Shown: positions 1 through 64,000 of the stretch, one piece after another | How positions within the stretch are numbered: the first letter of the stretch is position 1 | Layout: each line of letters begins with the position of its first letter | From: Methylohalobius crimeensis 10Ki | GTDB lineage: Bacteria > Pseudomonadota > Gammaproteobacteria > Methylococcales > Methylothermaceae | Assembly: GCF_000421465.1 (NCBI RefSeq) | Contig: NZ_ATXB01000001.1 | Location: forward strand, 744,001-808,000 | Length of the DNA: 64,000 nucleotides | Reading direction: 5' to 3' | Program-made: the position numbers and the translations under genes | Notes under the pieces: model-generated | What the model saw: only the letters and a program-made list of their open reading frames with translations | What the model was told of the DNA's origin: nothing | Database searches by the model: none

Positions 1-2
1 CG

Positions 3-293
3 GCGATGGTGGAGCGGCGAATCGAAGGATTCCACTACCTGATCGTCGATTTTCTGGGGTTTGTGGATGGCGAAGGGCCTCCACCCCGTGCCGCCGACGA
101 TGCCTTAGCGGCCGCCTGGGTGCCTCCGGAAGAATGGTCGGATTACGACCTGGCCGAAGGACTGGCGCCGATTCTCACACGGGCCCGCCAGCTTTGGCGG
201 GGCCGGCATGGTGGCCTGGTGGATGTCACCGGGCAGGGGACCGATTTCTTAGCGGATAGTTGGAGGAGACGCGATGAAAGCAGTTTTAGTTGA
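3..293 (+). CDS. NUDIX hydrolase, C-terminal part (5' end outside window)
   Basis: The reading frame is open from the left edge, so this is the tail of a gene that begins upstream. The visible residues (HYLIVDFLGFVDG, then a WVPPEEW segment and a C-terminal helix) resemble the C-terminal half of ADP-ribose-pyrophosphatase-like NUDIX enzymes, which hydrolyse nucleoside diphosphates linked to another group. The NUDIX box itself is not in the window, so the assignment rests on the tail alone. The last 20 bases overlap the next gene, which suggests the two are co-transcribed and translationally coupled. Confidence 0.6.
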   Translation, partial: AMVERRIEGFHYLIVDFLGFVDGEGPPPRAADDALAAAWVPPEEWSDYDLAEGLAPILTRARQLWRGRHGGLVDVTGQGTDFLADSWRRRDESSFS

Positions 294-1272
294 ACAGGCG
301 GGCGGCGCCGAAGCATTACATTTGGCGGAGATCGAGATGCCTAAGCTGGATAAGCCGAATCAGGTTTTGATCCGGCTCAAGGCGGCGGGACTCAATCCCA
401 TCGATTACAAGGTGCGCCAGGCATTGGACCGCTTTCCGGTCACCCTGCCGGCCGTGTTGGGATGTGACGGAGCCGGCGTGGTGGAAGCGGTGGGAGAAGA
501 TGTCGAGCGCTTTCAGGCCGGGGATCAAGTCTACTTTTGCCAGGCCGGCTTCAATGGCCGTCAGGGGACCTACGCGGAATATGCGGTGGTGGACGAGGCG
601 CTGGTGGCGCATAAGCCCAAATCGCTGGATTTTCACCAGGCGGCGGCGGTTCCATTGGTGCTGCTCACCGCTTGGGAGGCCTTGTTCGATCGGGTGCAAT
701 TGCAAAACCGCATGAAAGTGTTGGTTCAAGCCGGCGCCGGCGGCGTGGGGCATATCGCGATCCAATTGGCCAAGCTGGCCGGGGCGGAGGTGGCGACCAC
801 GATCAGTACCCAAGAGAAGGAGGATTTCGTGCGCCGCTTGAGTGCCGATTTCCCCATTCGTTATCGGGAGGCGGATGTGGTGGACGAAATTCGCGCATGG
901 ACAGGGGGCGAAGGTGTGGACATTGTCTTCGACACTGTCGGGGATCGGGTCTTCTCCCAGAGTTGCGCCTGCTGCCGGGTATACGGCGAACTGGTCACGA
1001 TTCTCTTGCCGCCGCCGGAAGTCGACTGGACCGATGCCAGGGTGCGCAACCTTCAAATCTCCCTGGAAATGATGTTGACCCCGGTGCTGTTGGAATTGCC
1101 CGAATGGCAAGCGCACCAGGGACACATTCTGAAAAGCGCCGCCGAGCTGTTCGATCAAAATAAGCTCGAGGTTCAGGTGGCCAAGACCTTCCCCCTGGCC
1201 GAGGCGGCCGAAGCGCAGCGCTATCTGGAGACCCAGGCGCCGCTGGGCAAGGTGGTACTAACGATCGATTAA
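274..1272 (+). CDS. NADPH:quinone reductase-like medium-chain dehydrogenase
   Basis: This 332-residue protein is a zinc-independent medium-chain dehydrogenase/reductase of the quinone oxidoreductase type. The N-terminal GroES-like domain covers roughly residues 1-125. A Rossmann domain follows with the nucleotide-binding motif AGAGGVG at 153-159. The structural zinc cysteine cluster of alcohol dehydrogenases is absent. It probably reduces quinones or other electrophilic carbonyls with NADPH in the cytoplasm; the substrate cannot be read from sequence. The start is supported by a GGAGGAG ribosome-binding site. It overlaps the NUDIX gene upstream, and its 3' end overlaps the convergent DUF457 gene by 15 bases. 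Confidence 0.85.
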   Translation: MKAVLVEQAGGAEALHLAEIEMPKLDKPNQVLIRLKAAGLNPIDYKVRQALDRFPVTLPAVLGCDGAGVVEAVGEDVERFQAGDQVYFCQAGFNGRQGTYAEYAVVDEALVAHKPKSLDFHQAAAVPLVLLTAWEALFDRVQLQNRMKVLVQAGAGGVGHIAIQLAKLAGAEVATTISTQEKEDFVRRLSADFPIRYREADVVDEIRAWTGGEGVDIVFDTVGDRVFSQSCACCRVYGELVTILLPPPEVDWTDARVRNLQISLEMMLTPVLLELPEWQAHQGHILKSAAELFDQNKLEVQVAKTFPLAEAAEAQRYLETQAPLGKVVLTID

Positions 1273-2031
1273 TCCCAACTCCTGTCTTGCCCGGGGCGTG
1301 CGTTGCCAAAGATCGGCGAACCAACGTCCCTCGCTGGGCCAGAAATGCTCGCGTATCGGGGCGAACAGACGATTTTCGCTCACCAGATTGGTAAGCAGTC
1401 CCGGATCCGGGGTGGTGGCGGTCAAGCCGAGCGTCACCATACCCATCAACAGGGAGGCCTTGAGGTCCCGGTAGTGGAAAAGCTTGAGCGCCGTGCCGAA
1501 GGAACGTTTCAGGCGGCTATTGCTGAGGTCGACGCTGAACAATTCATCCAGAATCAGATGGGTGAGATAGCCCATGCCCAGGAACAGACCGTGCAGCCAA
1601 GCCAGTTGGGGCGGAAAGCTAAACAAATTAAAGGAAGCGCTCGCCCCCGCCAGGGTGAAACACGCGACCGCCAGCAGGGAATGGAACACGCCCCGGTGTT
1701 CGGTCAGACGCAAAAAGAACTCGAAAATCCCGTAACGGATCAACAGAAACGCCCCCAGGCCGAGAACGAACAATTCGCCGATGCTGAAGCGAAAATGCTC
1801 CAGGGCATAGAAAATAGCCAGAAAAGCGCAGATTAGCCCCAGGAGACTGAATGCGAGCCGCACCGGGGTGGAATTGTCGGCGTCGATGTCGGGCAGAATC
1901 CCGCCGGCCATCCCCAGTCCCATCAAAGTGGGAGACTGATCGATGGGGGCCAGTTCGACGGCAATGGTCGCCGTCACGGCCGCCCCGCTGATCAAAGTTG
2001 CCCCGATAAGGTGAGTTCGAAAATTAGCCAT
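1258..2031 (-). CDS. DUF457/YdjM-type membrane-bound metal-dependent hydrolase
   Basis: The 257-residue product has several hydrophobic segments and the features of the DUF457 (YdjM/YbcI) family: an N-terminal NFRTHLIGA segment, GGILPDIDADNS around residue 45, a central TEHRGVFHSLL segment and a later GYLTHLILDELF. In this family the conserved His and Asp residues are thought to bind a metal at the membrane. Known members include LexA-regulated YdjM of E. coli, but the reaction is not established. No strong ribosome-binding site precedes the ATG. The gene converges on the dehydrogenase gene and is divergent from gloB. Confidence 0.75.
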   Translation of the reverse strand: MANFRTHLIGATLISGAAVTATIAVELAPIDQSPTLMGLGMAGGILPDIDADNSTPVRLAFSLLGLICAFLAIFYALEHFRFSIGELFVLGLGAFLLIRYGIFEFFLRLTEHRGVFHSLLAVACFTLAGASASFNLFSFPPQLAWLHGLFLGMGYLTHLILDELFSVDLSNSRLKRSFGTALKLFHYRDLKASLLMGMVTLGLTATTPDPGLLTNLVSENRLFAPIREHFWPSEGRWFADLWQRTPRARQELGLIDR

Positions 2032-2105
2032 ATATAAAATATAACATCCTCGCCAAGGAGGATCGCAGAATCCATTGAAATACGTAGCATACGGAGGTTG
2101 AACCG

Positions 2106-2876
2106 ATGCTGGAAATTGTACAGTTGCCGGTTTTGAGCGATAACTATGTGTACCTGCTCCACGAGCCCGAATCCGATCGGACGGCCGTGGTGGACCCGGC
2201 CGAAGCCGGACCGGTTCTAGCGGCGTTGAAAACGCGCGGCTGGCGGTTGACCCATGTCCTCAACACCCATCATCACTGGGATCACGTGGGCGCCAATCTG
2301 GCCCTGAAAGAGGCCACCGGTTGCAAGATCGTGGGATTTCGGGGCGATTCGGGCCGGATTCCCGGTATCGATCGGCAGGTGATCGAGGACGACATCGTGG
2401 AATTGGGCGCGGCGCGGGCGACGGTGTTGGAGGTTCCCGGCCATACCCGGGGGCACATCGCTTATTGGTTCCCGGAGGAGGACGCCTTGTTCTGCGGCGA
2501 TACTTTGTTCGCCTTGGGCTGTGGCCGATTGTTCGAGGGGACCCCCGAGCACATGTGGAACTCCCTGGACAAGCTGCGCGATCTGCCCGATTCCACGCGG
2601 GTCTATTGCGCGCACGAATATACCTTGAGCAACGCCCGCTTCGCGCTGACGCTGGAACCCGATTATCCTCCCTTGCTGGATCGGGTGCGCCAAGTGGAGT
2701 CTTTGCGTGCGGAGGGACTTCCCACGGTTCCTTCCACGCTGGGCGAGGAAAAGGCCACCAATCCCTTCCTTCGGGTCGATGATCCGGCGTTTCAGGCGCG
2801 TTTGGAAATGCGCGGCGATCCGGCGGTGGCGGTATTTGCCGAGGTGAGGCGGCGCAAGGACCGGTTTCGCGGATAA
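2106..2876 (+). CDS. gloB: Hydroxyacylglutathione hydrolase (glyoxalase II)
   Basis: GloB hydrolyses S-lactoylglutathione to D-lactate and glutathione, the second step of methylglyoxal detoxification in the cytosol. The 256-residue length matches the family. The metallo-beta-lactamase-fold signature THHHWDH lies at residues 54-60, followed by further metal-ligand segments GHTRGH, GDTLF and CAHEY. The C-terminal glyoxalase II domain is present, including KATNPFLR. A GGAGG ribosome-binding site precedes the ATG. No glyoxalase I gene is nearby. Confidence 0.95.
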   Translation: MLEIVQLPVLSDNYVYLLHEPESDRTAVVDPAEAGPVLAALKTRGWRLTHVLNTHHHWDHVGANLALKEATGCKIVGFRGDSGRIPGIDRQVIEDDIVELGAARATVLEVPGHTRGHIAYWFPEEDALFCGDTLFALGCGRLFEGTPEHMWNSLDKLRDLPDSTRVYCAHEYTLSNARFALTLEPDYPPLLDRVRQVESLRAEGLPTVPSTLGEEKATNPFLRVDDPAFQARLEMRGDPAVAVFAEVRRRKDRFRG

Positions 2877-2879
2877 ACC

Positions 2880-3557
2880 TCAGCGCATGCCGTAAACCAC
2901 GATGGTTTTGCCGTGGGCGTGAATCAAGCCCTCCGCCTCCAGGATTTTAAGCACCCGGCCCGCCATTTCCCGCGAGCAACCGACGACCCGGCCCAGCTCC
3001 TGACGGGTGATCCGGATCTGCATCCCGTCGGGATGGGTCATTGCGTCCGGTTCCTTGCATAGATCCATCAGGGTGCGCGCAATCCGGCCGGTGACGTCGA
3101 GAAATGCGAGGTGGCCCGCCTTGCGGCTGGTTTGCAGAAGCCTTCGGGAAACCTGCGCTCCCAAGATGCGCAGCAAATCCACCGCGTAGGGGGCCAGTTC
3201 GTTTTCCAGATATTGTTCGAGACGTTTATAGCTGATTTCCGCCAGCAGGCATGGCTCGCGGGTTCTGACCGTTACCGTGCGGACATTCGCCCCCATGAAA
3301 ACGCCGATTTCGCCGATGAATTCGCCCCGGTTGAGGTAGTCTAAAATCAGTTCGCGGCCGTCCTTTTCCTGAAGGCTGACGGTGACCGATCCCTCGATGA
3401 TGTGATAAAGCGTATCGCCGGGATCCCCCGGTTTGATGATATGACTGCGGGCGGGATAGCGGCGGCGGTGGCAGCAATGCAGAAAGGCTTCCATAAAGCG
3501 CGGATTTGCGTTCATTGGGCTGGCTAATGGCTGCATAATCGTTCCGTCTTCGTTCAT
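2880..3557 (-). CDS. crp: Cyclic-AMP receptor protein-type global regulator
   Basis: This 225-residue protein is a Crp orthologue. The N-terminal cyclic-nucleotide-binding domain retains residues equivalent to E. coli Gly71-Glu72 (GEIG, E83), Arg82 (R93) and the Thr127-Ser128 pair (T143-S144); Ser83 is replaced by Thr94, a conservative change. The dimerisation helix and DNA-binding domain follow. The recognition helix CSREMAGRVLK keeps the Arg, Glu and Arg that contact TGTGA sites in E. coli CRP, so a similar operator is expected. The first ATG lies 14 codons before another candidate start; neither has a strong ribosome-binding site. It converges on gloB, with three bases between the stop codons. 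Confidence 0.9.
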   Translation of the reverse strand: MNEDGTIMQPLASPMNANPRFMEAFLHCCHRRRYPARSHIIKPGDPGDTLYHIIEGSVTVSLQEKDGRELILDYLNRGEFIGEIGVFMGANVRTVTVRTREPCLLAEISYKRLEQYLENELAPYAVDLLRILGAQVSRRLLQTSRKAGHLAFLDVTGRIARTLMDLCKEPDAMTHPDGMQIRITRQELGRVVGCSREMAGRVLKILEAEGLIHAHGKTIVVYGMR

Positions 3558-3664
3558 CGGGCTGCTTCTAAGTCTAGTCTATGTTGAGCCAAGTATGCCA
3601 AACTTGAGGTGGTTGGCGTGGAAAGGTGATATCGTGGACTGAGCGGTGAAACCGGGAGCGAGCC

Positions 3665-4834
3665 ATGTTTGATCGGGCACGTATCGATACTTTATATCCT
3701 CATTGGGTGGAATTGCGGCGTGCTTTCCATCGCGAGCCGGAACTGGCGTTCGAGGAAACCGCGACCGCGGAAAAGATCATGGCCGAATTGGATCGGCTAG
3801 TCATTCCCTATGACTATCAAGGAAAAGGCGGTGGCGTTATCGGCCGGATCGAAGGTGCGCCCGCTGGACCGACGGTGGCCCTTAGGGCCGAGATGGATGC
3901 CTTGCCCGGCACGGAAATAACCGGCCTGCCGTTTGCTTCCCGAATCCCGGGCAAGATGCACGCGTGCGGTCACGATGCGCATATGGCCATGCTGCTAGGG
4001 GCCGCGCACTTGCTTCAGGAGGCGTCTCCGCCGGGTCGTGTGTTGCTGGTTTTTCAACCGGCCGAAGAAAAGGGCGGCGGCTCGCGGGTGATCATCCGTT
4101 CCGGAGCGCTCCAAGGCGTTCGGGCGATCTTCGGCGGCCACGTGACCCACCATTATCGAGTCGGGGAAATCATGGTGGGCGAAGGTGTGGTGACCGCCCA
4201 GTCCGATGGTTTCACCATACGTATTCGAGGTCGCGGCGGCCACGGCGCCCGGCCCCACGAAGCCATCGATGCGGTGGTGATCGCCGGGTTTTTGATCACC
4301 GCATTCCAGACCTTGATTTCCAGAGAGACCGATCCGCTGCACCCGTCCGTGGTCACGATCGGACGCGTCGAGGGGGGGAGTGCCGCCAACGTCATCGCCG
4401 AGGAAGCCATTCTCGAAGGGAGTCTCCGGACCACTTGGCCGGAGGCGAGAGGCCATCTTCATGCGGGAATGCGGCGCATGGTCAAGGCGCTGGCCGAATT
4501 GCACCAAGCCGAAATCGACCTGGAGATCCGGGAGGGCTATCCGCCGGTGGTCAATTCTCCCCTGGAAACCCGGATCGCCCGCCGGGCGATCGCCGAGGTG
4601 GTCGGGGAAAAACACCTGGTTCCCATGGAGCACCCCAGCATGGGATCGGAAGACTTCGCTTTCTACCTGGAGCAGCTTGCCGGCTGCTACGTGCGTTTCG
4701 GGGCCCGTCTGCGGGAGAACGAATACATTCCTTTGCACAGTCCGGCTTTCGACATCGATGAAGCGGTGCTCAAGGTGGGGGCGGATTATTTTGCTCAAGT
4801 AGCTTGGGAAGCGTTGCGCACCTATGCCGGATAA
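3665..4834 (+). CDS. M20 family amidohydrolase (hippurate/N-acyl-amino-acid hydrolase type)
   Basis: A 389-residue metallopeptidase-fold enzyme of the M20D subfamily, which cleaves amide bonds in N-acyl amino acids such as hippurate, N-acetyl-amino acids or auxin conjugates. The signature HACGHDAH (residues 99-106) supplies the metal-binding Cys101 and His103, AEE near residue 135 carries the catalytic glutamate, and MGSEDF near the C terminus supplies another ligand. A dimerisation lid domain occupies the middle. GGGAG precedes the ATG. The gene overlaps the following GCS2-type ligase gene by 11 bases, implying coupled translation. The substrate is not known. Confidence 0.88.
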   Translation: MFDRARIDTLYPHWVELRRAFHREPELAFEETATAEKIMAELDRLVIPYDYQGKGGGVIGRIEGAPAGPTVALRAEMDALPGTEITGLPFASRIPGKMHACGHDAHMAMLLGAAHLLQEASPPGRVLLVFQPAEEKGGGSRVIIRSGALQGVRAIFGGHVTHHYRVGEIMVGEGVVTAQSDGFTIRIRGRGGHGARPHEAIDAVVIAGFLITAFQTLISRETDPLHPSVVTIGRVEGGSAANVIAEEAILEGSLRTTWPEARGHLHAGMRRMVKALAELHQAEIDLEIREGYPPVVNSPLETRIARRAIAEVVGEKHLVPMEHPSMGSEDFAFYLEQLAGCYVRFGARLRENEYIPLHSPAFDIDEAVLKVGADYFAQVAWEALRTYAG

Positions 4835-5936
4835 GTCCTTGGCGTTCCAAGGATCGAAGCGAGCCACCCTCGGCCTGGAATGGGAGCTGCAAATTCTCGA
4901 CCGTCATCGTCTCGATCTGGCCGATCGGGCGATTCCGATTTTGGAAGCTTTTCCCGGAATGGCCTGGATTCAACCGGAGCTGATTCAAAGCTGCGTTGAG
5001 ATCGCCTCCAAGGTGTGCTCCGATTTGCGCCAACTGGAGGCCCATTTGCGCTCGCTGCTGACGGAATTGAGCCGTCGCTGCGGCGAACTCGACTTGGTTC
5101 TGTGCGGCGCAGGCACCCATCCTTTTTGCCGGCGTCTCGGGCTGATCACCCCGTTGCCGCGTTATCTGCGGCAGAAGTCGGTTTATGGTTACATGGCGCG
5201 CAATCAAATCACCTTCGCCAACCATGTGCATTTGGGGGTCCCGGACGGGGAAACCGCCTTGACCTTGATGCGCGAGCTCAAACCCTATTTGCCGATCCTC
5301 ATCGCGCTCAGCGCCAATTCGCCTTTCTGGCGTGGCTACGAGACCGGCTTCGCTTGCTATCGCCAACGCATCCTGGCGGCCGAGCGGAGCTTCGGGATTC
5401 CGCCCACCTTTTCCGATTGGAAGCAGTTTTGCGATTTTTTCGCGCTTACCCGGCGGGCGGGAATATTCGAGAACATTCACGATATTCATTGGGATCTGCG
5501 GCCGCGTCCCCACCTGGGCACCTTGGAAGTGCGCGTGATGGATGCCCAATCCAATCTACGGGATGCCATCGCTCTGGCCGCCTTCATTCAGGTCCTCGCC
5601 GATTTTCTTCTGGATACCCCGACCGATGCCCGTCCGCCGGGGTTGCCGCGGTTACTTCCCTGGTGGCTGGAAAAAGAAAATTATTTTCAAGCGACCCTTC
5701 GGGGGGAGGATGCCGGTTGGGTGGACGATGTCGGGGGCGTACATTCCCTGAGGGCGATGATTGAATCTTTGTTGCAAATTTTGCTGGCCAGGTCAAATCC
5801 CCGGCAGCGTCCCTATTTATCCCATCTTCAGCGGCGTTTAGAGGGCGGGGTGGGGTGGCAGAGACAGTTGAGGATATTTTCCTCGACCCGTCGGTTGGCG
5901 GCGGTTACCGCCGGCCTGGTGGCGGAGTTGTGTTAG
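4824..5936 (+). CDS. YbdK-type carboxylate-amine ligase (glutamate-cysteine ligase family 2)
   Basis: The 370-residue protein belongs to the GCS2 family. An N-terminal LGLEWELQ segment matches the ATP/metal-binding start of this fold. NHVHLGVPDG and RPRPHLGTLEVRVMDAQ later provide conserved catalytic-face residues. Enteric YbdK has weak glutamate-cysteine ligase activity; relatives make other ATP-dependent amide bonds, so the true substrate is open. Its start lies inside the M20 amidohydrolase gene (11-base overlap), pairing an amide-forming with an amide-cleaving enzyme. The DUF1820 gene follows 28 bases later and may be in the same transcript. Confidence 0.82.
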   Translation: MPDKSLAFQGSKRATLGLEWELQILDRHRLDLADRAIPILEAFPGMAWIQPELIQSCVEIASKVCSDLRQLEAHLRSLLTELSRRCGELDLVLCGAGTHPFCRRLGLITPLPRYLRQKSVYGYMARNQITFANHVHLGVPDGETALTLMRELKPYLPILIALSANSPFWRGYETGFACYRQRILAAERSFGIPPTFSDWKQFCDFFALTRRAGIFENIHDIHWDLRPRPHLGTLEVRVMDAQSNLRDAIALAAFIQVLADFLLDTPTDARPPGLPRLLPWWLEKENYFQATLRGEDAGWVDDVGGVHSLRAMIESLLQILLARSNPRQRPYLSHLQRRLEGGVGWQRQLRIFSSTRRLAAVTAGLVAELC

Positions 5937-5964
5937 AATCCACGGCCAAACACGAGGAATTTCC

Positions 5965-6291
5965 ATGCCCGCGAAACAGGTTTTTAAGGTCATCTTCATC
6001 AATCAAAATCAGATTTACGAAGTCTACGCCAAACAGGTCTATCAGAGCGATTTATATGGATTTGTCGTGGTGGAGGACTTTGTGTTCGGCGAGGCGAGCA
6101 CTTTGGTGGTGGATCCTTCCGAGGAAAAACTCAAAACCGAATTCGAAAACGTCAAGCGCAGTTTCATCCCCCTGCACGAAATTATTCGTATCGATCAGGT
6201 GGAGCGTCGGGGTGTGGCCCGGATCCTGCCGATGGGCGAAGGAGGCGGATCGGGGAAGGTGACTTCCATCTATCCACCGGGACGGAAATGA
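5965..6291 (+). CDS. DUF1820 family protein
   Basis: A 108-residue protein matching the DUF1820 family of gammaproteobacteria, recognisable from the N-terminal KVIFINQNQIYEVYA and the central FVVVEDFVFGE. It is predicted cytoplasmic and compact, with no signal peptide or membrane segment. Members have no established function. A GAGGAA ribosome-binding site precedes the ATG. It is the last gene of the plus-strand group and converges on sspB, only three bases away. Confidence 0.8.
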   Translation: MPAKQVFKVIFINQNQIYEVYAKQVYQSDLYGFVVVEDFVFGEASTLVVDPSEEKLKTEFENVKRSFIPLHEIIRIDQVERRGVARILPMGEGGGSGKVTSIYPPGRK

Positions 6292-6294
6292 GAT

Positions 6295-6690
6295 TTATTT
6301 GACCACTTTCAGGGTCGGGCGCTTGGGTTTCTTTTCTTTTTCCTTGGCCGGTGTGGGTTCGGGCGGGGGCGAATCGCTGTCCATCTCTTCGTCGAAGACC
6401 ATTCCCTTGCCGGTTTCTTTGGCGTAGATCGCTTGAATGGTGTGGATGGGCAATTGGACCTGGGTGGGGGTGCCGCCGAAGCGGGCCTGAAAGCTGAGTT
6501 CTTCGTTTCCCATCAGCAAATTGACCACTGCTTCGGGGTGCAGATTCAATACGATCCGGCCGTCTTGCACGAACTGGCGGGGGATGTTGACCCCTTCACT
6601 TTCGGCATCCACCAGAATGTAGGGTGTCATGTCGTTATCGACAATCCATTCGTAAATGGCGCGGATCAGGTAAGGACGTAATGCGGTCAT
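6295..6690 (-). CDS. sspB: ClpXP specificity-enhancing factor SspB
   Basis: SspB tethers ssrA-tagged proteins released from stalled ribosomes to the ClpXP protease. The N-terminal substrate-binding domain is clear: RPYLIRAIYEWIVDN, then VLNLHPEAV, then FQARFGG. It is followed by a flexible acidic/proline-rich linker. The C-terminal tail ends in RPTLKVVK, the short ClpX-binding motif (RPALRVVK in E. coli). The ATG at 6690 is chosen over an upstream TTG because it matches the family N terminus. The gene sits three bases after sspA in the conserved sspAB order. Confidence 0.94.
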   Translation of the reverse strand: MTALRPYLIRAIYEWIVDNDMTPYILVDAESEGVNIPRQFVQDGRIVLNLHPEAVVNLLMGNEELSFQARFGGTPTQVQLPIHTIQAIYAKETGKGMVFDEEMDSDSPPPEPTPAKEKEKKPKRPTLKVVK

Positions 6691-6692
6691 AA

Positions 6693-7310
6693 TCAAGCGG
6701 AGAGAAGTTGGGGCAATTCGGCGATTTCCGTTTCTTGGGGGCTCAGACTTTTTTGGAATCCCGGACGGGCGAAGATGCGTTGAGCATAACTATGAATGGA
6801 CTGAGCTTCTTTGGGCAACTCGATGCCGAGCAAAGGCAAGCGCCAAAGGAGAGGCGCCAAAGCACAATCGACGAGAGAGAATTCGTCGCTGAAGAAATAG
6901 GGCTTGGCGGCAAACAAAGGCGCGGCGGCGATCAGGTCCTCGCGAAGCAGTTTGCGAGTTCGCGCCGCCTTTTTGTCCTTGGCCGCCTGAATTTCCTCAA
7001 GGAGCCGATACCATTCCCGGTTGATGCGGTGGATCAGCATCCTGGCCCGCGCCCGCGCCATCGGCTCCATGGGGTGAAGGGGCGGATGCGGAAAGCGTTC
7101 GTCCAGATACTCCATGATGATGATGGGCTCGTAAAGCACCAGATCCCGGTCGATCAATGTCGGCGTATCCCCGTAGGGGTTGAGATCGATGACATCTTCG
7201 GGAAGATTGGCCGGATCGACGAATTCAATCTCCGCCTGGATGCCTTTTTCGCACCAGACGAAACGCACTTGATGACTATAGGGGCAGATGGGGGAGCAGT
7301 ATAGGGTCAT
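6693..7310 (-). CDS. sspA: Stringent starvation protein A (GST fold, RNA-polymerase-associated)
   Basis: SspA binds RNA polymerase and modulates transcription during starvation and acid stress in enterics. The roughly 205-residue protein has a thioredoxin-like N-terminal domain (MTLYCSPICPYSHQVRF) and an all-helical GST C-terminal domain. The shared SspA signatures EYLDERFPHPPL and FSLVDCALAPLLWRLP are present. A GTG lies one codon upstream of the ATG used here, and neither has a clear ribosome-binding site. It lies downstream of petABC and upstream of sspB, a conserved gammaproteobacterial arrangement. The 80-base gap after petC may carry its own promoter. Confidence 0.93.
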   Translation of the reverse strand: MTLYCSPICPYSHQVRFVWCEKGIQAEIEFVDPANLPEDVIDLNPYGDTPTLIDRDLVLYEPIIIMEYLDERFPHPPLHPMEPMARARARMLIHRINREWYRLLEEIQAAKDKKAARTRKLLREDLIAAAPLFAAKPYFFSDEFSLVDCALAPLLWRLPLLGIELPKEAQSIHSYAQRIFARPGFQKSLSPQETEIAELPQLLSA

Positions 7311-7392
7311 CACTGCGTTACCGTGAACGATGTTGGCTGCTTACACATGGCCCCTCGGCGGGGTTTTAGGAAAAAACATTATACCACACCAA

Positions 7393-8142
7393 TCAGTGGA
7401 CGTCTTTCCAGTAGACTTTCTTCAGCCGATACAGGACGAAAGCCAGTACGAGCAGGAAGCCGATCACATATTTGCCGATTCGGCGACGCTCCAATTGGGC
7501 CGGTTCGGCTGCGTAGGTGAGGAAATTCACCAAATCGGCCACGGCGCGATCGAATTCCCGGGGGGGCATGGAACCCCGCTTCACGGATTCGAGCTTCACG
7601 ATGACCGGGGTTTCGTCAATAGTTCGGGTTATTGCCTTTTGCTCGCCTTGCAGATCCCAAAGCACATGGGGCATGGCCACGTCCTCGAACACCCAGTTGT
7701 TGACCCCGAACGGGCGTGAGTCGTCCCGATAGAAAGTACGCAGGTAGGTGTAGATCCAGTCGGTTCCCAACGCGCGGGCGCGTTCGGACAGATCCGGCGC
7801 GGCGACACCGAACCAGCGCTCCGAATCTTCGCCGGTCATCCCCGAGGTCACGGTGCCGATAGGACGTTTCAGCCACGGGAACAATTTTTTGAAGGCCTCG
7901 TCGCTGAGCTTGAGATCCTTTTTGAGGCGCTGGTAGCGCAGATGTTTCAGGGAGTGACAGCCGACGCAGCGGTCCGCGTAAAGTTCGGCGCCACGGCGCA
8001 GGGAATCGATATCGAATAGATCGATGTCCGGTTCTTCCAGGGGCGCGGTCTGTTCCGCCCCCGACCAAGCGGGCCAAATGAGAAACGCCAACAATAGCGC
8101 TCGGCGAGACAGTCGATTTGCATACTCCGAAAAACGTTTCAT
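7393..8142 (-). CDS. petC: Cytochrome c1 subunit of the bc1 complex
   Basis: This 249-residue subunit carries haem c1 and passes electrons from the Rieske centre to soluble cytochrome c. An N-terminal signal peptide covers about residues 1-30. The CVGCH haem-attachment motif places cysteines at 59 and 62 and the histidine ligand at 63. A single C-terminal membrane anchor (IGFLLVLAFVLY) is followed by positive residues. The start overlaps the end of petB by four bases, so translation is coupled. Confidence 0.95.
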   Translation of the reverse strand: MKRFSEYANRLSRRALLLAFLIWPAWSGAEQTAPLEEPDIDLFDIDSLRRGAELYADRCVGCHSLKHLRYQRLKKDLKLSDEAFKKLFPWLKRPIGTVTSGMTGEDSERWFGVAAPDLSERARALGTDWIYTYLRTFYRDDSRPFGVNNWVFEDVAMPHVLWDLQGEQKAITRTIDETPVIVKLESVKRGSMPPREFDRAVADLVNFLTYAAEPAQLERRRIGKYVIGFLLVLAFVLYRLKKVYWKDVH

Positions 8143-9527
8143 AGAAATTTACTCAGAATTTTGTTGTTTTTCATCCATTCCAGGATCTGCTGCCACTGCC
8201 CGGCCATTTTTTGATAGGGGGCAGTGGCTTGCAGGTAGGCGACGGCCTTGCGGACTTGATCCCAATGCCAGCCTTCCCGTTCCCGGTAGGGCTTGGGCCA
8301 GGTGACACGATCGGGGACGGGGAGGGTCACCTCCAGGCGGGTATAGATGGGCATCAGCAAAAAGAAGCCGAAATAGATCAAGGTAAATGCGACCCCGAAC
8401 ATGGCGGCGGTGGGGGTGGGAGGAATGGTTCCCAGATAACCCAAGCCGATAAAGCTGACGACGAAGGTGGCCAAGGCGATTTTGTAGGATTTTCCCCGGT
8501 AACGGATCGACTTGACCGGACAACGGTCCAGCCAGGGAATAAAGAACAGAATGAAGATCGACGCGAACATGGCCAGCATGCCGCCGAATTTATTCGGAAT
8601 CGCCCGCAGGATGGAGTAGAACGGGGTGAAATACCAGACCGGCGCGATATGTTCTGGGGTTTTGAGCGGGTCGGCCGGAATGAAGTTGGCGTCCTCCAGG
8701 AAATATCCCCCCATCTCCGGGGCATAGAATACGATCCAAGCGCACACGGTTAAAAAGAGGGTGGCACCGAACAAATCCTTGACCGTGTAATAGGGGTGGA
8801 AAGGGATGCCGTCCAAAGGGATACCGTTTTTATCCTTGTGCTTTTTGATCTCGATCCCGTCCGGGTTGTTGGAACCCACCTTGTGCAGGGCGACCAGATG
8901 GAGGAAAACCAGGGCCACCAGGACCAGCGGTATCGCGATTACGTGAAAGGAGAAAAAGCGGTTGAGGGTGGCGTCGGAAACCAGAAAATCCCCCCGGATC
9001 CAGGTGGCCAGATCTTCGCCCACTATCGGCACGGCGCTGAACAGGGAGATGATCACATTGGCCCCCCAGTAGGACATCTGGCCCCACGGCAGGAGATACC
9101 CCATGAAGGCTTCGGCCATCAGGGCCAGAAACATGCTCATGCCCAGCAGCCACACCAATTCCCGCGGCTTTTTATAGGAACCGTACATCATACCGCGGAA
9201 CATATGCAGATAGACCACGATGAAAAACATGGAGGCGCCGGTCGAATGCATATAGCGAATCAGCCAGCCCCAGTTGAAATCCCGCATGATGGCTTCCACC
9301 GAATCGAATGCCATCATCGCGTCCGGCTTGAAATTCATGGTCAGCCAAACGCCGGTCAGAAGCTGGTTCACCAGAACCAGCAGCGCCAGCGAGCCGAAGA
9401 AATACCAGAAGTTGAAATTCTTGGGCGCGTAGTACTGGGCGAGGTGTTCGTTCCAGACCTTGGTGAGCGGGAAGCGCTCGTCGATCCAGGCGATGAGCTT
9501 GTTAGAGCAGTGTTTGCATTCGTTCAT
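8139..9527 (-). CDS. petB: Cytochrome b subunit of the bc1 complex
   Basis: Cytochrome b is the membrane core of ubiquinol:cytochrome c oxidoreductase and holds haems bL and bH and both quinone sites. The 462-residue protein includes the transmembrane helices with paired histidines (RYMHSTGAS, YLHMFRG, FSFHVIAIP, VFLHLVALH) and the PEWY-like Qo-site region, seen here as PVWYFTP. A C-terminal extension continues past the last helix into a soluble segment (RVTWPKPYRE onward). It overlaps petA upstream and petC downstream by four bases each. Confidence 0.96.
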   Translation of the reverse strand: MNECKHCSNKLIAWIDERFPLTKVWNEHLAQYYAPKNFNFWYFFGSLALLVLVNQLLTGVWLTMNFKPDAMMAFDSVEAIMRDFNWGWLIRYMHSTGASMFFIVVYLHMFRGMMYGSYKKPRELVWLLGMSMFLALMAEAFMGYLLPWGQMSYWGANVIISLFSAVPIVGEDLATWIRGDFLVSDATLNRFFSFHVIAIPLVLVALVFLHLVALHKVGSNNPDGIEIKKHKDKNGIPLDGIPFHPYYTVKDLFGATLFLTVCAWIVFYAPEMGGYFLEDANFIPADPLKTPEHIAPVWYFTPFYSILRAIPNKFGGMLAMFASIFILFFIPWLDRCPVKSIRYRGKSYKIALATFVVSFIGLGYLGTIPPTPTAAMFGVAFTLIYFGFFLLMPIYTRLEVTLPVPDRVTWPKPYREREGWHWDQVRKAVAYLQATAPYQKMAGQWQQILEWMKNNKILSKFL

Positions 9528-10123
9528 GATCGGGTCTCTTCCTGTTCTTCGCCGACGATAATGCGAGTGTCGCTGGCATAGCGGTAAGGGGGAACCACCA
9601 AATTAGTGGGTGCGGGGACCTTCTTGTATACCCGCCCCGCCAGATCGAAGCGCGAGCCGTGGCACGGGCAGAAGAAACCGCCGAGCCATTGTTTGCCCAG
9701 ATCCGGCGGCCCGACTTCCGGGCGATAGGTGGGGGAGCATCCCAGATGAGTGCAGATGCCCACCGCGACGAAAACTTCGGGTTGAATGGAGCGGTAGGGG
9801 TTTTTGCAGTTTTCCGGCTGGATGGATTCATCCGAATCGGGATCTCGCAACTTGGGCTCCAATTGGGATAAGGTCGCCAGCATTTCTTCGGTGCGTTTGA
9901 GCACCCAGACCGGCTGGCCTCGCCATTCCACCCGAATCATTTGCCCCGGCTCCAACTTGGTGATGTCCACCTCGATGGGACCGGCGGCTTCCAGGGTGCC
10001 GGCGCCGGGCTTCATGTAGCTGATGAAGGGAACCGCGGCGAATGCCGCTCCGGTCGCTCCCAGAACCGCCGCGGTCTGAGTCAGAAAGCGGCGCTTTTCC
10101 AAATCGATAGGGTTTTCACTCAT
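9524..10123 (-). CDS. petA: Rieske iron-sulfur subunit of the bc1 complex
   Basis: The protein takes electrons from ubiquinol through a 2Fe-2S cluster. The ATG at 10123 is preferred because GAGGAGG stands just upstream and the product then begins with a family-like N terminus; an open extension of 30 codons further upstream is unlikely. An RRFL twin-arginine-like motif and hydrophobic anchor (about residues 11-37) precede the globular domain. Cluster motifs CTHLGC (124-129) and CPCHGS (152-157) provide the ligands C124, H126, C152 and H155 and the disulfide pair C129-C154. It is the first gene of petABC. Confidence 0.95.
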   Translation of the reverse strand: MSENPIDLEKRRFLTQTAAVLGATGAAFAAVPFISYMKPGAGTLEAAGPIEVDITKLEPGQMIRVEWRGQPVWVLKRTEEMLATLSQLEPKLRDPDSDESIQPENCKNPYRSIQPEVFVAVGICTHLGCSPTYRPEVGPPDLGKQWLGGFFCPCHGSRFDLAGRVYKKVPAPTNLVVPPYRYASDTRIIVGEEQEETRS

Positions 10124-10243
10124 GCAGGGTTTTCCTCCTCCTGAAGCGGGATCTTCTAGTTTACTAACCCGCTGTCGGTGCGTGATTTTGACGTCATTTG
10201 CCAGTAGGGTCAACGTTTGGGCGGGCCGAGTGTCTCGGAAGCG

Positions 10244-11320
10244 TTAATGGGCGACAGCGGCGCGCAAAGCGGCGAGGAATGCTCGATTTTCCTCCGGTGT
10301 GCCCACCGTTACCCGCAGGCAGTCTCGGAGCAGACCGCCCGCGGGGTTGAGGTTTTTAATGAGTATTCCTTGTTGCCGCAGGGCTGTGAATACGCGATCC
10401 GCTTCCGCTGCCCGGAACAAGATAAAGTTGGCCGCGCTGGGAAAGGATTCCACGCAGGGAAGTTTTCCCAATTCGGTTGAGAGGGTTTCCCGGTCGATGC
10501 GGATACGGCTGGTTTGCTGCTCGAAAAGCTCGCCTTGGGAGAGGGCGAACTCCGCTGTGAGTTGGGTCAGCACATTGATGTTGTAGGGCAGGCGCAGTTT
10601 TTCGAACTGCTCGAGCCATTCCGGGTTGCCGGCGAGAAACCCCAGCCGCAGGCCCGCCAAACCCAATTTGGACAGGGTCCGCATCACCAGCAAATTGCTG
10701 AACTCACCGATCCGGTCCATCCACGTGGACCGGGCGAACGGCGCGTAAGCCTCGTCCAAAACCACCAGTCCCGGCGTTCGGCGGATGATTTCCGAAATCG
10801 TGTTTTCGTCGAACAAATTGCCGGTGGGATTGTTGGGATAGGCCAGAAAAACGACCTTGGGGCGGTGCCGATCCACGGCGGCCAGCATGGCGTCTCGATC
10901 CAAGTGGAAATCCGACTTGAGCGGCACGCCGATGAAATCCAAATTCAACCACCGCGCTATTTGCCGGTACATGACGAAGGTGGGTTCCGGCGCCATCACC
11001 GCGGCTTGGGGCTGTCCCACCAAGGCCAGCAAAAGGATCTGGATGATCTCGTCGGAGCCGTTGCCCAGGAGAATGTCCGCCTCTTCGGGGACGCCGGCGT
11101 AATCGCGCAAGGCGGCTTTCAGCGTCGGTGCCTTGGGGTCGGGGTAGCGGTTGGGGCGGGCTCGGCGCAAATGATCGAGCCAGGCTTGAATCATGGTTTC
11201 GGGCCAGTCGTAAGGATTTTCCATGGCATCGAGTTTGATCATTCCCGCCGCGGAAGGGACGGGATAGGCCGTTTCGGCCAGCATTTCGGGGCGGAAAAAA
11301 TCTTGTGGTTTGAAGGTCAT
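10244..11320 (-). CDS. hisC: Histidinol-phosphate aminotransferase
   Basis: HisC transfers an amino group from glutamate to imidazole-acetol phosphate in histidine synthesis. The 358-residue class II aminotransferase-fold protein has the glycine-rich [11 protein letters not shown] segment, YPNNPTGN, the VLDEAYAPF aspartate region that contacts the pyridoxal phosphate, and [12 protein letters not shown] with the Schiff-base lysine. Its start overlaps the hisD stop by four bases. It is the last gene of the mla-murA-hisGDC group. Confidence 0.94.
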
Positions 11321-12617
11321 GGTTTTATCCGGTATTCGGCCGATCGGGCGTGCGCGGTCAGGCTTTCGCCTTTCGCCAAAATCCGGGCGGTTTCGGCCAG
11401 CGGCGAGGCACCGAGAGCGGTGCAGCCGATCAGGCTGGTGCGCTTCTGAAAATCGTAAACCCCCAAGGGGGAAGAAAATCTGGCCGTGCCCGACGTGGGG
11501 AGCACGTGGTTGGGACCGGCGCAGTAGTCACCCAGGGCTTCGGCGGTGTGGGGGCCCAAGAAGATCGCTCCGGCATGGCGCAGTTCGGGCAGAAGCGCTT
11601 CCGGGTCGGCGACGGAAACCTCCAAATGCTCCGGCGCGATACGGTTGGCGATCTCGCAGGCCTGGTTCAGATCGCGGACTTTGATCAGGGCCCCGCGTTT
11701 TTCCAGGGAGGTGCGGATGACTGCGCGCCGCTCCATCCCGGGCAACTGCTTGGCGATGCTGGCGGCGACCCGATCGAGATAGGCCTCGTCGGGGCAGAGC
11801 AAAATCGCCTGGGCGTCCTCGTCGTGCTCGGCTTGGGAGAAGAGATCCATGGCGATCCAATCGGGATCGGTGGTGCCGTCGGCGATGATCAGGATTTCCG
11901 AGGGTCCGGCGATCATGTCGATGCCCACTTGGCCGAAGACCAGTTTCTTGGCGGTGGCCACATAGATATTGCCGGGACCGACGATCTTGTCCACTTGGGG
12001 AATCGTCTCGGTGCCGTAGGCGAGGGCGGCCACCGCTTGGGCGCCGCCGACGCGGAATACGCGATCCACTCCGGCGACGGCGGCGGCCGCCAGGACCAGC
12101 CGGTTGGCTTCGCCGCCCGGGGTGGGGACCACCATGATCAATTCGGTCACGCCCGCCACCTTGGCCGGCACCGCGTTCATCAGCACCGACGACGGATAAG
12201 CCGCTTTGCCGCCGGGCACATACAGGCCGACCCGATCGAGCGGGGTGATTTGCTGGCCCAGCAAGTTGCCCAGCTCGTCTCGATAGTGCCAGGAAGCGAG
12301 TTTTTGCCGCTCGGCATAGGCGCGGATGCGGGCGGCGGCATTTTCCAAGGCCTGTCGCTGTTCGGTCGGAAGTGTCGTCAGGGCTTCCTCCAGGCGGGCT
12401 CGGGGAAACTCCAGCTCGGCGACCGAAAGGCGGTCCAAACGGTCGAAGCGGCGGGTATAGGCCAGCACCGCGGCGTCGCCTTCCTGTCGAACCCGACCTA
12501 GAATTTCCAGAACGGTTTGGTGGACGTTTTGGTCGAAGTCGGCAGTCCAAGCCACCAGTTGCGTCAATTGTTCGGCAAATCCAGGGTCGTCGCCGTTCAG
12601 GCGCCGGATGTTCAAGC

Positions 12618-12621
<4 letters not shown>
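11317..12621 (-). CDS. hisD: Histidinol dehydrogenase
   Basis: HisD catalyses the last two steps of histidine synthesis, oxidising histidinol to histidine with two NAD+. The start at 12621 gives 434 residues, the same length as E. coli HisD; an in-frame extension of 171 codons antisense-like to hisG is not part of the protein. Motifs include [22 protein letters not shown], the zinc/base region [10 protein letters not shown], and APEHLEV. The ATG overlaps the hisG stop codon (ATGA), indicating translational coupling. Confidence 0.95.
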
Positions 12622-14841
<2,220 letters not shown>

Positions 14842-14849
<8 letters not shown>

Positions 14850-15321
14850 TGGTACCGCTGTTCTCGGTGGTTTTGACCATGAATTTACCGATCAACTCTT
14901 CCAGGACGAGGGCCGGTTGAGTGATTTCGATCTCATCGCCCGGTTTGAGGTAATCGAAGCTTCCGCCCGGCTCCAGGGCGATGTATTGCTCCCCCAGCAA
15001 GCCCGAGGTGTAGATGCTGGCGATGGTATCTTCGGGTAACTTGTACTCGGGGTTGGTGATTTGCATTTCGACGACGGCTTCGTAGCGATCCTGGTCCAAG
15101 CGGATGTCCGCCACCCGGCCGATCACCACGCCGGCGGTCTTGACCGGGGCGCGGATTTTCAGGGTGCCGATGTTCCGGAATTTGGCCAGCAATCGATAGC
15201 CTTGGTCCATGTCGCGGAATTCAGTCAAATTGCTGACTTTCATGGCGAGCATAAACAAGGTGGCCAGGCCGGCGGCGACGAACAGGCCAACCCAGATTTC
15301 GATGATTCTTGTTTTGGTCAT
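14842..15321 (-). CDS. mlaD: MCE-domain substrate-binding subunit MlaD
   Basis: MlaD forms the periplasmic hexameric ring of the Mla lipid transporter. The 159-residue protein has one N-terminal membrane helix (about residues 7-25) followed by a single MCE domain, seen from VKTAGVVIGRVADIRLD to TSGLLGEQYIALEPGG. It is somewhat shorter than E. coli MlaD, mainly in the C-terminal tail. A GGAGAA ribosome-binding site precedes the ATG. It lies one base after mlaE and overlaps mlaB. Confidence 0.93.
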
Positions 15322-15322
15322 A

Positions 15323-16102
15323 TTATTCTCCGAACATCAGCGCGGTGAGGATGAAATCCGATCCCAGAATCGCAAAGGCGGAATACACTACCGAACGAGT
15401 GGTGGCGCGGCTTACCCCTTCGGAGGTGGGGATGGCGTCGTAGCCCTCGAATACCGCGATCCAGGTTACGATGACCCCGAACACCAGGCTTTTGACGATG
15501 CTGTTGATGATGTCTTCCTGAAAATCGATGGTGGCCTGCATTTGGGACCAGAACGAGCCTTCGTCGACGCCGAGAAGGCTCACCCCCACGAAATAACCGC
15601 CGTAAACCCCGATATAGGTGAACAATCCGGCCAGTAGCGGCATGGAGAGGATGCCGGCGTAGAGCCGGGGCGTAATGACCCGGCGCATGGGATCGACCGC
15701 CATCATTTCCATGCCCGACAATTGTTCCGTGGCTTTCATCAGGCCGATTTCGGCGGTCAAGGCGGAACCGGCTCGCCCCGAGAACAGCAGCGCGGTCACC
15801 ACCGGTCCCAACTCCCGCACCAAGGAAGCGGCCACCATGACACCGAGGGATTCTTCGGCACCGAAATCGGATAAGACATTGTAGCCCTGAAGGCCCAGCA
15901 CCATGCCGACGAACAAACCGGAGAGGGAGATCAGCAGGATGCTTAGTACCCCGACCGCGTATATTTGATGAATCAAAAGCCCCGGCCGGCGCAACAGATC
16001 CGGGCTACCGGTCAGGGCTTGGAGAAAAAACAGGTTTGCCCGACCGACTTTGGCGAAGCTCGACAGGGTGGTGTGTCCCAGTTTTTCCAGTGCGCCTAAC
16101 AT
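15323..16102 (-). CDS. mlaE: Permease subunit MlaE of the phospholipid transporter
   Basis: MlaE is the inner-membrane permease of the retrograde Mla phospholipid system. The 259-residue protein has the MlaE/YrbE fold with about five membrane helices. Conserved segments are the [16 protein letters not shown] helix, [19 protein letters not shown] and [17 protein letters not shown]. It starts within the end of mlaF (seven-base overlap) and is followed by mlaD, the standard F-E-D order. Confidence 0.95.
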
Positions 16103-16947
16103 TGAATTAAATCCTCGCCATACTCGGGAGCGGGATAGTGAAAGGGGACGGGGCCGTCGGGAAGTCCGTGGAGAAATTGATCGACCCAGGGGGACGAAGC
16201 CTTTTCCAGTTCCTCGGGCGGGCCTTCGCCCACCACGTGCCCCCCCGAGAGCACGTAAATGTAGTCGGAAATCGAGGCGGCCTCCCGAACGTCGTGGGAA
16301 ACGACGATGCTGGTCAGTCCCAGGGCATCGTTGAGGGTGCGGATCAATTTCACCAGGATACCCATGGAGATGGGATCCTGGCCGGTGAACGGCTCGTCGT
16401 ACAGGATCATCATGGGGTCCAAGGCGATCGCCCGGGCCAAGGCCACCCGCCGCGCCATCCCGCCGGACAGTTCCGACGGCATCAAGCGATGGGCGCCGCG
16501 AAGCCCCACTGCTTCCAGCTTCATGAGAACCAGCGTGCGGATCATGGTTTCGGGCAGATCGGTGTGCTCGCGCAAGGGGAAAGCGACGTTTTCGAACACG
16601 CTCAGATCGGTGAGCAGCGCGCCGCTTTGGAACAGCATTCCGATGCGTTGGCGCACTTCATACAGATGCCCGCGCGAGAGTGCGGGAACCTCCTGACCGT
16701 CCACCACGATGCTGCCGGTGTCGGGCCGCAATTGGCCGCCGATGAGCTTGAGCAGGGTCGTCTTGCCGGTGCCGGAAGGCCCCATGATGGAAGTCACCGA
16801 GCCGCGCCGAATATTCAGGTCCACGCCGTCGAAGATCTTGCGGCGCCCGCGCGAAAACACCAGGTCGCGGATTTGAACGACGATGTCCGAGGAATTTGTC
16901 ATGGCGCGTGGCGGTTCCCAAAAAGGCTGTTCCAAAAAATTATTCAT
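16096..16947 (-). CDS. mlaF: ATP-binding subunit MlaF of the phospholipid transporter
   Basis: MlaF powers lipid transport through MlaE. The ABC signatures are complete: Walker [10 protein letters not shown], signature LSGGMARR, Walker [14 protein letters not shown] and the switch histidine in VVSHD. The C-terminal tail ([19 protein letters not shown]) is the MlaF-specific extension that reaches the neighbouring subunit and the MlaB interface. The ATG at 16947 is chosen for its GGGAG site; an ATG at 16902 fits the E. coli N terminus better but has a weak site. It is the first gene of the mla-murA-his group. Confidence 0.93.
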
Positions 16948-17071
16948 TTTCTCCCTGGAATTGGGATAAGTCAATTGATGATCACTGTTGCATAGAGAGA
17001 GGGAACCTTGAAGAGAAGCCGGGAATGCGGGATAATTTGCCTACTTGCATCAACCCGAGTATATGCCGACT

Positions 17072-17452
17072 ATGCACGTAACCATGCTAAAGGCGAAGCT
17101 CCATCAGGCCCGGGTGACTCATTCCGAATTGCTGTACGAAGGTTCTTGCGCCATTGACAGCGATTTGCTGGAGCGGGCGGGGATTCGCGAATATGAGCAG
17201 ATTCACGTTTACAACGTCAACAACGGTGAGCGCTTCGTGACCTATGTGATTCGGGCCGAAGCCGGCTCGGGCGTGATTTCCGTCAACGGTGCGGCGGCCA
17301 GACGGGCCGCTCCCGGCGATATGATCATTATCTGCGCTTATGCGGCGCTCGATCAAAATGAGCTTGCCGATTACCGCCCCGATTTGCTTTACCTCGACGA
17401 GCGCAACCGCGTCGTTCGAACCGGTCACGCCATTCCCGTCCAGGCCGCCTGA
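17072..17452 (+). CDS. panD: Aspartate 1-decarboxylase proenzyme
   Basis: PanD decarboxylates aspartate to beta-alanine for pantothenate and coenzyme A. Starting at 17072 gives 126 residues, equal to E. coli PanD, and the N terminus aligns closely. The self-cleavage site YEGSC places the bond between Gly24 and Ser25, where serine becomes the catalytic pyruvoyl group. Downstream ISVNGAAAR and the C-terminal AIPVQAA match the family. In-frame TTG and ATG codons further upstream are possible but unneeded starts. The 3' end overlaps a convergent gene by 28 bases. Confidence 0.93.
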
Positions 17453-17913
17453 ACTTCATTGCGCCGCGGCCTATCAGGACACTTTCCAACATGCAGCCCT
17501 GTTTCGGACTCCAGGGAAAGGAGCCGCTTCGGAGGCAAATCCCGAAATTGAAACAAATGCGCCGGGCAGCGGCAATCGGAGCTTCCGAAGCCGGGTAGGG
17601 CCAGTCGGCTTTCCGGGAGCCGGTGCAGCTTTGCGGCCCACTGATGCTCAAGTCGTTGGGTCCCTTCGGCATACCAAATTTCACTGACTTGAACCGCTCG
17701 TCGCAGGTGGTCGATATGCCAGTGGGGGCGCCGGATCGGAGCCAGGTGATGCTTGATTCTGGCGGCCAGACCGCCGGGACCCAGCGCGCTGCCCACGTAA
17801 GCGTAGTAGCCTTTTGTCAGCATCAGTTGGCCGAGTCTGCCGATTCGGCATTCGCCCTCCGATTCGCTGCGCAACCAGAGCAGATAGGTCCCGGGGCGGC
17901 GATTCGGCTGCAA
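17425..17913 (-). CDS. GIY-YIG/DUF123 domain protein
   Basis: This 162-residue protein has a DUF123 (GIY-YIG-like, Uri superfamily) domain: GTYLLWL, then [24 protein letters not shown], then WHIDHLRR. The first strand pair (GTY ... YAYVGSA) corresponds to the GIY-YIG motif. Some relatives are annotated as endonucleases, but whether this protein cuts DNA is unknown. The C-terminal 30 residues, encoded across panD on the opposite strand, are low in recognisable family features. The convergent overlap with panD means the two transcripts are complementary at their ends. Confidence 0.7.
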
Positions 17914-17935
17914 TCTCGTTCCCCGCGATTGGCGA

Positions 17936-18151
17936 TTACCGCCGGAAAAACAAGTTGATGATCAAAGTCAATAGCAGACTGACGATAATCATGGAGGTGA
18001 TGGGAATGAAGATGAATTTATGCTCATCCTGAATGCGAATGTCGCCCGGTAGTCGTCCGAACCAATTGAAAAGTCCCGGTGCGTAGGCGAGGATCAGTCC
18101 CATCACCACGAGGATGCCGCCTACAATGATGAAGAATTTTCCAATGCCCAT
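17936..18151 (-). CDS. DUF2905 family small membrane protein
   Basis: A 71-residue protein with two hydrophobic helices (IGKFFIIVGGILVVMGLIL and IPITSMIIVSLLLTLIINLF) separated by GLFNWFGRLPGDIRI, the conserved DUF2905 loop. It is predicted to be an integral membrane protein. The family function is unknown. The ATG at 18151 has a GGAG site at good spacing; a GTG two codons upstream is less likely. It lies in the same direction as the DUF123 gene and downstream of mgtE, 59 bases apart. Confidence 0.78.
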   Translation of the reverse strand: MGIGKFFIIVGGILVVMGLILAYAPGLFNWFGRLPGDIRIQDEHKFIFIPITSMIIVSLLLTLIINLFFRR

Positions 18152-18210
18152 AAGCACTCCAGTGAATGTTTTAAGTATCTATCCTCATTGGAATGCGCCA
18201 ATATTCGGTT

Positions 18211-19578
18211 CTAAGCCAGCCACCAGGTCGCCAAGCCCAGGAAGGCCATGAAGCCCACCACGTCGGTCACGGTGGTGAGCATCACCCCGCCGGCCAGAGC
18301 CGGATCGATCCCTACTTTGTCCAGCGCCATGGGAATGGTCACGCCGGCCAGCGCGGCGCAAAGCAGATTGATGACCATGGCCAAAGCGATCAAAAAGCCG
18401 ACATAGAAGGTTTGAAACCAAATACTCGCGATGAGCCCCACGATAATCGCCCAACCCACGCCGTTCAGAAATGCGACCGCGACTTCCTGGTTCAACAGCG
18501 CGAAGAGGTTGGTGGTGCCCACCTGGCGCAATGCCAAGCCGCGAATGACCACGGTGAGGGTTTGGGTGCCGGCGATTCCGCCCATGCTGGCGACGATCGG
18601 CATCAGGACCGCCAAGGCCACGTCTTTTTGGATGGTCTCCTCGAACAGATCGATGACACTCGCGGCCAGGATGGCCGTGACCAGATTGACGCCCAGCCAT
18701 ACCGCACGCCGCTTGGCGCTTTCTTGAACCGGTGCGAACATGTCGGTTTCTTCGCTCAAGCCGGCCCGGCTCATGAAGGTATGATCCGCTTCGTCGCGGA
18801 TGACGTCCACCACGTCGTCCACGGTAATTCGGCCCAGGAGAACGCCGTTTTCGTCCACTACCGGGGCCGATACCCAGTCATGGTGCTCGAATTGCACCGC
18901 CACCGTCGAGGCGGGGAGCTGGGCGGTAATGGTGTCCACTTCGGTGGTCATCAGCTCCTGCACGGTTTTTTGCAGATCGCCGGTGATCAGGGTGGATAGG
19001 GTTAAGGTCCCCACCAATCGATCACTGCGGTCCACCACATACAGGGTATCCGTCAGGTCCGGCAGCGCTCCGCGGCGGCGCAGGTATCGCAGGACCACAT
19101 CCAGGGTGACACCGGAGCGTACCGTGATCGCGTCGGTGTGCATCAAGCTGCCGGCCGAACCCTCCGGATAGGACAGAATTCGCTCCAGTCGGTTGCGATC
19201 GATTTGGCTCAGGGTTTGAATAACCTGCTCGCGAACTTGCTCCGGCAGTTCCCTGGCGATATCGGCCAGATCGTCCGGATCCAGCGTGCCCGCTGCCTGG
19301 ACCAGATCTTCCAGGTTGGTTTTTTCGATGGCTTTGATCAAGCCGACGCGGACCTCGTCGTGCAGTTCTACGAGGATTGCCCCGCCGGTATCGGCGGGCA
19401 ATAAACGCCAGACGGTCAAGCGGGTGGCGGGCGCAAGCGCTTCCAACAGATCGGCGATTTCCGCCGGCGTCAATGCTTGCAGGAGCTGTTTAAGTTCCTG
19501 TTCTTTGCCGTGTTCCAGGTCTTCGGTCAGGGTCTTCAGGTATTGCTCGATATCGTCGCGATCGGTGCTAACGGGCAT
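18211..19578 (-). CDS. mgtE: Magnesium transporter MgtE
   Basis: MgtE is a dimeric Mg2+ channel gated by cytoplasmic magnesium. The 455-residue product has the acidic helical N domain (about residues 1-130, including LLEALAPATRL), two CBS domains around MHTDAITVRSG and MTTEVDTITAQ, the connecting plug helix, and five C-terminal membrane helices. The ATG at 19578 has a GAGGAAG site and is preferred over an in-frame TTG 12 codons upstream. The gene is divergent from murJ. Confidence 0.94.
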   Translation of the reverse strand: MPVSTDRDDIEQYLKTLTEDLEHGKEQELKQLLQALTPAEIADLLEALAPATRLTVWRLLPADTGGAILVELHDEVRVGLIKAIEKTNLEDLVQAAGTLDPDDLADIARELPEQVREQVIQTLSQIDRNRLERILSYPEGSAGSLMHTDAITVRSGVTLDVVLRYLRRRGALPDLTDTLYVVDRSDRLVGTLTLSTLITGDLQKTVQELMTTEVDTITAQLPASTVAVQFEHHDWVSAPVVDENGVLLGRITVDDVVDVIRDEADHTFMSRAGLSEETDMFAPVQESAKRRAVWLGVNLVTAILAASVIDLFEETIQKDVALAVLMPIVASMGGIAGTQTLTVVIRGLALRQVGTTNLFALLNQEVAVAFLNGVGWAIIVGLIASIWFQTFYVGFLIALAMVINLLCAALAGVTIPMALDKVGIDPALAGGVMLTTVTDVVGFMAFLGLATWWLA

Positions 19579-19698
19579 GACGGATCTTCCTCGAAAATGC
19601 GATGCAAAATCCAATTATATTAACAGGGATGGCTATTGATGCGGAATTTCGGGGCGTATACTTTCCACTTTTGTGCAAATGTAGGGGAGTGCGTTTTC

Positions 19699-21252
19699 TT
19701 GAGCGGCAGATTGTTCCAGTCCACCGCCGTTGTCGGCGGAATGACGATGGTTTCCCGGGTCTTGGGGTTTGTTCGGGATGTGGTCATCGCGATGATTTTC
19801 GGGGCCGATGCCACCACGGACGCTTTCTTCGTGGCGTTCAAGATTCCCAATTTCTTCCGCCGCCTATTCGCCGAGGGCGCTTTCTCGCAGGCGTTCGTAC
19901 CGGTATTGGCCGAATATAAGGAAAATCGCGGGCGGGTCATTCTCAAGGCATTTCTCAATCGCACCGCCGGTTCCCTGGCGCTGGTGCTGATGGCGGTATC
20001 ATTGTTCGGCGTGATCGGGGCGCCGTGGATCATTCTGGTATTTGCGCCGGGGTTCGCTTGGGCCGGTTCGCAATATGAACTGGCCGTGGATATGCTGAGG
20101 ATTACCTTTCCTTATTTGTTTTTCATTTCCTCCACCGCGCTGGCCGGCGGCATTCTCAACACGTTTAACCGCTTCGCGGTACCCGCCTTCACCCCGGTCT
20201 TGTTGAATCTGTGTCTGATATCCGCCGCTCTCTGGCTCGCACCTCGGCTGCCCGAGCCGATTACCGCCTTGGCTTGGGGGGTATTTGCCGCCGGTGTATC
20301 GCAACTTGTGTTCCAGTTTCCTCCGCTTTGGCGCTTGAAGTTGTTGCCGCGCCTCCGTTACGGCTTTCACGATCCCGGCGTGCGCAAGATTCTCAAACTC
20401 ATGTTGCCGGCGCTGTTCGGGGTGTCGGTGACCCAGATCAATCTCCTCATCGATACCCTGCTGGCTTCCTTTCTGCCTTCCGGCAGTATTTCCTGGCTGT
20501 ATTATTCCGACCGACTGGTTGAATTTCCTCTGGGGGTATTCGGCATTGCGCTGGCGACGGTGATTCTGCCCAACCTTTCCAAGGATTGGGTCGCCGGTCG
20601 GAGGGAATCGTTTTCCACCGCCATCGATTGGGGATTGCGCTGGGTGGCGCTGATCGGACTACCGGCGGCGGTGGGATTATTCGTATTGGCCGAGCCGATT
20701 TTGGCGACCCTGTTTCAATACCGTTCCTTCACCGCCCACGATGTTCACATGGCCAGCCTCAGTTTGATGGCCTATACGATCGGTTTGATCGGATTCATCC
20801 TCGTCAAAATTCTAGTGCCGGGTTTTACTTCCCGGCAGGATACCCGGACGCCGGTTCGTTTCGGGGTGTATGCGATGCTTGCCAATTTGATTCTCAACCT
20901 CAGCCTGATCGGCTATCTGGCTCATGCGGGTTTGGCCCTGGCCACTTCCCTGGCGGCGACGCTTAATGCCGGCTTGCTTTTCAAACGCCTGCGCAAGGAG
21001 GAGGTGTACCGGCCGGCCAAGGGCTGGTGGTTGTTTTTGCTGCGAGTGATCGTGGCGAATGGGGTGATGGCAGCGGTACTGTATTACGGCACAGAAAATC
21101 TGGATTGGGAGAATCTGAATCTAGAAACTCGGCTGGGACAACTGGTTCTGTGGATCGGTCTGGGAGGAGTGGTCTATGGCGGCGGCCTTCTCTTGGTTGG
21201 TCTGCGGCTGAGGCATGTGTCGGGGGTGGCCGCAAGGCCCGGCTCTTCGTAG
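19699..21252 (+). CDS. murJ: Lipid II flippase MurJ
   Basis: MurJ flips lipid II across the inner membrane for peptidoglycan assembly. The protein has about 14 membrane helices and the MurJ/MviN signature region SRVLGFVRDVVIA, then TDAFFVAFKIPNFFRRLFAEGAFSQAFVPV, split across helices 1-2. Arg residues equivalent to the essential central-cavity arginines are visible in RRLFAEGAF. The TTG at 19699 is proposed as start because AGGGGAG lies nine bases upstream and the resulting 517 residues match E. coli (511); in-frame codons further upstream extend it. Confidence 0.93.
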   Translation: MSGRLFQSTAVVGGMTMVSRVLGFVRDVVIAMIFGADATTDAFFVAFKIPNFFRRLFAEGAFSQAFVPVLAEYKENRGRVILKAFLNRTAGSLALVLMAVSLFGVIGAPWIILVFAPGFAWAGSQYELAVDMLRITFPYLFFISSTALAGGILNTFNRFAVPAFTPVLLNLCLISAALWLAPRLPEPITALAWGVFAAGVSQLVFQFPPLWRLKLLPRLRYGFHDPGVRKILKLMLPALFGVSVTQINLLIDTLLASFLPSGSISWLYYSDRLVEFPLGVFGIALATVILPNLSKDWVAGRRESFSTAIDWGLRWVALIGLPAAVGLFVLAEPILATLFQYRSFTAHDVHMASLSLMAYTIGLIGFILVKILVPGFTSRQDTRTPVRFGVYAMLANLILNLSLIGYLAHAGLALATSLAATLNAGLLFKRLRKEEVYRPAKGWWLFLLRVIVANGVMAAVLYYGTENLDWENLNLETRLGQLVLWIGLGGVVYGGGLLLVGLRLRHVSGVAARPGSS

Positions 21253-21276
21253 AGATTACGGAGGGCCGGGATTGAG

Positions 21277-22002
21277 TCAGGAAGAAAACAAACGGCGCCG
21301 AATCGCAAGCAATCCCAAAGAGATAAGGGTCAGAATGCTAGGTTCTGGAACCGGATTGGTTGTGTTCGAAGTGACAGAACCTTGAAGGTTAAAGGCCATC
21401 TCGTTACCGATGCCGAATGTCCATGAGTCACCATCGTTAACCCTACCGTGGGCGTTTCCGCTGGCATTGGAGGTCGACCAGAACCAGTCGTCGATTTCGT
21501 TTGTGGTGTCATTTACGATGGATAACCAGTAGGAGCCTGTGGCCAGGTTGGGCGGGGTATCCAATGTCAGTGAGTATTTGTATACATCAAAAGTACCATT
21601 GAAAAATAATGAAGAAACGGTAAAGTCGTCGCCGGTATCAGTCTGGGTCAAGGTCCCGATCAAAGGGGAAATCGAAGTTGTACTGGCCGGAACGCCGGCG
21701 GTATCAGGGAAGATGCGGATGGTGAAGTTGTCGCTAGCTGAGGCAGTGTTGGATGAAAAGTAAATTCCCCACCATTCTATGCTGTTTATGGTGGTCTCAT
21801 CTGTCAGCAAGAAGTCATCGGCGCTTTGTTTTTGAAGGCCGAATAAAGAAGGTGTGTAATCAAAATCACTGGGCTTTGCATCTATCAGATCTGGAGTACC
21901 ATTGTCGATGGTGACCGGCATGCCCTTGACCAAGTTTGCAGGAGCTAACCAAATGATACATGTGAACAACAATGGCAACGACAATTTGTATTTATTTTTC
22001 AT
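21277..22002 (-). CDS. PEP-CTERM sorting domain protein
   Basis: A secreted 241-residue protein with an N-terminal signal peptide (about residues 1-27) and a C-terminal PEP-CTERM tail: VPEP, a hydrophobic helix, and a basic RRR cluster four residues from the end. Such tails are recognised by an exosortase, which cleaves near PEP and hands the protein to the cell surface or matrix. The middle is rich in Ser, Thr, Asp and Asn and has a beta-sandwich look (WWGIYFSSN, YWLSIVND). No exosortase gene is in the window. The region is visibly AT-richer than its neighbours. It follows the next upstream secreted-protein gene by 14 bases. Confidence 0.85.
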   Translation of the reverse strand: MKNKYKLSLPLLFTCIIWLAPANLVKGMPVTIDNGTPDLIDAKPSDFDYTPSLFGLQKQSADDFLLTDETTINSIEWWGIYFSSNTASASDNFTIRIFPDTAGVPASTTSISPLIGTLTQTDTGDDFTVSSLFFNGTFDVYKYSLTLDTPPNLATGSYWLSIVNDTTNEIDDWFWSTSNASGNAHGRVNDGDSWTFGIGNEMAFNLQGSVTSNTTNPVPEPSILTLISLGLLAIRRRLFSS

Positions 22003-22016
22003 GGCTTTGAATCCTG

Positions 22017-22469
22017 TTAGCAACTTCCAGACAATCCGCCAGTGCTCTGGATGACCCCGACTTGTTGAGGGTTGAGACCTAGGCTGCAGAACATGATGGT
22101 CGTGTTGTCCTTAAACATAGTGAATGTGTAGGTTAAGGGATTCTGGCTATCGTAGGTATAACTTACTAAACCTATTGAACTTGTAGAGTTAATGTTTATG
22201 CTCGAGGTGCTCCAGCTTCCTTTTAGGGCTCTGGGGTCCACGGCTAGATTTTTTGGGTCGCCTACCTTATAAAGCTTTCCATTGGGGCAATGTTCTTCTT
22301 TCCATTCTTCTCCTGTATCTAGGTTGATGGCAACGATTGAGCGGCTGTTCAGAGTATTGAGAATTTCTGTCTCACTCATGGGTTGACCGGTACAAGACGT
22401 TGCCATGGCAGCACTACTAACCAAGGACAATAAGATGATATCTGCCGTTACAGGAAGGTGAATTTTCAT
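22017..22469 (-). CDS. Putative secreted protein of unknown function
   Basis: The 150-residue product has a signal peptide ending near AMATS (about residues 1-24) and a Ser/Thr/Asn-rich body with four cysteines beyond it (SCTGQP, HCPNG, FCSLG, GSC at the very end), possibly forming two disulfides in the periplasm or outside the cell. No family was recognised. AAGGGGG stands four bases before the ATG, and a sigma-54-like promoter lies about 40 bases upstream. It is followed after 14 bases by the PEP-CTERM gene, so the two are likely co-expressed. Confidence 0.6.
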   Translation of the reverse strand: MKIHLPVTADIILLSLVSSAAMATSCTGQPMSETEILNTLNSRSIVAINLDTGEEWKEEHCPNGKLYKVGDPKNLAVDPRALKGSWSTSSININSTSSIGLVSYTYDSQNPLTYTFTMFKDNTTIMFCSLGLNPQQVGVIQSTGGLSGSC

Positions 22470-22505
22470 GGAGCCCCCTTAAATTTTTGATGGTTAATTT
22501 TAAAA

Positions 22506-22522
22506 GGCAAAAATAACGCCAA
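22506..22522 (-). promoter_or_regulatory. Candidate sigma-54 (-24/-12) promoter of the PEP-CTERM operon
   Basis: Read on the minus strand the site is TTGGC, eight bases, then a TTGC box, with exactly ten bases between the GG and GC dinucleotides, the defining spacing of RpoN promoters. It matches most of the consensus TGGCAC-N5-TTGC; the AC is GT. Predicted initiation falls near 22495, giving a leader of about 25 bases with a well placed ribosome-binding site. PEP-CTERM genes in several bacteria are known to be driven by RpoN with the PrsK/PrsR two-component system. Confidence 0.5.
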
Positions 22523-22621
22523 AACAAAAATTAATTTAATATCAGTGGCTTGAGATTCTTTTGTTCGAATTCTATTGCTAAAGCAAGAAATCCGTAAAAA
22601 TTCTTGACAGCAAGAGAAAGG

Positions 22622-25600
22622 TTAACCATGGGTTGATTTGGCTAACTTCGTTAGCCAAATTGCACAATAAATTAGAAAATAAAACAACAACATACTCTGC
22701 GCCGCGTCCATTGTGCTGCCCAGCAAGCTGACGGTGACAAACCCCGCCAGCCCTCCCCCGAACGCTAGCGCCCAAGATTGGCCGTGCCGCCAGTTCGGGA
22801 TCAGAATCCTGACGGTACCGAAAAGCAGCAATGCCAAGGCGATCAAGCCGAGCCAGCCTTGGGCGAAATAGACTTCGATTCCCGCTTGATGGATGTGCCA
22901 GGCGAGATCCCGATCGGTGACGAACAGCCAGTGATTGATGCCTTGTTGGAAACTGCCGTTCTCAATCAGTTTTCGACCAGCGCGATCGCTGAAGCTAATA
23001 TCGTCAACATCGATGGGATGGTCGCCCGCGTTATATAGGGATAGTTTGACCGGGCGGTGAGGCCAAGGGCCTCCACTACCGAGGCTGCCGGAGTTCAGGC
23101 TGATTTCCATTCGCTTCCAAGCGTCGGGAGGCGAGTCCGGGGTGAGCTTGAACCACTGGCACTGGAAGGAATAGAGAAGCGCTTTTTCGCATATCGGGAC
23201 GGTCAGGCCGTCTCCTGGGTTCTGTACGCGGACGCGGGCGTTTAAGCGGTAACGAGTGAACGGCGCCATCGCCACCTGTTGGTCCAAATAGACCGACTCG
23301 CCCGGTAACAGGTGCAAATAACGATTGCCTTCCTCGTCTCGAATGGCGTATCCGCCCGGCGGTTCATTGTAGTCGGCGTAAAGCAAATAATGGGTGGGGT
23401 AGCGCCCAAATCCGGTTCCGGTAAGTTGTGCCAACCATGATTGATCGGTCAGTGCCAAGGCCTGGCGCCAATGCCGCAATCGAGTGTCCAGATCTTCGGC
23501 CGAACGTTCCAGGCGGTAACGGGCGAAGCCTTCGCCGACAATCGGAACGGCCACTGCCGCCATGATCATTCCCGAGATGGCGGGAGCCATCCAACGGCGA
23601 GATTTTCCGGCGTGTCTCCATGCGGTACCGATGACGACCGTCAACAGTCCAACTGCCATGCCGGCGTAGCCGCCGCGTGAAAAGGTGACCAGCATGGCGT
23701 AGCCGGTCATTCCTCCGAGCACGATTCCGGCTAATCGAGCCAACCAGTGAGGTTGGGTCAGTGCCCATATCACTAAAAATGGAAAGGCGAAGGCCAGGAA
23801 GGCTTCAATATAGGCGCCTCCGGTTTGCATGTTGGAGAATGTTCCGGTGACACGAAAGACGCTTTCGAAATTGATCAGCCCCACGAACAGGTAACGTTCC
23901 CACCAAACCACTCCGACTACTATCGCCAAGGAAGTTAGCAAGCCATAGCATACAAGGCTTCTGGCTCGGGGAAGATCCGTTTCAGGAATCCGGCGCAACA
24001 AAGGGACAAGCAGTAGAGCCCAGAGCAATCCCTTGCCCACTTGCCAGGCCATGAAGGGTGAATGGGAGCTGGGTAAAGTCGGGGTTTTGATGGCGGTTTT
24101 CAAGCCGTGATAGGTGGCAAAAATCCAGCTCAACCATAGCAATACGTACGCCGTCTTTAAAAAGACATTTGGCCAGGGACGTAATGGAAAACCGCCAAGG
24201 CGAAGCGGAATCACAGCCAAGGTGAGCAGCACCACCAAGTCGAACTCGTCCAAGTAAAGGCGGCCATGATTCGAAGCAAAGTCCAAGGTTGGCAGCAGCG
24301 CGGGTATGGCGAATAACCAGGCAAGCGGATAACGCCAAAGGATGAGTGCGTAGCTCAGTAGACCGACAAACCAAGCCATTGAGAGAGGCGAGAGCCAGAA
24401 ACTGGCAATCGCTACGACCAACACAACTGCGCCGAAGAAAATCGCTATGGCGGAAGGTAGCTGAATGGTGCGGGCGCATGGTGGCGCGGACGGTTTGATT
24501 TCGACAACGGTTGGGCGGGTATTTCCACTCGTTATCCTTCCCAACCATGCTGCCAAGCTGTAACTGAAAGCGGTGGAAGCGGCAGCGATGAGAAGATTGC
24601 TCAAATCCGGATGCCGGCCTTCCAGCCATAATTTTCCCATTTCCAAAGGGAGCGCCAACCCGGCAGCAGCGAGGGCGGCAGGCTTTGCCCCTCCCCGATC
24701 CGGCAGGCGGCTGCTGCGTCGCCAAGCCCAAAGCGCCACCCCTATCGGAGCGTACATGGCCGCATTGGCGAGCAAGCTGGCCATGGCGGTCGGTTCGGAG
24801 GTGAAATAGTGATAATAAAAAGGGATGAAACGCAAACCGGCAATTTTTGCCAGTCCCTGGGGCAAGGAAAGCCAGGAGGAAGTAAACCAGCCGTTGACGG
24901 CGGCCAGGGTCGGAATATAAGGCAGAGCAAATAAAGGAATTGTCCGGCGCAGCAGATGCGCCATGGTATCCACCCCCCAGCGGAGCATAAGTTGCCCCGT
25001 CATGCCGCCGGCAAACAACCCAATTCCGCGCATTAAAGCGGATGCCCCCTGAGCGGTTCCGGAAATGAGGAAAATCTGGAGAATTTCCAGCCCCAAGCCG
25101 AAACCTAGGCCGATAAAAAAAAGATACCGATATGCGAAATAAGGTCTGATTAGAATCAGTAACAGACCGAGCGGGGCAATTGCCACAAGTTCTCCGATCA
25201 ATCGGGCGACGTAATGAATGCCGCCGCAGGCCGGGGCGATTACCCAACCGACGTTGGCAGAGGCCAATTTGGACAGCAGTTCATCGCCGGAGACCACGAA
25301 ATCGTAGGGAAATAAGGCTAGAATGAAATAAAAAAAGGCATAAGTAATGGCGGCCCCTTGCACCGATTCTCGACCGCCGCGAGTAAAAGAATCCAGAAGC
25401 CAAACGATATGGCGGCGACCGAACAACCACAACCCAATACCTGCGGCGGTACCGAGAGTCTCCGCCAGCAAGTCGTTGAGGGAGACGGTCCGGGGGGCAA
25501 AAAACTGTTGGGTAAATTCCACGGCCACTGCCAGCGCTATGCAGAATGCAAATACAAAGACGAGGATAGCGGCGGATTCCCGGTGGGTTTGACGCAACCC

Positions 25601-25837
25601 CAATAAGGCACCGCAGCCGAGAAAGGCGAGCGGGACATAGAGGACGATATTGGCAATCCAGTCGGCCCGGGAGGCAGCACCCAAGTTTAAATATGCGATG
25701 TTGTGAAATCGGGCGATCGCCTGATCGAGGGTCAAGGGACGAAGCTCAAAGGGAATCAGACTGCCATAAACGACAAAGCCGAGATACAGTAGAAAAAGCA
25801 ACAACAGGCGTCTGCGTTCCAGCGCGGGAGCGAGCAT
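22622..25837 (-). CDS. Large membrane protein: three VanZ-like units fused to an O-antigen-ligase-like region
   Basis: A 1071-residue polytopic protein. Three VanZ-like units appear in tandem, at about residues 15-145, 160-290 and 300-432. Each pairs an N/E..YxP.G helix (IANIVLYVPLAF; GELVAIAPLGL; LANAAMYAPIGVA) with a later E..Q/K helix (VEFTQQFF; LEILQIF; LEMGKLW), although the RxxSxxD motif is clear only in the first. Residues 455-800 and 975-1065 are hydrophobic and carry the Wzy/O-antigen-ligase features TGTFSNMQTGGAYIE and TFSRGGYAGM. Between them, about 820-970, lies a soluble beta-rich domain with the look of a carbohydrate-binding fold. The ATG at 25837 has a GGGGAAA site. A role in exopolysaccharide polymerisation or ligation is inferred. 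It lies near a PEP-CTERM gene. Confidence 0.72.
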   Translation of the reverse strand: MLAPALERRRLLLLFLLYLGFVVYGSLIPFELRPLTLDQAIARFHNIAYLNLGAASRADWIANIVLYVPLAFLGCGALLGLRQTHRESAAILVFVFAFCIALAVAVEFTQQFFAPRTVSLNDLLAETLGTAAGIGLWLFGRRHIVWLLDSFTRGGRESVQGAAITYAFFYFILALFPYDFVVSGDELLSKLASANVGWVIAPACGGIHYVARLIGELVAIAPLGLLLILIRPYFAYRYLFFIGLGFGLGLEILQIFLISGTAQGASALMRGIGLFAGGMTGQLMLRWGVDTMAHLLRRTIPLFALPYIPTLAAVNGWFTSSWLSLPQGLAKIAGLRFIPFYYHYFTSEPTAMASLLANAAMYAPIGVALWAWRRSSRLPDRGGAKPAALAAAGLALPLEMGKLWLEGRHPDLSNLLIAAASTAFSYSLAAWLGRITSGNTRPTVVEIKPSAPPCARTIQLPSAIAIFFGAVVLVVAIASFWLSPLSMAWFVGLLSYALILWRYPLAWLFAIPALLPTLDFASNHGRLYLDEFDLVVLLTLAVIPLRLGGFPLRPWPNVFLKTAYVLLWLSWIFATYHGLKTAIKTPTLPSSHSPFMAWQVGKGLLWALLLVPLLRRIPETDLPRARSLVCYGLLTSLAIVVGVVWWERYLFVGLINFESVFRVTGTFSNMQTGGAYIEAFLAFAFPFLVIWALTQPHWLARLAGIVLGGMTGYAMLVTFSRGGYAGMAVGLLTVVIGTAWRHAGKSRRWMAPAISGMIMAAVAVPIVGEGFARYRLERSAEDLDTRLRHWRQALALTDQSWLAQLTGTGFGRYPTHYLLYADYNEPPGGYAIRDEEGNRYLHLLPGESVYLDQQVAMAPFTRYRLNARVRVQNPGDGLTVPICEKALLYSFQCQWFKLTPDSPPDAWKRMEISLNSGSLGSGGPWPHRPVKLSLYNAGDHPIDVDDISFSDRAGRKLIENGSFQQGINHWLFVTDRDLAWHIHQAGIEVYFAQGWLGLIALALLLFGTVRILIPNWRHGQSWALAFGGGLAGFVTVSLLGSTMDAAQSMLLFYFLIYCAIWLTKLAKSTHG
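22636..22660. repeat. Perfect 11-bp inverted repeat with 3-base loop
   Basis: Arms 22636-22646 and 22650-22660 are exact reverse complements around the loop TTC. The hairpin sits inside the last codons of the VanZ/ligase gene, just before its stop. It may stabilise the transcript end or aid termination, but no immediate T-run follows on the minus strand, so it is not called as a terminator. Confidence 0.5.
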
Positions 25838-25968
25838 AAGTTTCCCCGGAATGCGAATTTTTGTAATTATACTATTCAACCGCTTATTAGCGGTGTGGGA
25901 AGCGTTCGACGATGGCCGACCACTGGATTTAACCCTTCCGCCTCAGTAAGAGAGACGATTTTGTTAAA

Positions 25969-26931
25969 ATGCCCGCTTCACTTGCGACTGCCGGAATACG
26001 CTTGATCCGAACCTTGCATCGTCCCCCGCCGCCGGGTACCGTGGCCACCATCGGCAATTTCGACGGGGTGCATCTGGGCCACCAGCATCTGATTCGAGCC
26101 CTCGCTCGCCAAGGTGAGCAATTGGAGTGGCCGGTGACGGTGATATTGTTCGAACCCCAACCATTGGAGTATTTCCTTGGGGGAAGGGCGCCGGCACGCC
26201 TGACCCGTCTGCGCGAGAAGGCGATGCATTTGAGGGAATTGCCGGTGGACCAAGTGTTATTGTTGCGTTTCAATCGTTACTTGGCCAACCTTCCGGCTTG
26301 GGATTTCATCGAAACAGTGCTCGCCAAAGGACTGGGGGTGAAGTATCTGGTGGTGGGGGATGATTTCCGTTTCGGTCGCAACCGCGAAGGGGATTTCGCT
26401 CTGCTCGAGGCGGCCGGCGTCCGCTATCGATTCGAAGTCAGCGCCACGCCCACTGTCGAGGTGGGTGGCATGCGGGTCAGCAGTACCCGGATTCGCGAGG
26501 CGTTGGAGGCCGGGGATATGGACCTGGCGGCACGTATGCTGGGGCGGCATTATTCCATGTGCGGCCGGGTGGTCGCCGGCCGCAGGCAAGGACGGAGTTT
26601 GGGGTTCCCCACCGCCAATCTCAATCCGCAGCGCCGCAAGACCCCTATTAGCGGTGTGTTCGCCGTCACCGTGAAGGGCGTGGACGACCGCCCCTGGCCC
26701 GGGGTCGCCAACGTGGGGGTGCGCCCCACCGTGGACGGGAGCAATCGGGTGCTCTTGGAAGTGCATTTGTTCGACTTCGACGGCGATCTGTACGGTCGCT
26801 ATTTGGAAGTTTGCTTTCATCACAAACTACGCGAGGAAATGCGTTTTGCCTCGGTAGAAGCGCTGACCGAGCAAATTCGACAGGATGCGGCCAAGGCCAG
26901 GATGTTGCTTGAAAAAAACACAAAGGAATAG
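25969..26931 (+). CDS. ribF: Bifunctional riboflavin kinase / FAD synthetase
   Basis: RibF phosphorylates riboflavin to FMN and adenylates FMN to FAD. The 320-residue protein has the N-terminal nucleotidyltransferase domain with GNFDGVHLGH near residue 28 and GDDFRFGRNREGDF, and the C-terminal flavokinase domain with GRRQGRSLGFPTANL and VANVGVRPTVDG. The ATG used begins about ten residues before the region that aligns with E. coli RibF; no strong ribosome-binding site is visible. It leads the conserved ribF-ileS-lspA order. Confidence 0.94.
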   Translation: MPASLATAGIRLIRTLHRPPPPGTVATIGNFDGVHLGHQHLIRALARQGEQLEWPVTVILFEPQPLEYFLGGRAPARLTRLREKAMHLRELPVDQVLLLRFNRYLANLPAWDFIETVLAKGLGVKYLVVGDDFRFGRNREGDFALLEAAGVRYRFEVSATPTVEVGGMRVSSTRIREALEAGDMDLAARMLGRHYSMCGRVVAGRRQGRSLGFPTANLNPQRRKTPISGVFAVTVKGVDDRPWPGVANVGVRPTVDGSNRVLLEVHLFDFDGDLYGRYLEVCFHHKLREEMRFASVEALTEQIRQDAAKARMLLEKNTKE

Positions 26932-26972
26932 GCTATCCACCTTTAGAGATTCCTTAGATCTGGGAAGAATTG

Positions 26973-29801
26973 ATGGATTACAAACATACGCTGAACTTAC
27001 CCAAGACCGATTTTCCCATGCGCGCCAATCTGGCCAAGCGCGAGCCGGAGAGAGTCACCCGTTGGCGGACGATGGATCTGTACCGGAAAGTCCGCGAGCA
27101 TTTCGCCGGACGTCCCAAGTTTGTCCTTCACGATGGCCCTCCGTACGCCAACGGTCCGATTCATATCGGCCATGCGGTCAACAAGATCCTCAAGGATTTT
27201 ATCGTCAAGTCCAAAACCTTGAGCGGTTTCGATGCCCCCTATGTGCCGGGCTGGGATTGTCACGGTCTGCCCATCGAGCTGATGGTGGAAAAGAAGGTCG
27301 GCAAAGCCGGGGTCAAGGTGTCTCCCGCGGAGTTTCGGAAAGCCTGCCGCGAATATGCCCGATCGCAGGTGGATCTGCAGCGCGAAGATTTTATCCGCCT
27401 CGGCGGCCTGGGGGACTGGGATCATCCCTACCTGACCATGGCGCCCGAATTCGAGGCGGATATTCTACGGGCATTGGGCAAAATCTACGCCCGCGGGCAT
27501 GTCGGCCGCGGAGCCAAGCCGGTCTACTGGTGTACCGATTGCGGATCGGCGTTGGCGGAAGCGGAAGTGGAATATGAAGACAAACGTTCTCCCGCCATCG
27601 ACGTGCGCTTTAAGGTGGCGGACGAGATTGCCTTTTTGGAACGTTGCCATCACGTCCCGGGGCACCCCGGCGAGGGGCCGGTATCCGTCGTCATCTGGAC
27701 GACCACCCCTTGGACCCTGCCCGCCAACCAAGCGGTCGCTCTGCATTCGGAGCTGGAGTACGCCTTGGTTCAGTGCGACGGAGAGCACGGCTCGGAGCGT
27801 CTCCTGGTGGCCGAGGGGCTGCTCAAGAACGTGATGGCCCGTTACGGGATCGAGTCGTATCGGGTGATCGCCTATTGCCGAGGCCGGGATCTGAAGGGGG
27901 TGAAACTGCAGCATCCTTTCTATGCCCGCAAGGTGCCGATTATCCTGGGGGAACACGTCACTCTGGAGGCCGGCACCGGCGCGGTCCACACCGCCCCCGG
28001 CCACGGTCAGGAAGACTATGCCGTGGGTCGGGAATACGATCTGCCGGTGGACAATCCCGTCGGCGGAGACGGCCGTTTCTTGCCCGGAACCGAGCTATTC
28101 GCCGGCGAACACGTGTTCACCGCCAACGATCACGTGATCGAGATGCTCAAAGGGGAGGGCGCGCTCCTGCACGAGGAAGTGATCGAGCACAGCTACCCCC
28201 ATTGCTGGCGGCATAAGACCCCTATCATCTTCCGCGCGACTTCCCAGTGGTTCATCGTGATGGACAGGGACGGGCTGCGCCAAGGCGGACTGGAAGAGAT
28301 TAAGAAGGTGGGTTGGATCCCCGACTGGGGGCAGGCACGGATCGAGTCGATGGTGGAAAACCGGCCCGACTGGTGCATCTCGCGCCAGCGTAATTGGGGG
28401 GTGCCGATTGCCGTGTTCGTTCACAAGGAGACCGGCGAGCCCCACCCGCGCACCGTCGAGTTGATCGAAGCAGTGGCCCGACGGATGGAAACCGGCGGTG
28501 TCGACGCTTGGTTCGAGCTGGATTCCCGGGAGCTTTTGGGGGACGAGGCCGATCATTATGAAAAGACCACCGACATCCTGGATGTGTGGTTCGATTCGGG
28601 GGTCACCCACGAATGCGTTCTCGGCCGCCGCGGCGAACTGGGCTTCCCGGCGGATATCTATCTGGAAGGTTCGGATCAGCATCGCGGCTGGTTCCAATCG
28701 TCCCTGCTGACTTCGGTGGCGATCAATGACCGGGCGCCTTACCGCACGGTATTGACCCACGGCTTCACCGTGGACGAGAAGGGCTACAAGATGTCCAAAT
28801 CCCGCGGCAACGTGGTCGCGCCCCAAACCGTCATGGACAGGCTCGGCGCCGATGTGCTGAGACTTTGGGTGTCGGCCACCGATTATCGCGGCGAGATGGC
28901 GGTATCGGATGAAATCTTGAAGCGCACCGCCGATGGTTATCGGCGTCTGCGCAATACCGCCCGTTATCTGCTTGGCAATATGACCGGCTTCGATCCGGCT
29001 CGTCACACGGTGACCTACGAGGATATGTTGCCGCTCGACCGCTGGGCGGTGGATCGGGCTTGGCTGCTCCAACAGGAAGTGATTCGGGCATACGAGAACT
29101 ATCAGTTCCACCAGGTCTATCAAAAGGTGCACCATTTCTGCGCGGTGGATATGGGCGGTTTTTATCTGGATATCATCAAGGACCGCCAGTACACCTGTCA
29201 GGAAGACAGCCTCGCCCGGCGTTCGACCCAGACCGCCATGTATCGGATTGCCGAGGCGCTCGTACGCTGGTTGGCGCCCATCTTGAGTTTTACCGCCGAG
29301 GAGATCTGGGAGTGCCTTCCGGGGGAGCGAGAGGCTTCGGTTTTTCTCGCCACCTGGTATGAAGGTCTTGAATCCCTGCCGGAGGCGTTTCCCCTCAACC
29401 GGAAGTTTTGGGACGAACTGATCGCGGTGCGCGAAGAGGTTTCCAAAGAATTGGAGAAACTGCGTGAACGCGGGGGTATCGGCGCTTCCCTGGAAGCCGA
29501 GGTGACCATCTACTGCGAAGGCGAATACTATGACTTGTTGACCCGATTGGAAGACGAGTTGCGCTTCGTTTTGATCACTTCCCAAGCCGAAGTGCGGCCG
29601 TTGGCGGAAGCACCGGCCGGCGCCGAACCGGCGGAAGAGATCGCGCATCTGAAAATTCTGGCCGAGCCGTCTTCCCATCCCAAGTGCATCCGTTGCTGGC
29701 ATCGCCGCAGCGATGTGGGCAGCCATCCCGATCATCCCGAGATTTGCGGGCGGTGCGTGGAAAATGTGGCCGGTTCGGGGGAAAGCCGACGCTATGCTTA
29801 G
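26973..29801 (+). CDS. ileS: Isoleucyl-tRNA synthetase
   Basis: IleS charges tRNA-Ile and edits misactivated valine. The 942-residue class I enzyme has the HIGH-type motif [10 protein letters not shown] at about residues 62-71, the editing domain with [11 protein letters not shown], the KMSKSRGN loop near residue 606, and a C-terminal zinc finger built from CIRCW and CGRC. The ATG at 26973 is chosen over a TTG one codon earlier; GGAAG lies just upstream. The sequence type is the common bacterial (mupirocin-sensitive) form. It lies 41 bases after ribF. Confidence 0.96.
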
Positions 29802-29807
29802 GGTGTC

Positions 29808-29985
29808 GGTCTGCGGGTATCCGGTTGGGAGGACGCCGTGAACCCCCTCCGTGGGGGCTTCATCGCGGCATTGATGCTTCGCCATCCATGGCTTGCACGC
29901 TTTGCGCGCACTAAAGTGCGTCCAAATCGGCTTTCCTGCCGATTTGTCTTGCCGCGAAGACCTTCCAACCGGATACCCGCAGACC
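29808..29985. repeat. 178-bp inverted-repeat element (REP/MITE-like) between ileS and lspA
   Basis: The outer 21 bases (29808-29828 and 29965-29985) are exact reverse complements, and three more bases pair after one mismatch. Inside are further hairpins: CCCCC/GGGGG (29843-29847 with 29853-29857), CGCAC/GTGCG around TAAA (29907-29920), and an 8-bp stem at 29924-29931 with 29938-29945. No transposase is encoded. The element occupies most of the 217-base gap that separates two normally adjacent genes. A diverged copy of its interior lies at 56588-56663. Confidence 0.7.
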
Positions 29986-30018
29986 TTTTGATTAGAATCT
30001 TTGAATCAGGAGTAAGGG

Positions 30019-30525
30019 GTGATCGGTCGGGGTAAAATTCGTTGGCTGGCATTGACGGCGGTCGTGGTGTGCCTCGATCAACTCACCAAGTTGTGGGTAA
30101 CGGCGATCCTCCGGCTGCACGAGAGTATCGAAATCTTGCCGTTTTTCCGTTTGACCCGGGTCCACAATACCGGCGCGGCGTTCAGCTTTCTGGCCGGTGC
30201 CGGGGGTTGGCAGCGCTGGTTTTTTCTGGGGCTGGCGGTGGCGGCGAGCATCGTCATTTTGATTTGGATGTGGCGACTGAAGGACGACGAGCGCATTCAG
30301 GCCGCCGGATTGGCGTTGATTCTGGGCGGTGCGCTGGGTAATTTCATCGATCGCGCCTGGCACGGGTATGTGATCGACTTTTTGGATGTGTATTATCGCC
30401 ACTGGCACTGGCCCGCTTTCAATCTGGCCGATGCGGCGATTACCGTAGGAGTGGCGCTGCTTCTCTGGCATGGTTGGCGGCGACCGATGGAAACGCGTAT
30501 AGGTGAGGAACACAATGGCAGTTGA
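30019..30525 (+). CDS. lspA: Lipoprotein signal peptidase (signal peptidase II)
   Basis: LspA cleaves the signal peptide of prolipoproteins in the inner membrane after lipid modification. The 168-residue protein has four membrane helices and the catalytic aspartates in GALGNFIDR and NLADAAI, plus the conserved VCLDQLTKLW near the N terminus and VHNTGAAFSF. The GTG start has an AGGAG site seven bases upstream. It belongs to the ribF-ileS-lspA group and overlaps the following gene by 11 bases. The fkpB and ispH genes often found next are absent. Confidence 0.95.
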   Translation: MIGRGKIRWLALTAVVVCLDQLTKLWVTAILRLHESIEILPFFRLTRVHNTGAAFSFLAGAGGWQRWFFLGLAVAASIVILIWMWRLKDDERIQAAGLALILGGALGNFIDRAWHGYVIDFLDVYYRHWHWPAFNLADAAITVGVALLLWHGWRRPMETRIGEEHNGS

Positions 30526-31192
30526 CGCGAAGAGACGGCAAAAGAAATTGCAACGCAAGGTGCAAAAGCGCAAGCAAAAGGCGACGACCAGAAACAAGGG
30601 GCAAGGCAAGGGCCTCCGACCGGAAAAATATATCGAGTATCCAGTGCTCGATTGTCTGCTGGGCGACAGCGTTTATGAAGTAGGCATGGGAAGCGTGCTG
30701 TTCGCCCGGGAAACCTCTTACGCCGAGGTGGCGGTCAGCGCTTTCGTGGTGGACGTTTATTGCCTGGGCGTCAAGGAGGCGTTTTTCACCGTCATGCGCA
30801 AGGCCGATTATCTGGGCAAGCTCAAGCCGATGTTGACCAAGACCCATGAAGAACAGGGTATCAAGCCGGTCGATCCGTGCTGCGCGCGCAAGCTTCTGCA
30901 AGGCGCGGTGGCCTATGCCGAGGAGGTGGGTTTCGAGCCGGCCGAGGACTATTGGCGGGCGGAAAAACTGTTCGGAGACGCCGATCCGGCCCAATGTGAA
31001 ACCGAATACGAATATGGTCGCGAAGGGAAGCCCTGCTATATTCAAGGCCCCAACGACGATATGAAGGTGGTCCGTTATATTCTGGGGCGGCTCAACGAAC
31101 GCTACGCCCAGGAGGATTTCGATTACGTGGTCGAAGTCGATGGAGAACAGCAGGCCAGTCGGCCGGAATTACTGGAAGATCAAGATTCTTGA
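30515..31192 (+). CDS. Conserved hypothetical protein with basic N terminus
   Basis: The 225-residue product starts with a very basic stretch (KRRQKKLQRKVQKRKQK and following, about residues 6-30) that could bind nucleic acid. An acidic-to-neutral globular body follows, with YPVLDCLLGDSVYEVGMGSV, a DPCCARKLLQGAV segment and a tail rich in Glu and Asp. No catalytic motif, signal peptide or membrane helix was found and the family was not identified with certainty. The ATG at 30515 has a GAGGAA site; it overlaps lspA, and its end overlaps the convergent ampD. Confidence 0.6.
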   Translation: MAVDAKRRQKKLQRKVQKRKQKATTRNKGQGKGLRPEKYIEYPVLDCLLGDSVYEVGMGSVLFARETSYAEVAVSAFVVDVYCLGVKEAFFTVMRKADYLGKLKPMLTKTHEEQGIKPVDPCCARKLLQGAVAYAEEVGFEPAEDYWRAEKLFGDADPAQCETEYEYGREGKPCYIQGPNDDMKVVRYILGRLNERYAQEDFDYVVEVDGEQQASRPELLEDQDS

Positions 31193-31773
31193 CATCTTCT
31201 TTCAGCCCGGCTTCGGAGAAGGTAGCTCAAGCGCTTCCAATCGAAGCCGGGTCCCGGATCGATCTTCCGTCCCGGCGCGATGTCGCTGTGGCCGACGATG
31301 CGATTCGGGGAAAGTTCGGGATAGGTCTCCAGTAAAGTGTGGATGACCCTGCCCAGCGTGGCATATTGGGCATCGGTGTAAGGAGAGGTCTCGACGCCTT
31401 CCAACTCGATACCGATGGAGAAATCGTTGCAGCACTCCCTCCCCTGAAAGCACGACACGCCCGCATGCCAGGCGCGGCGGTGAAACGGAACGTATTGCGT
31501 GGCGTGTCCGCGTCGGTCGATCAGCAGATGGGCCGAAACCTTGAGACCGGCGATCTCGGCGAAATAGGGATGACCGTTGAAGTCGAGCCGGTTGGTGAAT
31601 AGCCGATCCACATAGGTGCCGCCGAACTCGCCCGGAGGAAGGCTGATGCAATGAATCACCAAGAGGGATATTTCTCCCGAGGGGCGTTCATCCTGGTTGG
31701 GACTGGGGACTTGTTTGACGGACTTTAGCCAACCGCCCCGGATCGTCCAATTTGTTCCCGTTTTGTCAATCAT
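31180..31773 (-). CDS. ampD: 1,6-anhydro-N-acetylmuramyl-L-alanine amidase
   Basis: AmpD cleaves the stem peptide from anhydro-muropeptides during cytoplasmic peptidoglycan recycling and so limits beta-lactamase induction where AmpR exists. The amidase_2 fold is clear: LLVIHCISLPPGEFGG (first zinc histidine), FSIGIELEG (catalytic glutamate), and GHSDIAPGRKIDPGPGFDW (second histidine and aspartate ligand). No signal peptide is present, consistent with the cytoplasm. The ATG at 31773 is nearer the E. coli start than the ATG at 31812. The 3' end overlaps the convergent unknown gene by 13 bases. Confidence 0.93.
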   Translation of the reverse strand: MIDKTGTNWTIRGGWLKSVKQVPSPNQDERPSGEISLLVIHCISLPPGEFGGTYVDRLFTNRLDFNGHPYFAEIAGLKVSAHLLIDRRGHATQYVPFHRRAWHAGVSCFQGRECCNDFSIGIELEGVETSPYTDAQYATLGRVIHTLLETYPELSPNRIVGHSDIAPGRKIDPGPGFDWKRLSYLLRSRAERRCQES

Positions 31774-31931
31774 TTCTCTTTTTTGGTAAATCCTTTCCGC
31801 CTCGTTTGCCATTTTGCGATTTCAATCACGGCTTGCTCCAAAGGGCGAGATTAAGCTTAAGCCCAACGTTGCGCTAACCACAATAAGCAACCCGTCGTGT
31901 CCTAAACGAATCGTTATCTGGAGAGTGCGCC

Positions 31932-34256
31932 ATGAACGCTGAAAGGAAAGTCATCGACTTCAACGCGGCTAGTCGGGCTCAGCATGTCAAAATCGGAGTT
32001 TTGGTAGCCGAGTGCCGCTCCCTGTTTCAGAAAGAGTTCAAGCCTATTTTAGTACGCTTTTTCGGCAAGGTGGACGATGAGTTGTTCACTTTGTCCGATA
32101 AGGCCGTCAGCAGTACCCAGCAGGAAATGTACTTTGAAGCGATGCGATACCTTCGCCGCGAGCGGGAGCAGATCGAACGCAGTTATCTCCACGCGGTACT
32201 CAAAGGGTACGACGAGTTTTGGACATCGCCAAGCCGGCCGGTGAGCGCCTCGCAAGTTCAATCCAAGTCGCCGGACGAGGATGATTTCGCGCTGGTGGAG
32301 CACGAAGATCTGGAAGAAGAATTGGCGGTTTCGACCCTGATCAATAAGGGCAACACGATTCACCATCGGGATCTATACGCCCTCAACCAACGCTTTGCCA
32401 AGGTGCTGGGACGTGCCGAAGTGGGGGGCGAGGAAAACCCTGTGGCGCCCCATCGATTGGGGCACGGTTTTGCCGACGTATTACGACCGTTGACGCTGGA
32501 ACTCAAGGTTAAGCTGATTTTATTCAAACTCTACGAACGTTTTGTGATCGGCGAACTGGAAGGTGTCTACGATCTCCTCAACGAGGCTTTGGCCAAGCAC
32601 GGCGTGCTGCCGGAAATTCCCCGGAAACCCAAGAAATCCAAAACCCGTTCGTCGGGACATTCCAATGAACAAATATCCGGGAAATCGTCGGAGTATACCG
32701 CCCCCTCCGATCAAACCGCCTATATTCAGGCGATCCAGGCCATGCATACTTTGCTGTCCGCCTGGCGCTCCCAAGCGGGGCTTCCTTCCTTGGCCGCCAA
32801 TGTCTCCGAACCCGGTATGGTGGTCAGCGAAACCCGGGAAGTGTTGGGGACCTTATCGGCGCTTCAGGATCCGGAGGTGACGGCCAAGCTCACCGAGGCG
32901 TTGCAGGGCGGGGAGGATGCCAATCTCAAACAAGTTCTTGCCGATCGCTTGAAAGCGGATCATGGCGACAAACGCACCCTCGCCCAGATGGATGAAGATA
33001 TCATCGATATGATCGGCATGATTTTCGACTTTATCCTCGACGATCGTCATTTGCCGGCAACGGTCAAGGCGCTCATCGGGCGATTGCAAATCCCCATCGT
33101 GAAGGTCGCGATTCTGGATAAGTCGTTCTTTTCCAAAAAAACTCATCCTGCTCGCCTGCTCTTGAACCAATTGGCTCATGCCGGCATCAGCCTATCCGGC
33201 GACGAGGAGTTGGAGCAAAATCCGGTATTTCGGCAGATCAATTCCACCGTGGCGCGTATTCTGGGCGAGTTTGCTCAGGATGTCGGTTTGTTCGGGGAAG
33301 TGCTCGAGGAATTTAGCCAGTTCATGGAGCAAGAAGGGCAACGCAGTCAGCGGCTCGAAGAGCGGGCCCGGCAGGCGACCCAAAGTAAGGAACATCTGCT
33401 TTTGGCCAAGAAGGAGGTCGCCGAAGAAATCGCCGCCCGCTTGCGGGATCGGGCGCTTTCTCCCCGCTTGAAACACTTTATGACGACCCATTGGAAGGAT
33501 GTTTTGTTGTTATCCTGTTTAAGGAAAGAAAAATCCCCCGATGAATGGCAGGCCAAGTTGGCTTTGACCAATACTTTGCTGTGGACCTTGTCCGCACCGC
33601 AAAGCAATCTTGAGCGCAAGCGGATGGGGCAGCGGATTCCGGGGTTGCTGCGGGCGTTGCGGCATGAATTGGAAGGCATCTCTCTGGATCCCAAACAGAT
33701 CGCCCTCTTTTTCAAGGAATTGGAATCCGTTCATCAAGCTTTGCTGAGTCCGGAGGGAGGTTCGGTCGACCCCCGCATCGAGCGCGAGCTGGAGGCCGTT
33801 TCCGCCAATTTGCCGGAGGTGGACGACCTGGACTTGGGGGAATTGACCGATTTCCGGGACGCTGAGGTCGAAGAAGAAATCATCATGATTTCGGAAGCGG
33901 AATCTGCCGAGGAGGAGGACGAATTCCTTAATCGGGCGAGTCGGATGGAAGTGGGCGATTGGCTCGAGTTGACCGACTCTCAAGGCAAAACGCTGCGGGT
34001 CAAATTGTCCTGGATCAGCAAGGTGACCGGTTTGCGGGTATTCGTTAACCGCCGCGGGATGAAGGTGGCCGAATACACCTTGAACGGCTTGGCGGCCGAG
34101 ATGCGCCGCGGCGGCGCCAGGATCATCGATGGCAAGGTTCCGCTGATGGACCGGGCATTGTCGGCGATGATGACTACGCTTAAGCACCCGGCCAAACAGC
34201 AAGATGGGGATGAATCCGCTCCGCCGTCATCCGGATCGACCGCTCCGGCGTTATAG
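31932..34256 (+). CDS. DUF1631 family protein
   Basis: A 774-residue soluble protein of the DUF1631 family, found in many gamma- and betaproteobacteria and without an assigned function. The N-terminal helical region contains RRERE and YFEAMRYL, the middle is helical and charged, and the C-terminal part ([26 protein letters not shown] and [18 protein letters not shown], broken into strands) resembles a small PilZ-like beta-barrel, although no RxxxR c-di-GMP signature is evident. A GGAGAG site precedes the ATG. It converges on the pyrophosphatase gene with a six-base overlap. Confidence 0.75.
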
Positions 34257-36281
34257 TAAGAAAGGGGTCAGCAACACCGCCGCCAGGCTGAGGGCTTTAC
34301 TCATAATGTTAATGGCGGGGCCGGCGGTGTCTTTATAGGGGTCGCCCACGGTGTCGCCGGTAACCGCCGCCTGGTAAGCCGGCGAACCTCGACCGCCCAA
34401 ATGGCCGGCCTCGATGTATTTTTTGGCATTATCCCAGGCGCCGCCCCCGGTCCCCATGGATAGGGCCAGAATCAGCCCGGTGGCCACCGCCCCGATGAGC
34501 ATGCTTCCCACCAGGACCGCCATGCTTCCGGAAGGTGCCCAGAGGGCGGCACAGGCGGCAAGCAGCGGGGCGAGGATGGGCAATAATCCAGGCGCAATCA
34601 TACTCACGATGGCCACCCGGGTAAGAATGGCGATGGCATGGGCATGGTCCGGTTTGGCCGTTCCCGCCAGGAGACCGGGGTTGCTGCGGAATTGACGGCG
34701 TACTTCCTCGACGATTTTGATCGCAGCCTTCCCCACCGCGTCCAGCGCCATCCCGCTGAACCAAAACGGCAATAAGGCGCCGATGAACAGGCCCGCCATC
34801 ACATAAGGATTATCCAGGGAAAAACTCAAGGTCACGCCAAGCGCCTCGAATTCCAGCTGATAGGTGGCGAACAAGGTCAAGGCCGCCAGTCCCGCCGCGC
34901 CGATGGTAAACGCCTTGGTTAGCGCCTTGGTGGTGTTGCCGGCGGCATCGAGGGCATCGGTGCCGCTTCGCACCGTCTTGGGCAGTTTTGCCATTTCCAC
35001 GATGCCGCCGGCATTGTCGGCGACCGGCCCGTAAGCATCGATGGCCGTGACGATCGGGGTCAGGGCCAATAAAGCGACGGTGGCCACGGCGATGCCGTAA
35101 ACCCCTTGCAAATGATAGGTGACGATGATCGCCGCCGCGATGAGCAAAGTCGGGAAAGCGGTGGATTTCATCCCGACCGCCAAGCCGGTAATGATGTTGG
35201 TGGCGTGTCCTTGGCGCGACGCGGCCGCAATCCGCTGCACGGGGCGGAAACGCAAGCCGGTGAAAAAGGCGGTGTTGACGACCAACCCCAACCCCACGCT
35301 CAAACCGACCAAGGTGGCGGCATACAAGTTTCCGCTCAGTTGGAGGTGCTCGTCGAGCAAATATCTGCCGATCCAGTAATAACCGAAACCGGTCAACAGA
35401 ATGCTGATGGCCACTGCCCGAAGCAGGGCAAGGCCGACGCCGCCGTGTTTGGATAGCCAGAGGCATTGCCCGCCCAGGATTTGAGCCAAAAGAGCGGCGG
35501 CGCCCAGAGCGAGCGGGTAGGACTGGAGCATCGGATCGGGGCTTAGTCTGGCGGCGACCAAAATAGCCGCCACCAGGCTGACGCTATAGCTTTCGAACAC
35601 ATCCGCGGCCATTCCGGCGCAATCCCCCACGTTATCGCCCACGTTGTCGGCGATCACCGCCGGGTTGCGAGGGTCGTCTTCGGGAATATTCTGTTCCAGT
35701 TTGCCGGCCAAGTCCGCGCCCACGTCCGCCGCCTTGGTGAAAATCCCTCCGCCGAGGCGGCCGAAGATGCTGACCAGCGAGGCACCCAAGCCCAGGCCCG
35801 CCAGGGGAGTCAGATTATCCGGTTGGGGGCCACTGCGCAGGTATAGATAGAATCCGGCGACCGCCGCCAAGGCGAGACTGCCCAGCAGAAAGCCGGTCAC
35901 CGATCCGCTGCGATAGGCGATTTGCAACGCCCGGGACAAACGGGTTTGGGCGGCGGCGGCGGTGCGTGCGTTGGCGCGTACCGCGATGGTCATTCCCAGT
36001 ACGCCGGAGACGATCGAGCAAAGACTGCCCACGGCGAATCCTGTAGCGGTCGAGGGACCGAACTGGGGAATCCACCAGAGGATGAGGAACAGCCCCGTGC
36101 CGACGCCGGCTATGATACCGTATTGATTGCGCAGAAAAGCCGCAGCCCCTTCGCGAATGGCCAGGTAGGGCTCTCGAAGCGCTTTCCCTCCCAGCGGCTG
36201 GCGTAATACCCAGAAGGCGCATCCCAGCGCATAGAGACTCCCAAGGCCGGCGGCCAAGAAGCACAAATAAAGAGGGCTCAT
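34251..36281 (-). CDS. hppA: Proton-translocating membrane pyrophosphatase, K+-independent type
   Basis: HppA couples pyrophosphate hydrolysis to proton pumping across the inner membrane. The 676-residue protein has about 16 membrane helices and all pyrophosphate-site motifs: [24 protein letters not shown] and [15 protein letters not shown]. The GNTTKALTK segment has Lys and Thr at the two positions that in K+-dependent enzymes are Ala and Gly, so it should not need potassium. It can recover energy from biosynthetic pyrophosphate. It is divergent from the Ycf45-like gene. Confidence 0.95.
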
Positions 36282-36368
36282 GCTTTAACTCCCGGTCAAT
36301 TTGAACTCTGATGGAGGGGTAGCGTCTCAAGGGCAACTCTATTTACATGCCCCAGGGCCCTTGAAATA

Positions 36369-37931
36369 ATGCAGCGCGCACCAACAGCCATGCTAACACA
36401 GTCCTCGGTTACGCCTATGAATCTCCCCCTTGCCAATGACGAGCTTCAATGGCTCTTGAAGACCTTGCCGGAATCGTTGCGGATGCAGTTGAATCGCTCG
36501 CCTGATGCCGGTTTATTGGAAATCGTCATGGATTTAGGGCGTTTCCCTCAGGCGCGGTATGTGGATGGAGCCGTTATGCTGGCCGATACGCCGGTGAGCC
36601 GGGCGGAGATCGGTTACGTGGTGGATCAAGTGGGTGAATTCGGCGCCGACAATCGTGCCGGTATCGAAGGAACGCTACACCGGATTTCGGCCATCCGCAA
36701 TCGCAAGGGCGAAATCGTCGGCCTGACTTTGCGAGTAGGCAGAGCGGTGACCGGCACCATCGATCTGATCCGCGATTTGGTCGAGTCCGGTCGCAGTCTT
36801 CTGCTCTTAGGCCGTCCCGGGGTGGGCAAGACGACCAAGCTCAGGGAAGTGGCCCGGGTGTTGGCGGACGATCTCGGCAAACGGGTGGTGGTCATCGACA
36901 CCTCCAACGAGATCGGCGGCGACGGGGATATACCCCATCCCGCTATCGGAAGCGCCCGCCGGATGCAAGTTCCCCATCCCGACAGGCAGCATGCGGTAAT
37001 GATCGAGGCGGTGGAAAATCACATGCCCGAAGCGATCATTATCGATGAGATCGGCACCCAGGCCGAGGCCTTGGCCGCCCGCACCATCGCCGAACGCGGC
37101 GTGCAGTTGATCGGCACCGCGCACGGCAACACTTTGCTCAATCTGGTGCAGAACCCGACCCTGGCGGATTTGGTCGGTGGCGTACAGAGTGTCACTCTGG
37201 GCGATGAGGAGGCCCGCTTTCGGGGAACTCGGAAAACCGTCAGCGAACGCAAGGCTCCGCCTACTTTCGAGCAGGTAGTGGAGTTGCTGGACCGCGACGA
37301 GTTGATTGTCCATACCGATACCGCGGTGGCGATGGATGCCATATTGCGGGGCGAAGAAGCCGGCGGGATTCGGCGGACGCCCAGTGGGGAAGTCAAGTTG
37401 GCCGGCCCGGGTGCATCCGACGTGGGCGATTCACACGCCTTATCCCCCGAGGCGCTTAAGGGGGAAGTGCGGGTCTATCCGTATGCCGTCAGCCGGGATC
37501 TGGTGGAACGGGTGATTCGGAGTTTCCGCTTCGATGCCCGAACGGTGTCCAGGCCGGAACGGGCCGATATGATCTTGGCCTTGCGCTCCCGTTCCGAGGA
37601 TGCCCGGCTGCGCCGCATCCTTCAGGCCACCGGCCTGCCCTTGCACTGCGTCAAGAAGAATTCCACCGCTCAGATTAGGCGCTTGTTGAATCGCGTTTTC
37701 GATCAGGCGCCCCGGGAAAGCGGCGAGAACATTGACGCCGCGATCCAGGAGGCCGAAATGGCCGTGCGGAAAGTCATGGAGGAATCCATGTCGGTGGAGT
37801 TGGCGCCGCAACCCAAGGAAGTGCGCAGGATTCAGCACCATATCGTCAATCGGTATCATTTAGTCGCGGAAAGTGTCGGTTCGGACCCTTTCCGGCATTT
37901 GGTCGTTTCCGCCGATTGGGAAGAAAAATAG
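36369..37931 (+). CDS. Ycf45/SpoIIIAA-like AAA ATPase with C-terminal R3H domain
   Basis: The 520-residue protein has an AAA-type ATPase core: Walker A GRPGVGKTTKLRE near residue 155, Walker B EAIIIDEIGTQAEA, and VVVIDTSNEIGGDGD. This combination is typical of Ycf45 proteins of cyanobacteria and plastids and of SpoIIIAA-like ATPases. Near the C terminus RRIQH (Arg-x3-His) within KEVRRIQHHIVNRYHL fits an R3H single-stranded nucleic-acid-binding motif. Its role is unknown; RNA or DNA handling is inferred. The start is uncertain: ATG codons at 36369 and 36417 both lack a good ribosome-binding site. Confidence 0.8.
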   Translation: MQRAPTAMLTQSSVTPMNLPLANDELQWLLKTLPESLRMQLNRSPDAGLLEIVMDLGRFPQARYVDGAVMLADTPVSRAEIGYVVDQVGEFGADNRAGIEGTLHRISAIRNRKGEIVGLTLRVGRAVTGTIDLIRDLVESGRSLLLLGRPGVGKTTKLREVARVLADDLGKRVVVIDTSNEIGGDGDIPHPAIGSARRMQVPHPDRQHAVMIEAVENHMPEAIIIDEIGTQAEALAARTIAERGVQLIGTAHGNTLLNLVQNPTLADLVGGVQSVTLGDEEARFRGTRKTVSERKAPPTFEQVVELLDRDELIVHTDTAVAMDAILRGEEAGGIRRTPSGEVKLAGPGASDVGDSHALSPEALKGEVRVYPYAVSRDLVERVIRSFRFDARTVSRPERADMILALRSRSEDARLRRILQATGLPLHCVKKNSTAQIRRLLNRVFDQAPRESGENIDAAIQEAEMAVRKVMEESMSVELAPQPKEVRRIQHHIVNRYHLVAESVGSDPFRHLVVSADWEEK

Positions 37932-38042
37932 AGTGAACATTCGGTCTAATCGCTTACCAAGACTGATCGAAAAGAATAAAATAACCTTTATATTTACGAT
38001 GGAAGCGATAAAAATAATATGGTGACGGTAGTTGCGGAAATC

Positions 38043-38612
38043 ATGGACAAGAAAGACCCCAAGGACGAAATCATGCAAGCTGCGTTGAAGTTGTTCACCG
38101 ATAAGGGATACTTCAACACTTCGATCGCTGATATTCGGCAAGCGGCCGATGTCAGCACGGGGACGATCTATCATTATTTCAAGAATAAGGAATCGCTAGC
38201 GGACGCCTTGTATCAGGACGTTCTACAGAGTATGAACGATTCGATCGGGGAGATAAGCAGCAAAACCGATAATGCCTTCGAACGCTTGCGGGCAATCGTC
38301 GAATTGTTTTTTACCTTGACCGAAAACGCGCCGGAGGTCATGCGCTTTATCGTGTCGGTGAGGCATCAGGAATTTCGGGCCGATAACCGTCCCATGAGCC
38401 TGTCCGAGCCGTTTTTGCGGCTCACTTCCATCATGCAGGATGGCATAGAGAGGGGGGAGTTGCGGCGGATGGATTCGAAGGTGGCGAGCGCTTGTTTTTA
38501 CGGCACTATCGCCCGCATGATCCAGTTGCGTCTGGACGGGGGCTTGGAAAAGTCGCTGGAATGGTATTTGTTGGATACCTGGACGGCCATTTGGAAAGCG
38601 CTCTCGCCTTAG
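38043..38612 (+). CDS. TetR family transcriptional regulator
   Basis: An 189-residue TetR-type repressor. The N-terminal helix-turn-helix reads IMQAALKLFTDKGYFNTS, then IADIRQAADVSTGTIYHYFKNKESL in two helices, with the recognition helix STGTIYHYF. The ligand-binding C-terminal domain is divergent and does not reveal the effector. The ATG at 38043 is preferred over one at 38019. No obvious target operon is adjacent: upstream is the Ycf45-like gene, and downstream is the convergent gltBD terminator. Self-regulation is likely by analogy. Confidence 0.88.
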   Translation: MDKKDPKDEIMQAALKLFTDKGYFNTSIADIRQAADVSTGTIYHYFKNKESLADALYQDVLQSMNDSIGEISSKTDNAFERLRAIVELFFTLTENAPEVMRFIVSVRHQEFRADNRPMSLSEPFLRLTSIMQDGIERGELRRMDSKVASACFYGTIARMIQLRLDGGLEKSLEWYLLDTWTAIWKALSP

Positions 38613-38629
38613 CATCTACCCCTTCCCAA

Positions 38630-38666
38630 ACAAAAAACGCGGGGAGGAGAAATCCTGCCCCGCGTT
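38630..38666 (-). terminator. Rho-independent terminator of gltBD
   Basis: On the minus strand a 9-bp GC-rich stem (38636-38644 with 38658-38666) continues, after one unpaired base, into a 4-bp stem around a four-base loop. It is followed directly by TTTTTTG. It lies 30 bases past the gltD stop codon. On the plus strand there is no T-run, so it does not serve the TetR gene well. Confidence 0.88.
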
Positions 38667-38695
38667 CTCTCAGTGGGTGGGATGCTTAAATGGAC

Positions 38696-40138
38696 TTACA
38701 GCGGAAGTTCGGTGCGTCCCATCAGGTACTCGTCCACCGCCCGCGCGGCCTGCCGGCCTTCCCGGATCGCCCATACGACGAGGGATTGCCCCCGGCGCAT
38801 GTCGCCCGCGGTGAATACCTTGTCGATGGATGTGCGGTAGTTGTCGGTATCGGCCTTGACGTTGCCGCGCGGATCCAGTTCGGCTCCCAATTCTTCCAGC
38901 ATCCCTTCGTGAACGGGATGGACGAAGCCCATGGCCAAAAGCACCAAATCGGCGTCGAGGGTGAACTCGCTGCCCGGCACCTCCTCCATTTGCCAACGGC
39001 CTTCTTCGTTCTGGTGCCATTCGATTTTGACGCAATGTACTTTGGTCACCTGACCGTCCTTACCTTCAAAGGACTTGGTGCTGACGCTGAACAGACGCTC
39101 GCAGCCTTCCTCATGGGAGGATGAAGTGCGCAATTTGTTGGGCCAGTAGGGCCAGGTGAGGAGCTTGTTTTCCTTTTCCGGCGGTTCGGGGAGAATTTCC
39201 AACTGGGTGACGGAAACCGCGCCTTGACGGATGGAGGTGCCGATACAGTCGGAACCGGTATCGCCGCCGCCGATGACCATGATTCGCTTGCCAGTGGCAA
39301 AAAGCGCTTTCTTGTGGGGGATTTCGTCGCCCGCCACGCGCCGATTCTGCTGGGGCAGAAAGTCCATGGCGAAGTGAACCCCTTTCAGCTCCCGTCCGGG
39401 AATGTCCAGATCCCGCGGTTTTTCGGAACCGCCGGCCAGGACCAGGGCGTCGTATTGCTCCTGCAGCGATTGGATGGAAACATCCACGCCCACGTGCGTA
39501 TTGGGGCGGAACACGACGCCTTCGGCGCGCATTTGGGCCATGCGCCGGTCGATGTGTCGTTTTTCCATTTTAAAGTCGGGGATGCCGTAACGCAGCAGTC
39601 CTCCGATCCGATCGTTCTTTTCGTACACGACCACGCGATGCCCCGCCCGCGCCAGTTGTTGGGCGCAGGCCAGACCCGCCGGCCCCGAACCAACCACGGC
39701 GACTTGCTTGCCGGTGCGAGCCTCGGGAATCTCGGGCTGGATCCAGCCTTCCTCCCAGGCGCGGTCCACGATGCTGCATTCAATGGTTTTGATGGTGACC
39801 GGGTCGTCTTCCAGATTCAAGGTGCAAGCCGCCTCGCAGGGCGCGGGACAGACGCGGCCGGTGAACTCGGGAAAGTTATTAGTGCGATGGAGCTGCTGGA
39901 TGGCTTCGTGCCATTTGTCCCGATACACCAGATCGTTCCAGTCGGGGATCAGGTTGTTCACCGGGCAGCCGCTATGGCAATAGGGAATGCCGCAGTCCAT
40001 GCAGCGCGCACCCTGTTCGGACAGCTCATCGGTTTGCAGGGGGATGGAAAATTCGTGGAAATGTTGGACCCGGTCGGCCACCGGGGCGTAACCGCGATCG
40101 CGGCGCTGAATTTCCAGGAAACCGGTGGGTTTACCCAT
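38696..40138 (-). CDS. gltD: Glutamate synthase (NADPH) small subunit
   Basis: GltD supplies electrons from NADPH to GltB. The 480-residue protein has N-terminal cysteine clusters for low-potential 4Fe-4S centres ([15 protein letters not shown] and CPAPCEAAC), an FAD-binding motif [16 protein letters not shown], and an NADPH-binding motif [15 protein letters not shown]. The gene follows gltB by 87 bases and ends at a strong terminator. Together the subunits make two glutamates from glutamine and 2-oxoglutarate. Confidence 0.96.
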
Positions 40139-40225
40139 GGAGTTACCTCTTCGATCCTAAATATCTGTTGATTCCGGAATGGGGCGGACCCGGAAAATCA
40201 CCGGGTCCGGATCAAAAAGCGTCGA

Positions 40226-43200
40226 TCAGGCGGTCATCCGCATCTGTGAACTTTGCTTTTGTTGCTGCAGCTTTTGGAGTGCCCGCCGGTAGTCGACCGG
40301 CATCACCTTGACGAACTTGCTCCGGTAGTCGGACCAATGCTCCAGGATCTGCCGGGCACGCTGACTGTCGGTATAGTGCAGATGGGTTTGGATCAGCGCG
40401 CGGAGTCGCTGCTCGTCGAAGCGGGTCATGTCGTGGGCGACGTTGACCCAGCCGTGGGTTTCCAAATCCCCGCCTTGGTGCTCCAGCGTTTCCAGGGCTT
40501 CGTCCTCGGCCAATACCGGCTCCAGTTCCACCATGGCCTGGTTGCAGCGCTTTTCGAAGTCGCCGCGCTCGTCCAGGACATAGGCGATTCCGCCCGACAT
40601 GCCGGCGGCGAAGTTGCGGCCCGTCTCGCCCAGCACCGCCACGATCCCGCCGGTCATGTATTCGCAGCCGTGGTCGCCGACGCCCTCGACGACGGCGACG
40701 GCGCCGGAGTTGCGCACCGCGAAGCGTTCGCCCGCGACCCCGCGGAAGAAGCACTCACCGCTGATGGCGCCGTAGAGAACGGTGTTGCCCACGATGATGT
40801 TCTCCTCCGCCACGATCGGGGTTTCGGTGGGCGGATAGATGATAATGCGGCCGCCGGATAGGCCCTTGCCGACGTAGTCGTTGCCTTCGCCGTCCAGTTC
40901 CAGGGTGACGCCTTTCGCCAGCCAGGCGCCGAAGCTCTGGCCCGCCGTTCCCTTGAGCTTGATGTGGATGGTGTCGTCCGCCAATCCTTCGTGGCCGTAG
41001 CGTTTGGCCACTTCGCCCGAGAGTATGGCGCCCACGGAACGATGGGTGTTGCGCACCGGCATATCGATTTGCACCGGCTTTTGTTCCTCGAGAGCCGGCC
41101 GGGCGGCGGCGATGAGCTTGTGATCCAGCGATTGGTCGATCTCGTGGGGCGGGGAAGTGCGGTTGTAGACCGCCACGCCCGGTCCGGCTTCGGGTTTGGC
41201 CAGGACTTTGGCGAAGTTCAATCCCTTGGCTTTCCAATGATCGATCGCTTCGCTCATATCCAGCCGATCGGACTGGCCGATCATTTCATTGAAGCTGCGG
41301 TAGCCCAACTGGGCCATGATCCGGCGGATTTCCTCGGCGACGAAGAAGAAGAAATTGACCACGTATTCGGGTTTGCCGGCGAACTTTTTCCGCAGCACCG
41401 GATCCTGGGTCGCGACCCCCACCGGACAGGTATTGAGATGGCACTTGCGCATCATGATGCAGCCCTCCACGATGAGGGGAGCGGTGGCGAATCCGAATTC
41501 GTCCGCGCCCAGCAGGGCTCCGATCACCACGTCCCGGCCGGTCCTCAAACCGCCGTCCACCTGCACGCAAATACGGTCGCGCAGCTTGTTGAGCACCAGG
41601 GTTTGATGGGTTTCGGCCAGGCCGATTTCCCAGGGGAGGCCGGCGTGTTTGATGGAGGTCAAGGGCGAAGCGCCGGTTCCGCCATCGTAGCCGGCGATGG
41701 TGACGTGGTCGGCGTGGGCCTTGGAGACCCCCGCGGCGACCGTGCCCACGCCTACTTCGGAAACCAGCTTGACACTGATCCGGGCCTTGGGATTGACGCA
41801 CTTGAGATCGTAGATCAGCTGCTTCAGATCCTCGATGGAATAAATATCGTGGTGCGGCGGGGGCGAGATCAGGCCGACCCCCGGGGTGGAGTGACGCACC
41901 TTGGCGATGATCTGATCCACTTTGTGGCCGGGCAGCTGACCGCCTTCGCCGGGCTTGGCTCCCTGGGCGACCTTGATCTGGATGTCGTCGGCATTGGTCA
42001 GATACTCGGTGGTGACGCCGAACCGGCCCGAGGCGACCTGCTTGATGGCCGAGCGCATGGAATCGCCGCTGGGCAGCGGTTTGAAGCGCTCCGGCAACTC
42101 GCCACCCTCGCCGGTATTGGATTTGCCGCCGATCCGGTTCATTGCCACGGCGAGGGTGGTATGGGCCTCCCAGGAGATGGAACCGAACGACATGGCGCCG
42201 GTGGCGAAGCGCTTGACGATTTCGCCGGCGTGCTCCACTTCCTCCAAGGGCACCGGATCCCGATCGAAGTTGAAGCGCATCAGACCCCGCAGGGTGTAAA
42301 GACGCTCATTCTGTTCGTTGATCAGCCGGCTGTATTCGTCGTAGGTCGCCTGATTGTTGCTGCGGGTGGCGTGTTGCAACTTGGCGATGGTATCGGGCGT
42401 CCAGGCATGGGTTTCACCGCGCAGGCGGTAGGCGAATTCTCCACCCACATCCAGCGATTCGCGCAGTTCCAACGAATCTCCGAAAGCGCGTTGATGGCGT
42501 TGCAGGGCCTCCTGGGCGATTTCCTCCATGCCGGCGCCTTCGACGGTGCTGGTGGTGCCGGCGAAGTAGCGATCGAGGAAATCCTGATTGAGCCCCAGGG
42601 AGTTGAAGATTTGCGCGCCGCAATAGGATTGATAGGTGGAAATGCCCATTTTCGACATCACCTTGAGAATCCCCTTGGCGACCGCCTTGCAGTAGCGCTT
42701 CTGAGCTTCTTCCTCGCTGATGGGCTCGGGAAGGGAGAAGCGCAAGTGGGAAATGGCGTCGAATGCCAGATAGGGATTGATGGCTTCGGCGCCGTAGCCG
42801 GCCAGGACACAGAAGTGGTGCACTTCGCGTGCTTCGCCGGTTTCCACCACGAGGCCGGTTTCGGTGCGCAGCCCCTTGTCGATCAGGTGGTGATGGACCG
42901 CGGACGTGGCCAGCAGTGCCGGAATGGGCAGATGCGCGGCGTCCACCGCGCGGTCGGAGAGAATCAGAATGTTGTTGCCCTCGAGCACCGCCTGTTCCGC
43001 TTGCCGGCAAAGTTCCTCCAATGCTTGGGGCATCCCGTCCGCGCCTTCGGCGAGCGGGTAGCAGAAACTCAAAGTGTGGGTACGGAACGCGCCGTGGGTG
43101 CGGGGTTCAATGTAGCGTATCTTTTCCAGATCGGCATTGGTAAGGATCGGTTGATATGCCTCCAGCCGCATGTGTTCCCCGCCCTCGTTCAGACCCAATA

Positions 43201-44860
43201 GATTGGGACGCGGGCCGATCAAGGTTACCAGCGACATGACCAATTCTTCGCGAATGGGGTCGATGGCGGGGTTGGTAACCTGGGCGAAAGCCTGCTTGAA
43301 ATACTCGTAGAGGAGGCGCGGACGCTGGGACAGGACCGCCAAAGAGGCGTCGTTGCCCATGGATCCGACCGGATCCTGGCCGCTGGTAGTCATGGGTTGC
43401 AGGAAGACTTTCAAGTCCTCCAGGGTATAGCCGAAAGCCTGCATCCGTTCGCGCAAGGTGTCTTGGTCCGGGCCCATGGGGGGCACTTCCGGCGAGAGAT
43501 TTTCCAGCTGAATCTGGGTTCGGTCGAGCCATTGCTGGTATGGCGCTTGGTCGGCCAGTTCCGTCTTCAGCTCGGCGTCGTCGATGATGCGGCCTTCTTC
43601 CAAGTCGAGCAGAAGCATTTTGCCCGGTTGCAGGCGCCATTTTTTGATGATTTTTTCTTCCGGAACCTGGAGAACGCCCATTTCCGAGGCCATCATCATC
43701 ATCCCGTCGTCGGTGATGAGATAACGCGCCGGACGCAGGCCATTGCGGTCCAGGGTGGCGCCGATTTGGCGACCGTCGGTGAAAGCGATGGCCGCCGGCC
43801 CATCCCACGGTTCCATCAGGGCGGCGTGATATTCGTAGAAGGCGCGCCGCTTGTCGTCCATGAGCGGATTGCCCGCCCAAGCCTCGGGAATCAGCAGCAT
43901 CATCGCATGGGCGAGGGGATATCCCCCGGCCACCAGCAATTCCAGCGCATTGTCGAAGCATGCCGAATCCGACTGGCCTTCGGCGATCAGGGGCCAAAGC
44001 TTGTCCAGATCTTCTCCCAAGAAGTCCGATTGCATCGCGTGGCGACGGGCGGCCATCCAATTCATGTTGCCGCGGAGGGTGTTGATTTCGCCGTTATGGG
44101 CGATCATCCGGAACGGTTGGGCCAGTTCCCAAGAAGGGAAGGTGTTGGTGGAAAAGCGTTGGTGAACCAAGGCCAGGGCCGAGACCATGCGCTCGTCGCG
44201 CAATTCGGGATAGTAGTCGCCCACCTGCGCGGCGAGCAGCATCCCCTTGTAGGCGATGATGCGCGACGATAGGGAAGGAACGTAAAAGATGGCCGGATCT
44301 TCCACGCCTTGGGTGCGGACGTGGTTTTCCACTTGCTTGCGGATGACAAACAATTTGCGCTCGAAGGCGGCCTGGTCCGGACAATTGTCTCCGCGGCCCA
44401 CGAACACTTGGCATACGACCGGTTCGACTTTTTTGACCGAGTCGCCGATGCCGCTGTTATCGGTGGGTACGTCCCGCCATCCGAGAACAGTCTGGCCTTC
44501 GGCGGCGATGAATTGTTCCAGGATTTGGACGCACTGGCGACGGTTCGCTTCCCCTTGCGGCAGAAACACCATGCCGACGCCGTAATACCCTTCTTTGGGC
44601 AGGGAAATGCCGAGCCCGGCGCATTCCTCACGCAGGAATCGATCCGGCATTTGAATTAAGATGCCGGCGCCGTCACCCGCCAGAGGGTCGGCTCCCACGG
44701 CACCACGGTGAGTTAAATTGGTGACGATCTCCAGGCCGTGCTCGACAATGGTGTGGCTTTTGCGGCCCTGGATGTCGGCGACGAAACCGACACCGCAGGC
44801 GTCGTGTTCATTGCGGGGATCGTACAAACCCTGCTTGCGTGGCAATCCGCTATGATTCAT
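40226..44860 (-). CDS. gltB: Glutamate synthase (NADPH) large subunit
   Basis: This 1544-residue enzyme combines a type II glutaminase domain, a central domain, an FMN-binding synthase domain and a C-terminal beta-helix. The propeptide is 21 residues long; Cys22 in EHDACGVGF becomes the N-terminal nucleophile. The synthase domain includes [13 protein letters not shown] and [15 protein letters not shown], and the 3Fe-4S cysteines lie in [15 protein letters not shown]. The C-terminal GXXGXXXG repeats include GGRIIIYPP and [10 protein letters not shown]. It is the first gene of gltBD and is divergent from nlpD. Confidence 0.97.
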
Positions 44861-44988
44861 ATTCGACCTCGTTTGGATAAGCTATAAAGGGCCATGTTAC
44901 AAGGGGACCGGCACTCGGGTTGCAGTGTTGATTCGGCCGATACACCTGGCCCCGTCTATCCACAGAAAAGCGTTAAAGAATAGGAGAC

Positions 44989-45759
44989 TTGGGTAAGATT
45001 TGCAAGATTGGTAGGGTTGAGTCGCGCGGTTTCGGATTTTTCCGCCGAGTCCGCCGCTATTTCCTCGGAAGCCGATGGGCAGTCGGTTCCGGTCTATTAA
45101 CGCTGGTTTTTTTGGTGGCTTGCAGCGGCCCCCCAAAACGGCCGGACCGCCCCCCCATTCATACTCGATTTTACCGTGTTCATAAGGGAGATACATTATA
45201 TTCCATCGCCCGTCGCAGCGGACGGGATTTCAAAGTCGTAGCCCGCTGGAACGACATTTCCCCGCCTTACACCATCTATCCGGGACAGATGTTGCGCCTC
45301 ATACCCCCGGCGCCTAGAAAGGTTTCCCGGCCTGCTCCCGTCAAGAAAAAACCCGTTTCTTCGCCGTCTCCGAAAAAAACTGAAAAAAAATTAAAGGTCC
45401 GTTGGCGCTGGCCGTTAAAAGGAACGATTGCCAGGAATTTTGCCCAGACCGGCAGCAAGGGAATCGACATCGCCGCTTCGAAGGATCGATCGGTTCAGGC
45501 TGCCGCTTCAGGCAAAGTGGTCTATAGCGGCAGCGGTTTGGTCGGTTACGGCAACCTGGTGATCATTAAGCACGGGGAAACATATTTATCGGCTTACGGC
45601 AATAATCGCCGGCTTTTGGTTCAGGAAGGGCAGAAGGTACGAGGCGGGCAGGTGATCGCGGAAGTCGGTAACGCCGCAGGGAATCGGTCCGTGCTGCATT
45701 TCGAAATCCGCAGGCGGGGAGATCCGGTCAATCCGCTGTGGTATTTGCCGAAACGCTGA
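44989..45759 (+). CDS. nlpD: Murein hydrolase activator NlpD (LysM + LytM lipoprotein)
   Basis: NlpD is an envelope lipoprotein that activates the amidase AmiC during division. The product has a basic N terminus, a hydrophobic helix ending in the lipobox LVAC, a LysM domain (RVHKGDTLYSIARRSG), a Pro/Lys linker and a C-terminal LytM (M23) domain. Zinc ligands are degraded: GSKGIDI lacks the first histidine of HxGxD, and SVLHFE lacks the first of HxH. This fits an activator rather than a peptidase. The TTG start at 44989 is uncertain; AGGAG lies very close to it. It stands just before rpoS, as in E. coli. Confidence 0.88.
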   Translation: MGKICKIGRVESRGFGFFRRVRRYFLGSRWAVGSGLLTLVFLVACSGPPKRPDRPPIHTRFYRVHKGDTLYSIARRSGRDFKVVARWNDISPPYTIYPGQMLRLIPPAPRKVSRPAPVKKKPVSSPSPKKTEKKLKVRWRWPLKGTIARNFAQTGSKGIDIAASKDRSVQAAASGKVVYSGSGLVGYGNLVIIKHGETYLSAYGNNRRLLVQEGQKVRGGQVIAEVGNAAGNRSVLHFEIRRRGDPVNPLWYLPKR

Positions 45760-45787
45760 CTGATCTTGACTGAGGGGGTATGGGGAT

Positions 45788-46348
45788 ATGACCTTGAAGA
45801 TGGTTGAAATGGCAGAGTTGCTGGACAACGACAAATCGGAGAAATCAGCAGGACACCCCATTTGGGCGGTGGAAGGCATGCAAGCCGGGGATGCGGAGGC
45901 GCATCCTACTAATGGCCAGCTTCCCGAGTGGGAAGAGGGCGATTTTTCCGAAGAGCAGATTTCAGTCGAGCCTTCGATCCAGTTCGACGCAACCCAATTT
46001 TATCTGAATGAATTGAGTCGATCCGAATTGTTGTCTGCCCAAGAGGAAAAATATTATGGCGCATTAGCCCGCAGAGGCAATGAAGCGGCGCGAAAGCGCA
46101 TGATCGAGAGCAATTTGCGCCTCGTGGTCAAAATTGCGCGCCGTTATTTGAATCGGGGTTTGCCGCTTTTGGATTTGATCGAGGAGGGCAATTTGGGTTT
46201 GATTCGGGCGGTGGAGAAATTCGATCCCGAGCGAGGATTCCGCTTTTCCACCTACGCCACCTGGTGGATTCGTCAAACCATCGAGCGGGCGTTGATGAGT
46301 CAAACCCGGACTATCCGCTTGCCCATTCATAATGAACGTCTGCCTTAA
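45788..46348 (+). CDS. rpoS: RpoS N-terminal fragment (sigma regions 1.2-2.4)
   Basis: The 186-residue open frame has an acidic N-terminal tail, region 1.2 ([12 protein letters not shown]), core-binding and -10 recognition regions ([49 protein letters not shown]) and stops after a short out-of-frame tail NERLP. As a separate protein it could bind core polymerase but would lack the -35-binding region. Confidence 0.6.
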
Positions 46349-46799
46349 GGCGATGCGCCAATTGGCGCAGAAATTGAATCGCGATCCCAGTCCCGAGGAT
46401 ATCGCCGAATATCTGGATAAACCGGTCAAGGACGTGGAACGCATGCTCAAGCTGAACGAACGGACCAGTTCGGTGGACGTGGCCTACGGCAAAGAGTCGG
46501 ATAAGCCGCTCGTGGACGCGATGACCGACGAGGCGGTGGACGGACCGGAAGAGCAAATTCAAAACGATGCGATCAGAGCGCATGTGGGGCGTTGGCTGGG
46601 GCACCTACCGGACAAGCATCGCGAGGTGTTATTGCGGCGCTACGGCCTCTGGGGTTATGAAGTGTCCACCTTGGAGCAAGTGGCGCGCGAGATGGAGGTC
46701 ACCCGCGAGCGGGTTCGCCAAATCCAAATGGAAGCGGTCAAAAAGCTGCGCGAGATGCTGAAAGATGAAGGTTTTTCCGTAGAGGCGATTTTCCATTGA
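46332..46799 (+). CDS. rpoS: RpoS C-terminal fragment (sigma regions 3-4)
   Basis: The 155-residue frame opens with an ATG overlapping the end of the first fragment and continues through region 3 to region 4, where [20 protein letters not shown] is the -35-binding helix-turn-helix. No ribosome-binding site is evident, but re-initiation after the preceding stop, 17 bases away, is conceivable. If made, it would be a free sigma region 3-4 polypeptide. Confidence 0.5.
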
Positions 46800-46900
46800 G
46801 GAAGTCAAAGGGCGGTTTCTTTCGCCGTTAGGAAATTGAAATGCCAGGTATGCCGACCGGTGGCCTTGGGCTCCAATCGATGAGTTCACGGCATGGGAGG

Positions 46901-46929
46901 AGCCCGCCTAAATTCAGGCGGGCTTTTTT
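46901..46929 (+). terminator. Rho-independent terminator downstream of rpoS
   Basis: Arms AGCCCGCCT (46901-46909) and AGGCGGGCT (46916-46924) pair perfectly around a six-base loop and run into TTTTTT. It ends the nlpD-rpoS transcript about 100 bases after the rpoS stop. The remaining stretch to deaD (46930-47095) shows no gene and may be a long deaD leader. Confidence 0.92.
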
Positions 46930-47095
46930 ATGTCAAAAATGGTATTATTTATCGTTCCTTCCGAGCCTGTCCCACCATAGACCTGCCGGTTTGATCATTT
47001 TGCAGTGGTTTCCGATGCCTTGGCGCCTTTAAAGACACAAGCGGCGTAGTTGCATCGAGCTGCTTGTCCGTCTATAGACCTAAGGTAATTTTTCC

Positions 47096-48733
47096 ATGTC
47101 TGATACAAACACGCTAAGTTTTCGCGATCTCAATTTGTCCAAACCGGTGCTGAGCGCACTGGAAGCTGTGGGTTATGAATCTCCCACGCCGATCCAAGCG
47201 GCTACCATACCCCATGTGGCGGCCGGCCGGGACGTGATTGCTCAGGCCCAAACCGGAACCGGCAAAACCGCGGCGTTCGCCTTGCCGCTCCTGACTCGTC
47301 TCGACCTCCATCAAAGCCATCCCCAGGTGTTGGTGCTCACACCGACCCGGGAGTTGGCGCTGCAAGTTGCCGAAGCCTTTCAAACCTATGCCGCCGGCAT
47401 GGATGGCCTCCACATCCTGCCGATTTACGGCGGGCAGGAATACGGGCGCCAAATCCGAGCCTTGAAACGCGGCGTGCATGTGGTGGTCGGAACGCCGGGG
47501 CGGGTCATGGACCATATGCGTCGCGGTACCTTGAACCTGGAGGGTTTGAAAACCCTGGTTTTGGATGAAGCCGACGAAATGCTGCGCATGGGGTTCGTCG
47601 ACGACGTGGACTGGATTCTCGAGCAGACGCCGGTCGAGCGTCAGGTGGCCTTATTCTCCGCCACCATGCCGAGCCCTATCCGCAAGATCGCCCAACGTCA
47701 TCTGCGCGATCCGGAGGAGATCAAGATCCGGGTGAAGACCACCACCGCCGAAACCATCCGTCAGCGCTACTGTCTTCTTAATCCGCATGTCAAGTTGGAA
47801 GCATTGACCCGCGTTCTGGAGGTGGAAGATTTCGACGCCACCATCTTGTTCGTGCGTACCAAGACCCAGACGGTGGAATTGGCGGAAAAACTGGCCGCCC
47901 GCGGCTTCACCTCCGCCCCGTTGAACGGCGACATCCCCCAGAATCAGCGTCAGCGGACCGTGGAGCAGCTGAAAAACGGCCGGCTCGATATTCTGGTGGC
48001 TACCGATGTGGCGGCGCGCGGCTTGGATGTGCAACGCATCACTCACGTGATCAACTACGACGTGCCGCTCGATACCGAATCCTACGTGCATCGCATCGGC
48101 CGCACCGGTCGCGCCGGTCGCATGGGCGAGGCGATTCTGTTCGTGACGCCGCGGGAAAAGCGCCAGTTGGTGGCGATCGAGCGGGCCACGCGACAAAAGA
48201 TCCAAGCGATGGACCTTCCCACCACGGAAACCATCAATCAACAGCGGGTGGTCCGGTTCCAGCAGCGCATCACCGACATTTTGGCGAATCAAGACGTGCG
48301 CTTTTACCGGGATCTGTTGGTGCAGTATCAGAAGGAGCGCGAGGTACCGGCAATCGATATTGCCGCCGCGCTGGCGACTTTGCTCCAGGAAGGAGAATCC
48401 CTGCTGGTGAAGGAGGAATTGCCGGCTGTGGAGAAAGTTTCCAACAAGCGGGTGACCTTGAAGCGCAAGTCCCGCCGGTCGGATATCGGGATGACCAGCT
48501 ACCGGATCGAAGTGGGCCGCCGGCATGGGGTCAAGCCCGGCAACATCATGGGGGCGATCGCCAATGAAGCCGGCCTGGAGAGCCGTTTTATCGGCAAAAT
48601 CAGTATTCAGGAGGATTTCAGCACGGTGGATTTGCCCGAGGGCATGCCGCGGGAAGTTTTCCAAATGCTGAAAAAGACCTGGGTGGCGGGCAAACAGCTC
48701 AATATTTCCCGGGCCGGTGGGCAGCGCAACTAG
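47096..48733 (+). CDS. deaD: DEAD-box RNA helicase DeaD/CsdA
   Basis: DeaD unwinds structured RNA in ribosome assembly and mRNA decay, especially in the cold. The 545-residue protein has all helicase motifs: PTPIQ (Q motif), AQTGTGKTAA, PTRELALQ, VVGTPGR, DEAD, SAT, the ARGLD segment and HRIGRTGR. A C-terminal DbpA-like RNA-recognition domain (SYRIEVGRRHGVKPGNIMGAI split into strands) follows. The long upstream gap is compatible with an autoregulatory leader, as known for csdA in E. coli, though that is inferred. A terminator follows directly. Confidence 0.95.
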   Translation: MSDTNTLSFRDLNLSKPVLSALEAVGYESPTPIQAATIPHVAAGRDVIAQAQTGTGKTAAFALPLLTRLDLHQSHPQVLVLTPTRELALQVAEAFQTYAAGMDGLHILPIYGGQEYGRQIRALKRGVHVVVGTPGRVMDHMRRGTLNLEGLKTLVLDEADEMLRMGFVDDVDWILEQTPVERQVALFSATMPSPIRKIAQRHLRDPEEIKIRVKTTTAETIRQRYCLLNPHVKLEALTRVLEVEDFDATILFVRTKTQTVELAEKLAARGFTSAPLNGDIPQNQRQRTVEQLKNGRLDILVATDVAARGLDVQRITHVINYDVPLDTESYVHRIGRTGRAGRMGEAILFVTPREKRQLVAIERATRQKIQAMDLPTTETINQQRVVRFQQRITDILANQDVRFYRDLLVQYQKEREVPAIDIAAALATLLQEGESLLVKEELPAVEKVSNKRVTLKRKSRRSDIGMTSYRIEVGRRHGVKPGNIMGAIANEAGLESRFIGKISIQEDFSTVDLPEGMPREVFQMLKKTWVAGKQLNISRAGGQRN

Positions 48734-48757
48734 AAAGCACGCCGCTGAACGGTAACC

Positions 48758-48783
48758 AAAGCCTTCCTTCGGGAAGGCTTTTT
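48758..48783 (+). terminator. Rho-independent terminator of deaD
   Basis: A perfect 10-bp stem (48758-48767 with 48772-48781) closes on a TTCG tetraloop and ends in a T-run. It lies 24 bases after the deaD stop codon. Confidence 0.92.
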
Positions 48784-48836
48784 GTTCTGCGGAATAGAAC
48801 TTGGCAAGCGGCGTCTAGCACGCCATCATAGGCGGC

Positions 48837-49310
48837 ATGAGCCGGAATCAAATCGACACCGACCGCCCCCCACATCTTGCCGCCGGCGTAGCTGTGGTGA
48901 GATTTAAGGATCACACCCCTCAATATCTGCTTTTGCGGGCGTATCGTTATTGGGATTTTCCCAAGGGATTGGTCGAACCCGGTGAGACGCCGCTACAGGC
49001 CGCGATCCGGGAAGTGAAGGAAGAAACCGGCCTGGCGGATCTGGCGTTCGATTGGGGGGAGGCATACTATCAGACGCCTTCCTACGGGCGCGGGAAAGTT
49101 GCCCGTTATTATGTGGCGGCATCCCCGCATGACAAGGTATATCTTCCGGTCAACCCCGAGTTGGGCCGTCCCGAGCACCATGAATTCCGTTGGTTGACTT
49201 ACGCCCAGGCCCGCGCTCTCCTGGTCCCGAGAGTCCGGGCCGTTCTCGATTGGGCCCATGAGATGATCGTCGCCACCGCGATGGAGGGCTCTCGTGGACG
49301 CGGCTCTTAA
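48837..49310 (+). CDS. NUDIX hydrolase, diadenosine-tetraphosphatase-like
   Basis: A 157-residue NUDIX enzyme. The NUDIX box is complete: G LVEPGE, then REVKEETGL, matching GX5EX7REUXEEXGU at about residues 44-66. Overall layout (AAGVAVVRF start, DFPKGLVEPGET, HHEFRWLTYAQA end) resembles bis(5'-nucleosyl)-tetraphosphatases of the asymmetric type, but the substrate is not certain. Its last 17 bases overlap the COG2187 gene, so the two are probably coupled. Confidence 0.85.
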   Translation: MSRNQIDTDRPPHLAAGVAVVRFKDHTPQYLLLRAYRYWDFPKGLVEPGETPLQAAIREVKEETGLADLAFDWGEAYYQTPSYGRGKVARYYVAASPHDKVYLPVNPELGRPEHHEFRWLTYAQARALLVPRVRAVLDWAHEMIVATAMEGSRGRGS

Positions 49311-50298
49311 GGTCAAGCTGGCCTTTTTATCCCGCCCCGAGAGCTATCCGGATCATCCTGGCCGGGTGGAAGTGATCCAAACCCACATGGCATGGGTGTT
49401 TTTGACCGACCGCTATGTCTATAAGCTGAAAAAGCCGGTCCGTTATCCCTATCTGGATTTCAGTACCCTTGAGGCGCGCGAATTCTATTGCCGTCAGGAG
49501 TTGCATCTCAATCGCCGCCTAGCCCCGGACGTCTATCTGGACATTCTCCCTCTGACCAAGGGCGTCAACGGCAGGCCGATCTTGGGCGGACACGGGGAAA
49601 TCCTGGATTTTCTGGTCTGGATGCGGCGTTTGCCTCGAGAACGGATGCTGGACACCCTGCTCAAGAACGGCTGTTTGGAGCGGCGTCATCTGCAGGCCTT
49701 GGCGGAATGCTTGACCGATTTTTATCGCGTCCGTCCGGCGCAACTCGACGGTGAGGCCTATCGGCGTCGCTACTGCGAGGCGATTCTGCTCAATTGCCGC
49801 GAGTTGGAAACGCTGCGCCATGCTTTGCCGGGCATGAATGAAAACGCCATGTGCGAGGCCCAACTGGTCTTTCTGGAACGCTGGGCGAATTGGTTCGACG
49901 ATCGCGTGGCCGGAGGTCGAATTGTGGAAGGGCACGGGGATCTCAAACCGGCTCACGTGTGCTTCGAATCGGCGTGGCCGAAGATCATCGACTGCCTCGA
50001 ATTCAGCCGGGAGTTGCGGCTTTTGGATTGCGCCGATGAGACCGCCTATCTGGCAATGGAATGCGATTATATGGGGTATGGGCAGGTGGGAGATTGGTTC
50101 CTGGAGGATTTTGGACGGTATTGCAAAGACGATGTGCCGCCTGCGGTGAGGGGTTTTTACATGGCTTACCGGGCGACCTTGAGGGCACGGTTACTGCTTG
50201 CCCGGACCCGGGAGGCCCCGCCGTCCAAATGGTCCCGCTGGCAACGACGGGCGGGGCGCTATCTGCAACTGGCGGCGGGGTATTGTCCGAGGCGATGA
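49294..50298 (+). CDS. COG2187 aminoglycoside-phosphotransferase-fold protein
   Basis: The 334-residue protein belongs to the COG2187 group, which shares the protein-kinase-like fold of aminoglycoside phosphotransferases. The phosphoryl-transfer motif is seen in EGHGDLKPAHVCFE, followed by the metal-binding DCLEF segment. An N-terminal VYKLKKPVRYPYLDFS could position ATP. Many relatives carry a second C-terminal P-loop kinase domain; it is absent here. A GTG start overlaps the NUDIX gene. The substrate is unknown, and antibiotic resistance should not be assumed. Confidence 0.75.
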   Translation: MDAALKVKLAFLSRPESYPDHPGRVEVIQTHMAWVFLTDRYVYKLKKPVRYPYLDFSTLEAREFYCRQELHLNRRLAPDVYLDILPLTKGVNGRPILGGHGEILDFLVWMRRLPRERMLDTLLKNGCLERRHLQALAECLTDFYRVRPAQLDGEAYRRRYCEAILLNCRELETLRHALPGMNENAMCEAQLVFLERWANWFDDRVAGGRIVEGHGDLKPAHVCFESAWPKIIDCLEFSRELRLLDCADETAYLAMECDYMGYGQVGDWFLEDFGRYCKDDVPPAVRGFYMAYRATLRARLLLARTREAPPSKWSRWQRRAGRYLQLAAGYCPRR

Positions 50299-50304
50299 GT
50301 ATCG

Positions 50305-50775
50305 TCAGGCGGCCATTTTTTTGACTTTTTCCAATACCGCCGCGGCGTGCCCTTCGGGGTTGACGCCGTATTCGGCGTCCACGATCGTGCCGTTCTTGTC
50401 GATGAGGAAGGTGGAGCGGACGATCCCCATCTTCTTGACGCCGGCTTTTTCTTTTTCTTGCCAAACGCCGTAACGCTCGCACAAGCTGCCGTCGGTATCG
50501 GCCAATAAATCCACCTTCAGTCCATATTTGGTGATAAAGGCTCGATGCATATCGCACGGGTCCTTGCTGACGCCTACCACCGCGGTGTCGTAGCGGGCAA
50601 ACTCATCGGCCAATTGGGTGAACTCGTTGGCTTCAATGGTACAGCCGGGAGTGTCGTCTTTGGGGTAGAAATACAACACCACATTTTTTTGACCGCGAAA
50701 ATCGTCGAGACTGACGGTTTCTTCGTTTTGATTGGAAACGCTGAAGTCGGGGGCGGGTTGATTCGCTGATAACAT
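50305..50775 (-). CDS. bcp: Thioredoxin-dependent peroxiredoxin Bcp/PrxQ
   Basis: Bcp reduces hydrogen peroxide and organic hydroperoxides with thioredoxin. The 156-residue protein has the peroxidatic Cys45 in DTPGCTIEANEF. The usual resolving Cys50 is replaced by Asn; other cysteines at KDPC and SLCERYG could take that role, or it may work as a 1-Cys enzyme. The start has a GAGGAG site. It converges on the COG2187 gene and lies 26 bases after rpiA. Confidence 0.92.
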   Translation of the reverse strand: MLSANQPAPDFSVSNQNEETVSLDDFRGQKNVVLYFYPKDDTPGCTIEANEFTQLADEFARYDTAVVGVSKDPCDMHRAFITKYGLKVDLLADTDGSLCERYGVWQEKEKAGVKKMGIVRSTFLIDKNGTIVDAEYGVNPEGHAAAVLEKVKKMAA

Positions 50776-50801
50776 GGTTTTCTCCTCTCTGGTTAATTGA
50801 A

Positions 50802-51473
50802 TCAGGGCCGGCGTTCTTCGATCCGGCCGTCGGCGGCGATGAATACGGTGCTTGCCAATTCGCGGAAGATGCCATGCTCGAGCACACCGGGAAGATCGTT
50901 CAACAGGCGGTCGACGGCGGTGGGGGGCAGTTTTTCATCGAAACGGGTGTCGAGTACCACGCCGCCGGCGGAGGTCACCGCCGCCCCGGCGTCCTTAAGG
51001 CGCAGTTCGGGATGGGCGCCGGCCGCTTCGAGTCCGGTTCGGACCAGTTGCCAGGCAAACGGCATCACTTCCACCGGGATGGGGAAACGTTCACCGATTC
51101 GGTCCACCTGTTTGGACGGGTCCACCAGGACCCAGAATAGATCGGCGGCGCGGGCCAGGATTTTTTCCCGGACCAGATCCTGGCCGCGGCCTTTGAGTAA
51201 AGTCAGGTCCGGGGCGACTTCGTCGGCTCCGTCCACGTATACGTCCAGTCGCGTCAGTTGTTCCAGTCCGACCAGAGGAAGTCCCGCATTCCGCGCTTTG
51301 ACGGTGCTGATCAGGGAACTTGCCACGGTGGTGACGCGAAGGTTTTCCTCGCGGTGGCGTCGGGCCAAGGCTTCGATGAAGCAGTCGGCGGTGGAGCCGG
51401 TACCCAGGCCGACGATCATGCCGTCCCGGATTTGCGTGGCGGCGTGGTGGGCGACCCGTTGTTTATCGTTCAT
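50802..51473 (-). CDS. rpiA: Ribose-5-phosphate isomerase A
   Basis: RpiA interconverts ribose-5-phosphate and ribulose-5-phosphate. The 223-residue protein shows the family signatures GLGTGSTADCFIEAL near residue 22, YVDGADEV, and LLKGRGQDLVREKILA; the catalytic glutamate lies in this last segment. A GACG-preceded AAGG site leads to the ATG. The gene lies 66 bases downstream of the PRPP-synthetase-like gene on the same strand, linking supply and use of ribose-5-phosphate. Confidence 0.95.
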   Translation of the reverse strand: MNDKQRVAHHAATQIRDGMIVGLGTGSTADCFIEALARRHREENLRVTTVASSLISTVKARNAGLPLVGLEQLTRLDVYVDGADEVAPDLTLLKGRGQDLVREKILARAADLFWVLVDPSKQVDRIGERFPIPVEVMPFAWQLVRTGLEAAGAHPELRLKDAGAAVTSAGGVVLDTRFDEKLPPTAVDRLLNDLPGVLEHGIFRELASTVFIAADGRIEERRP

Positions 51474-51539
51474 ATGAGCGTCCTTCTGGGTCTTTATAGT
51501 TGAGTATCATACTAAGGAAATGGTGGGCGTCAATGCAAT

Positions 51540-52547
51540 TTACGTATCGCTTTCGACAATTCCTTCCATCAACTGGGTCAGCGATCCGTGGGTATGCATG
51601 GCTTCAATCGCTTGAGCGGTTAAATCGGTGGCGGAAAGGACGGTAAGTTTATTTTTGACTTGATCGCCCTGGATGCGCCATGGTGGTACCGTGTCGGTTA
51701 CCACGATTCGATCCAAGGCTGGATCGGCTAGAATCTGGTCGGCCGAGGGGTGGAACACGCCGTGGGTGGCCAGCGCCAACACCCGGCTCGCGCCTTGCGC
51801 CTTGCAGGCGCGGGCCGCGTGGACGAGGGTACGGCCGGTGACGATCAGATCGTCGATGATGATCACCGTGCCTTCGGTGACCGAGCCCACCAGCCGGCCG
51901 TGGGTCAATTCGCCGGCGCTGCGCTTTTTTTCCACGAAGGCCAGTTCCACCTCGCTCGCTTCCCTGTCCAAGGCCCGGGCCAGTTGCTCGCGAAAGTCCT
52001 GGGCGCGCTTGTAACCGCCGGCGTCGGGGGATACCACGGCGACCGGCTCGGAGCGAAGTTCGGGAATCAGGTGGCGCAAAAACACCGAGGTCGCCTTCAA
52101 GTGTTCGGCGACCCGGCGGAAAGCGTTCTCGTAGGCCGCGGGGTTGTGGACTTCGAGGCACACCACTCGGTTGGCTCCCACCGCCTCGATCATTTCGGCC
52201 AGATAGCGGAGACTGAGGGGATCGCGGGATTTGGTGCGGCGATCCTTGCGGGCATAGGCCAGATAGGGAAGGATCAGGCTGATTTCCCGGGCGGAGGCGT
52301 CGCGCAGGGCGCCGGTGAACATTAACAGACGCAGCAGCTTATCGTTGACGCTCAGATCGGGGTCCGAATACAGGGATGCCAAGACGAACACATGGCGTCC
52401 GCGCACGCTTTGCAGGGGACGGATTTTGAACTCGCCGTCCTCGAAGGCGCGTTCTTCGTGCGCTCCCAAATCGATGCCCAAATGGGCCGCGACCCGGGCG
52501 CCGTATTCGCGGGAGGCTTGGAGGGCGAACAGGAGCGGTTGGGTCAT
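51540..52547 (-). CDS. Divergent ribose-phosphate pyrophosphokinase (PRPP synthetase)
   Basis: PRPP synthetase transfers pyrophosphate from ATP to ribose-5-phosphate. The 335-residue protein has both phosphoribosyltransferase-like halves: EDGEFKIRP, the ATP-binding YLAYARKDRRTKSRDP and the PRPP loop IIIDDLIVTGRTL. In the loop the second acidic residue of the usual DDMIDTGGTL is Val, and Gly is Arg, so this is a divergent paralogue of the main Prs. The start at 52547 has an AGGAG site; a long open extension beyond it is antisense to other genes. The canonical prs is not in the window. Confidence 0.82.
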   Translation of the reverse strand: MTQPLLFALQASREYGARVAAHLGIDLGAHEERAFEDGEFKIRPLQSVRGRHVFVLASLYSDPDLSVNDKLLRLLMFTGALRDASAREISLILPYLAYARKDRRTKSRDPLSLRYLAEMIEAVGANRVVCLEVHNPAAYENAFRRVAEHLKATSVFLRHLIPELRSEPVAVVSPDAGGYKRAQDFREQLARALDREASEVELAFVEKKRSAGELTHGRLVGSVTEGTVIIIDDLIVTGRTLVHAARACKAQGASRVLALATHGVFHPSADQILADPALDRIVVTDTVPPWRIQGDQVKNKLTVLSATDLTAQAIEAMHTHGSLTQLMEGIVESDT

Positions 52548-52661
52548 GGCGGCGACTCCTGGGGGTGAGAAAATTCCATTGTCGTCGATTCGCCGTGCCG
52601 GAGCAATCCCGCTCTCTGCTATGCTTGAAGATAGGTCGTTCGAGTGAGGGGTGAGCATAAC

Positions 52662-53555
52662 ATGATCGCGGAGTGCGCCGGATTTTCCCAGCTTCATATC
52701 GATGTGGCCCGGTTTGCCACCGATGATTTCAACCTGTTCCACGACCTGGGCAAATGGCGGCGCCTGCGCGGCAACCCCTTCGGTGGGCCGGTGGTCATGG
52801 GTTTTCAGACCGAGACTTGGCTGGCCGAAGCGGTCGCCGCCTATCGGCGCGCGCAGGAAGACTCGAAGTTGCTGCGTGCCTTGCGTTTCAGCAACTACCA
52901 GATCCATTTCGCCGCCGCCCTTAAACCCGGTCAATCGTTCGAGCTCGTGATCAAACCCTCCCAATGGGACGATGGGCGGGGAGTGCTCAGCAACCGGGTG
53001 TTGATTCGAAGCGCCCAGGGGGTGGTGTTGATGGGGTACCAAAAATTGTCCCGGCAGCCCTTGATACTTCCCGATCTCGAACTGGGCGAGTTGCCGCCCT
53101 TGACAGCCGAGCCCGATCGCGGCGAACTCCCCGGCACGCCGTATTTTCTCAAGCGCAAGTACATGACGACCGCCAACGCCAAGAATTTTCTCCTGGGATC
53201 TTTGGTGGATCCGGCTCGGTATTTCGATGAACTGGAAGGGCGAGTTCAATTTCCGGAAATGTTTCCGGTCAGTTTTATTTCCTGCGCCTTGCTGGAGCGG
53301 GCCCGCCTCAGGGGCCACGATTTCGAGATCGAGCCGATGGTCTATACCCGCCATGAGATCAGCGTGGATCGAAAAGCGGTGACCGCGATCCGGAGCAACG
53401 ACGTGCTGCATGTGTTGGTGGCGCCGGACTGCGAGGAGGCGGGCGAGTTCCAGTCCTTCCGCTGTGTCGGTCTGATCGGCGATCGTCCGGTTTTTCGAGC
53501 GCTCACCCGCTTGGCACCCCTGAAAGCAGTGGTCAAGGCGCTCGAGCGACGCTGA
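52662..53555 (+). CDS. Conserved protein, probable double-hotdog fold
   Basis: A 297-residue soluble protein. The segment DDFNLFHDLGKW, then NPFGGPVVMGFQTETWL, resembles the hydratase-type hotdog motif (Asp-x-Asn-x-x-His followed by a Gly-rich helix) of MaoC-like enzymes, and a second similar half seems to follow. Known hotdog proteins act on acyl-CoA or acyl-ACP thioesters; the activity here is not known. The ATG at 52662 lies after GGGGTGAG. It is divergent from the PRPP-synthetase gene and upstream of gltX. Confidence 0.5.
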   Translation: MIAECAGFSQLHIDVARFATDDFNLFHDLGKWRRLRGNPFGGPVVMGFQTETWLAEAVAAYRRAQEDSKLLRALRFSNYQIHFAAALKPGQSFELVIKPSQWDDGRGVLSNRVLIRSAQGVVLMGYQKLSRQPLILPDLELGELPPLTAEPDRGELPGTPYFLKRKYMTTANAKNFLLGSLVDPARYFDELEGRVQFPEMFPVSFISCALLERARLRGHDFEIEPMVYTRHEISVDRKAVTAIRSNDVLHVLVAPDCEEAGEFQSFRCVGLIGDRPVFRALTRLAPLKAVVKALERR

Positions 53556-53570
53556 AGGTCGTCCGGTTCT

Positions 53571-53592
53571 GTTAAAATAGACGGATTTTAAC
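53571..53592. repeat. AT-rich perfect hairpin upstream of gltX
   Basis: GTTAAAAT (53571-53578) and ATTTTAAC (53585-53592) are exact reverse complements around a six-base loop, 17 bases before the gltX start codon. The left arm also contains a TAAAAT that could act as a -10 element. No function is shown. Confidence 0.35.
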
Positions 53593-53609
53593 CCGAGGAT
53601 GGAATCTGC

Positions 53610-55025
53610 ATGAGCGTACGCACCCGTTTCGCCCCCAGCCCCACCGGCTACCTTCATATCGGCGGTGCCCGAACCGCCTTGTTCAACTGGTTGTATGCGC
53701 GCAAACACGGCGGCCGCTTCATTCTCCGGATCGAGGACACCGACCGCGAACGTTCCACCCGCGAATCGGTCAACGCCATCCTGGAAGGGATGACCTGGAT
53801 GGGACTCGACTACGATGAAGGGCCCCACTTTCAGACCGAGCGCTTTCCCCGCTACCGCGAAGTGATTCAGCGGCTTTTGGACGAGGGCAAGGCTTATCGT
53901 TGCTACTGCACCAAGGAAGAGCTGGAAGCCATGCGTCAGGCGCAGATGGCGCGCAAGGAAAAGCCCCGTTACGACGGCCGTTGTCGTCACCGCAGCGAAC
54001 CGCGGCCCGGCGTCGAGCCGGTGATACGATTCCGCAACCCGGATGAAGGAGCGGTTATCATCGACGACTTGGTCCGCGGGCGGGTGGTGTTCGACAATAA
54101 AGAATTGGACGATCTGGTGATTGCCCGTTCCGACGGCACGCCCACTTATAATCTCACTGTGGTGGTGGACGATCTGGATATGGGGCTGACCCATGTCCTC
54201 CGCGGCGATGACCATCTCAACAACACCCCGCGCCAGATCAACATCATGCGCGCTTTGGGAGCGGAGCCCCCGCAGTATGCCCACGTCCCCATGATTCTGG
54301 GCGAGGATGGTTCTCGTTTGTCCAAGCGGCACGGAGCGGTGAGTGTGCTGGAATACCGCGAGCAGGGGTATTTGCCCGAGGCGCTGCTCAACTATCTGGT
54401 CCGCCTGGGTTGGGCCCACGGCGATCAGGAGATCTTCACGGTCGATGAAATGACCGAACTGTTCGACATCAAGGATATCAACAAATCCGCTTCCACCTTC
54501 AATCCCGACAAGCTGCTCTGGCTCAACCACCAATACCTGATGCGCGCGGAGCCGCAGCACGTGGCCAACCACCTGCGTTGGCACCTGGGTAAGCTGGGAA
54601 TCGATCCGGCAGAAGCCGGCCCCGATCCGGTGGCGGTCGTGGTGGCTCAGCGGGAACGTTGCAAGACCCTCAGGGAAATGGCGGCAAACAGCGCTTTTTT
54701 CTATCAAGATTTCGAGCAGTACGAAGAAAAGGCGGCGAAGAAAAATTTCAAACCGAGTGCCGTGGCGCCTTTACAGAAACTCCATGAAGGTTTTCAAAGT
54801 TTGGCCGATTGGGAGCAGGAAGGGCTGCATCGGGTGGTGGTGGAAACCTCGGAAACCTTGGGTCTGAAGCTGGGCAAAGTCGCCCAACCCTTGCGGGTCG
54901 CCTTGGCCGGGACAGCGATATCGCCGCCTATTGACGTCACCCTGTATCTATTGGGACGGGAAAAAACCCTCAACCGAATCGCCGCGGCGATTGAATATAT
55001 CGAAAAAAATATCGCTAACCCCTAG
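53610..55025 (+). CDS. gltX: Glutamyl-tRNA synthetase
   Basis: GltX charges tRNA-Glu. The 471-residue class I synthetase has the HIGH-type motif [14 protein letters not shown] at residues 7-20 and the KMSKS-type loop SRLSKRHGA near residue 234. The insertion between them contains [10 protein letters not shown]. The C-terminal anticodon-binding helical domain is complete. tRNA-Ala and tRNA-Glu genes follow within 140 bases, so enzyme and substrate genes are adjacent. Confidence 0.96.
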
Positions 55026-55066
55026 ACAAGAGCTGAATCAGTTTATATAATTCCTTTCTCTCGTGA

Positions 55067-55142
<76 letters not shown>

Positions 55143-55156
55143 AGAGAAAAAAATTT

Positions 55157-55233
55157 GTCCCCATCGTCTAGCCGGCCTAGGACACAGCCCTTTCAAGGCT
55201 GCGACACGGGTTCGAATCCCGTTGGGGACGCCA
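55157..55233 (+). tRNA. tRNA-Glu (anticodon TTC)
   Basis: A 77-base cloverleaf with encoded CCA. The acceptor stem pairs GTCCCCA with TGGGGAC. The anticodon stem CAGCC/GGCTG encloses CTTTCAA, giving anticodon TTC. It lies 14 bases after tRNA-Ala and is probably processed from the same transcript. Confidence 0.96.
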
Positions 55234-55239
55234 ATTTGG

Positions 55240-55274
55240 AAAAAGCCCGTCCGTTTTAAACGGCGGGCTTTTTT
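55240..55274 (+). terminator. Rho-independent terminator of the tRNA operon
   Basis: A long stem with one bulged T pairs AAAAAGCCCG-CCGTT with AACGG-CGGGCTTTTT and ends in six T residues. The leading A-run could make it work in both directions. It lies six bases after tRNA-Glu. Confidence 0.88.
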
Positions 55275-55342
55275 GTTTCTATCCGCCCCGTTACGCCTAT
55301 TCAAAAGTTTCAACCGCCTAAGTGCCGTTTAAGAGAGGTAAT

Positions 55343-55361
55343 AAAAAAGGAGGATTCCTCC
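55343..55361 (-). terminator. Weak terminator after the DUF1269 gene
   Basis: On the minus strand GGAGG-AAT-CCTCC forms a 5-bp stem and is followed at once by TTTTTT. The stem is short, so efficiency is uncertain. It lies about 65 bases past the stop of the DUF1269 gene. Confidence 0.5.
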
Positions 55362-55424
55362 CCCGGGGATCCGAGGGAAAACGGTCAATATTCCCGCCAA
55401 GCTCAGGAAAGGATTTGCCTTGTC

Positions 55425-55949
55425 TCAATCGTCCGACATTTCCGGCAGCATCGGCGGGATATATTCGGCTTCCTTGATCTCTGCCTCGGGGTGATGGCTT
55501 CGGATCAATTGGACGATTTCGTCGGTGCGCGATCTGGGAATGTCCACCAACATCAACAATTCACCCGCTTCGATGGCTTTTTCGTATTTGCGCATTTCCT
55601 CGCTGGGAACGGATATTCCGATCATGCTGGAGAACCAGGCCCCCATGGCCGCACCGCCCAGCGTGGTAGCCAGGATCACCGCGCCGCCGGCGGCCACGAT
55701 TCCGGTGGGCAGCAACACCGCCGCCAGTCCGGCCAGCAGTCCGGTGGCCGAACCGGAGGCCAGGCCGCGTTTGATGGAGGGAATCAGATCGGTTTTCTCC
55801 GCTAGGCCCGCTTCCGGCAAATTGTCCAAGGGAACGCCTTCTTTGGCGATGATGTGGATTTCATCCTCTTTGACCCGGGCCACCAATAATTCATCGACGA
55901 TTTTTCCGGCCAGGTTCACGTCTGGAATCAGTAGTACTAACCTTTGCAT
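55425..55949 (-). CDS. DUF1269-like protein with glycine-rich membrane hairpin
   Basis: A 174-residue protein. The N-terminal MQRLVLLIPDVNLAGKIVDEL forms an alpha/beta unit that recurs in the C-terminal half, and the middle (about residues 60-110) is a Gly/Ala-rich hydrophobic segment with small-residue spacing like a glycine zipper. This matches DUF1269-type stress proteins; the function is unknown. GGGAGGG precedes the ATG. The gene stands alone and is divergent from the OsmC-family gene. Confidence 0.7.
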   Translation of the reverse strand: MQRLVLLIPDVNLAGKIVDELLVARVKEDEIHIIAKEGVPLDNLPEAGLAEKTDLIPSIKRGLASGSATGLLAGLAAVLLPTGIVAAGGAVILATTLGGAAMGAWFSSMIGISVPSEEMRKYEKAIEAGELLMLVDIPRSRTDEIVQLIRSHHPEAEIKEAEYIPPMLPEMSDD

Positions 55950-56166
55950 GTCGCCCTCCCGTGAAGGATTGTCTGCCTTGCTGAATATGCGTTTTTGGGA
56001 AGGTTATTGCAAGGTTTTCCCACAGGAAATAATTGGGTGAATTGATGATCGGTTTCATGTAGCCAAGGGCGCGGTGAGTCGACCAAAATAGAATTTTCCA
56101 GCATTGGTATGGTCTCTAAGTAATTTATGTTATTTTTAGCCCCTTTTCATAATGGGCAACACGGCG

Positions 56167-56589
56167 ATGAAAGCACGGATCAAATGGGTGGAAGATGTTT
56201 TGTTTTTGGGGGAATCCGGCAGTGGCCACGGTGTGGTGATCGACGGGCCGCCGGAGCACGGCGGCCGCAATTTGGGCGTTCGGCCGATGGAGCTTCTGCT
56301 TTTGGGCGTGGGCAGTTGTTCCGCTTTCGACGTGATCCATATTCTCCGCAAAGGGCGTCATCCGGTAAGCGATTGCCGGGTGGAGGTGAGCGCAGAAAGG
56401 GCCGAGAATCCGCCCAAAGTATTTACCCGGATTCATTTGCATTTCATTGTGGAGGGGAAAGGACTGAGCGAGGCAGCCGTGAGTCGGGCGGTGCAGTTGT
56501 CGGCGGAAAAGTACTGTTCGGCTTCGATCATGCTGGGCAAAGCGGCTGAAGTCAGCCATGACTTCGAGGTCGTCGATCCCGCTCGTTGA
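56167..56589 (+). CDS. OsmC family protein, YhfA-like
   Basis: The 140-residue product closely resembles E. coli YhfA: MKARIKWVEDVLFLGESGSGH at the start (two segments), GVGSCSAFDVIHILRKGR with a conserved Cys, and SAEKYCSASIMLGKAA with the second. OsmC-fold enzymes use such a cysteine pair to reduce organic hydroperoxides; YhfA itself is not characterised in detail. The ATG at 56167 matches YhfA; one at 56152 is possible. The crp gene is beside yhfA in E. coli but far away here. Confidence 0.88.
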   Translation: MKARIKWVEDVLFLGESGSGHGVVIDGPPEHGGRNLGVRPMELLLLGVGSCSAFDVIHILRKGRHPVSDCRVEVSAERAENPPKVFTRIHLHFIVEGKGLSEAAVSRAVQLSAEKYCSASIMLGKAAEVSHDFEVVDPAR

Positions 56590-56663
56590 TGGTCCGCCAT
56601 CCTTGGCTTCGCACCCAACGGGGCGCAAATTATGCGTCCAACCCGGCTTGGTTGCGGGGGCAT
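56588..56663. repeat. Diverged copy of the interior of the 29.8-kb inverted-repeat element
   Basis: The stretch shares a series of blocks, in the same order and spacing, with 29873-29945: CGCCATCC, TGGCTT, GCAC, TGCGTCCAA and CGGCTT. The long terminal inverted repeats are missing here. It starts at the stop codon of the OsmC gene and fills most of the gap before speD. Confidence 0.45.
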
Positions 56664-56701
56664 CCTGAAGATCCAATTACTTGATGGAGTTTGATACATC
56701 G

Positions 56702-57487
56702 ATGGAAAAATTGAAACTGCACGGTTTCAACAATCTGACCAAGAGCCTGAGCTTTAATATTTACGATATTTGCTATACCAGCCCCGCCAATCAGCAAAAA
56801 TACATCGAATACATCGACGAAGCCTACAATGCCGAGCGCTTGACTCAGATCCTCACCGACGTGGCCGATATCATTGGCGCCCATATCCTCAATATCGCAC
56901 GCCAGGATTACGATCCCCAGGGAGCGAGCGTCACCATGCTGATTTCCGAGGATCCGGTCGGTTACAAGGTAGCCAACACCCAGGCGCCCGGTCCTTTGCC
57001 GGAGACGGTACTGGCTCATTTGGACAAGAGCCACATTACCGTTCACACGTACCCGGAAAGCCATCCCCATTTCGGTATCAGTACCTTCCGAGCCGATATC
57101 GATGTTTCCACGTGCGGCCGGATTTCGCCGCTGAAGGCGCTCAATTATCTGATTCACAGCTTCGAATCCGATATCGTCACCATGGACTATCGGGTGCGCG
57201 GTTTCACCCGCGACGTCAGCGGCTCCAAGCTGTTCATCGATCACGAGATCACCTCGATCCAAAGCTTTCTCGCCGAGGATACCAAGGCGCGTTATCAAAT
57301 GATCGATGTCAACGTCTATCAAGAAAAAATCTTTCACACCAAGATGATGTTGAAGGAGTTCAACCTGGACGATTATCTGTTTGCTCCGGATGACGTCTTG
57401 CTGACGGAAGACGAGCGCGAGGAAGTGCAGGAAAAGGTGCGCCAGGAGATGGCGGAAATTTTTTACGGGCGCAATTACGCACTCTGA
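56702..57487 (+). CDS. speD: S-adenosylmethionine decarboxylase proenzyme, E. coli type
   Basis: SpeD provides the aminopropyl donor for spermidine. The 261-residue proenzyme matches E. coli SpeD throughout. The self-processing site [11 protein letters not shown] places cleavage between Lys109 and Ser110, which becomes the pyruvoyl group. The catalytic Cys138 lies in [10 protein letters not shown]. The ATG at 56702 gives the E. coli-like start [11 protein letters not shown]; no strong ribosome-binding site is seen. speE, which usually follows, is not adjacent. Confidence 0.95.
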
Positions 57488-57893
57488 ATCGCCATTTCTC
57501 CAGCGTTTGAGGTTTGCTTCCGGGTTGGGCTAAACTGATTGATCCCCGGCGTGATCGGGGGCGGGTTTAGGTTGGCGGCTCCCTTTCGACGAAAATGATA
57601 AAAGCAAAGCCGTTTTGGTGAGTCCCTTCGATCCGGCGGGCGTGCATCCGGTGACGCACCTTCGGGAATGGGGGACTAAACGGCTCCGATTGCTGTCCTC
57701 CGATGTCTCTCGGGAAAGGAATTGAACCCCGTCTTTTTTATAGCTATCGAAGGACGCCCGATACGGGGAGCCGCCCAAGTTTGGACGAGCTGTGGAGGAG
57801 TGTAATCGTGTTTCCTCGTTTAGCTAGCGATGGGCCGGGTAGATGAAGCGCCTGCGTCGGGAAAGGAATGCAGTACAACAAATGGAGGAAAGC
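57488..57893 (+). other. Gene-free region with extensive predicted RNA structure
   Basis: No protein-coding signal was found between speD and fis. Several long-range complements are present. CTAAAC (57530-57535) pairs with GTTTAG (57565-57570) around CCCCG/CGGGG (57544-57548, 57556-57560). A 10-bp outer stem joins 57574-57583 to 57766-57775. Inside it, 57608-57615 pairs with 57678-57685 and, after a five-base bulge, 57621-57626 with 57672-57677. TCCT-CCGA (57696-57703) folds on TCGG and AGGA (57710-57713, 57717-57720). CCCCGT (57727-57732) could instead pair with 57763-57768, competing with the outer stem. No known riboswitch or ncRNA was recognised. Confidence 0.45.
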
Positions 57894-58148
57894 GTGACAA
57901 GTGAACAGGGATCGGGGCAAGGCATTGTCCTAAAGGACCAGGTGCGGATCGCCGTGGAACAGTATTTCACCCAACTCGACGGCCAAATGGTGGCGGGTTT
58001 GCATGCCATGGTCATCGCCGAAGTGGAAAAGCCCTTGCTCGAAACCGTCTTGAATCACACTGGCGGCAATCAAAGTAAGGCCGCCCAGGTGCTGGGAATG
58101 AGCCGCAGCACCCTGCGCAAGAAAATGCAATCATATGGGATCGAATGA
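57894..58148 (+). CDS. fis: Fis family DNA-binding protein
   Basis: Fis is a nucleoid protein that bends DNA and adjusts rRNA and many other promoters with growth rate. The C-terminal helix-turn-helix is clear ([21 protein letters not shown]), preceded by the dimerisation helices ([19 protein letters not shown]). The GTG at 57894 is proposed as start because GGAGG lies five bases before it, giving 84 residues; ATGs at 57843 and 57882 would extend it. It directly precedes purH, as in Pseudomonas; dusB is not upstream. Confidence 0.88.
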
Positions 58149-58149
58149 A

Positions 58150-59712
58150 ATGCACAAGGTAAAGCGCGCGCTGGTGAGCGTGACCGATAAAACCGGTATT
58201 GTCGAATTTTGTGAAGGCTTGAGGGGGCTGGGAATCGAGATCCTCTCCACCGGAGGGACCGCCAGGCTGCTCCAGGAGCACGGGGTTTCCGTGATCGAGG
58301 TGGCCGATTATACGGGGTTTCCGGAAATCATGGCCGGAAGGGTCAAGACGCTGCATCCCAAAATCCACGGGGGCATTCTCGGTCGGCGCGGGGTGGACGA
58401 TGCGGTCATGGCCGAACACGGCATCCAACCCATCGATCTGGTGGTGATCAATTTATATCCCTTCACCGACGTGATCCGACGACCGGATTGCGATTTCAAC
58501 ACCGCGATCGAAAATATCGACATCGGTGGGCCCGCCATGATTCGGGCGGCGGCCAAAAATCATGCCGAAGTGGGCGTGGTGGTGGATCCCGCCGACTATG
58601 ATCGGGTATTGGAGGCACTTCGCCTCAATCTGAGCGTCCTTCCCGATGCGCTGCGCCCGGAGCTGGCCGCCACCGCCTTCCAGCACACCGCTCGCTACGA
58701 CAGCGCCATCGCCGCCTATTTGGAAAAAGCCATTCATGCCGATTCGGGCATGCCGGCCACGTTGAATCTGAGTGCGCGCAAAGCGCGCGATCTTCGCTAC
58801 GGCGAGAATCCTCATCAACAAGCGGCGCTTTATCGGATCGACGAACCTCCTGCCGGCACCCTCGGCCATGCCCGCCTGATTCAAGGCAAGCCCTTGTCCT
58901 ACAATAATCTGGCCGATGCGGATGGTGCCCTCGAATGCGTGAAATCCTTCAACGTTGGCCGGCCGGCGTGTGTGATCGTCAAACATGCCAACCCCTGTGG
59001 CGTGGCCCAGGCGGATAGCCTGCTCAAGGCATATGAGTTGGCGTACGCCACCGATTCCATGTCGGCTTTCGGCGGAATCATCGCTTTCAACCGGACGTTG
59101 GACGAAGCCACCGCCCACGCGATTCTCGAGCGCCAGTTCGTGGAGGTGATCCTGGCCCCCAGCGTGACCGAAGCGGCCCAAGCGGCGCTCACCGCCAAGC
59201 CCAATGTGCGCGTTTTGGCTTGCGGGATGTGGCAGAAGCTGCAGAAGGGGCTTGAGTTCAAGTGTATCTCCGGAGGGTTGTTGGTCCAGGACAAGGATAT
59301 CGCCGTGGTCGACCGGGAAACGCTCCAGCCGGTCACCCGGCGTCAGCCCGGTCCTCAGGAGTTGGAAGACTTATTGTTCGCCTGGCGGGTGGCCAAATAC
59401 GTCAAGTCCAATGCCATCGTCTACGCCCGGGAAGGCCGGACCATCGGCATCGGCGCCGGACAAATGAGCCGGGTATGGTCGGCCCGGATCGGCATTCAAA
59501 AAGCCGAGGAAACGGGCTTGACGGTCGCCGGCTCGGTCATGGCTTCGGAGGCTTTCTTCCCCTTCCGAGACAGCGTGGATTCGGCCGCCTCAGCCGGGGT
59601 GACCGCGATCATTCAGCCGGGTGGTTCGATCCGCGACAAGGAGGTGATCGCCGCCGCCGACGAAGCCGGTATCGCCATGGTATTCACCGGCGTTCGTCAT
59701 TTCCGGCACTGA
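58150..59712 (+). CDS. purH: Bifunctional AICAR transformylase / IMP cyclohydrolase
   Basis: PurH performs the last two steps of IMP synthesis. The 520-residue protein has an N-terminal MGS-like cyclohydrolase domain ([39 protein letters not shown]) and a C-terminal formyltransferase domain with [10 protein letters not shown] carrying the catalytic Lys-His pair. The ATG at 58150 follows the fis stop by one base; an in-frame ATG at 58135 overlaps fis. purD, often next, is absent; the convergent hinT follows instead. Confidence 0.95.
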
Positions 59713-59716
59713 ATGT

Positions 59717-60064
59717 TTATTTTCGCATCACCATCGGCCCCAGGGATCGCCCGCCGAGCAGATGCAAATGGAGGTGAAAAACTTCCTGGCCGCCGTGTTG
59801 GTTGCAGTTGATGATCAAGCGGTAACCGTCATCGTCGATGCCTTCCTGTTGGGCCAATTGCTTCGCCACATAGAGCATATGGCCCAAGAGCGGTTCATCC
59901 TCGGGTTGAACGTCGTTGAGGGTCGGGATCGATCGGTTGGGGACGATCAAGACATGGGTAGGGGCCGCCGGCCGGATGTCCCGGAAGGCGGTGACTTGCT
60001 CGTCGCGGTAGACGATGTCGGCGGAAAGATCGCCGTTGACGATTTTCTCGAAAATAGTGGCCAT
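59717..60064 (-). CDS. hinT: HIT family nucleoside phosphoramidate hydrolase HinT
   Basis: HinT hydrolyses AMP-linked phosphoramidates and acyl-adenylates. The 115-residue protein carries the histidine triad HLHLHLLGG (His97, 99, 101) and the C-terminal GRSLGPMV of the branch. GAGGAG precedes the ATG. It follows msrAB by three bases on the same strand, so both are probably transcribed together. Confidence 0.93.
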
Positions 60065-60067
60065 CGA

Positions 60068-61177
<1,110 letters not shown>

Positions 61178-61211
61178 GGTCAATCCTCCCGGTAGCGGGT
61201 ATGGAGGCAGT

Positions 61212-62060
61212 TTAGGGAAGTTCCCGGTGGCGCACCAGTACCGAATAGGGCGAGGAGGAAAAAATATTCCCCAACTTTTCCGCCAGATAGACAGAGCGGT
61301 GTTGGCCGCCGGTACAGCCGATGGCAACGGTGAGATAGCTGCGGTTCTGATCCCGGAAGTGCGGCAACCAATGATCGAGAAAAGCTTGAATCTGGGTGAG
61401 AAATGCGCCCGTCAGGGGAAGACTTTGCAGATATTCGGCCACCGGCCGGTCGCGACCGGTGAGGGGACGAAGCTTGGGCTCCCAATGGGGGTTAGGCAGG
61501 CAGCGGGCGTCGAAGATGAAGTCGGCGTCCAAGGGAATGCCTTGCTTGAAGCCGAATGAGGTGAAGCACAAGGACAACTGCTGGCTGTCTTTTTCACCCA
61601 AGCGGGCACGAACCAGTTCGCGCAATTGATGAATATTGGTGTGGCTGGTATCGATCATCAGATCGGCCTGGGCGGCGATGGGTTCCAACAAAGCGTTTTC
61701 CCGTTGAATGGCGTCGGCGGGCGGCAGGTCGGCGGTATGGCTCAAAGGGTGCTTGCGCCGGGTTTCGCTGTAGCGGTTAAGCAGGATCTGGGGGGCGGCC
61801 TTGAGGAACAGGATGCGATAGGGGATGGTGAATTGCTTGAAGATCTCCAGTACCTGACAGAACAGATTGACGTCGCCGCTGAGATTGCGACAGTCGATGC
61901 TGATGGCGGTCTTTCCGGGCTGGCTTCCGAATTCCCGCACGAAGGGTTCGATCAGCCGCACCGGCAGGTTGTCGATGCAATAGTAGCCGCAGTCCTCAAG
62001 GGTGCTGAGGGCGATACTCTTGCCGGAACCGGACAGACCGCTGACGATGATCAGTTCCAT
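61212..62060 (-). CDS. rapZ: RNase adapter protein RapZ
   Basis: RapZ is a nucleotide-binding adapter that, in E. coli, presents the small RNA GlmZ to RNase E and so controls glucosamine-6-phosphate synthesis. The 282-residue protein has Walker A GLSGSGKS (8-15) near the N terminus and the conserved C-terminal segment [16 protein letters not shown]. The start ATG shares one base with the rpoN stop (TAATG), so the pair is coupled. The hpf and ptsN genes that usually separate them are missing. Confidence 0.94.
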
Positions 62061-63490
62061 TACAGAAGGCGCTTGCGTTGACTGGACGAGGGGATATGCA
62101 TGGACTCGCGGTACTTGGCCACCGTGCGGCGGGCCACGTTGATGCCCTTTTCCTGGAGGAGCGCGGCGATTTTCAAGTCGCTCAAGGGTTTGGCGGGGTT
62201 TTCGTGTTCCACCAACTCCTTGATGAACGCCTTGATGGCCGTGGCCGAACACTCCCCGCCGGATTGGGTGGACACATGGCTGGAGAAGAAAAACTTGAAC
62301 TCGTAGATGCCGTTGGGGGTATGCATGTATTTGTTGGTGGTCACTCGCGAGATGGTGGATTCGTGCATGTTCAGTTCCTCCGCCACATCCCGCAGGATCA
62401 TCGGCTTCATGGCGATTTCGCCGTGTTCGAGAAACTCTTTCTGTCTATCGACGATGCAGCGGGCCACTCGGAGCAAGGTTTCGCTCCGGCTTTGCAGGCT
62501 GCGCAGGAACCAGCGCGCCTCTTGCAAGTGGGTCTTCATGCTGACGTTATCCTCGCTGCGATCGGCCCGTTTGATCATGTTGGAATAAAACGGATTGATG
62601 CGCAGTTTGGGGGCGATTTCCGGATTGAGCGACACTTCCCAGCGGCCGTTTTGCTTGAATACGAAGACATCCGGAATGACGTACTGGGCTTCTTCGCTAT
62701 CGAAGGCGGTCCCCGGGCGAGGATTGAGGGAGCGAATCAATTCCAGGATGCCTTCCAGTTGGCGATCGTCCAGTTCCAGGTTTTTTTTGAGAGCGGACGC
62801 GTTTTGCTTGCCTAGCGCTTCTAAATGCTGGTCGACGATGTGCAAGGCTTGTTCCCGCCAGGGCGTATCCTCGGGCAATTGCCGCAACTGGATCGCCAGG
62901 CATTCGCTCAGGTTCGAGGCCGCCACCCCGGCTGGGTCGAAATTTTGAATTTGGTGCAAAACCGCTTGGACCTCGTCGAGTTCCAGGTCCGTCAATTGCT
63001 GGGCCAAATTCCGGTGAATTTCTTCCACCGAGCTTTCCAAATAACCATCCGGTTTGATGAGGTCGATGATCGCAGTGGCGATAATGGCATCCCGCTCGCT
63101 GAAGTGGGCCATTTCCATCTGCCACTCCAGATGTTCGTGCAAGCTCTCCGGGGTGCTCCGCTGGAAAAGGAAATCGCTGTCCGATTCATCCGGCCCCAGA
63201 GTGGAGTATACGTTGTCGTAGACATCTTCCCACCCTACATCCAAGGGTAATTCCTCGGGAATCGATTCGGAAGGTTTGGTACGCGGCTCCTCCGGGGCGG
63301 AAGAGGTGTTCCCGTCCTGGCCGGAAGTGCGGTCTTCGTCCGCCAGCTCCAGCATGATGTTGGACTCCAGCACCTCCTGAATTTCCTGCTTGAGTTCTAT
63401 GGAAGACAACTGCAACAAACGGATTGCCTGCTGCAGCTGAGGAGTCATGGTAAGCTGCTGGCCCAGGCGTAACTGCAGGCTTTGCTTCAT
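62060..63490 (-). CDS. rpoN: RNA polymerase sigma-54 factor
   Basis: RpoN directs polymerase to -24/-12 promoters and needs an ATPase activator. The 476-residue protein has the Gln/Leu-rich region I (LRLGQQLTMTPQLQQAIRLL), an acidic region II, the core-binding region III and a C-terminal helix-turn-helix. The RpoN box ARRTVAKYRE lies near the end. It is divergent from a penicillin acylase gene and not preceded by lptB, its usual neighbour. A candidate target promoter lies at 22506-22522. Confidence 0.95.
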   Translation of the reverse strand: MKQSLQLRLGQQLTMTPQLQQAIRLLQLSSIELKQEIQEVLESNIMLELADEDRTSGQDGNTSSAPEEPRTKPSESIPEELPLDVGWEDVYDNVYSTLGPDESDSDFLFQRSTPESLHEHLEWQMEMAHFSERDAIIATAIIDLIKPDGYLESSVEEIHRNLAQQLTDLELDEVQAVLHQIQNFDPAGVAASNLSECLAIQLRQLPEDTPWREQALHIVDQHLEALGKQNASALKKNLELDDRQLEGILELIRSLNPRPGTAFDSEEAQYVIPDVFVFKQNGRWEVSLNPEIAPKLRINPFYSNMIKRADRSEDNVSMKTHLQEARWFLRSLQSRSETLLRVARCIVDRQKEFLEHGEIAMKPMILRDVAEELNMHESTISRVTTNKYMHTPNGIYEFKFFFSSHVSTQSGGECSATAIKAFIKELVEHENPAKPLSDLKIAALLQEKGINVARRTVAKYRESMHIPSSSQRKRLL

Positions 63491-63612
63491 AAGTCGTCCG
63501 TCGTTCTTAAACGATGTGCACTAAAATTATTCAGGCTATTGTAGCTGATCCACCGAGGCAGGGGACAAGTTGTCCTCGGTCTCCGAATAAATTATGACGA
63601 AGGGCGACCGGG

Positions 63613-64000
63613 ATGGTTCTATTTCGACGTTTGCTATGGTTGATCGTCATGTTGGCGGTGATCGGGATCGGTGTGGCGTTCGGTTTGTTGCGCGCCGGCT
63701 TGGCCACCCTGGACGGTGAGCTTAGCGTGGCGACCGGCCTGGAGAAGACGGTAAGCATTAAGCGCGACGCCCACGGGGTGCCGACCGTACGAGGCGCGAG
63801 CCGGGCCGATTTGGCCTTCGCGACCGGATTTTTGCACGCCCAGGACCGATTCTTTCAGATGGATCTGCTGCGGCGCCGGGCGGGGGGCGAATTGTCGGAA
63901 TTGTTCGGGTCGGCGGCGCTGGAAGCGGATCGCGCCGCCCGAGTGCATCGCTTCCGCGCCCGGGCGCGCCAAGCGCTGCAACTGCTCCCTCGATCTCAAC
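63613..64000 (+). CDS. Penicillin acylase family protein, N-terminal part (truncated by window end)
   Basis: The frame starts at an ATG after GGGAT and stays open to the right edge (129 residues visible). An N-terminal signal or anchor helix (about residues 4-28) precedes a region with the family features VSIKRDAHGVPTVRG, FATGFLHAQDRFFQMDLLRR and GELSELFG. Members are Ntn hydrolases that cleave amides such as penicillins or acyl-homoserine lactones; the catalytic serine lies beyond the window. The substrate cannot be told. Confidence 0.85.
   Translation, partial: MVLFRRLLWLIVMLAVIGIGVAFGLLRAGLATLDGELSVATGLEKTVSIKRDAHGVPTVRGASRADLAFATGFLHAQDRFFQMDLLRRRAGGELSELFGSAALEADRAARVHRFRARARQALQLLPRSQ

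Follow-up and report, generated by a model that had tools for sequence, protein, structure and literature searches.

A triple VanZ array joined to a WaaL-like ligase with an inserted carbohydrate-binding fold, and its tie with exosortase genomes

A gene on the minus strand of the window, a 64,000 nucleotide stretch of the Methylohalobius crimeensis 10Ki genome, encodes a chain in which three tandem four-helix VanZ units are followed by a WaaL-type ligase carrying a carbohydrate-binding module (CBM) fold in its catalytic loop. Of 101 related genomes, 19 carry the full fusion, including the one the window comes from; all 19 have an exosortase, against 68 of the 101 overall, a comparison that ignores phylogeny. 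Finishing or anchoring of a polysaccharide, with the array working on the lipid-linked end, appears the most likely role, and we tentatively propose, with somewhat less than even confidence, that the protein is the inner-membrane, periplasm-facing ligase performing this step in the exosortase A (XrtA/PEP-CTERM) polysaccharide system.

Architecture of the fusion

The open reading frame as listed is 1085 aa long and opens at a TTG codon at 25879. The start was instead placed at the ATG at 25837, because GGGGAAA lies just upstream and the nearest orthologues begin close by; the gene thus spans 22622..25837 on the minus strand, with its stop at 22622, and encodes 1071 aa. These coordinates are exactly those originally predicted. 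Residue numbers used here are those of the 1085 aa frame, which makes M15 the likely start. Structure prediction (pLDDT 81.2, pTM 0.73) gave four core helices in each VanZ unit, and given this arrangement and the Lys/Arg-rich N terminus, the three pockets should, on the model, face the periplasm. The original prediction had described VanZ units ahead of a ligase-like membrane region interrupted by a beta-rich insert, and all of these parts were recovered; the outcomes named beforehand as refuting it, namely a shortfall of VanZ units, absence of a ligase fold or a mismatch with exosortase genomes, did not turn up. The first NCBIfam scan and one Pfam scan also took in shadow ORFs opposite ileS and lspA.

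Three divergent VanZ units

The VanZ profile PF04892 matched the fusion in three stretches under an E limit of 10, scoring 67.8 bits against a cut-off of 30.1 with a whole-protein E of 1.8e-18. Unit 1 (residues 20-168; 25376..25822), unit 2 (residues 169-302; 24974..25375) and unit 3 (residues 303-452; 24524..24973), all on the minus strand, were delimited by these matches, residue counts and helices, and in the latter two cases also by homology to unit 1. Scored singly in the genome, they gave E values of 2.3e-12, 3.7e-4 and 1.0e-4 respectively, only unit 1 passing the Pfam cut-off (49 bits). Profile comparison, with units 2 and 3 taken as residues 169-320 and 328-452, related both to unit 1 (E 5e-7 and 5e-9), whilst the match between units 2 and 3 was weak (0.0018, probability 15%) and the control of unit 1 against the ligase gave 0.048. 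Together with the four-helix model, this bears out the claim of three VanZ units. Among the rows displayed from fold searches with the full chain there was no VanZ or PTDSS structure, an outcome that bears neither way on the array.

Ten polar positions of unit 1 (R71, D73, N77, E121, Q124, R130, S133, N135, D136 and E140) are invariant in all 27 aligned proteins. When mapped by eye onto the VanZ-1 motifs given in the available text of PMC12419801, these retain the helix-2 Asn (N77), the helix-3 ExxQ (E121, Q124) and the helix-4 Asp (D136), again in 27/27, as well as the four-helix form common to VanZ proteins. However, the helix-4 motif, given there as DxDDxxxN, reads SxNDxxxE in every one, and unit 1 is therefore termed VanZ-1-like rather than being filed as VanZ-1. 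A further departure from known VanZ proteins is the presence of three tandem units with differing invariant sets: D193, E200, E230, E265, Q268, Q277, S280 and R284 in unit 2, which has a Ser at the position of the unit 1 helix-4 Asp, and E362, S368, E413, K416 and D425 in unit 3, where ExxQ has become ExxK. Both keep the helix-3 Glu, with the other pocket positions changed. As each unit has its own polar set, invariant in 27/27, none looks like a dead copy, and the idea that units 2 and 3 are decayed was dropped.

The altered pockets of units 2 and 3 and the departure of unit 1 from DxDDxxxN would also suit an array that is a mere membrane scaffold or binding platform, with no unit an enzyme, whose task is to keep ligases or lyases close to the lipid carrier; the pairing of arrays with enzymes of differing chemistry (see below) fits this too. 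Yet invariant columns are denser in unit 1 (27/149) than anywhere else in the chain, and the unit keeps the Asn, ExxQ and Asp positions, and we consider a purely structural array unlikely, if the strongest of the competing explanations.

The ligase and its inserted CBM fold

The ligase is split in two on the minus strand: an N-terminal WaaL/Wzy_C-type part (residues 477-835; 23375..24451), identified through Wzy_C and the WaaL structure 7tpg, and a C-terminal part of three helices (residues 986-1080; 22640..22924), identified from the model and the fold match. Wzy_C (PF04932) scored 43.6 bits against a cut-off of 31.7 (E 5.8e-11), despite which hmmscan of the fusion did not list it. Residues 512-1081 superposed on WaaL (7tpg_B) with a Z score of 22.2 over 358 residues at 4.8 Å, the best fold match among Foldseek's top 1000. 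These two results uphold the proposed ligase-like fold.

Invariant positions in the ligase comprise R735, R800, H803, W804 and a GxGxGxxP motif at 821-828. Key residues of the WaaL/Wzy_C group are two arginines and one histidine, R215, R288 and H338 in the Escherichia coli protein according to the available text of PMC3643930. R735 and R800, present in 27/27, fall on the SRG and RxxxW motifs when aligned to this genome's TIGR03097 ligase and are taken as counterparts of the arginine pair; the canonical His column, 997, holds His in 7/27, and H995, two residues before it, is found in 24/27. The fusion hence shares with WaaL the fold, the Arg motifs and the Wzy_C score, but differs in the variable His column, the CBM of around 150 residues in the catalytic loop and the three VanZ units in front. 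Five other Wzy_C proteins from this genome were compared with the ligase profile: three align at E < 0.001 and two do not. One separate Wzy_C gene, in the exosortase cluster, matches TIGR03097 (PEP_O_lig_1, the exosortase A-associated O-ligase) at 526.9 bits, whereas this family is absent from the fusion's NCBIfam matches at E up to 0.01.

The insert itself (residues ~836-985; 22925..23374, minus strand) was recognised by structure and sequence. Its best fold match was 4mgq (Z 12.4 over 123 residues, 2.5 Å), to which it is weakly similar in sequence (E 2.5e-4), and C897 and C907 are invariant within it. The periplasmic beta-rich stretch of about 150 residues is accordingly real, and has the beta-sandwich fold of CBM4/CBM16-type modules (4mgq, 2zez); unlike these, it sits inside a membrane ligase, and its sugar binding is predicted.

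Alternative partners of the array and the secreted protein c1

The VanZ array is found with different partners: a fused ligase, a heparinase-like lyase, or separate genes. Array and ligase are separate neighbouring genes in two genomes (G015 and G047), and all eight arrays labelled in the tree as fused to a heparinase-like lyase were checked by Pfam as such. In G121 and G375 the array gene overlaps one for a beta-helix, pectate-lyase-like protein, over the Pfam cut-off in the former and below it in the latter; an earlier assignment of these two arrays as isolated genes was dropped on this account. The tree includes 54 of 90 array rows, those left out being for the most part genes already represented through another locus, together with near-copies. 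Given the split genes and the array-lyase fusions, the original description of a 'single-chain device' is too narrow. It had also missed this switching of partners, and the secreted neighbour described next.

The gene following the fusion, which we call c1 (22017..22469, minus strand), encodes 150 aa with a signal-peptide-like N terminus and a predicted small barrel fold. Its relatives share C26, E58, H60, D78, P79, G84, W86, Y106, C128 and C150, as seen in an alignment (A3) of 19 proteins that omits divergent or ambiguous members (among them those of L063, L064, L011, L012, L099 and L092). With no family match to c1 or the relatives tried, and with a definition drawn from alignment, model, fold matches and co-occurrence, it appears to represent an undescribed family of putatively secreted proteins. 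The family was found solely in array-bearing genomes (14/14 and 9/9, ignoring phylogeny). Nitrosospira multiformis and Nitrosomonas europaea have orthologues of the fusion (L007, L010), and a search of these two loci did not find c1. In a phylum-wide sample fusion and c1 were found in the same two of 175 genomes, the window's own and one already in the class sample; in a sample around G121, overlapping the class sample, the profile matched 11 of 114 genomes, and the four with c1 all lay within the 11. A plasmid search returned no match.

In 11 of the 14 relatives having c1 it lies within 500 bp of an array or fusion, which raises the possibility that the fusion is a dedicated PglL-like ligase O-glycosylating this adjacent protein: the available text of PMC3643930 gives 21 of 31 cases in which a PglL homologue is encoded next to or near pilin genes, and the two systems share both the ligase superfamily and a small secreted neighbour. 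However, the presence of c1 goes with the array and not with the ligase: it occurs together with separate array genes in G121, G268 and G375 and with array-lyase genes in G341, G436 and L014, and its likelihood as a glycosylation target is marked down for that reason, although a ligase may sit elsewhere in those genomes. Nor is there an invariant Ser or Thr in the 19 proteins of A3, and PglL_A (PF15864) was not listed for the fusion at E up to 10, in the same scan that missed Wzy_C. Glycosylation of c1 by the fusion is thus distinctly unlikely.

Association with exosortase

The predicted tie with exosortase genomes was borne out by the genome survey. Class-wide, an exosortase is present in 24 of the 25 genomes that gave a profile match and in 125 of all 369, a comparison that ignores phylogeny; at most two candidates were scored per genome, so second matches may be missing. 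Exosortase was not detected in G152, which has an array, nor in G047, with the split form. Physical linkage is mixed: of the genomes with both on one contig, 11 of the 14 in the class sample have the exosortase within 75 kb of the match, whereas among near relatives the figure is just 5 of 16, and the distance here is 844 kb. Genes of the XrtA system do occur beside or within a few kilobases of the fusion or array elsewhere, with TIGR03098 and TIGR03099 in L011, and PrsT, PrsR and PrsK in G224; TIGR03098 is also near it in L059, and TIGR03099 in L060 and L014.

The fusion had been described as lying beside PEP-CTERM genes; there is one, two genes downstream and next after c1 (21277..22002, minus strand), encoding a DUF7901 (PF25470) protein with a likely start at MKNKY and a PF07589 score of 21.8 bits against a cut-off of 20.7, and the plural was not confirmed. 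Sigma-54 promoters were scored in 41 upstream regions, those of 17 c1 genes, 21 fusions and the three genes of the window; none scored 9 or more, and six reached 8, compared with 11% at 8 or above in random stretches; by this sequence score there is no enrichment of the kind reported for PEP-CTERM genes.

A possible role in finishing or anchoring polysaccharide

The proposal of a finishing or anchoring ligase builds on the WaaL fold, the two invariant arginines, the CBM in the loop, the polar sets of the VanZ units and the co-occurrence with exosortase. The ligase would take the polysaccharide off undecaprenyl diphosphate whilst the CBM held the chain. The VanZ array would bind, and probably act on, the lipid side, whether by providing an acceptor lipid or by processing the carrier once it is released; the available text of PMC12419801 predicts that VanZ proteins act on lipid-carrier head groups by cleavage or exchange. 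Unit 1 may be catalytic, and units 2 and 3 may have been adapted to binding or to a different substrate. In the lyase fusions this lipid-handling array could serve chain trimming or release. The secreted protein c1 is a candidate periplasmic cofactor of the array.

The original prediction had left polymerising and anchoring side by side, and of these the latter is favoured: although Wzy_C spans polymerases as well as ligases and the fusion co-occurs with exosortase, an additional Wzy-type polymerase is improbable, as WaaL is the best fold match within Foldseek's top 1000 and the XrtA cluster already includes a Wzy_C protein, the one matching TIGR03097. The earlier interpretation stands in part, as regards its components and the exosortase tie. 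A more elaborate scheme, and a highly speculative one, is that the triple array and c1 form a module for lipid anchoring within the exosortase A system. Three lipid pockets, each specialised and all in a single chain, would pass a lipid head group on to the polysaccharide via the ligase or ready it for trimming via the lyase, and c1 would act as a periplasmic chaperone of lipid or chain; if true, this would account for the attachment point of the exosortase polymer.

The finishing or anchoring reading bears on how exosortase-type polysaccharide ends and stays on the cell, and on what PEP-CTERM proteins attach to. The fusion and c1 offer a handle on this step in the surface polymer of exosortase bacteria; with the lyase-fused counterparts, they make up a small testable gene set, and a defined setting in which to assay the predicted VanZ chemistry.

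Searches of the open-access PMC literature found nothing tying VanZ to exosortase and PEP-CTERM, nothing on VanZ with an exopolysaccharide gene cluster and heparinase, and nothing joining exosortase and O-antigen ligase with two further terms. For a VanZ/O-antigen ligase fusion they returned the lipocone paper (PMC12419801) alone, the available text of which names no triple VanZ array or CBM-ligase fusion. It does link VanZ-1 to WaaL-like and exopolysaccharide genes, and describes VanZ-1 as duplicated in betaproteobacteria.

Architecture of the fusion protein

The VanZ3-CBM-ligase fusion gene (22622-25837, minus strand) encodes 1071 residues from an ATG start with GGGGAAA directly upstream, and lies between murJ and ribF in this genome. 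The original prediction, of a triple VanZ array preceding a ligase-like region interrupted by a beta-rich insert, is borne out by profile searches and by a full-chain structure prediction built from a 27-row alignment (pLDDT 81.2, pTM 0.73). Pfam VanZ was matched in three stretches of the protein, and the ligase part scored 43.6 bits against Wzy_C; in the model, residues 512-1081 (numbered throughout on the 1085 aa open reading frame from TTG 25879) align to WaaL (7tpg, Z 22.2), while the 150-residue insert within the ligase resembles carbohydrate-binding modules (CBMs; 4mgq, Z 12.4). Scored singly in the genome, VanZ units 1, 2 and 3 gave E values of 2.3e-12, 3.7e-4 and 1.0e-4, with the first alone passing the cut-off. 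Profile comparisons with unit 1 indicate that units 2 (E 5e-7) and 3 (E 5e-9) are related to it, the match between units 2 and 3 being weaker (0.0018); a control comparison of unit 1 with the ligase gave 0.048.

Conservation was assessed over 27 rows, in which the other 26 proteins are 32-57% identical to that in the window and two are near-copies of one another. Unit 1 has the densest invariant columns of the whole chain (27 of 149), including R71, D73, N77, E121, Q124, D136 and E140 in all 27 rows. This set contains the helix 2 Asn, helix 3 ExxQ and helix 4 Asp described for VanZ-1 in PMC12419801; in that account helix 4 of VanZ-1 reads DxDDxxxN, whereas unit 1 has SxNDxxxE. Across the same rows, unit 2 retains E230, E265, Q268, Q277, S280 and R284, with Ser at the Asp position, and unit 3 retains E362, S368, E413, K416 and D425, with Lys at the Gln position. 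Judged by their sequences, units 2 and 3 do not look like decaying copies. Each unit is predicted to have four core helices, such that all three would share one orientation, and the Lys/Arg-rich N terminus suggests that their pockets may be on the periplasmic side.

Distribution and changing partners of the array

Of 101 related genomes, the source genome included, 37 had some match and 19 of these had the full-length fusion; in two (G015 and G047), array and ligase are separate, adjoining genes. Ten named loci from a scan of GTDB genomes comprised eight nearly whole-length matches and two that match only the array, and near-full-length matches include Nitrosospira, Nitrosomonas europaea and Accumulibacter. 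The profile matched 25 of 369 genomes sampled evenly across the class, with the array part present in 23; the exceptions were G401, with the ligase alone, and G234, where the ligase part was the sole part scored. A phylum-wide sample gave matches in 2/175 genomes.

Eight arrays in the tree have a C-terminal Hepar_II_III_C domain over the Pfam cut-off; arrays of this type are found at loci L013, L014, L076, L117, L118, L137 (with its near relative L119), L138 (two genes) and L139, and DUF4962 is above its own cut-off in some and below it in others. Further arrays are stand-alone genes of about 440-520 residues, which in G121 and G375 overlap an upstream beta-helix, pectate-lyase/chondroitinase-B-like gene (Beta_helix is over the cut-off in G121, the G375 matches being weak). 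Beta-helix, pectate-lyase-like genes at L140:7347-8798 and L141:10372-11760 overlap, at their 3' ends, the start of a stand-alone triple-VanZ gene. A separate triple-array clade (L038, L040, L041, L044, L126 and L145) carries an additional C-terminal part, for which scans of L038, L040 and L145 gave no Pfam match. On a tree of 54 arrays, in which G015 and G047 were scored as separate despite the ligase gene next door, the four partner classes require 8 changes, against a minimum of 3 and a mean of 20.6 after shuffling. By its well-supported branches, no fewer than three changes are needed for the ligase class and no fewer than four for separate arrays.

In two further species from the genus of the window's organism, a heparinase II/III-like gene is divergent from the fusion, about 15-25 bp away (L057:6849-8933, called by similarity, and L058:6381-8456, called by Pfam), and is absent from the corresponding place in the window. 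At L036:1429-4800, a ligase relative without a VanZ array is fused to a chondroitinase-B/beta-helix-like domain.

The interpretation in the original prediction was right in outline and incomplete in omitting the partner changes and a co-occurring secreted protein. The component parts are of already known kinds; no description of the triple array with distinct invariant sets, of the partner changes or of the co-occurring secreted protein was found in the literature searched.

A secreted protein co-occurring with the array

The gene next to the fusion (22017-22469, minus strand) encodes c1, a protein of 150 residues with a signal-peptide-like start. C26, E58, H60, D78, P79, W86, Y106, C128 and C150 are invariant in all 19 aligned members, giving the family conserved cysteines and an ExH pair among its acidic and histidine positions. 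The window c1 has no Pfam match, and the relatives tried matched neither Pfam nor NCBIfam.

Within the samples searched, c1 was found only in VanZ-array genomes. It is present in 14/101 related genomes, all 14 having the fusion or split form (hypergeometric 2e-12, without phylogenetic correction), and lies no more than 500 bp from it in 11 and elsewhere in three. In the class sample all nine genomes with c1 (of 369) have the array (6e-12, again without phylogenetic correction), which is ligase-fused in G000, G016, G207 and G394, heparinase-like-fused in G341 and G436, and stand-alone in G121, G268 and G375. Four of the ten named loci also have c1 (L005, L011, L012 and L014). It was undetected in 7 of the 21 relatives that have the fusion or split form and in 16/25 profile-matched class genomes, and was not found in the genomes of the L038-type clade. 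Because c1 is found alongside arrays that have no ligase fused to them, and persists in G047, where no exosortase was detected, it tracks the array.

The c1 model (pLDDT 77.8, pTM 0.70) has a likeness to small calycin-type barrels; its best match, potempin E (Z 8.4), is near background, hence the fold class is tentative. Four loci (L011, L066, L073 and L074; Pfam-checked in L066) have a trypsin-like protease gene close to the ligase or array, alongside which may be set the weak likeness of the c1 model to calycin-type protease inhibitors.

Association with exosortase and proposed role

The anticipated tie to exosortase genomes is evident in the class sample, where exosortase was detected in 24/25 profile-matched genomes (the exception being G152) against 125/369 overall (hypergeometric 2e-11, ignoring phylogeny). 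Among the relatives, PF09721 is found in 19/19 full-fusion genomes against 68/101 (2e-4, ignoring phylogeny). Physical linkage is mixed: among genomes with both genes on a single contig, the two lie no more than 75 kb apart in 11/14 from the class sample and in 5/16 near relatives, two genomes being common to both samples and some contigs being short. XrtA-system families, all over cut-offs, adjoin the fusion or array, or lie within a few kb of it, at L011 (TIGR03098 and TIGR03099), L059 (TIGR03098), L060 (TIGR03099) and L014 (TIGR03099, about 5 kb off). PrsT, PrsR and PrsK (TIGR02917, TIGR02915 and TIGR02916) lie between the fusion and an exosortase 31 kb off in G224; the distance from the fusion to PrsK is about 7 kb. 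In the window's genome the fusion and the exosortase are 844 kb apart, and the exosortase cluster there has its own Wzy_C protein, TIGR03097.

It is quite possible, if somewhat short of probable, that the fusion protein is a finishing or anchoring ligase of exosortase-type polysaccharide. The ligase would take the chain off undecaprenyl diphosphate, the CBM insert would hold the chain, and the VanZ array would handle the lipid side; VanZ domains are predicted in PMC12419801 to act on phosphate-linked lipid head groups. Elsewhere the array is joined to lyase-like genes or overlaps them, which favours a role at the lipid-linked end of a periplasmic polysaccharide over one in a single specific reaction. 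Two weak points of this reading are that physical linkage is patchy and that the canonical His column is not conserved, with His in 7/27 rows and a His two residues earlier in 24/27. ATP-sulfurylase/APS-kinase cluster genes near the array (L009, L013, L071 and L075; Pfam-checked in L013) hint at a sulfated polysaccharide, as does a sulfatase gene close to the exosortase of the window's genome (L129:11470-13626).
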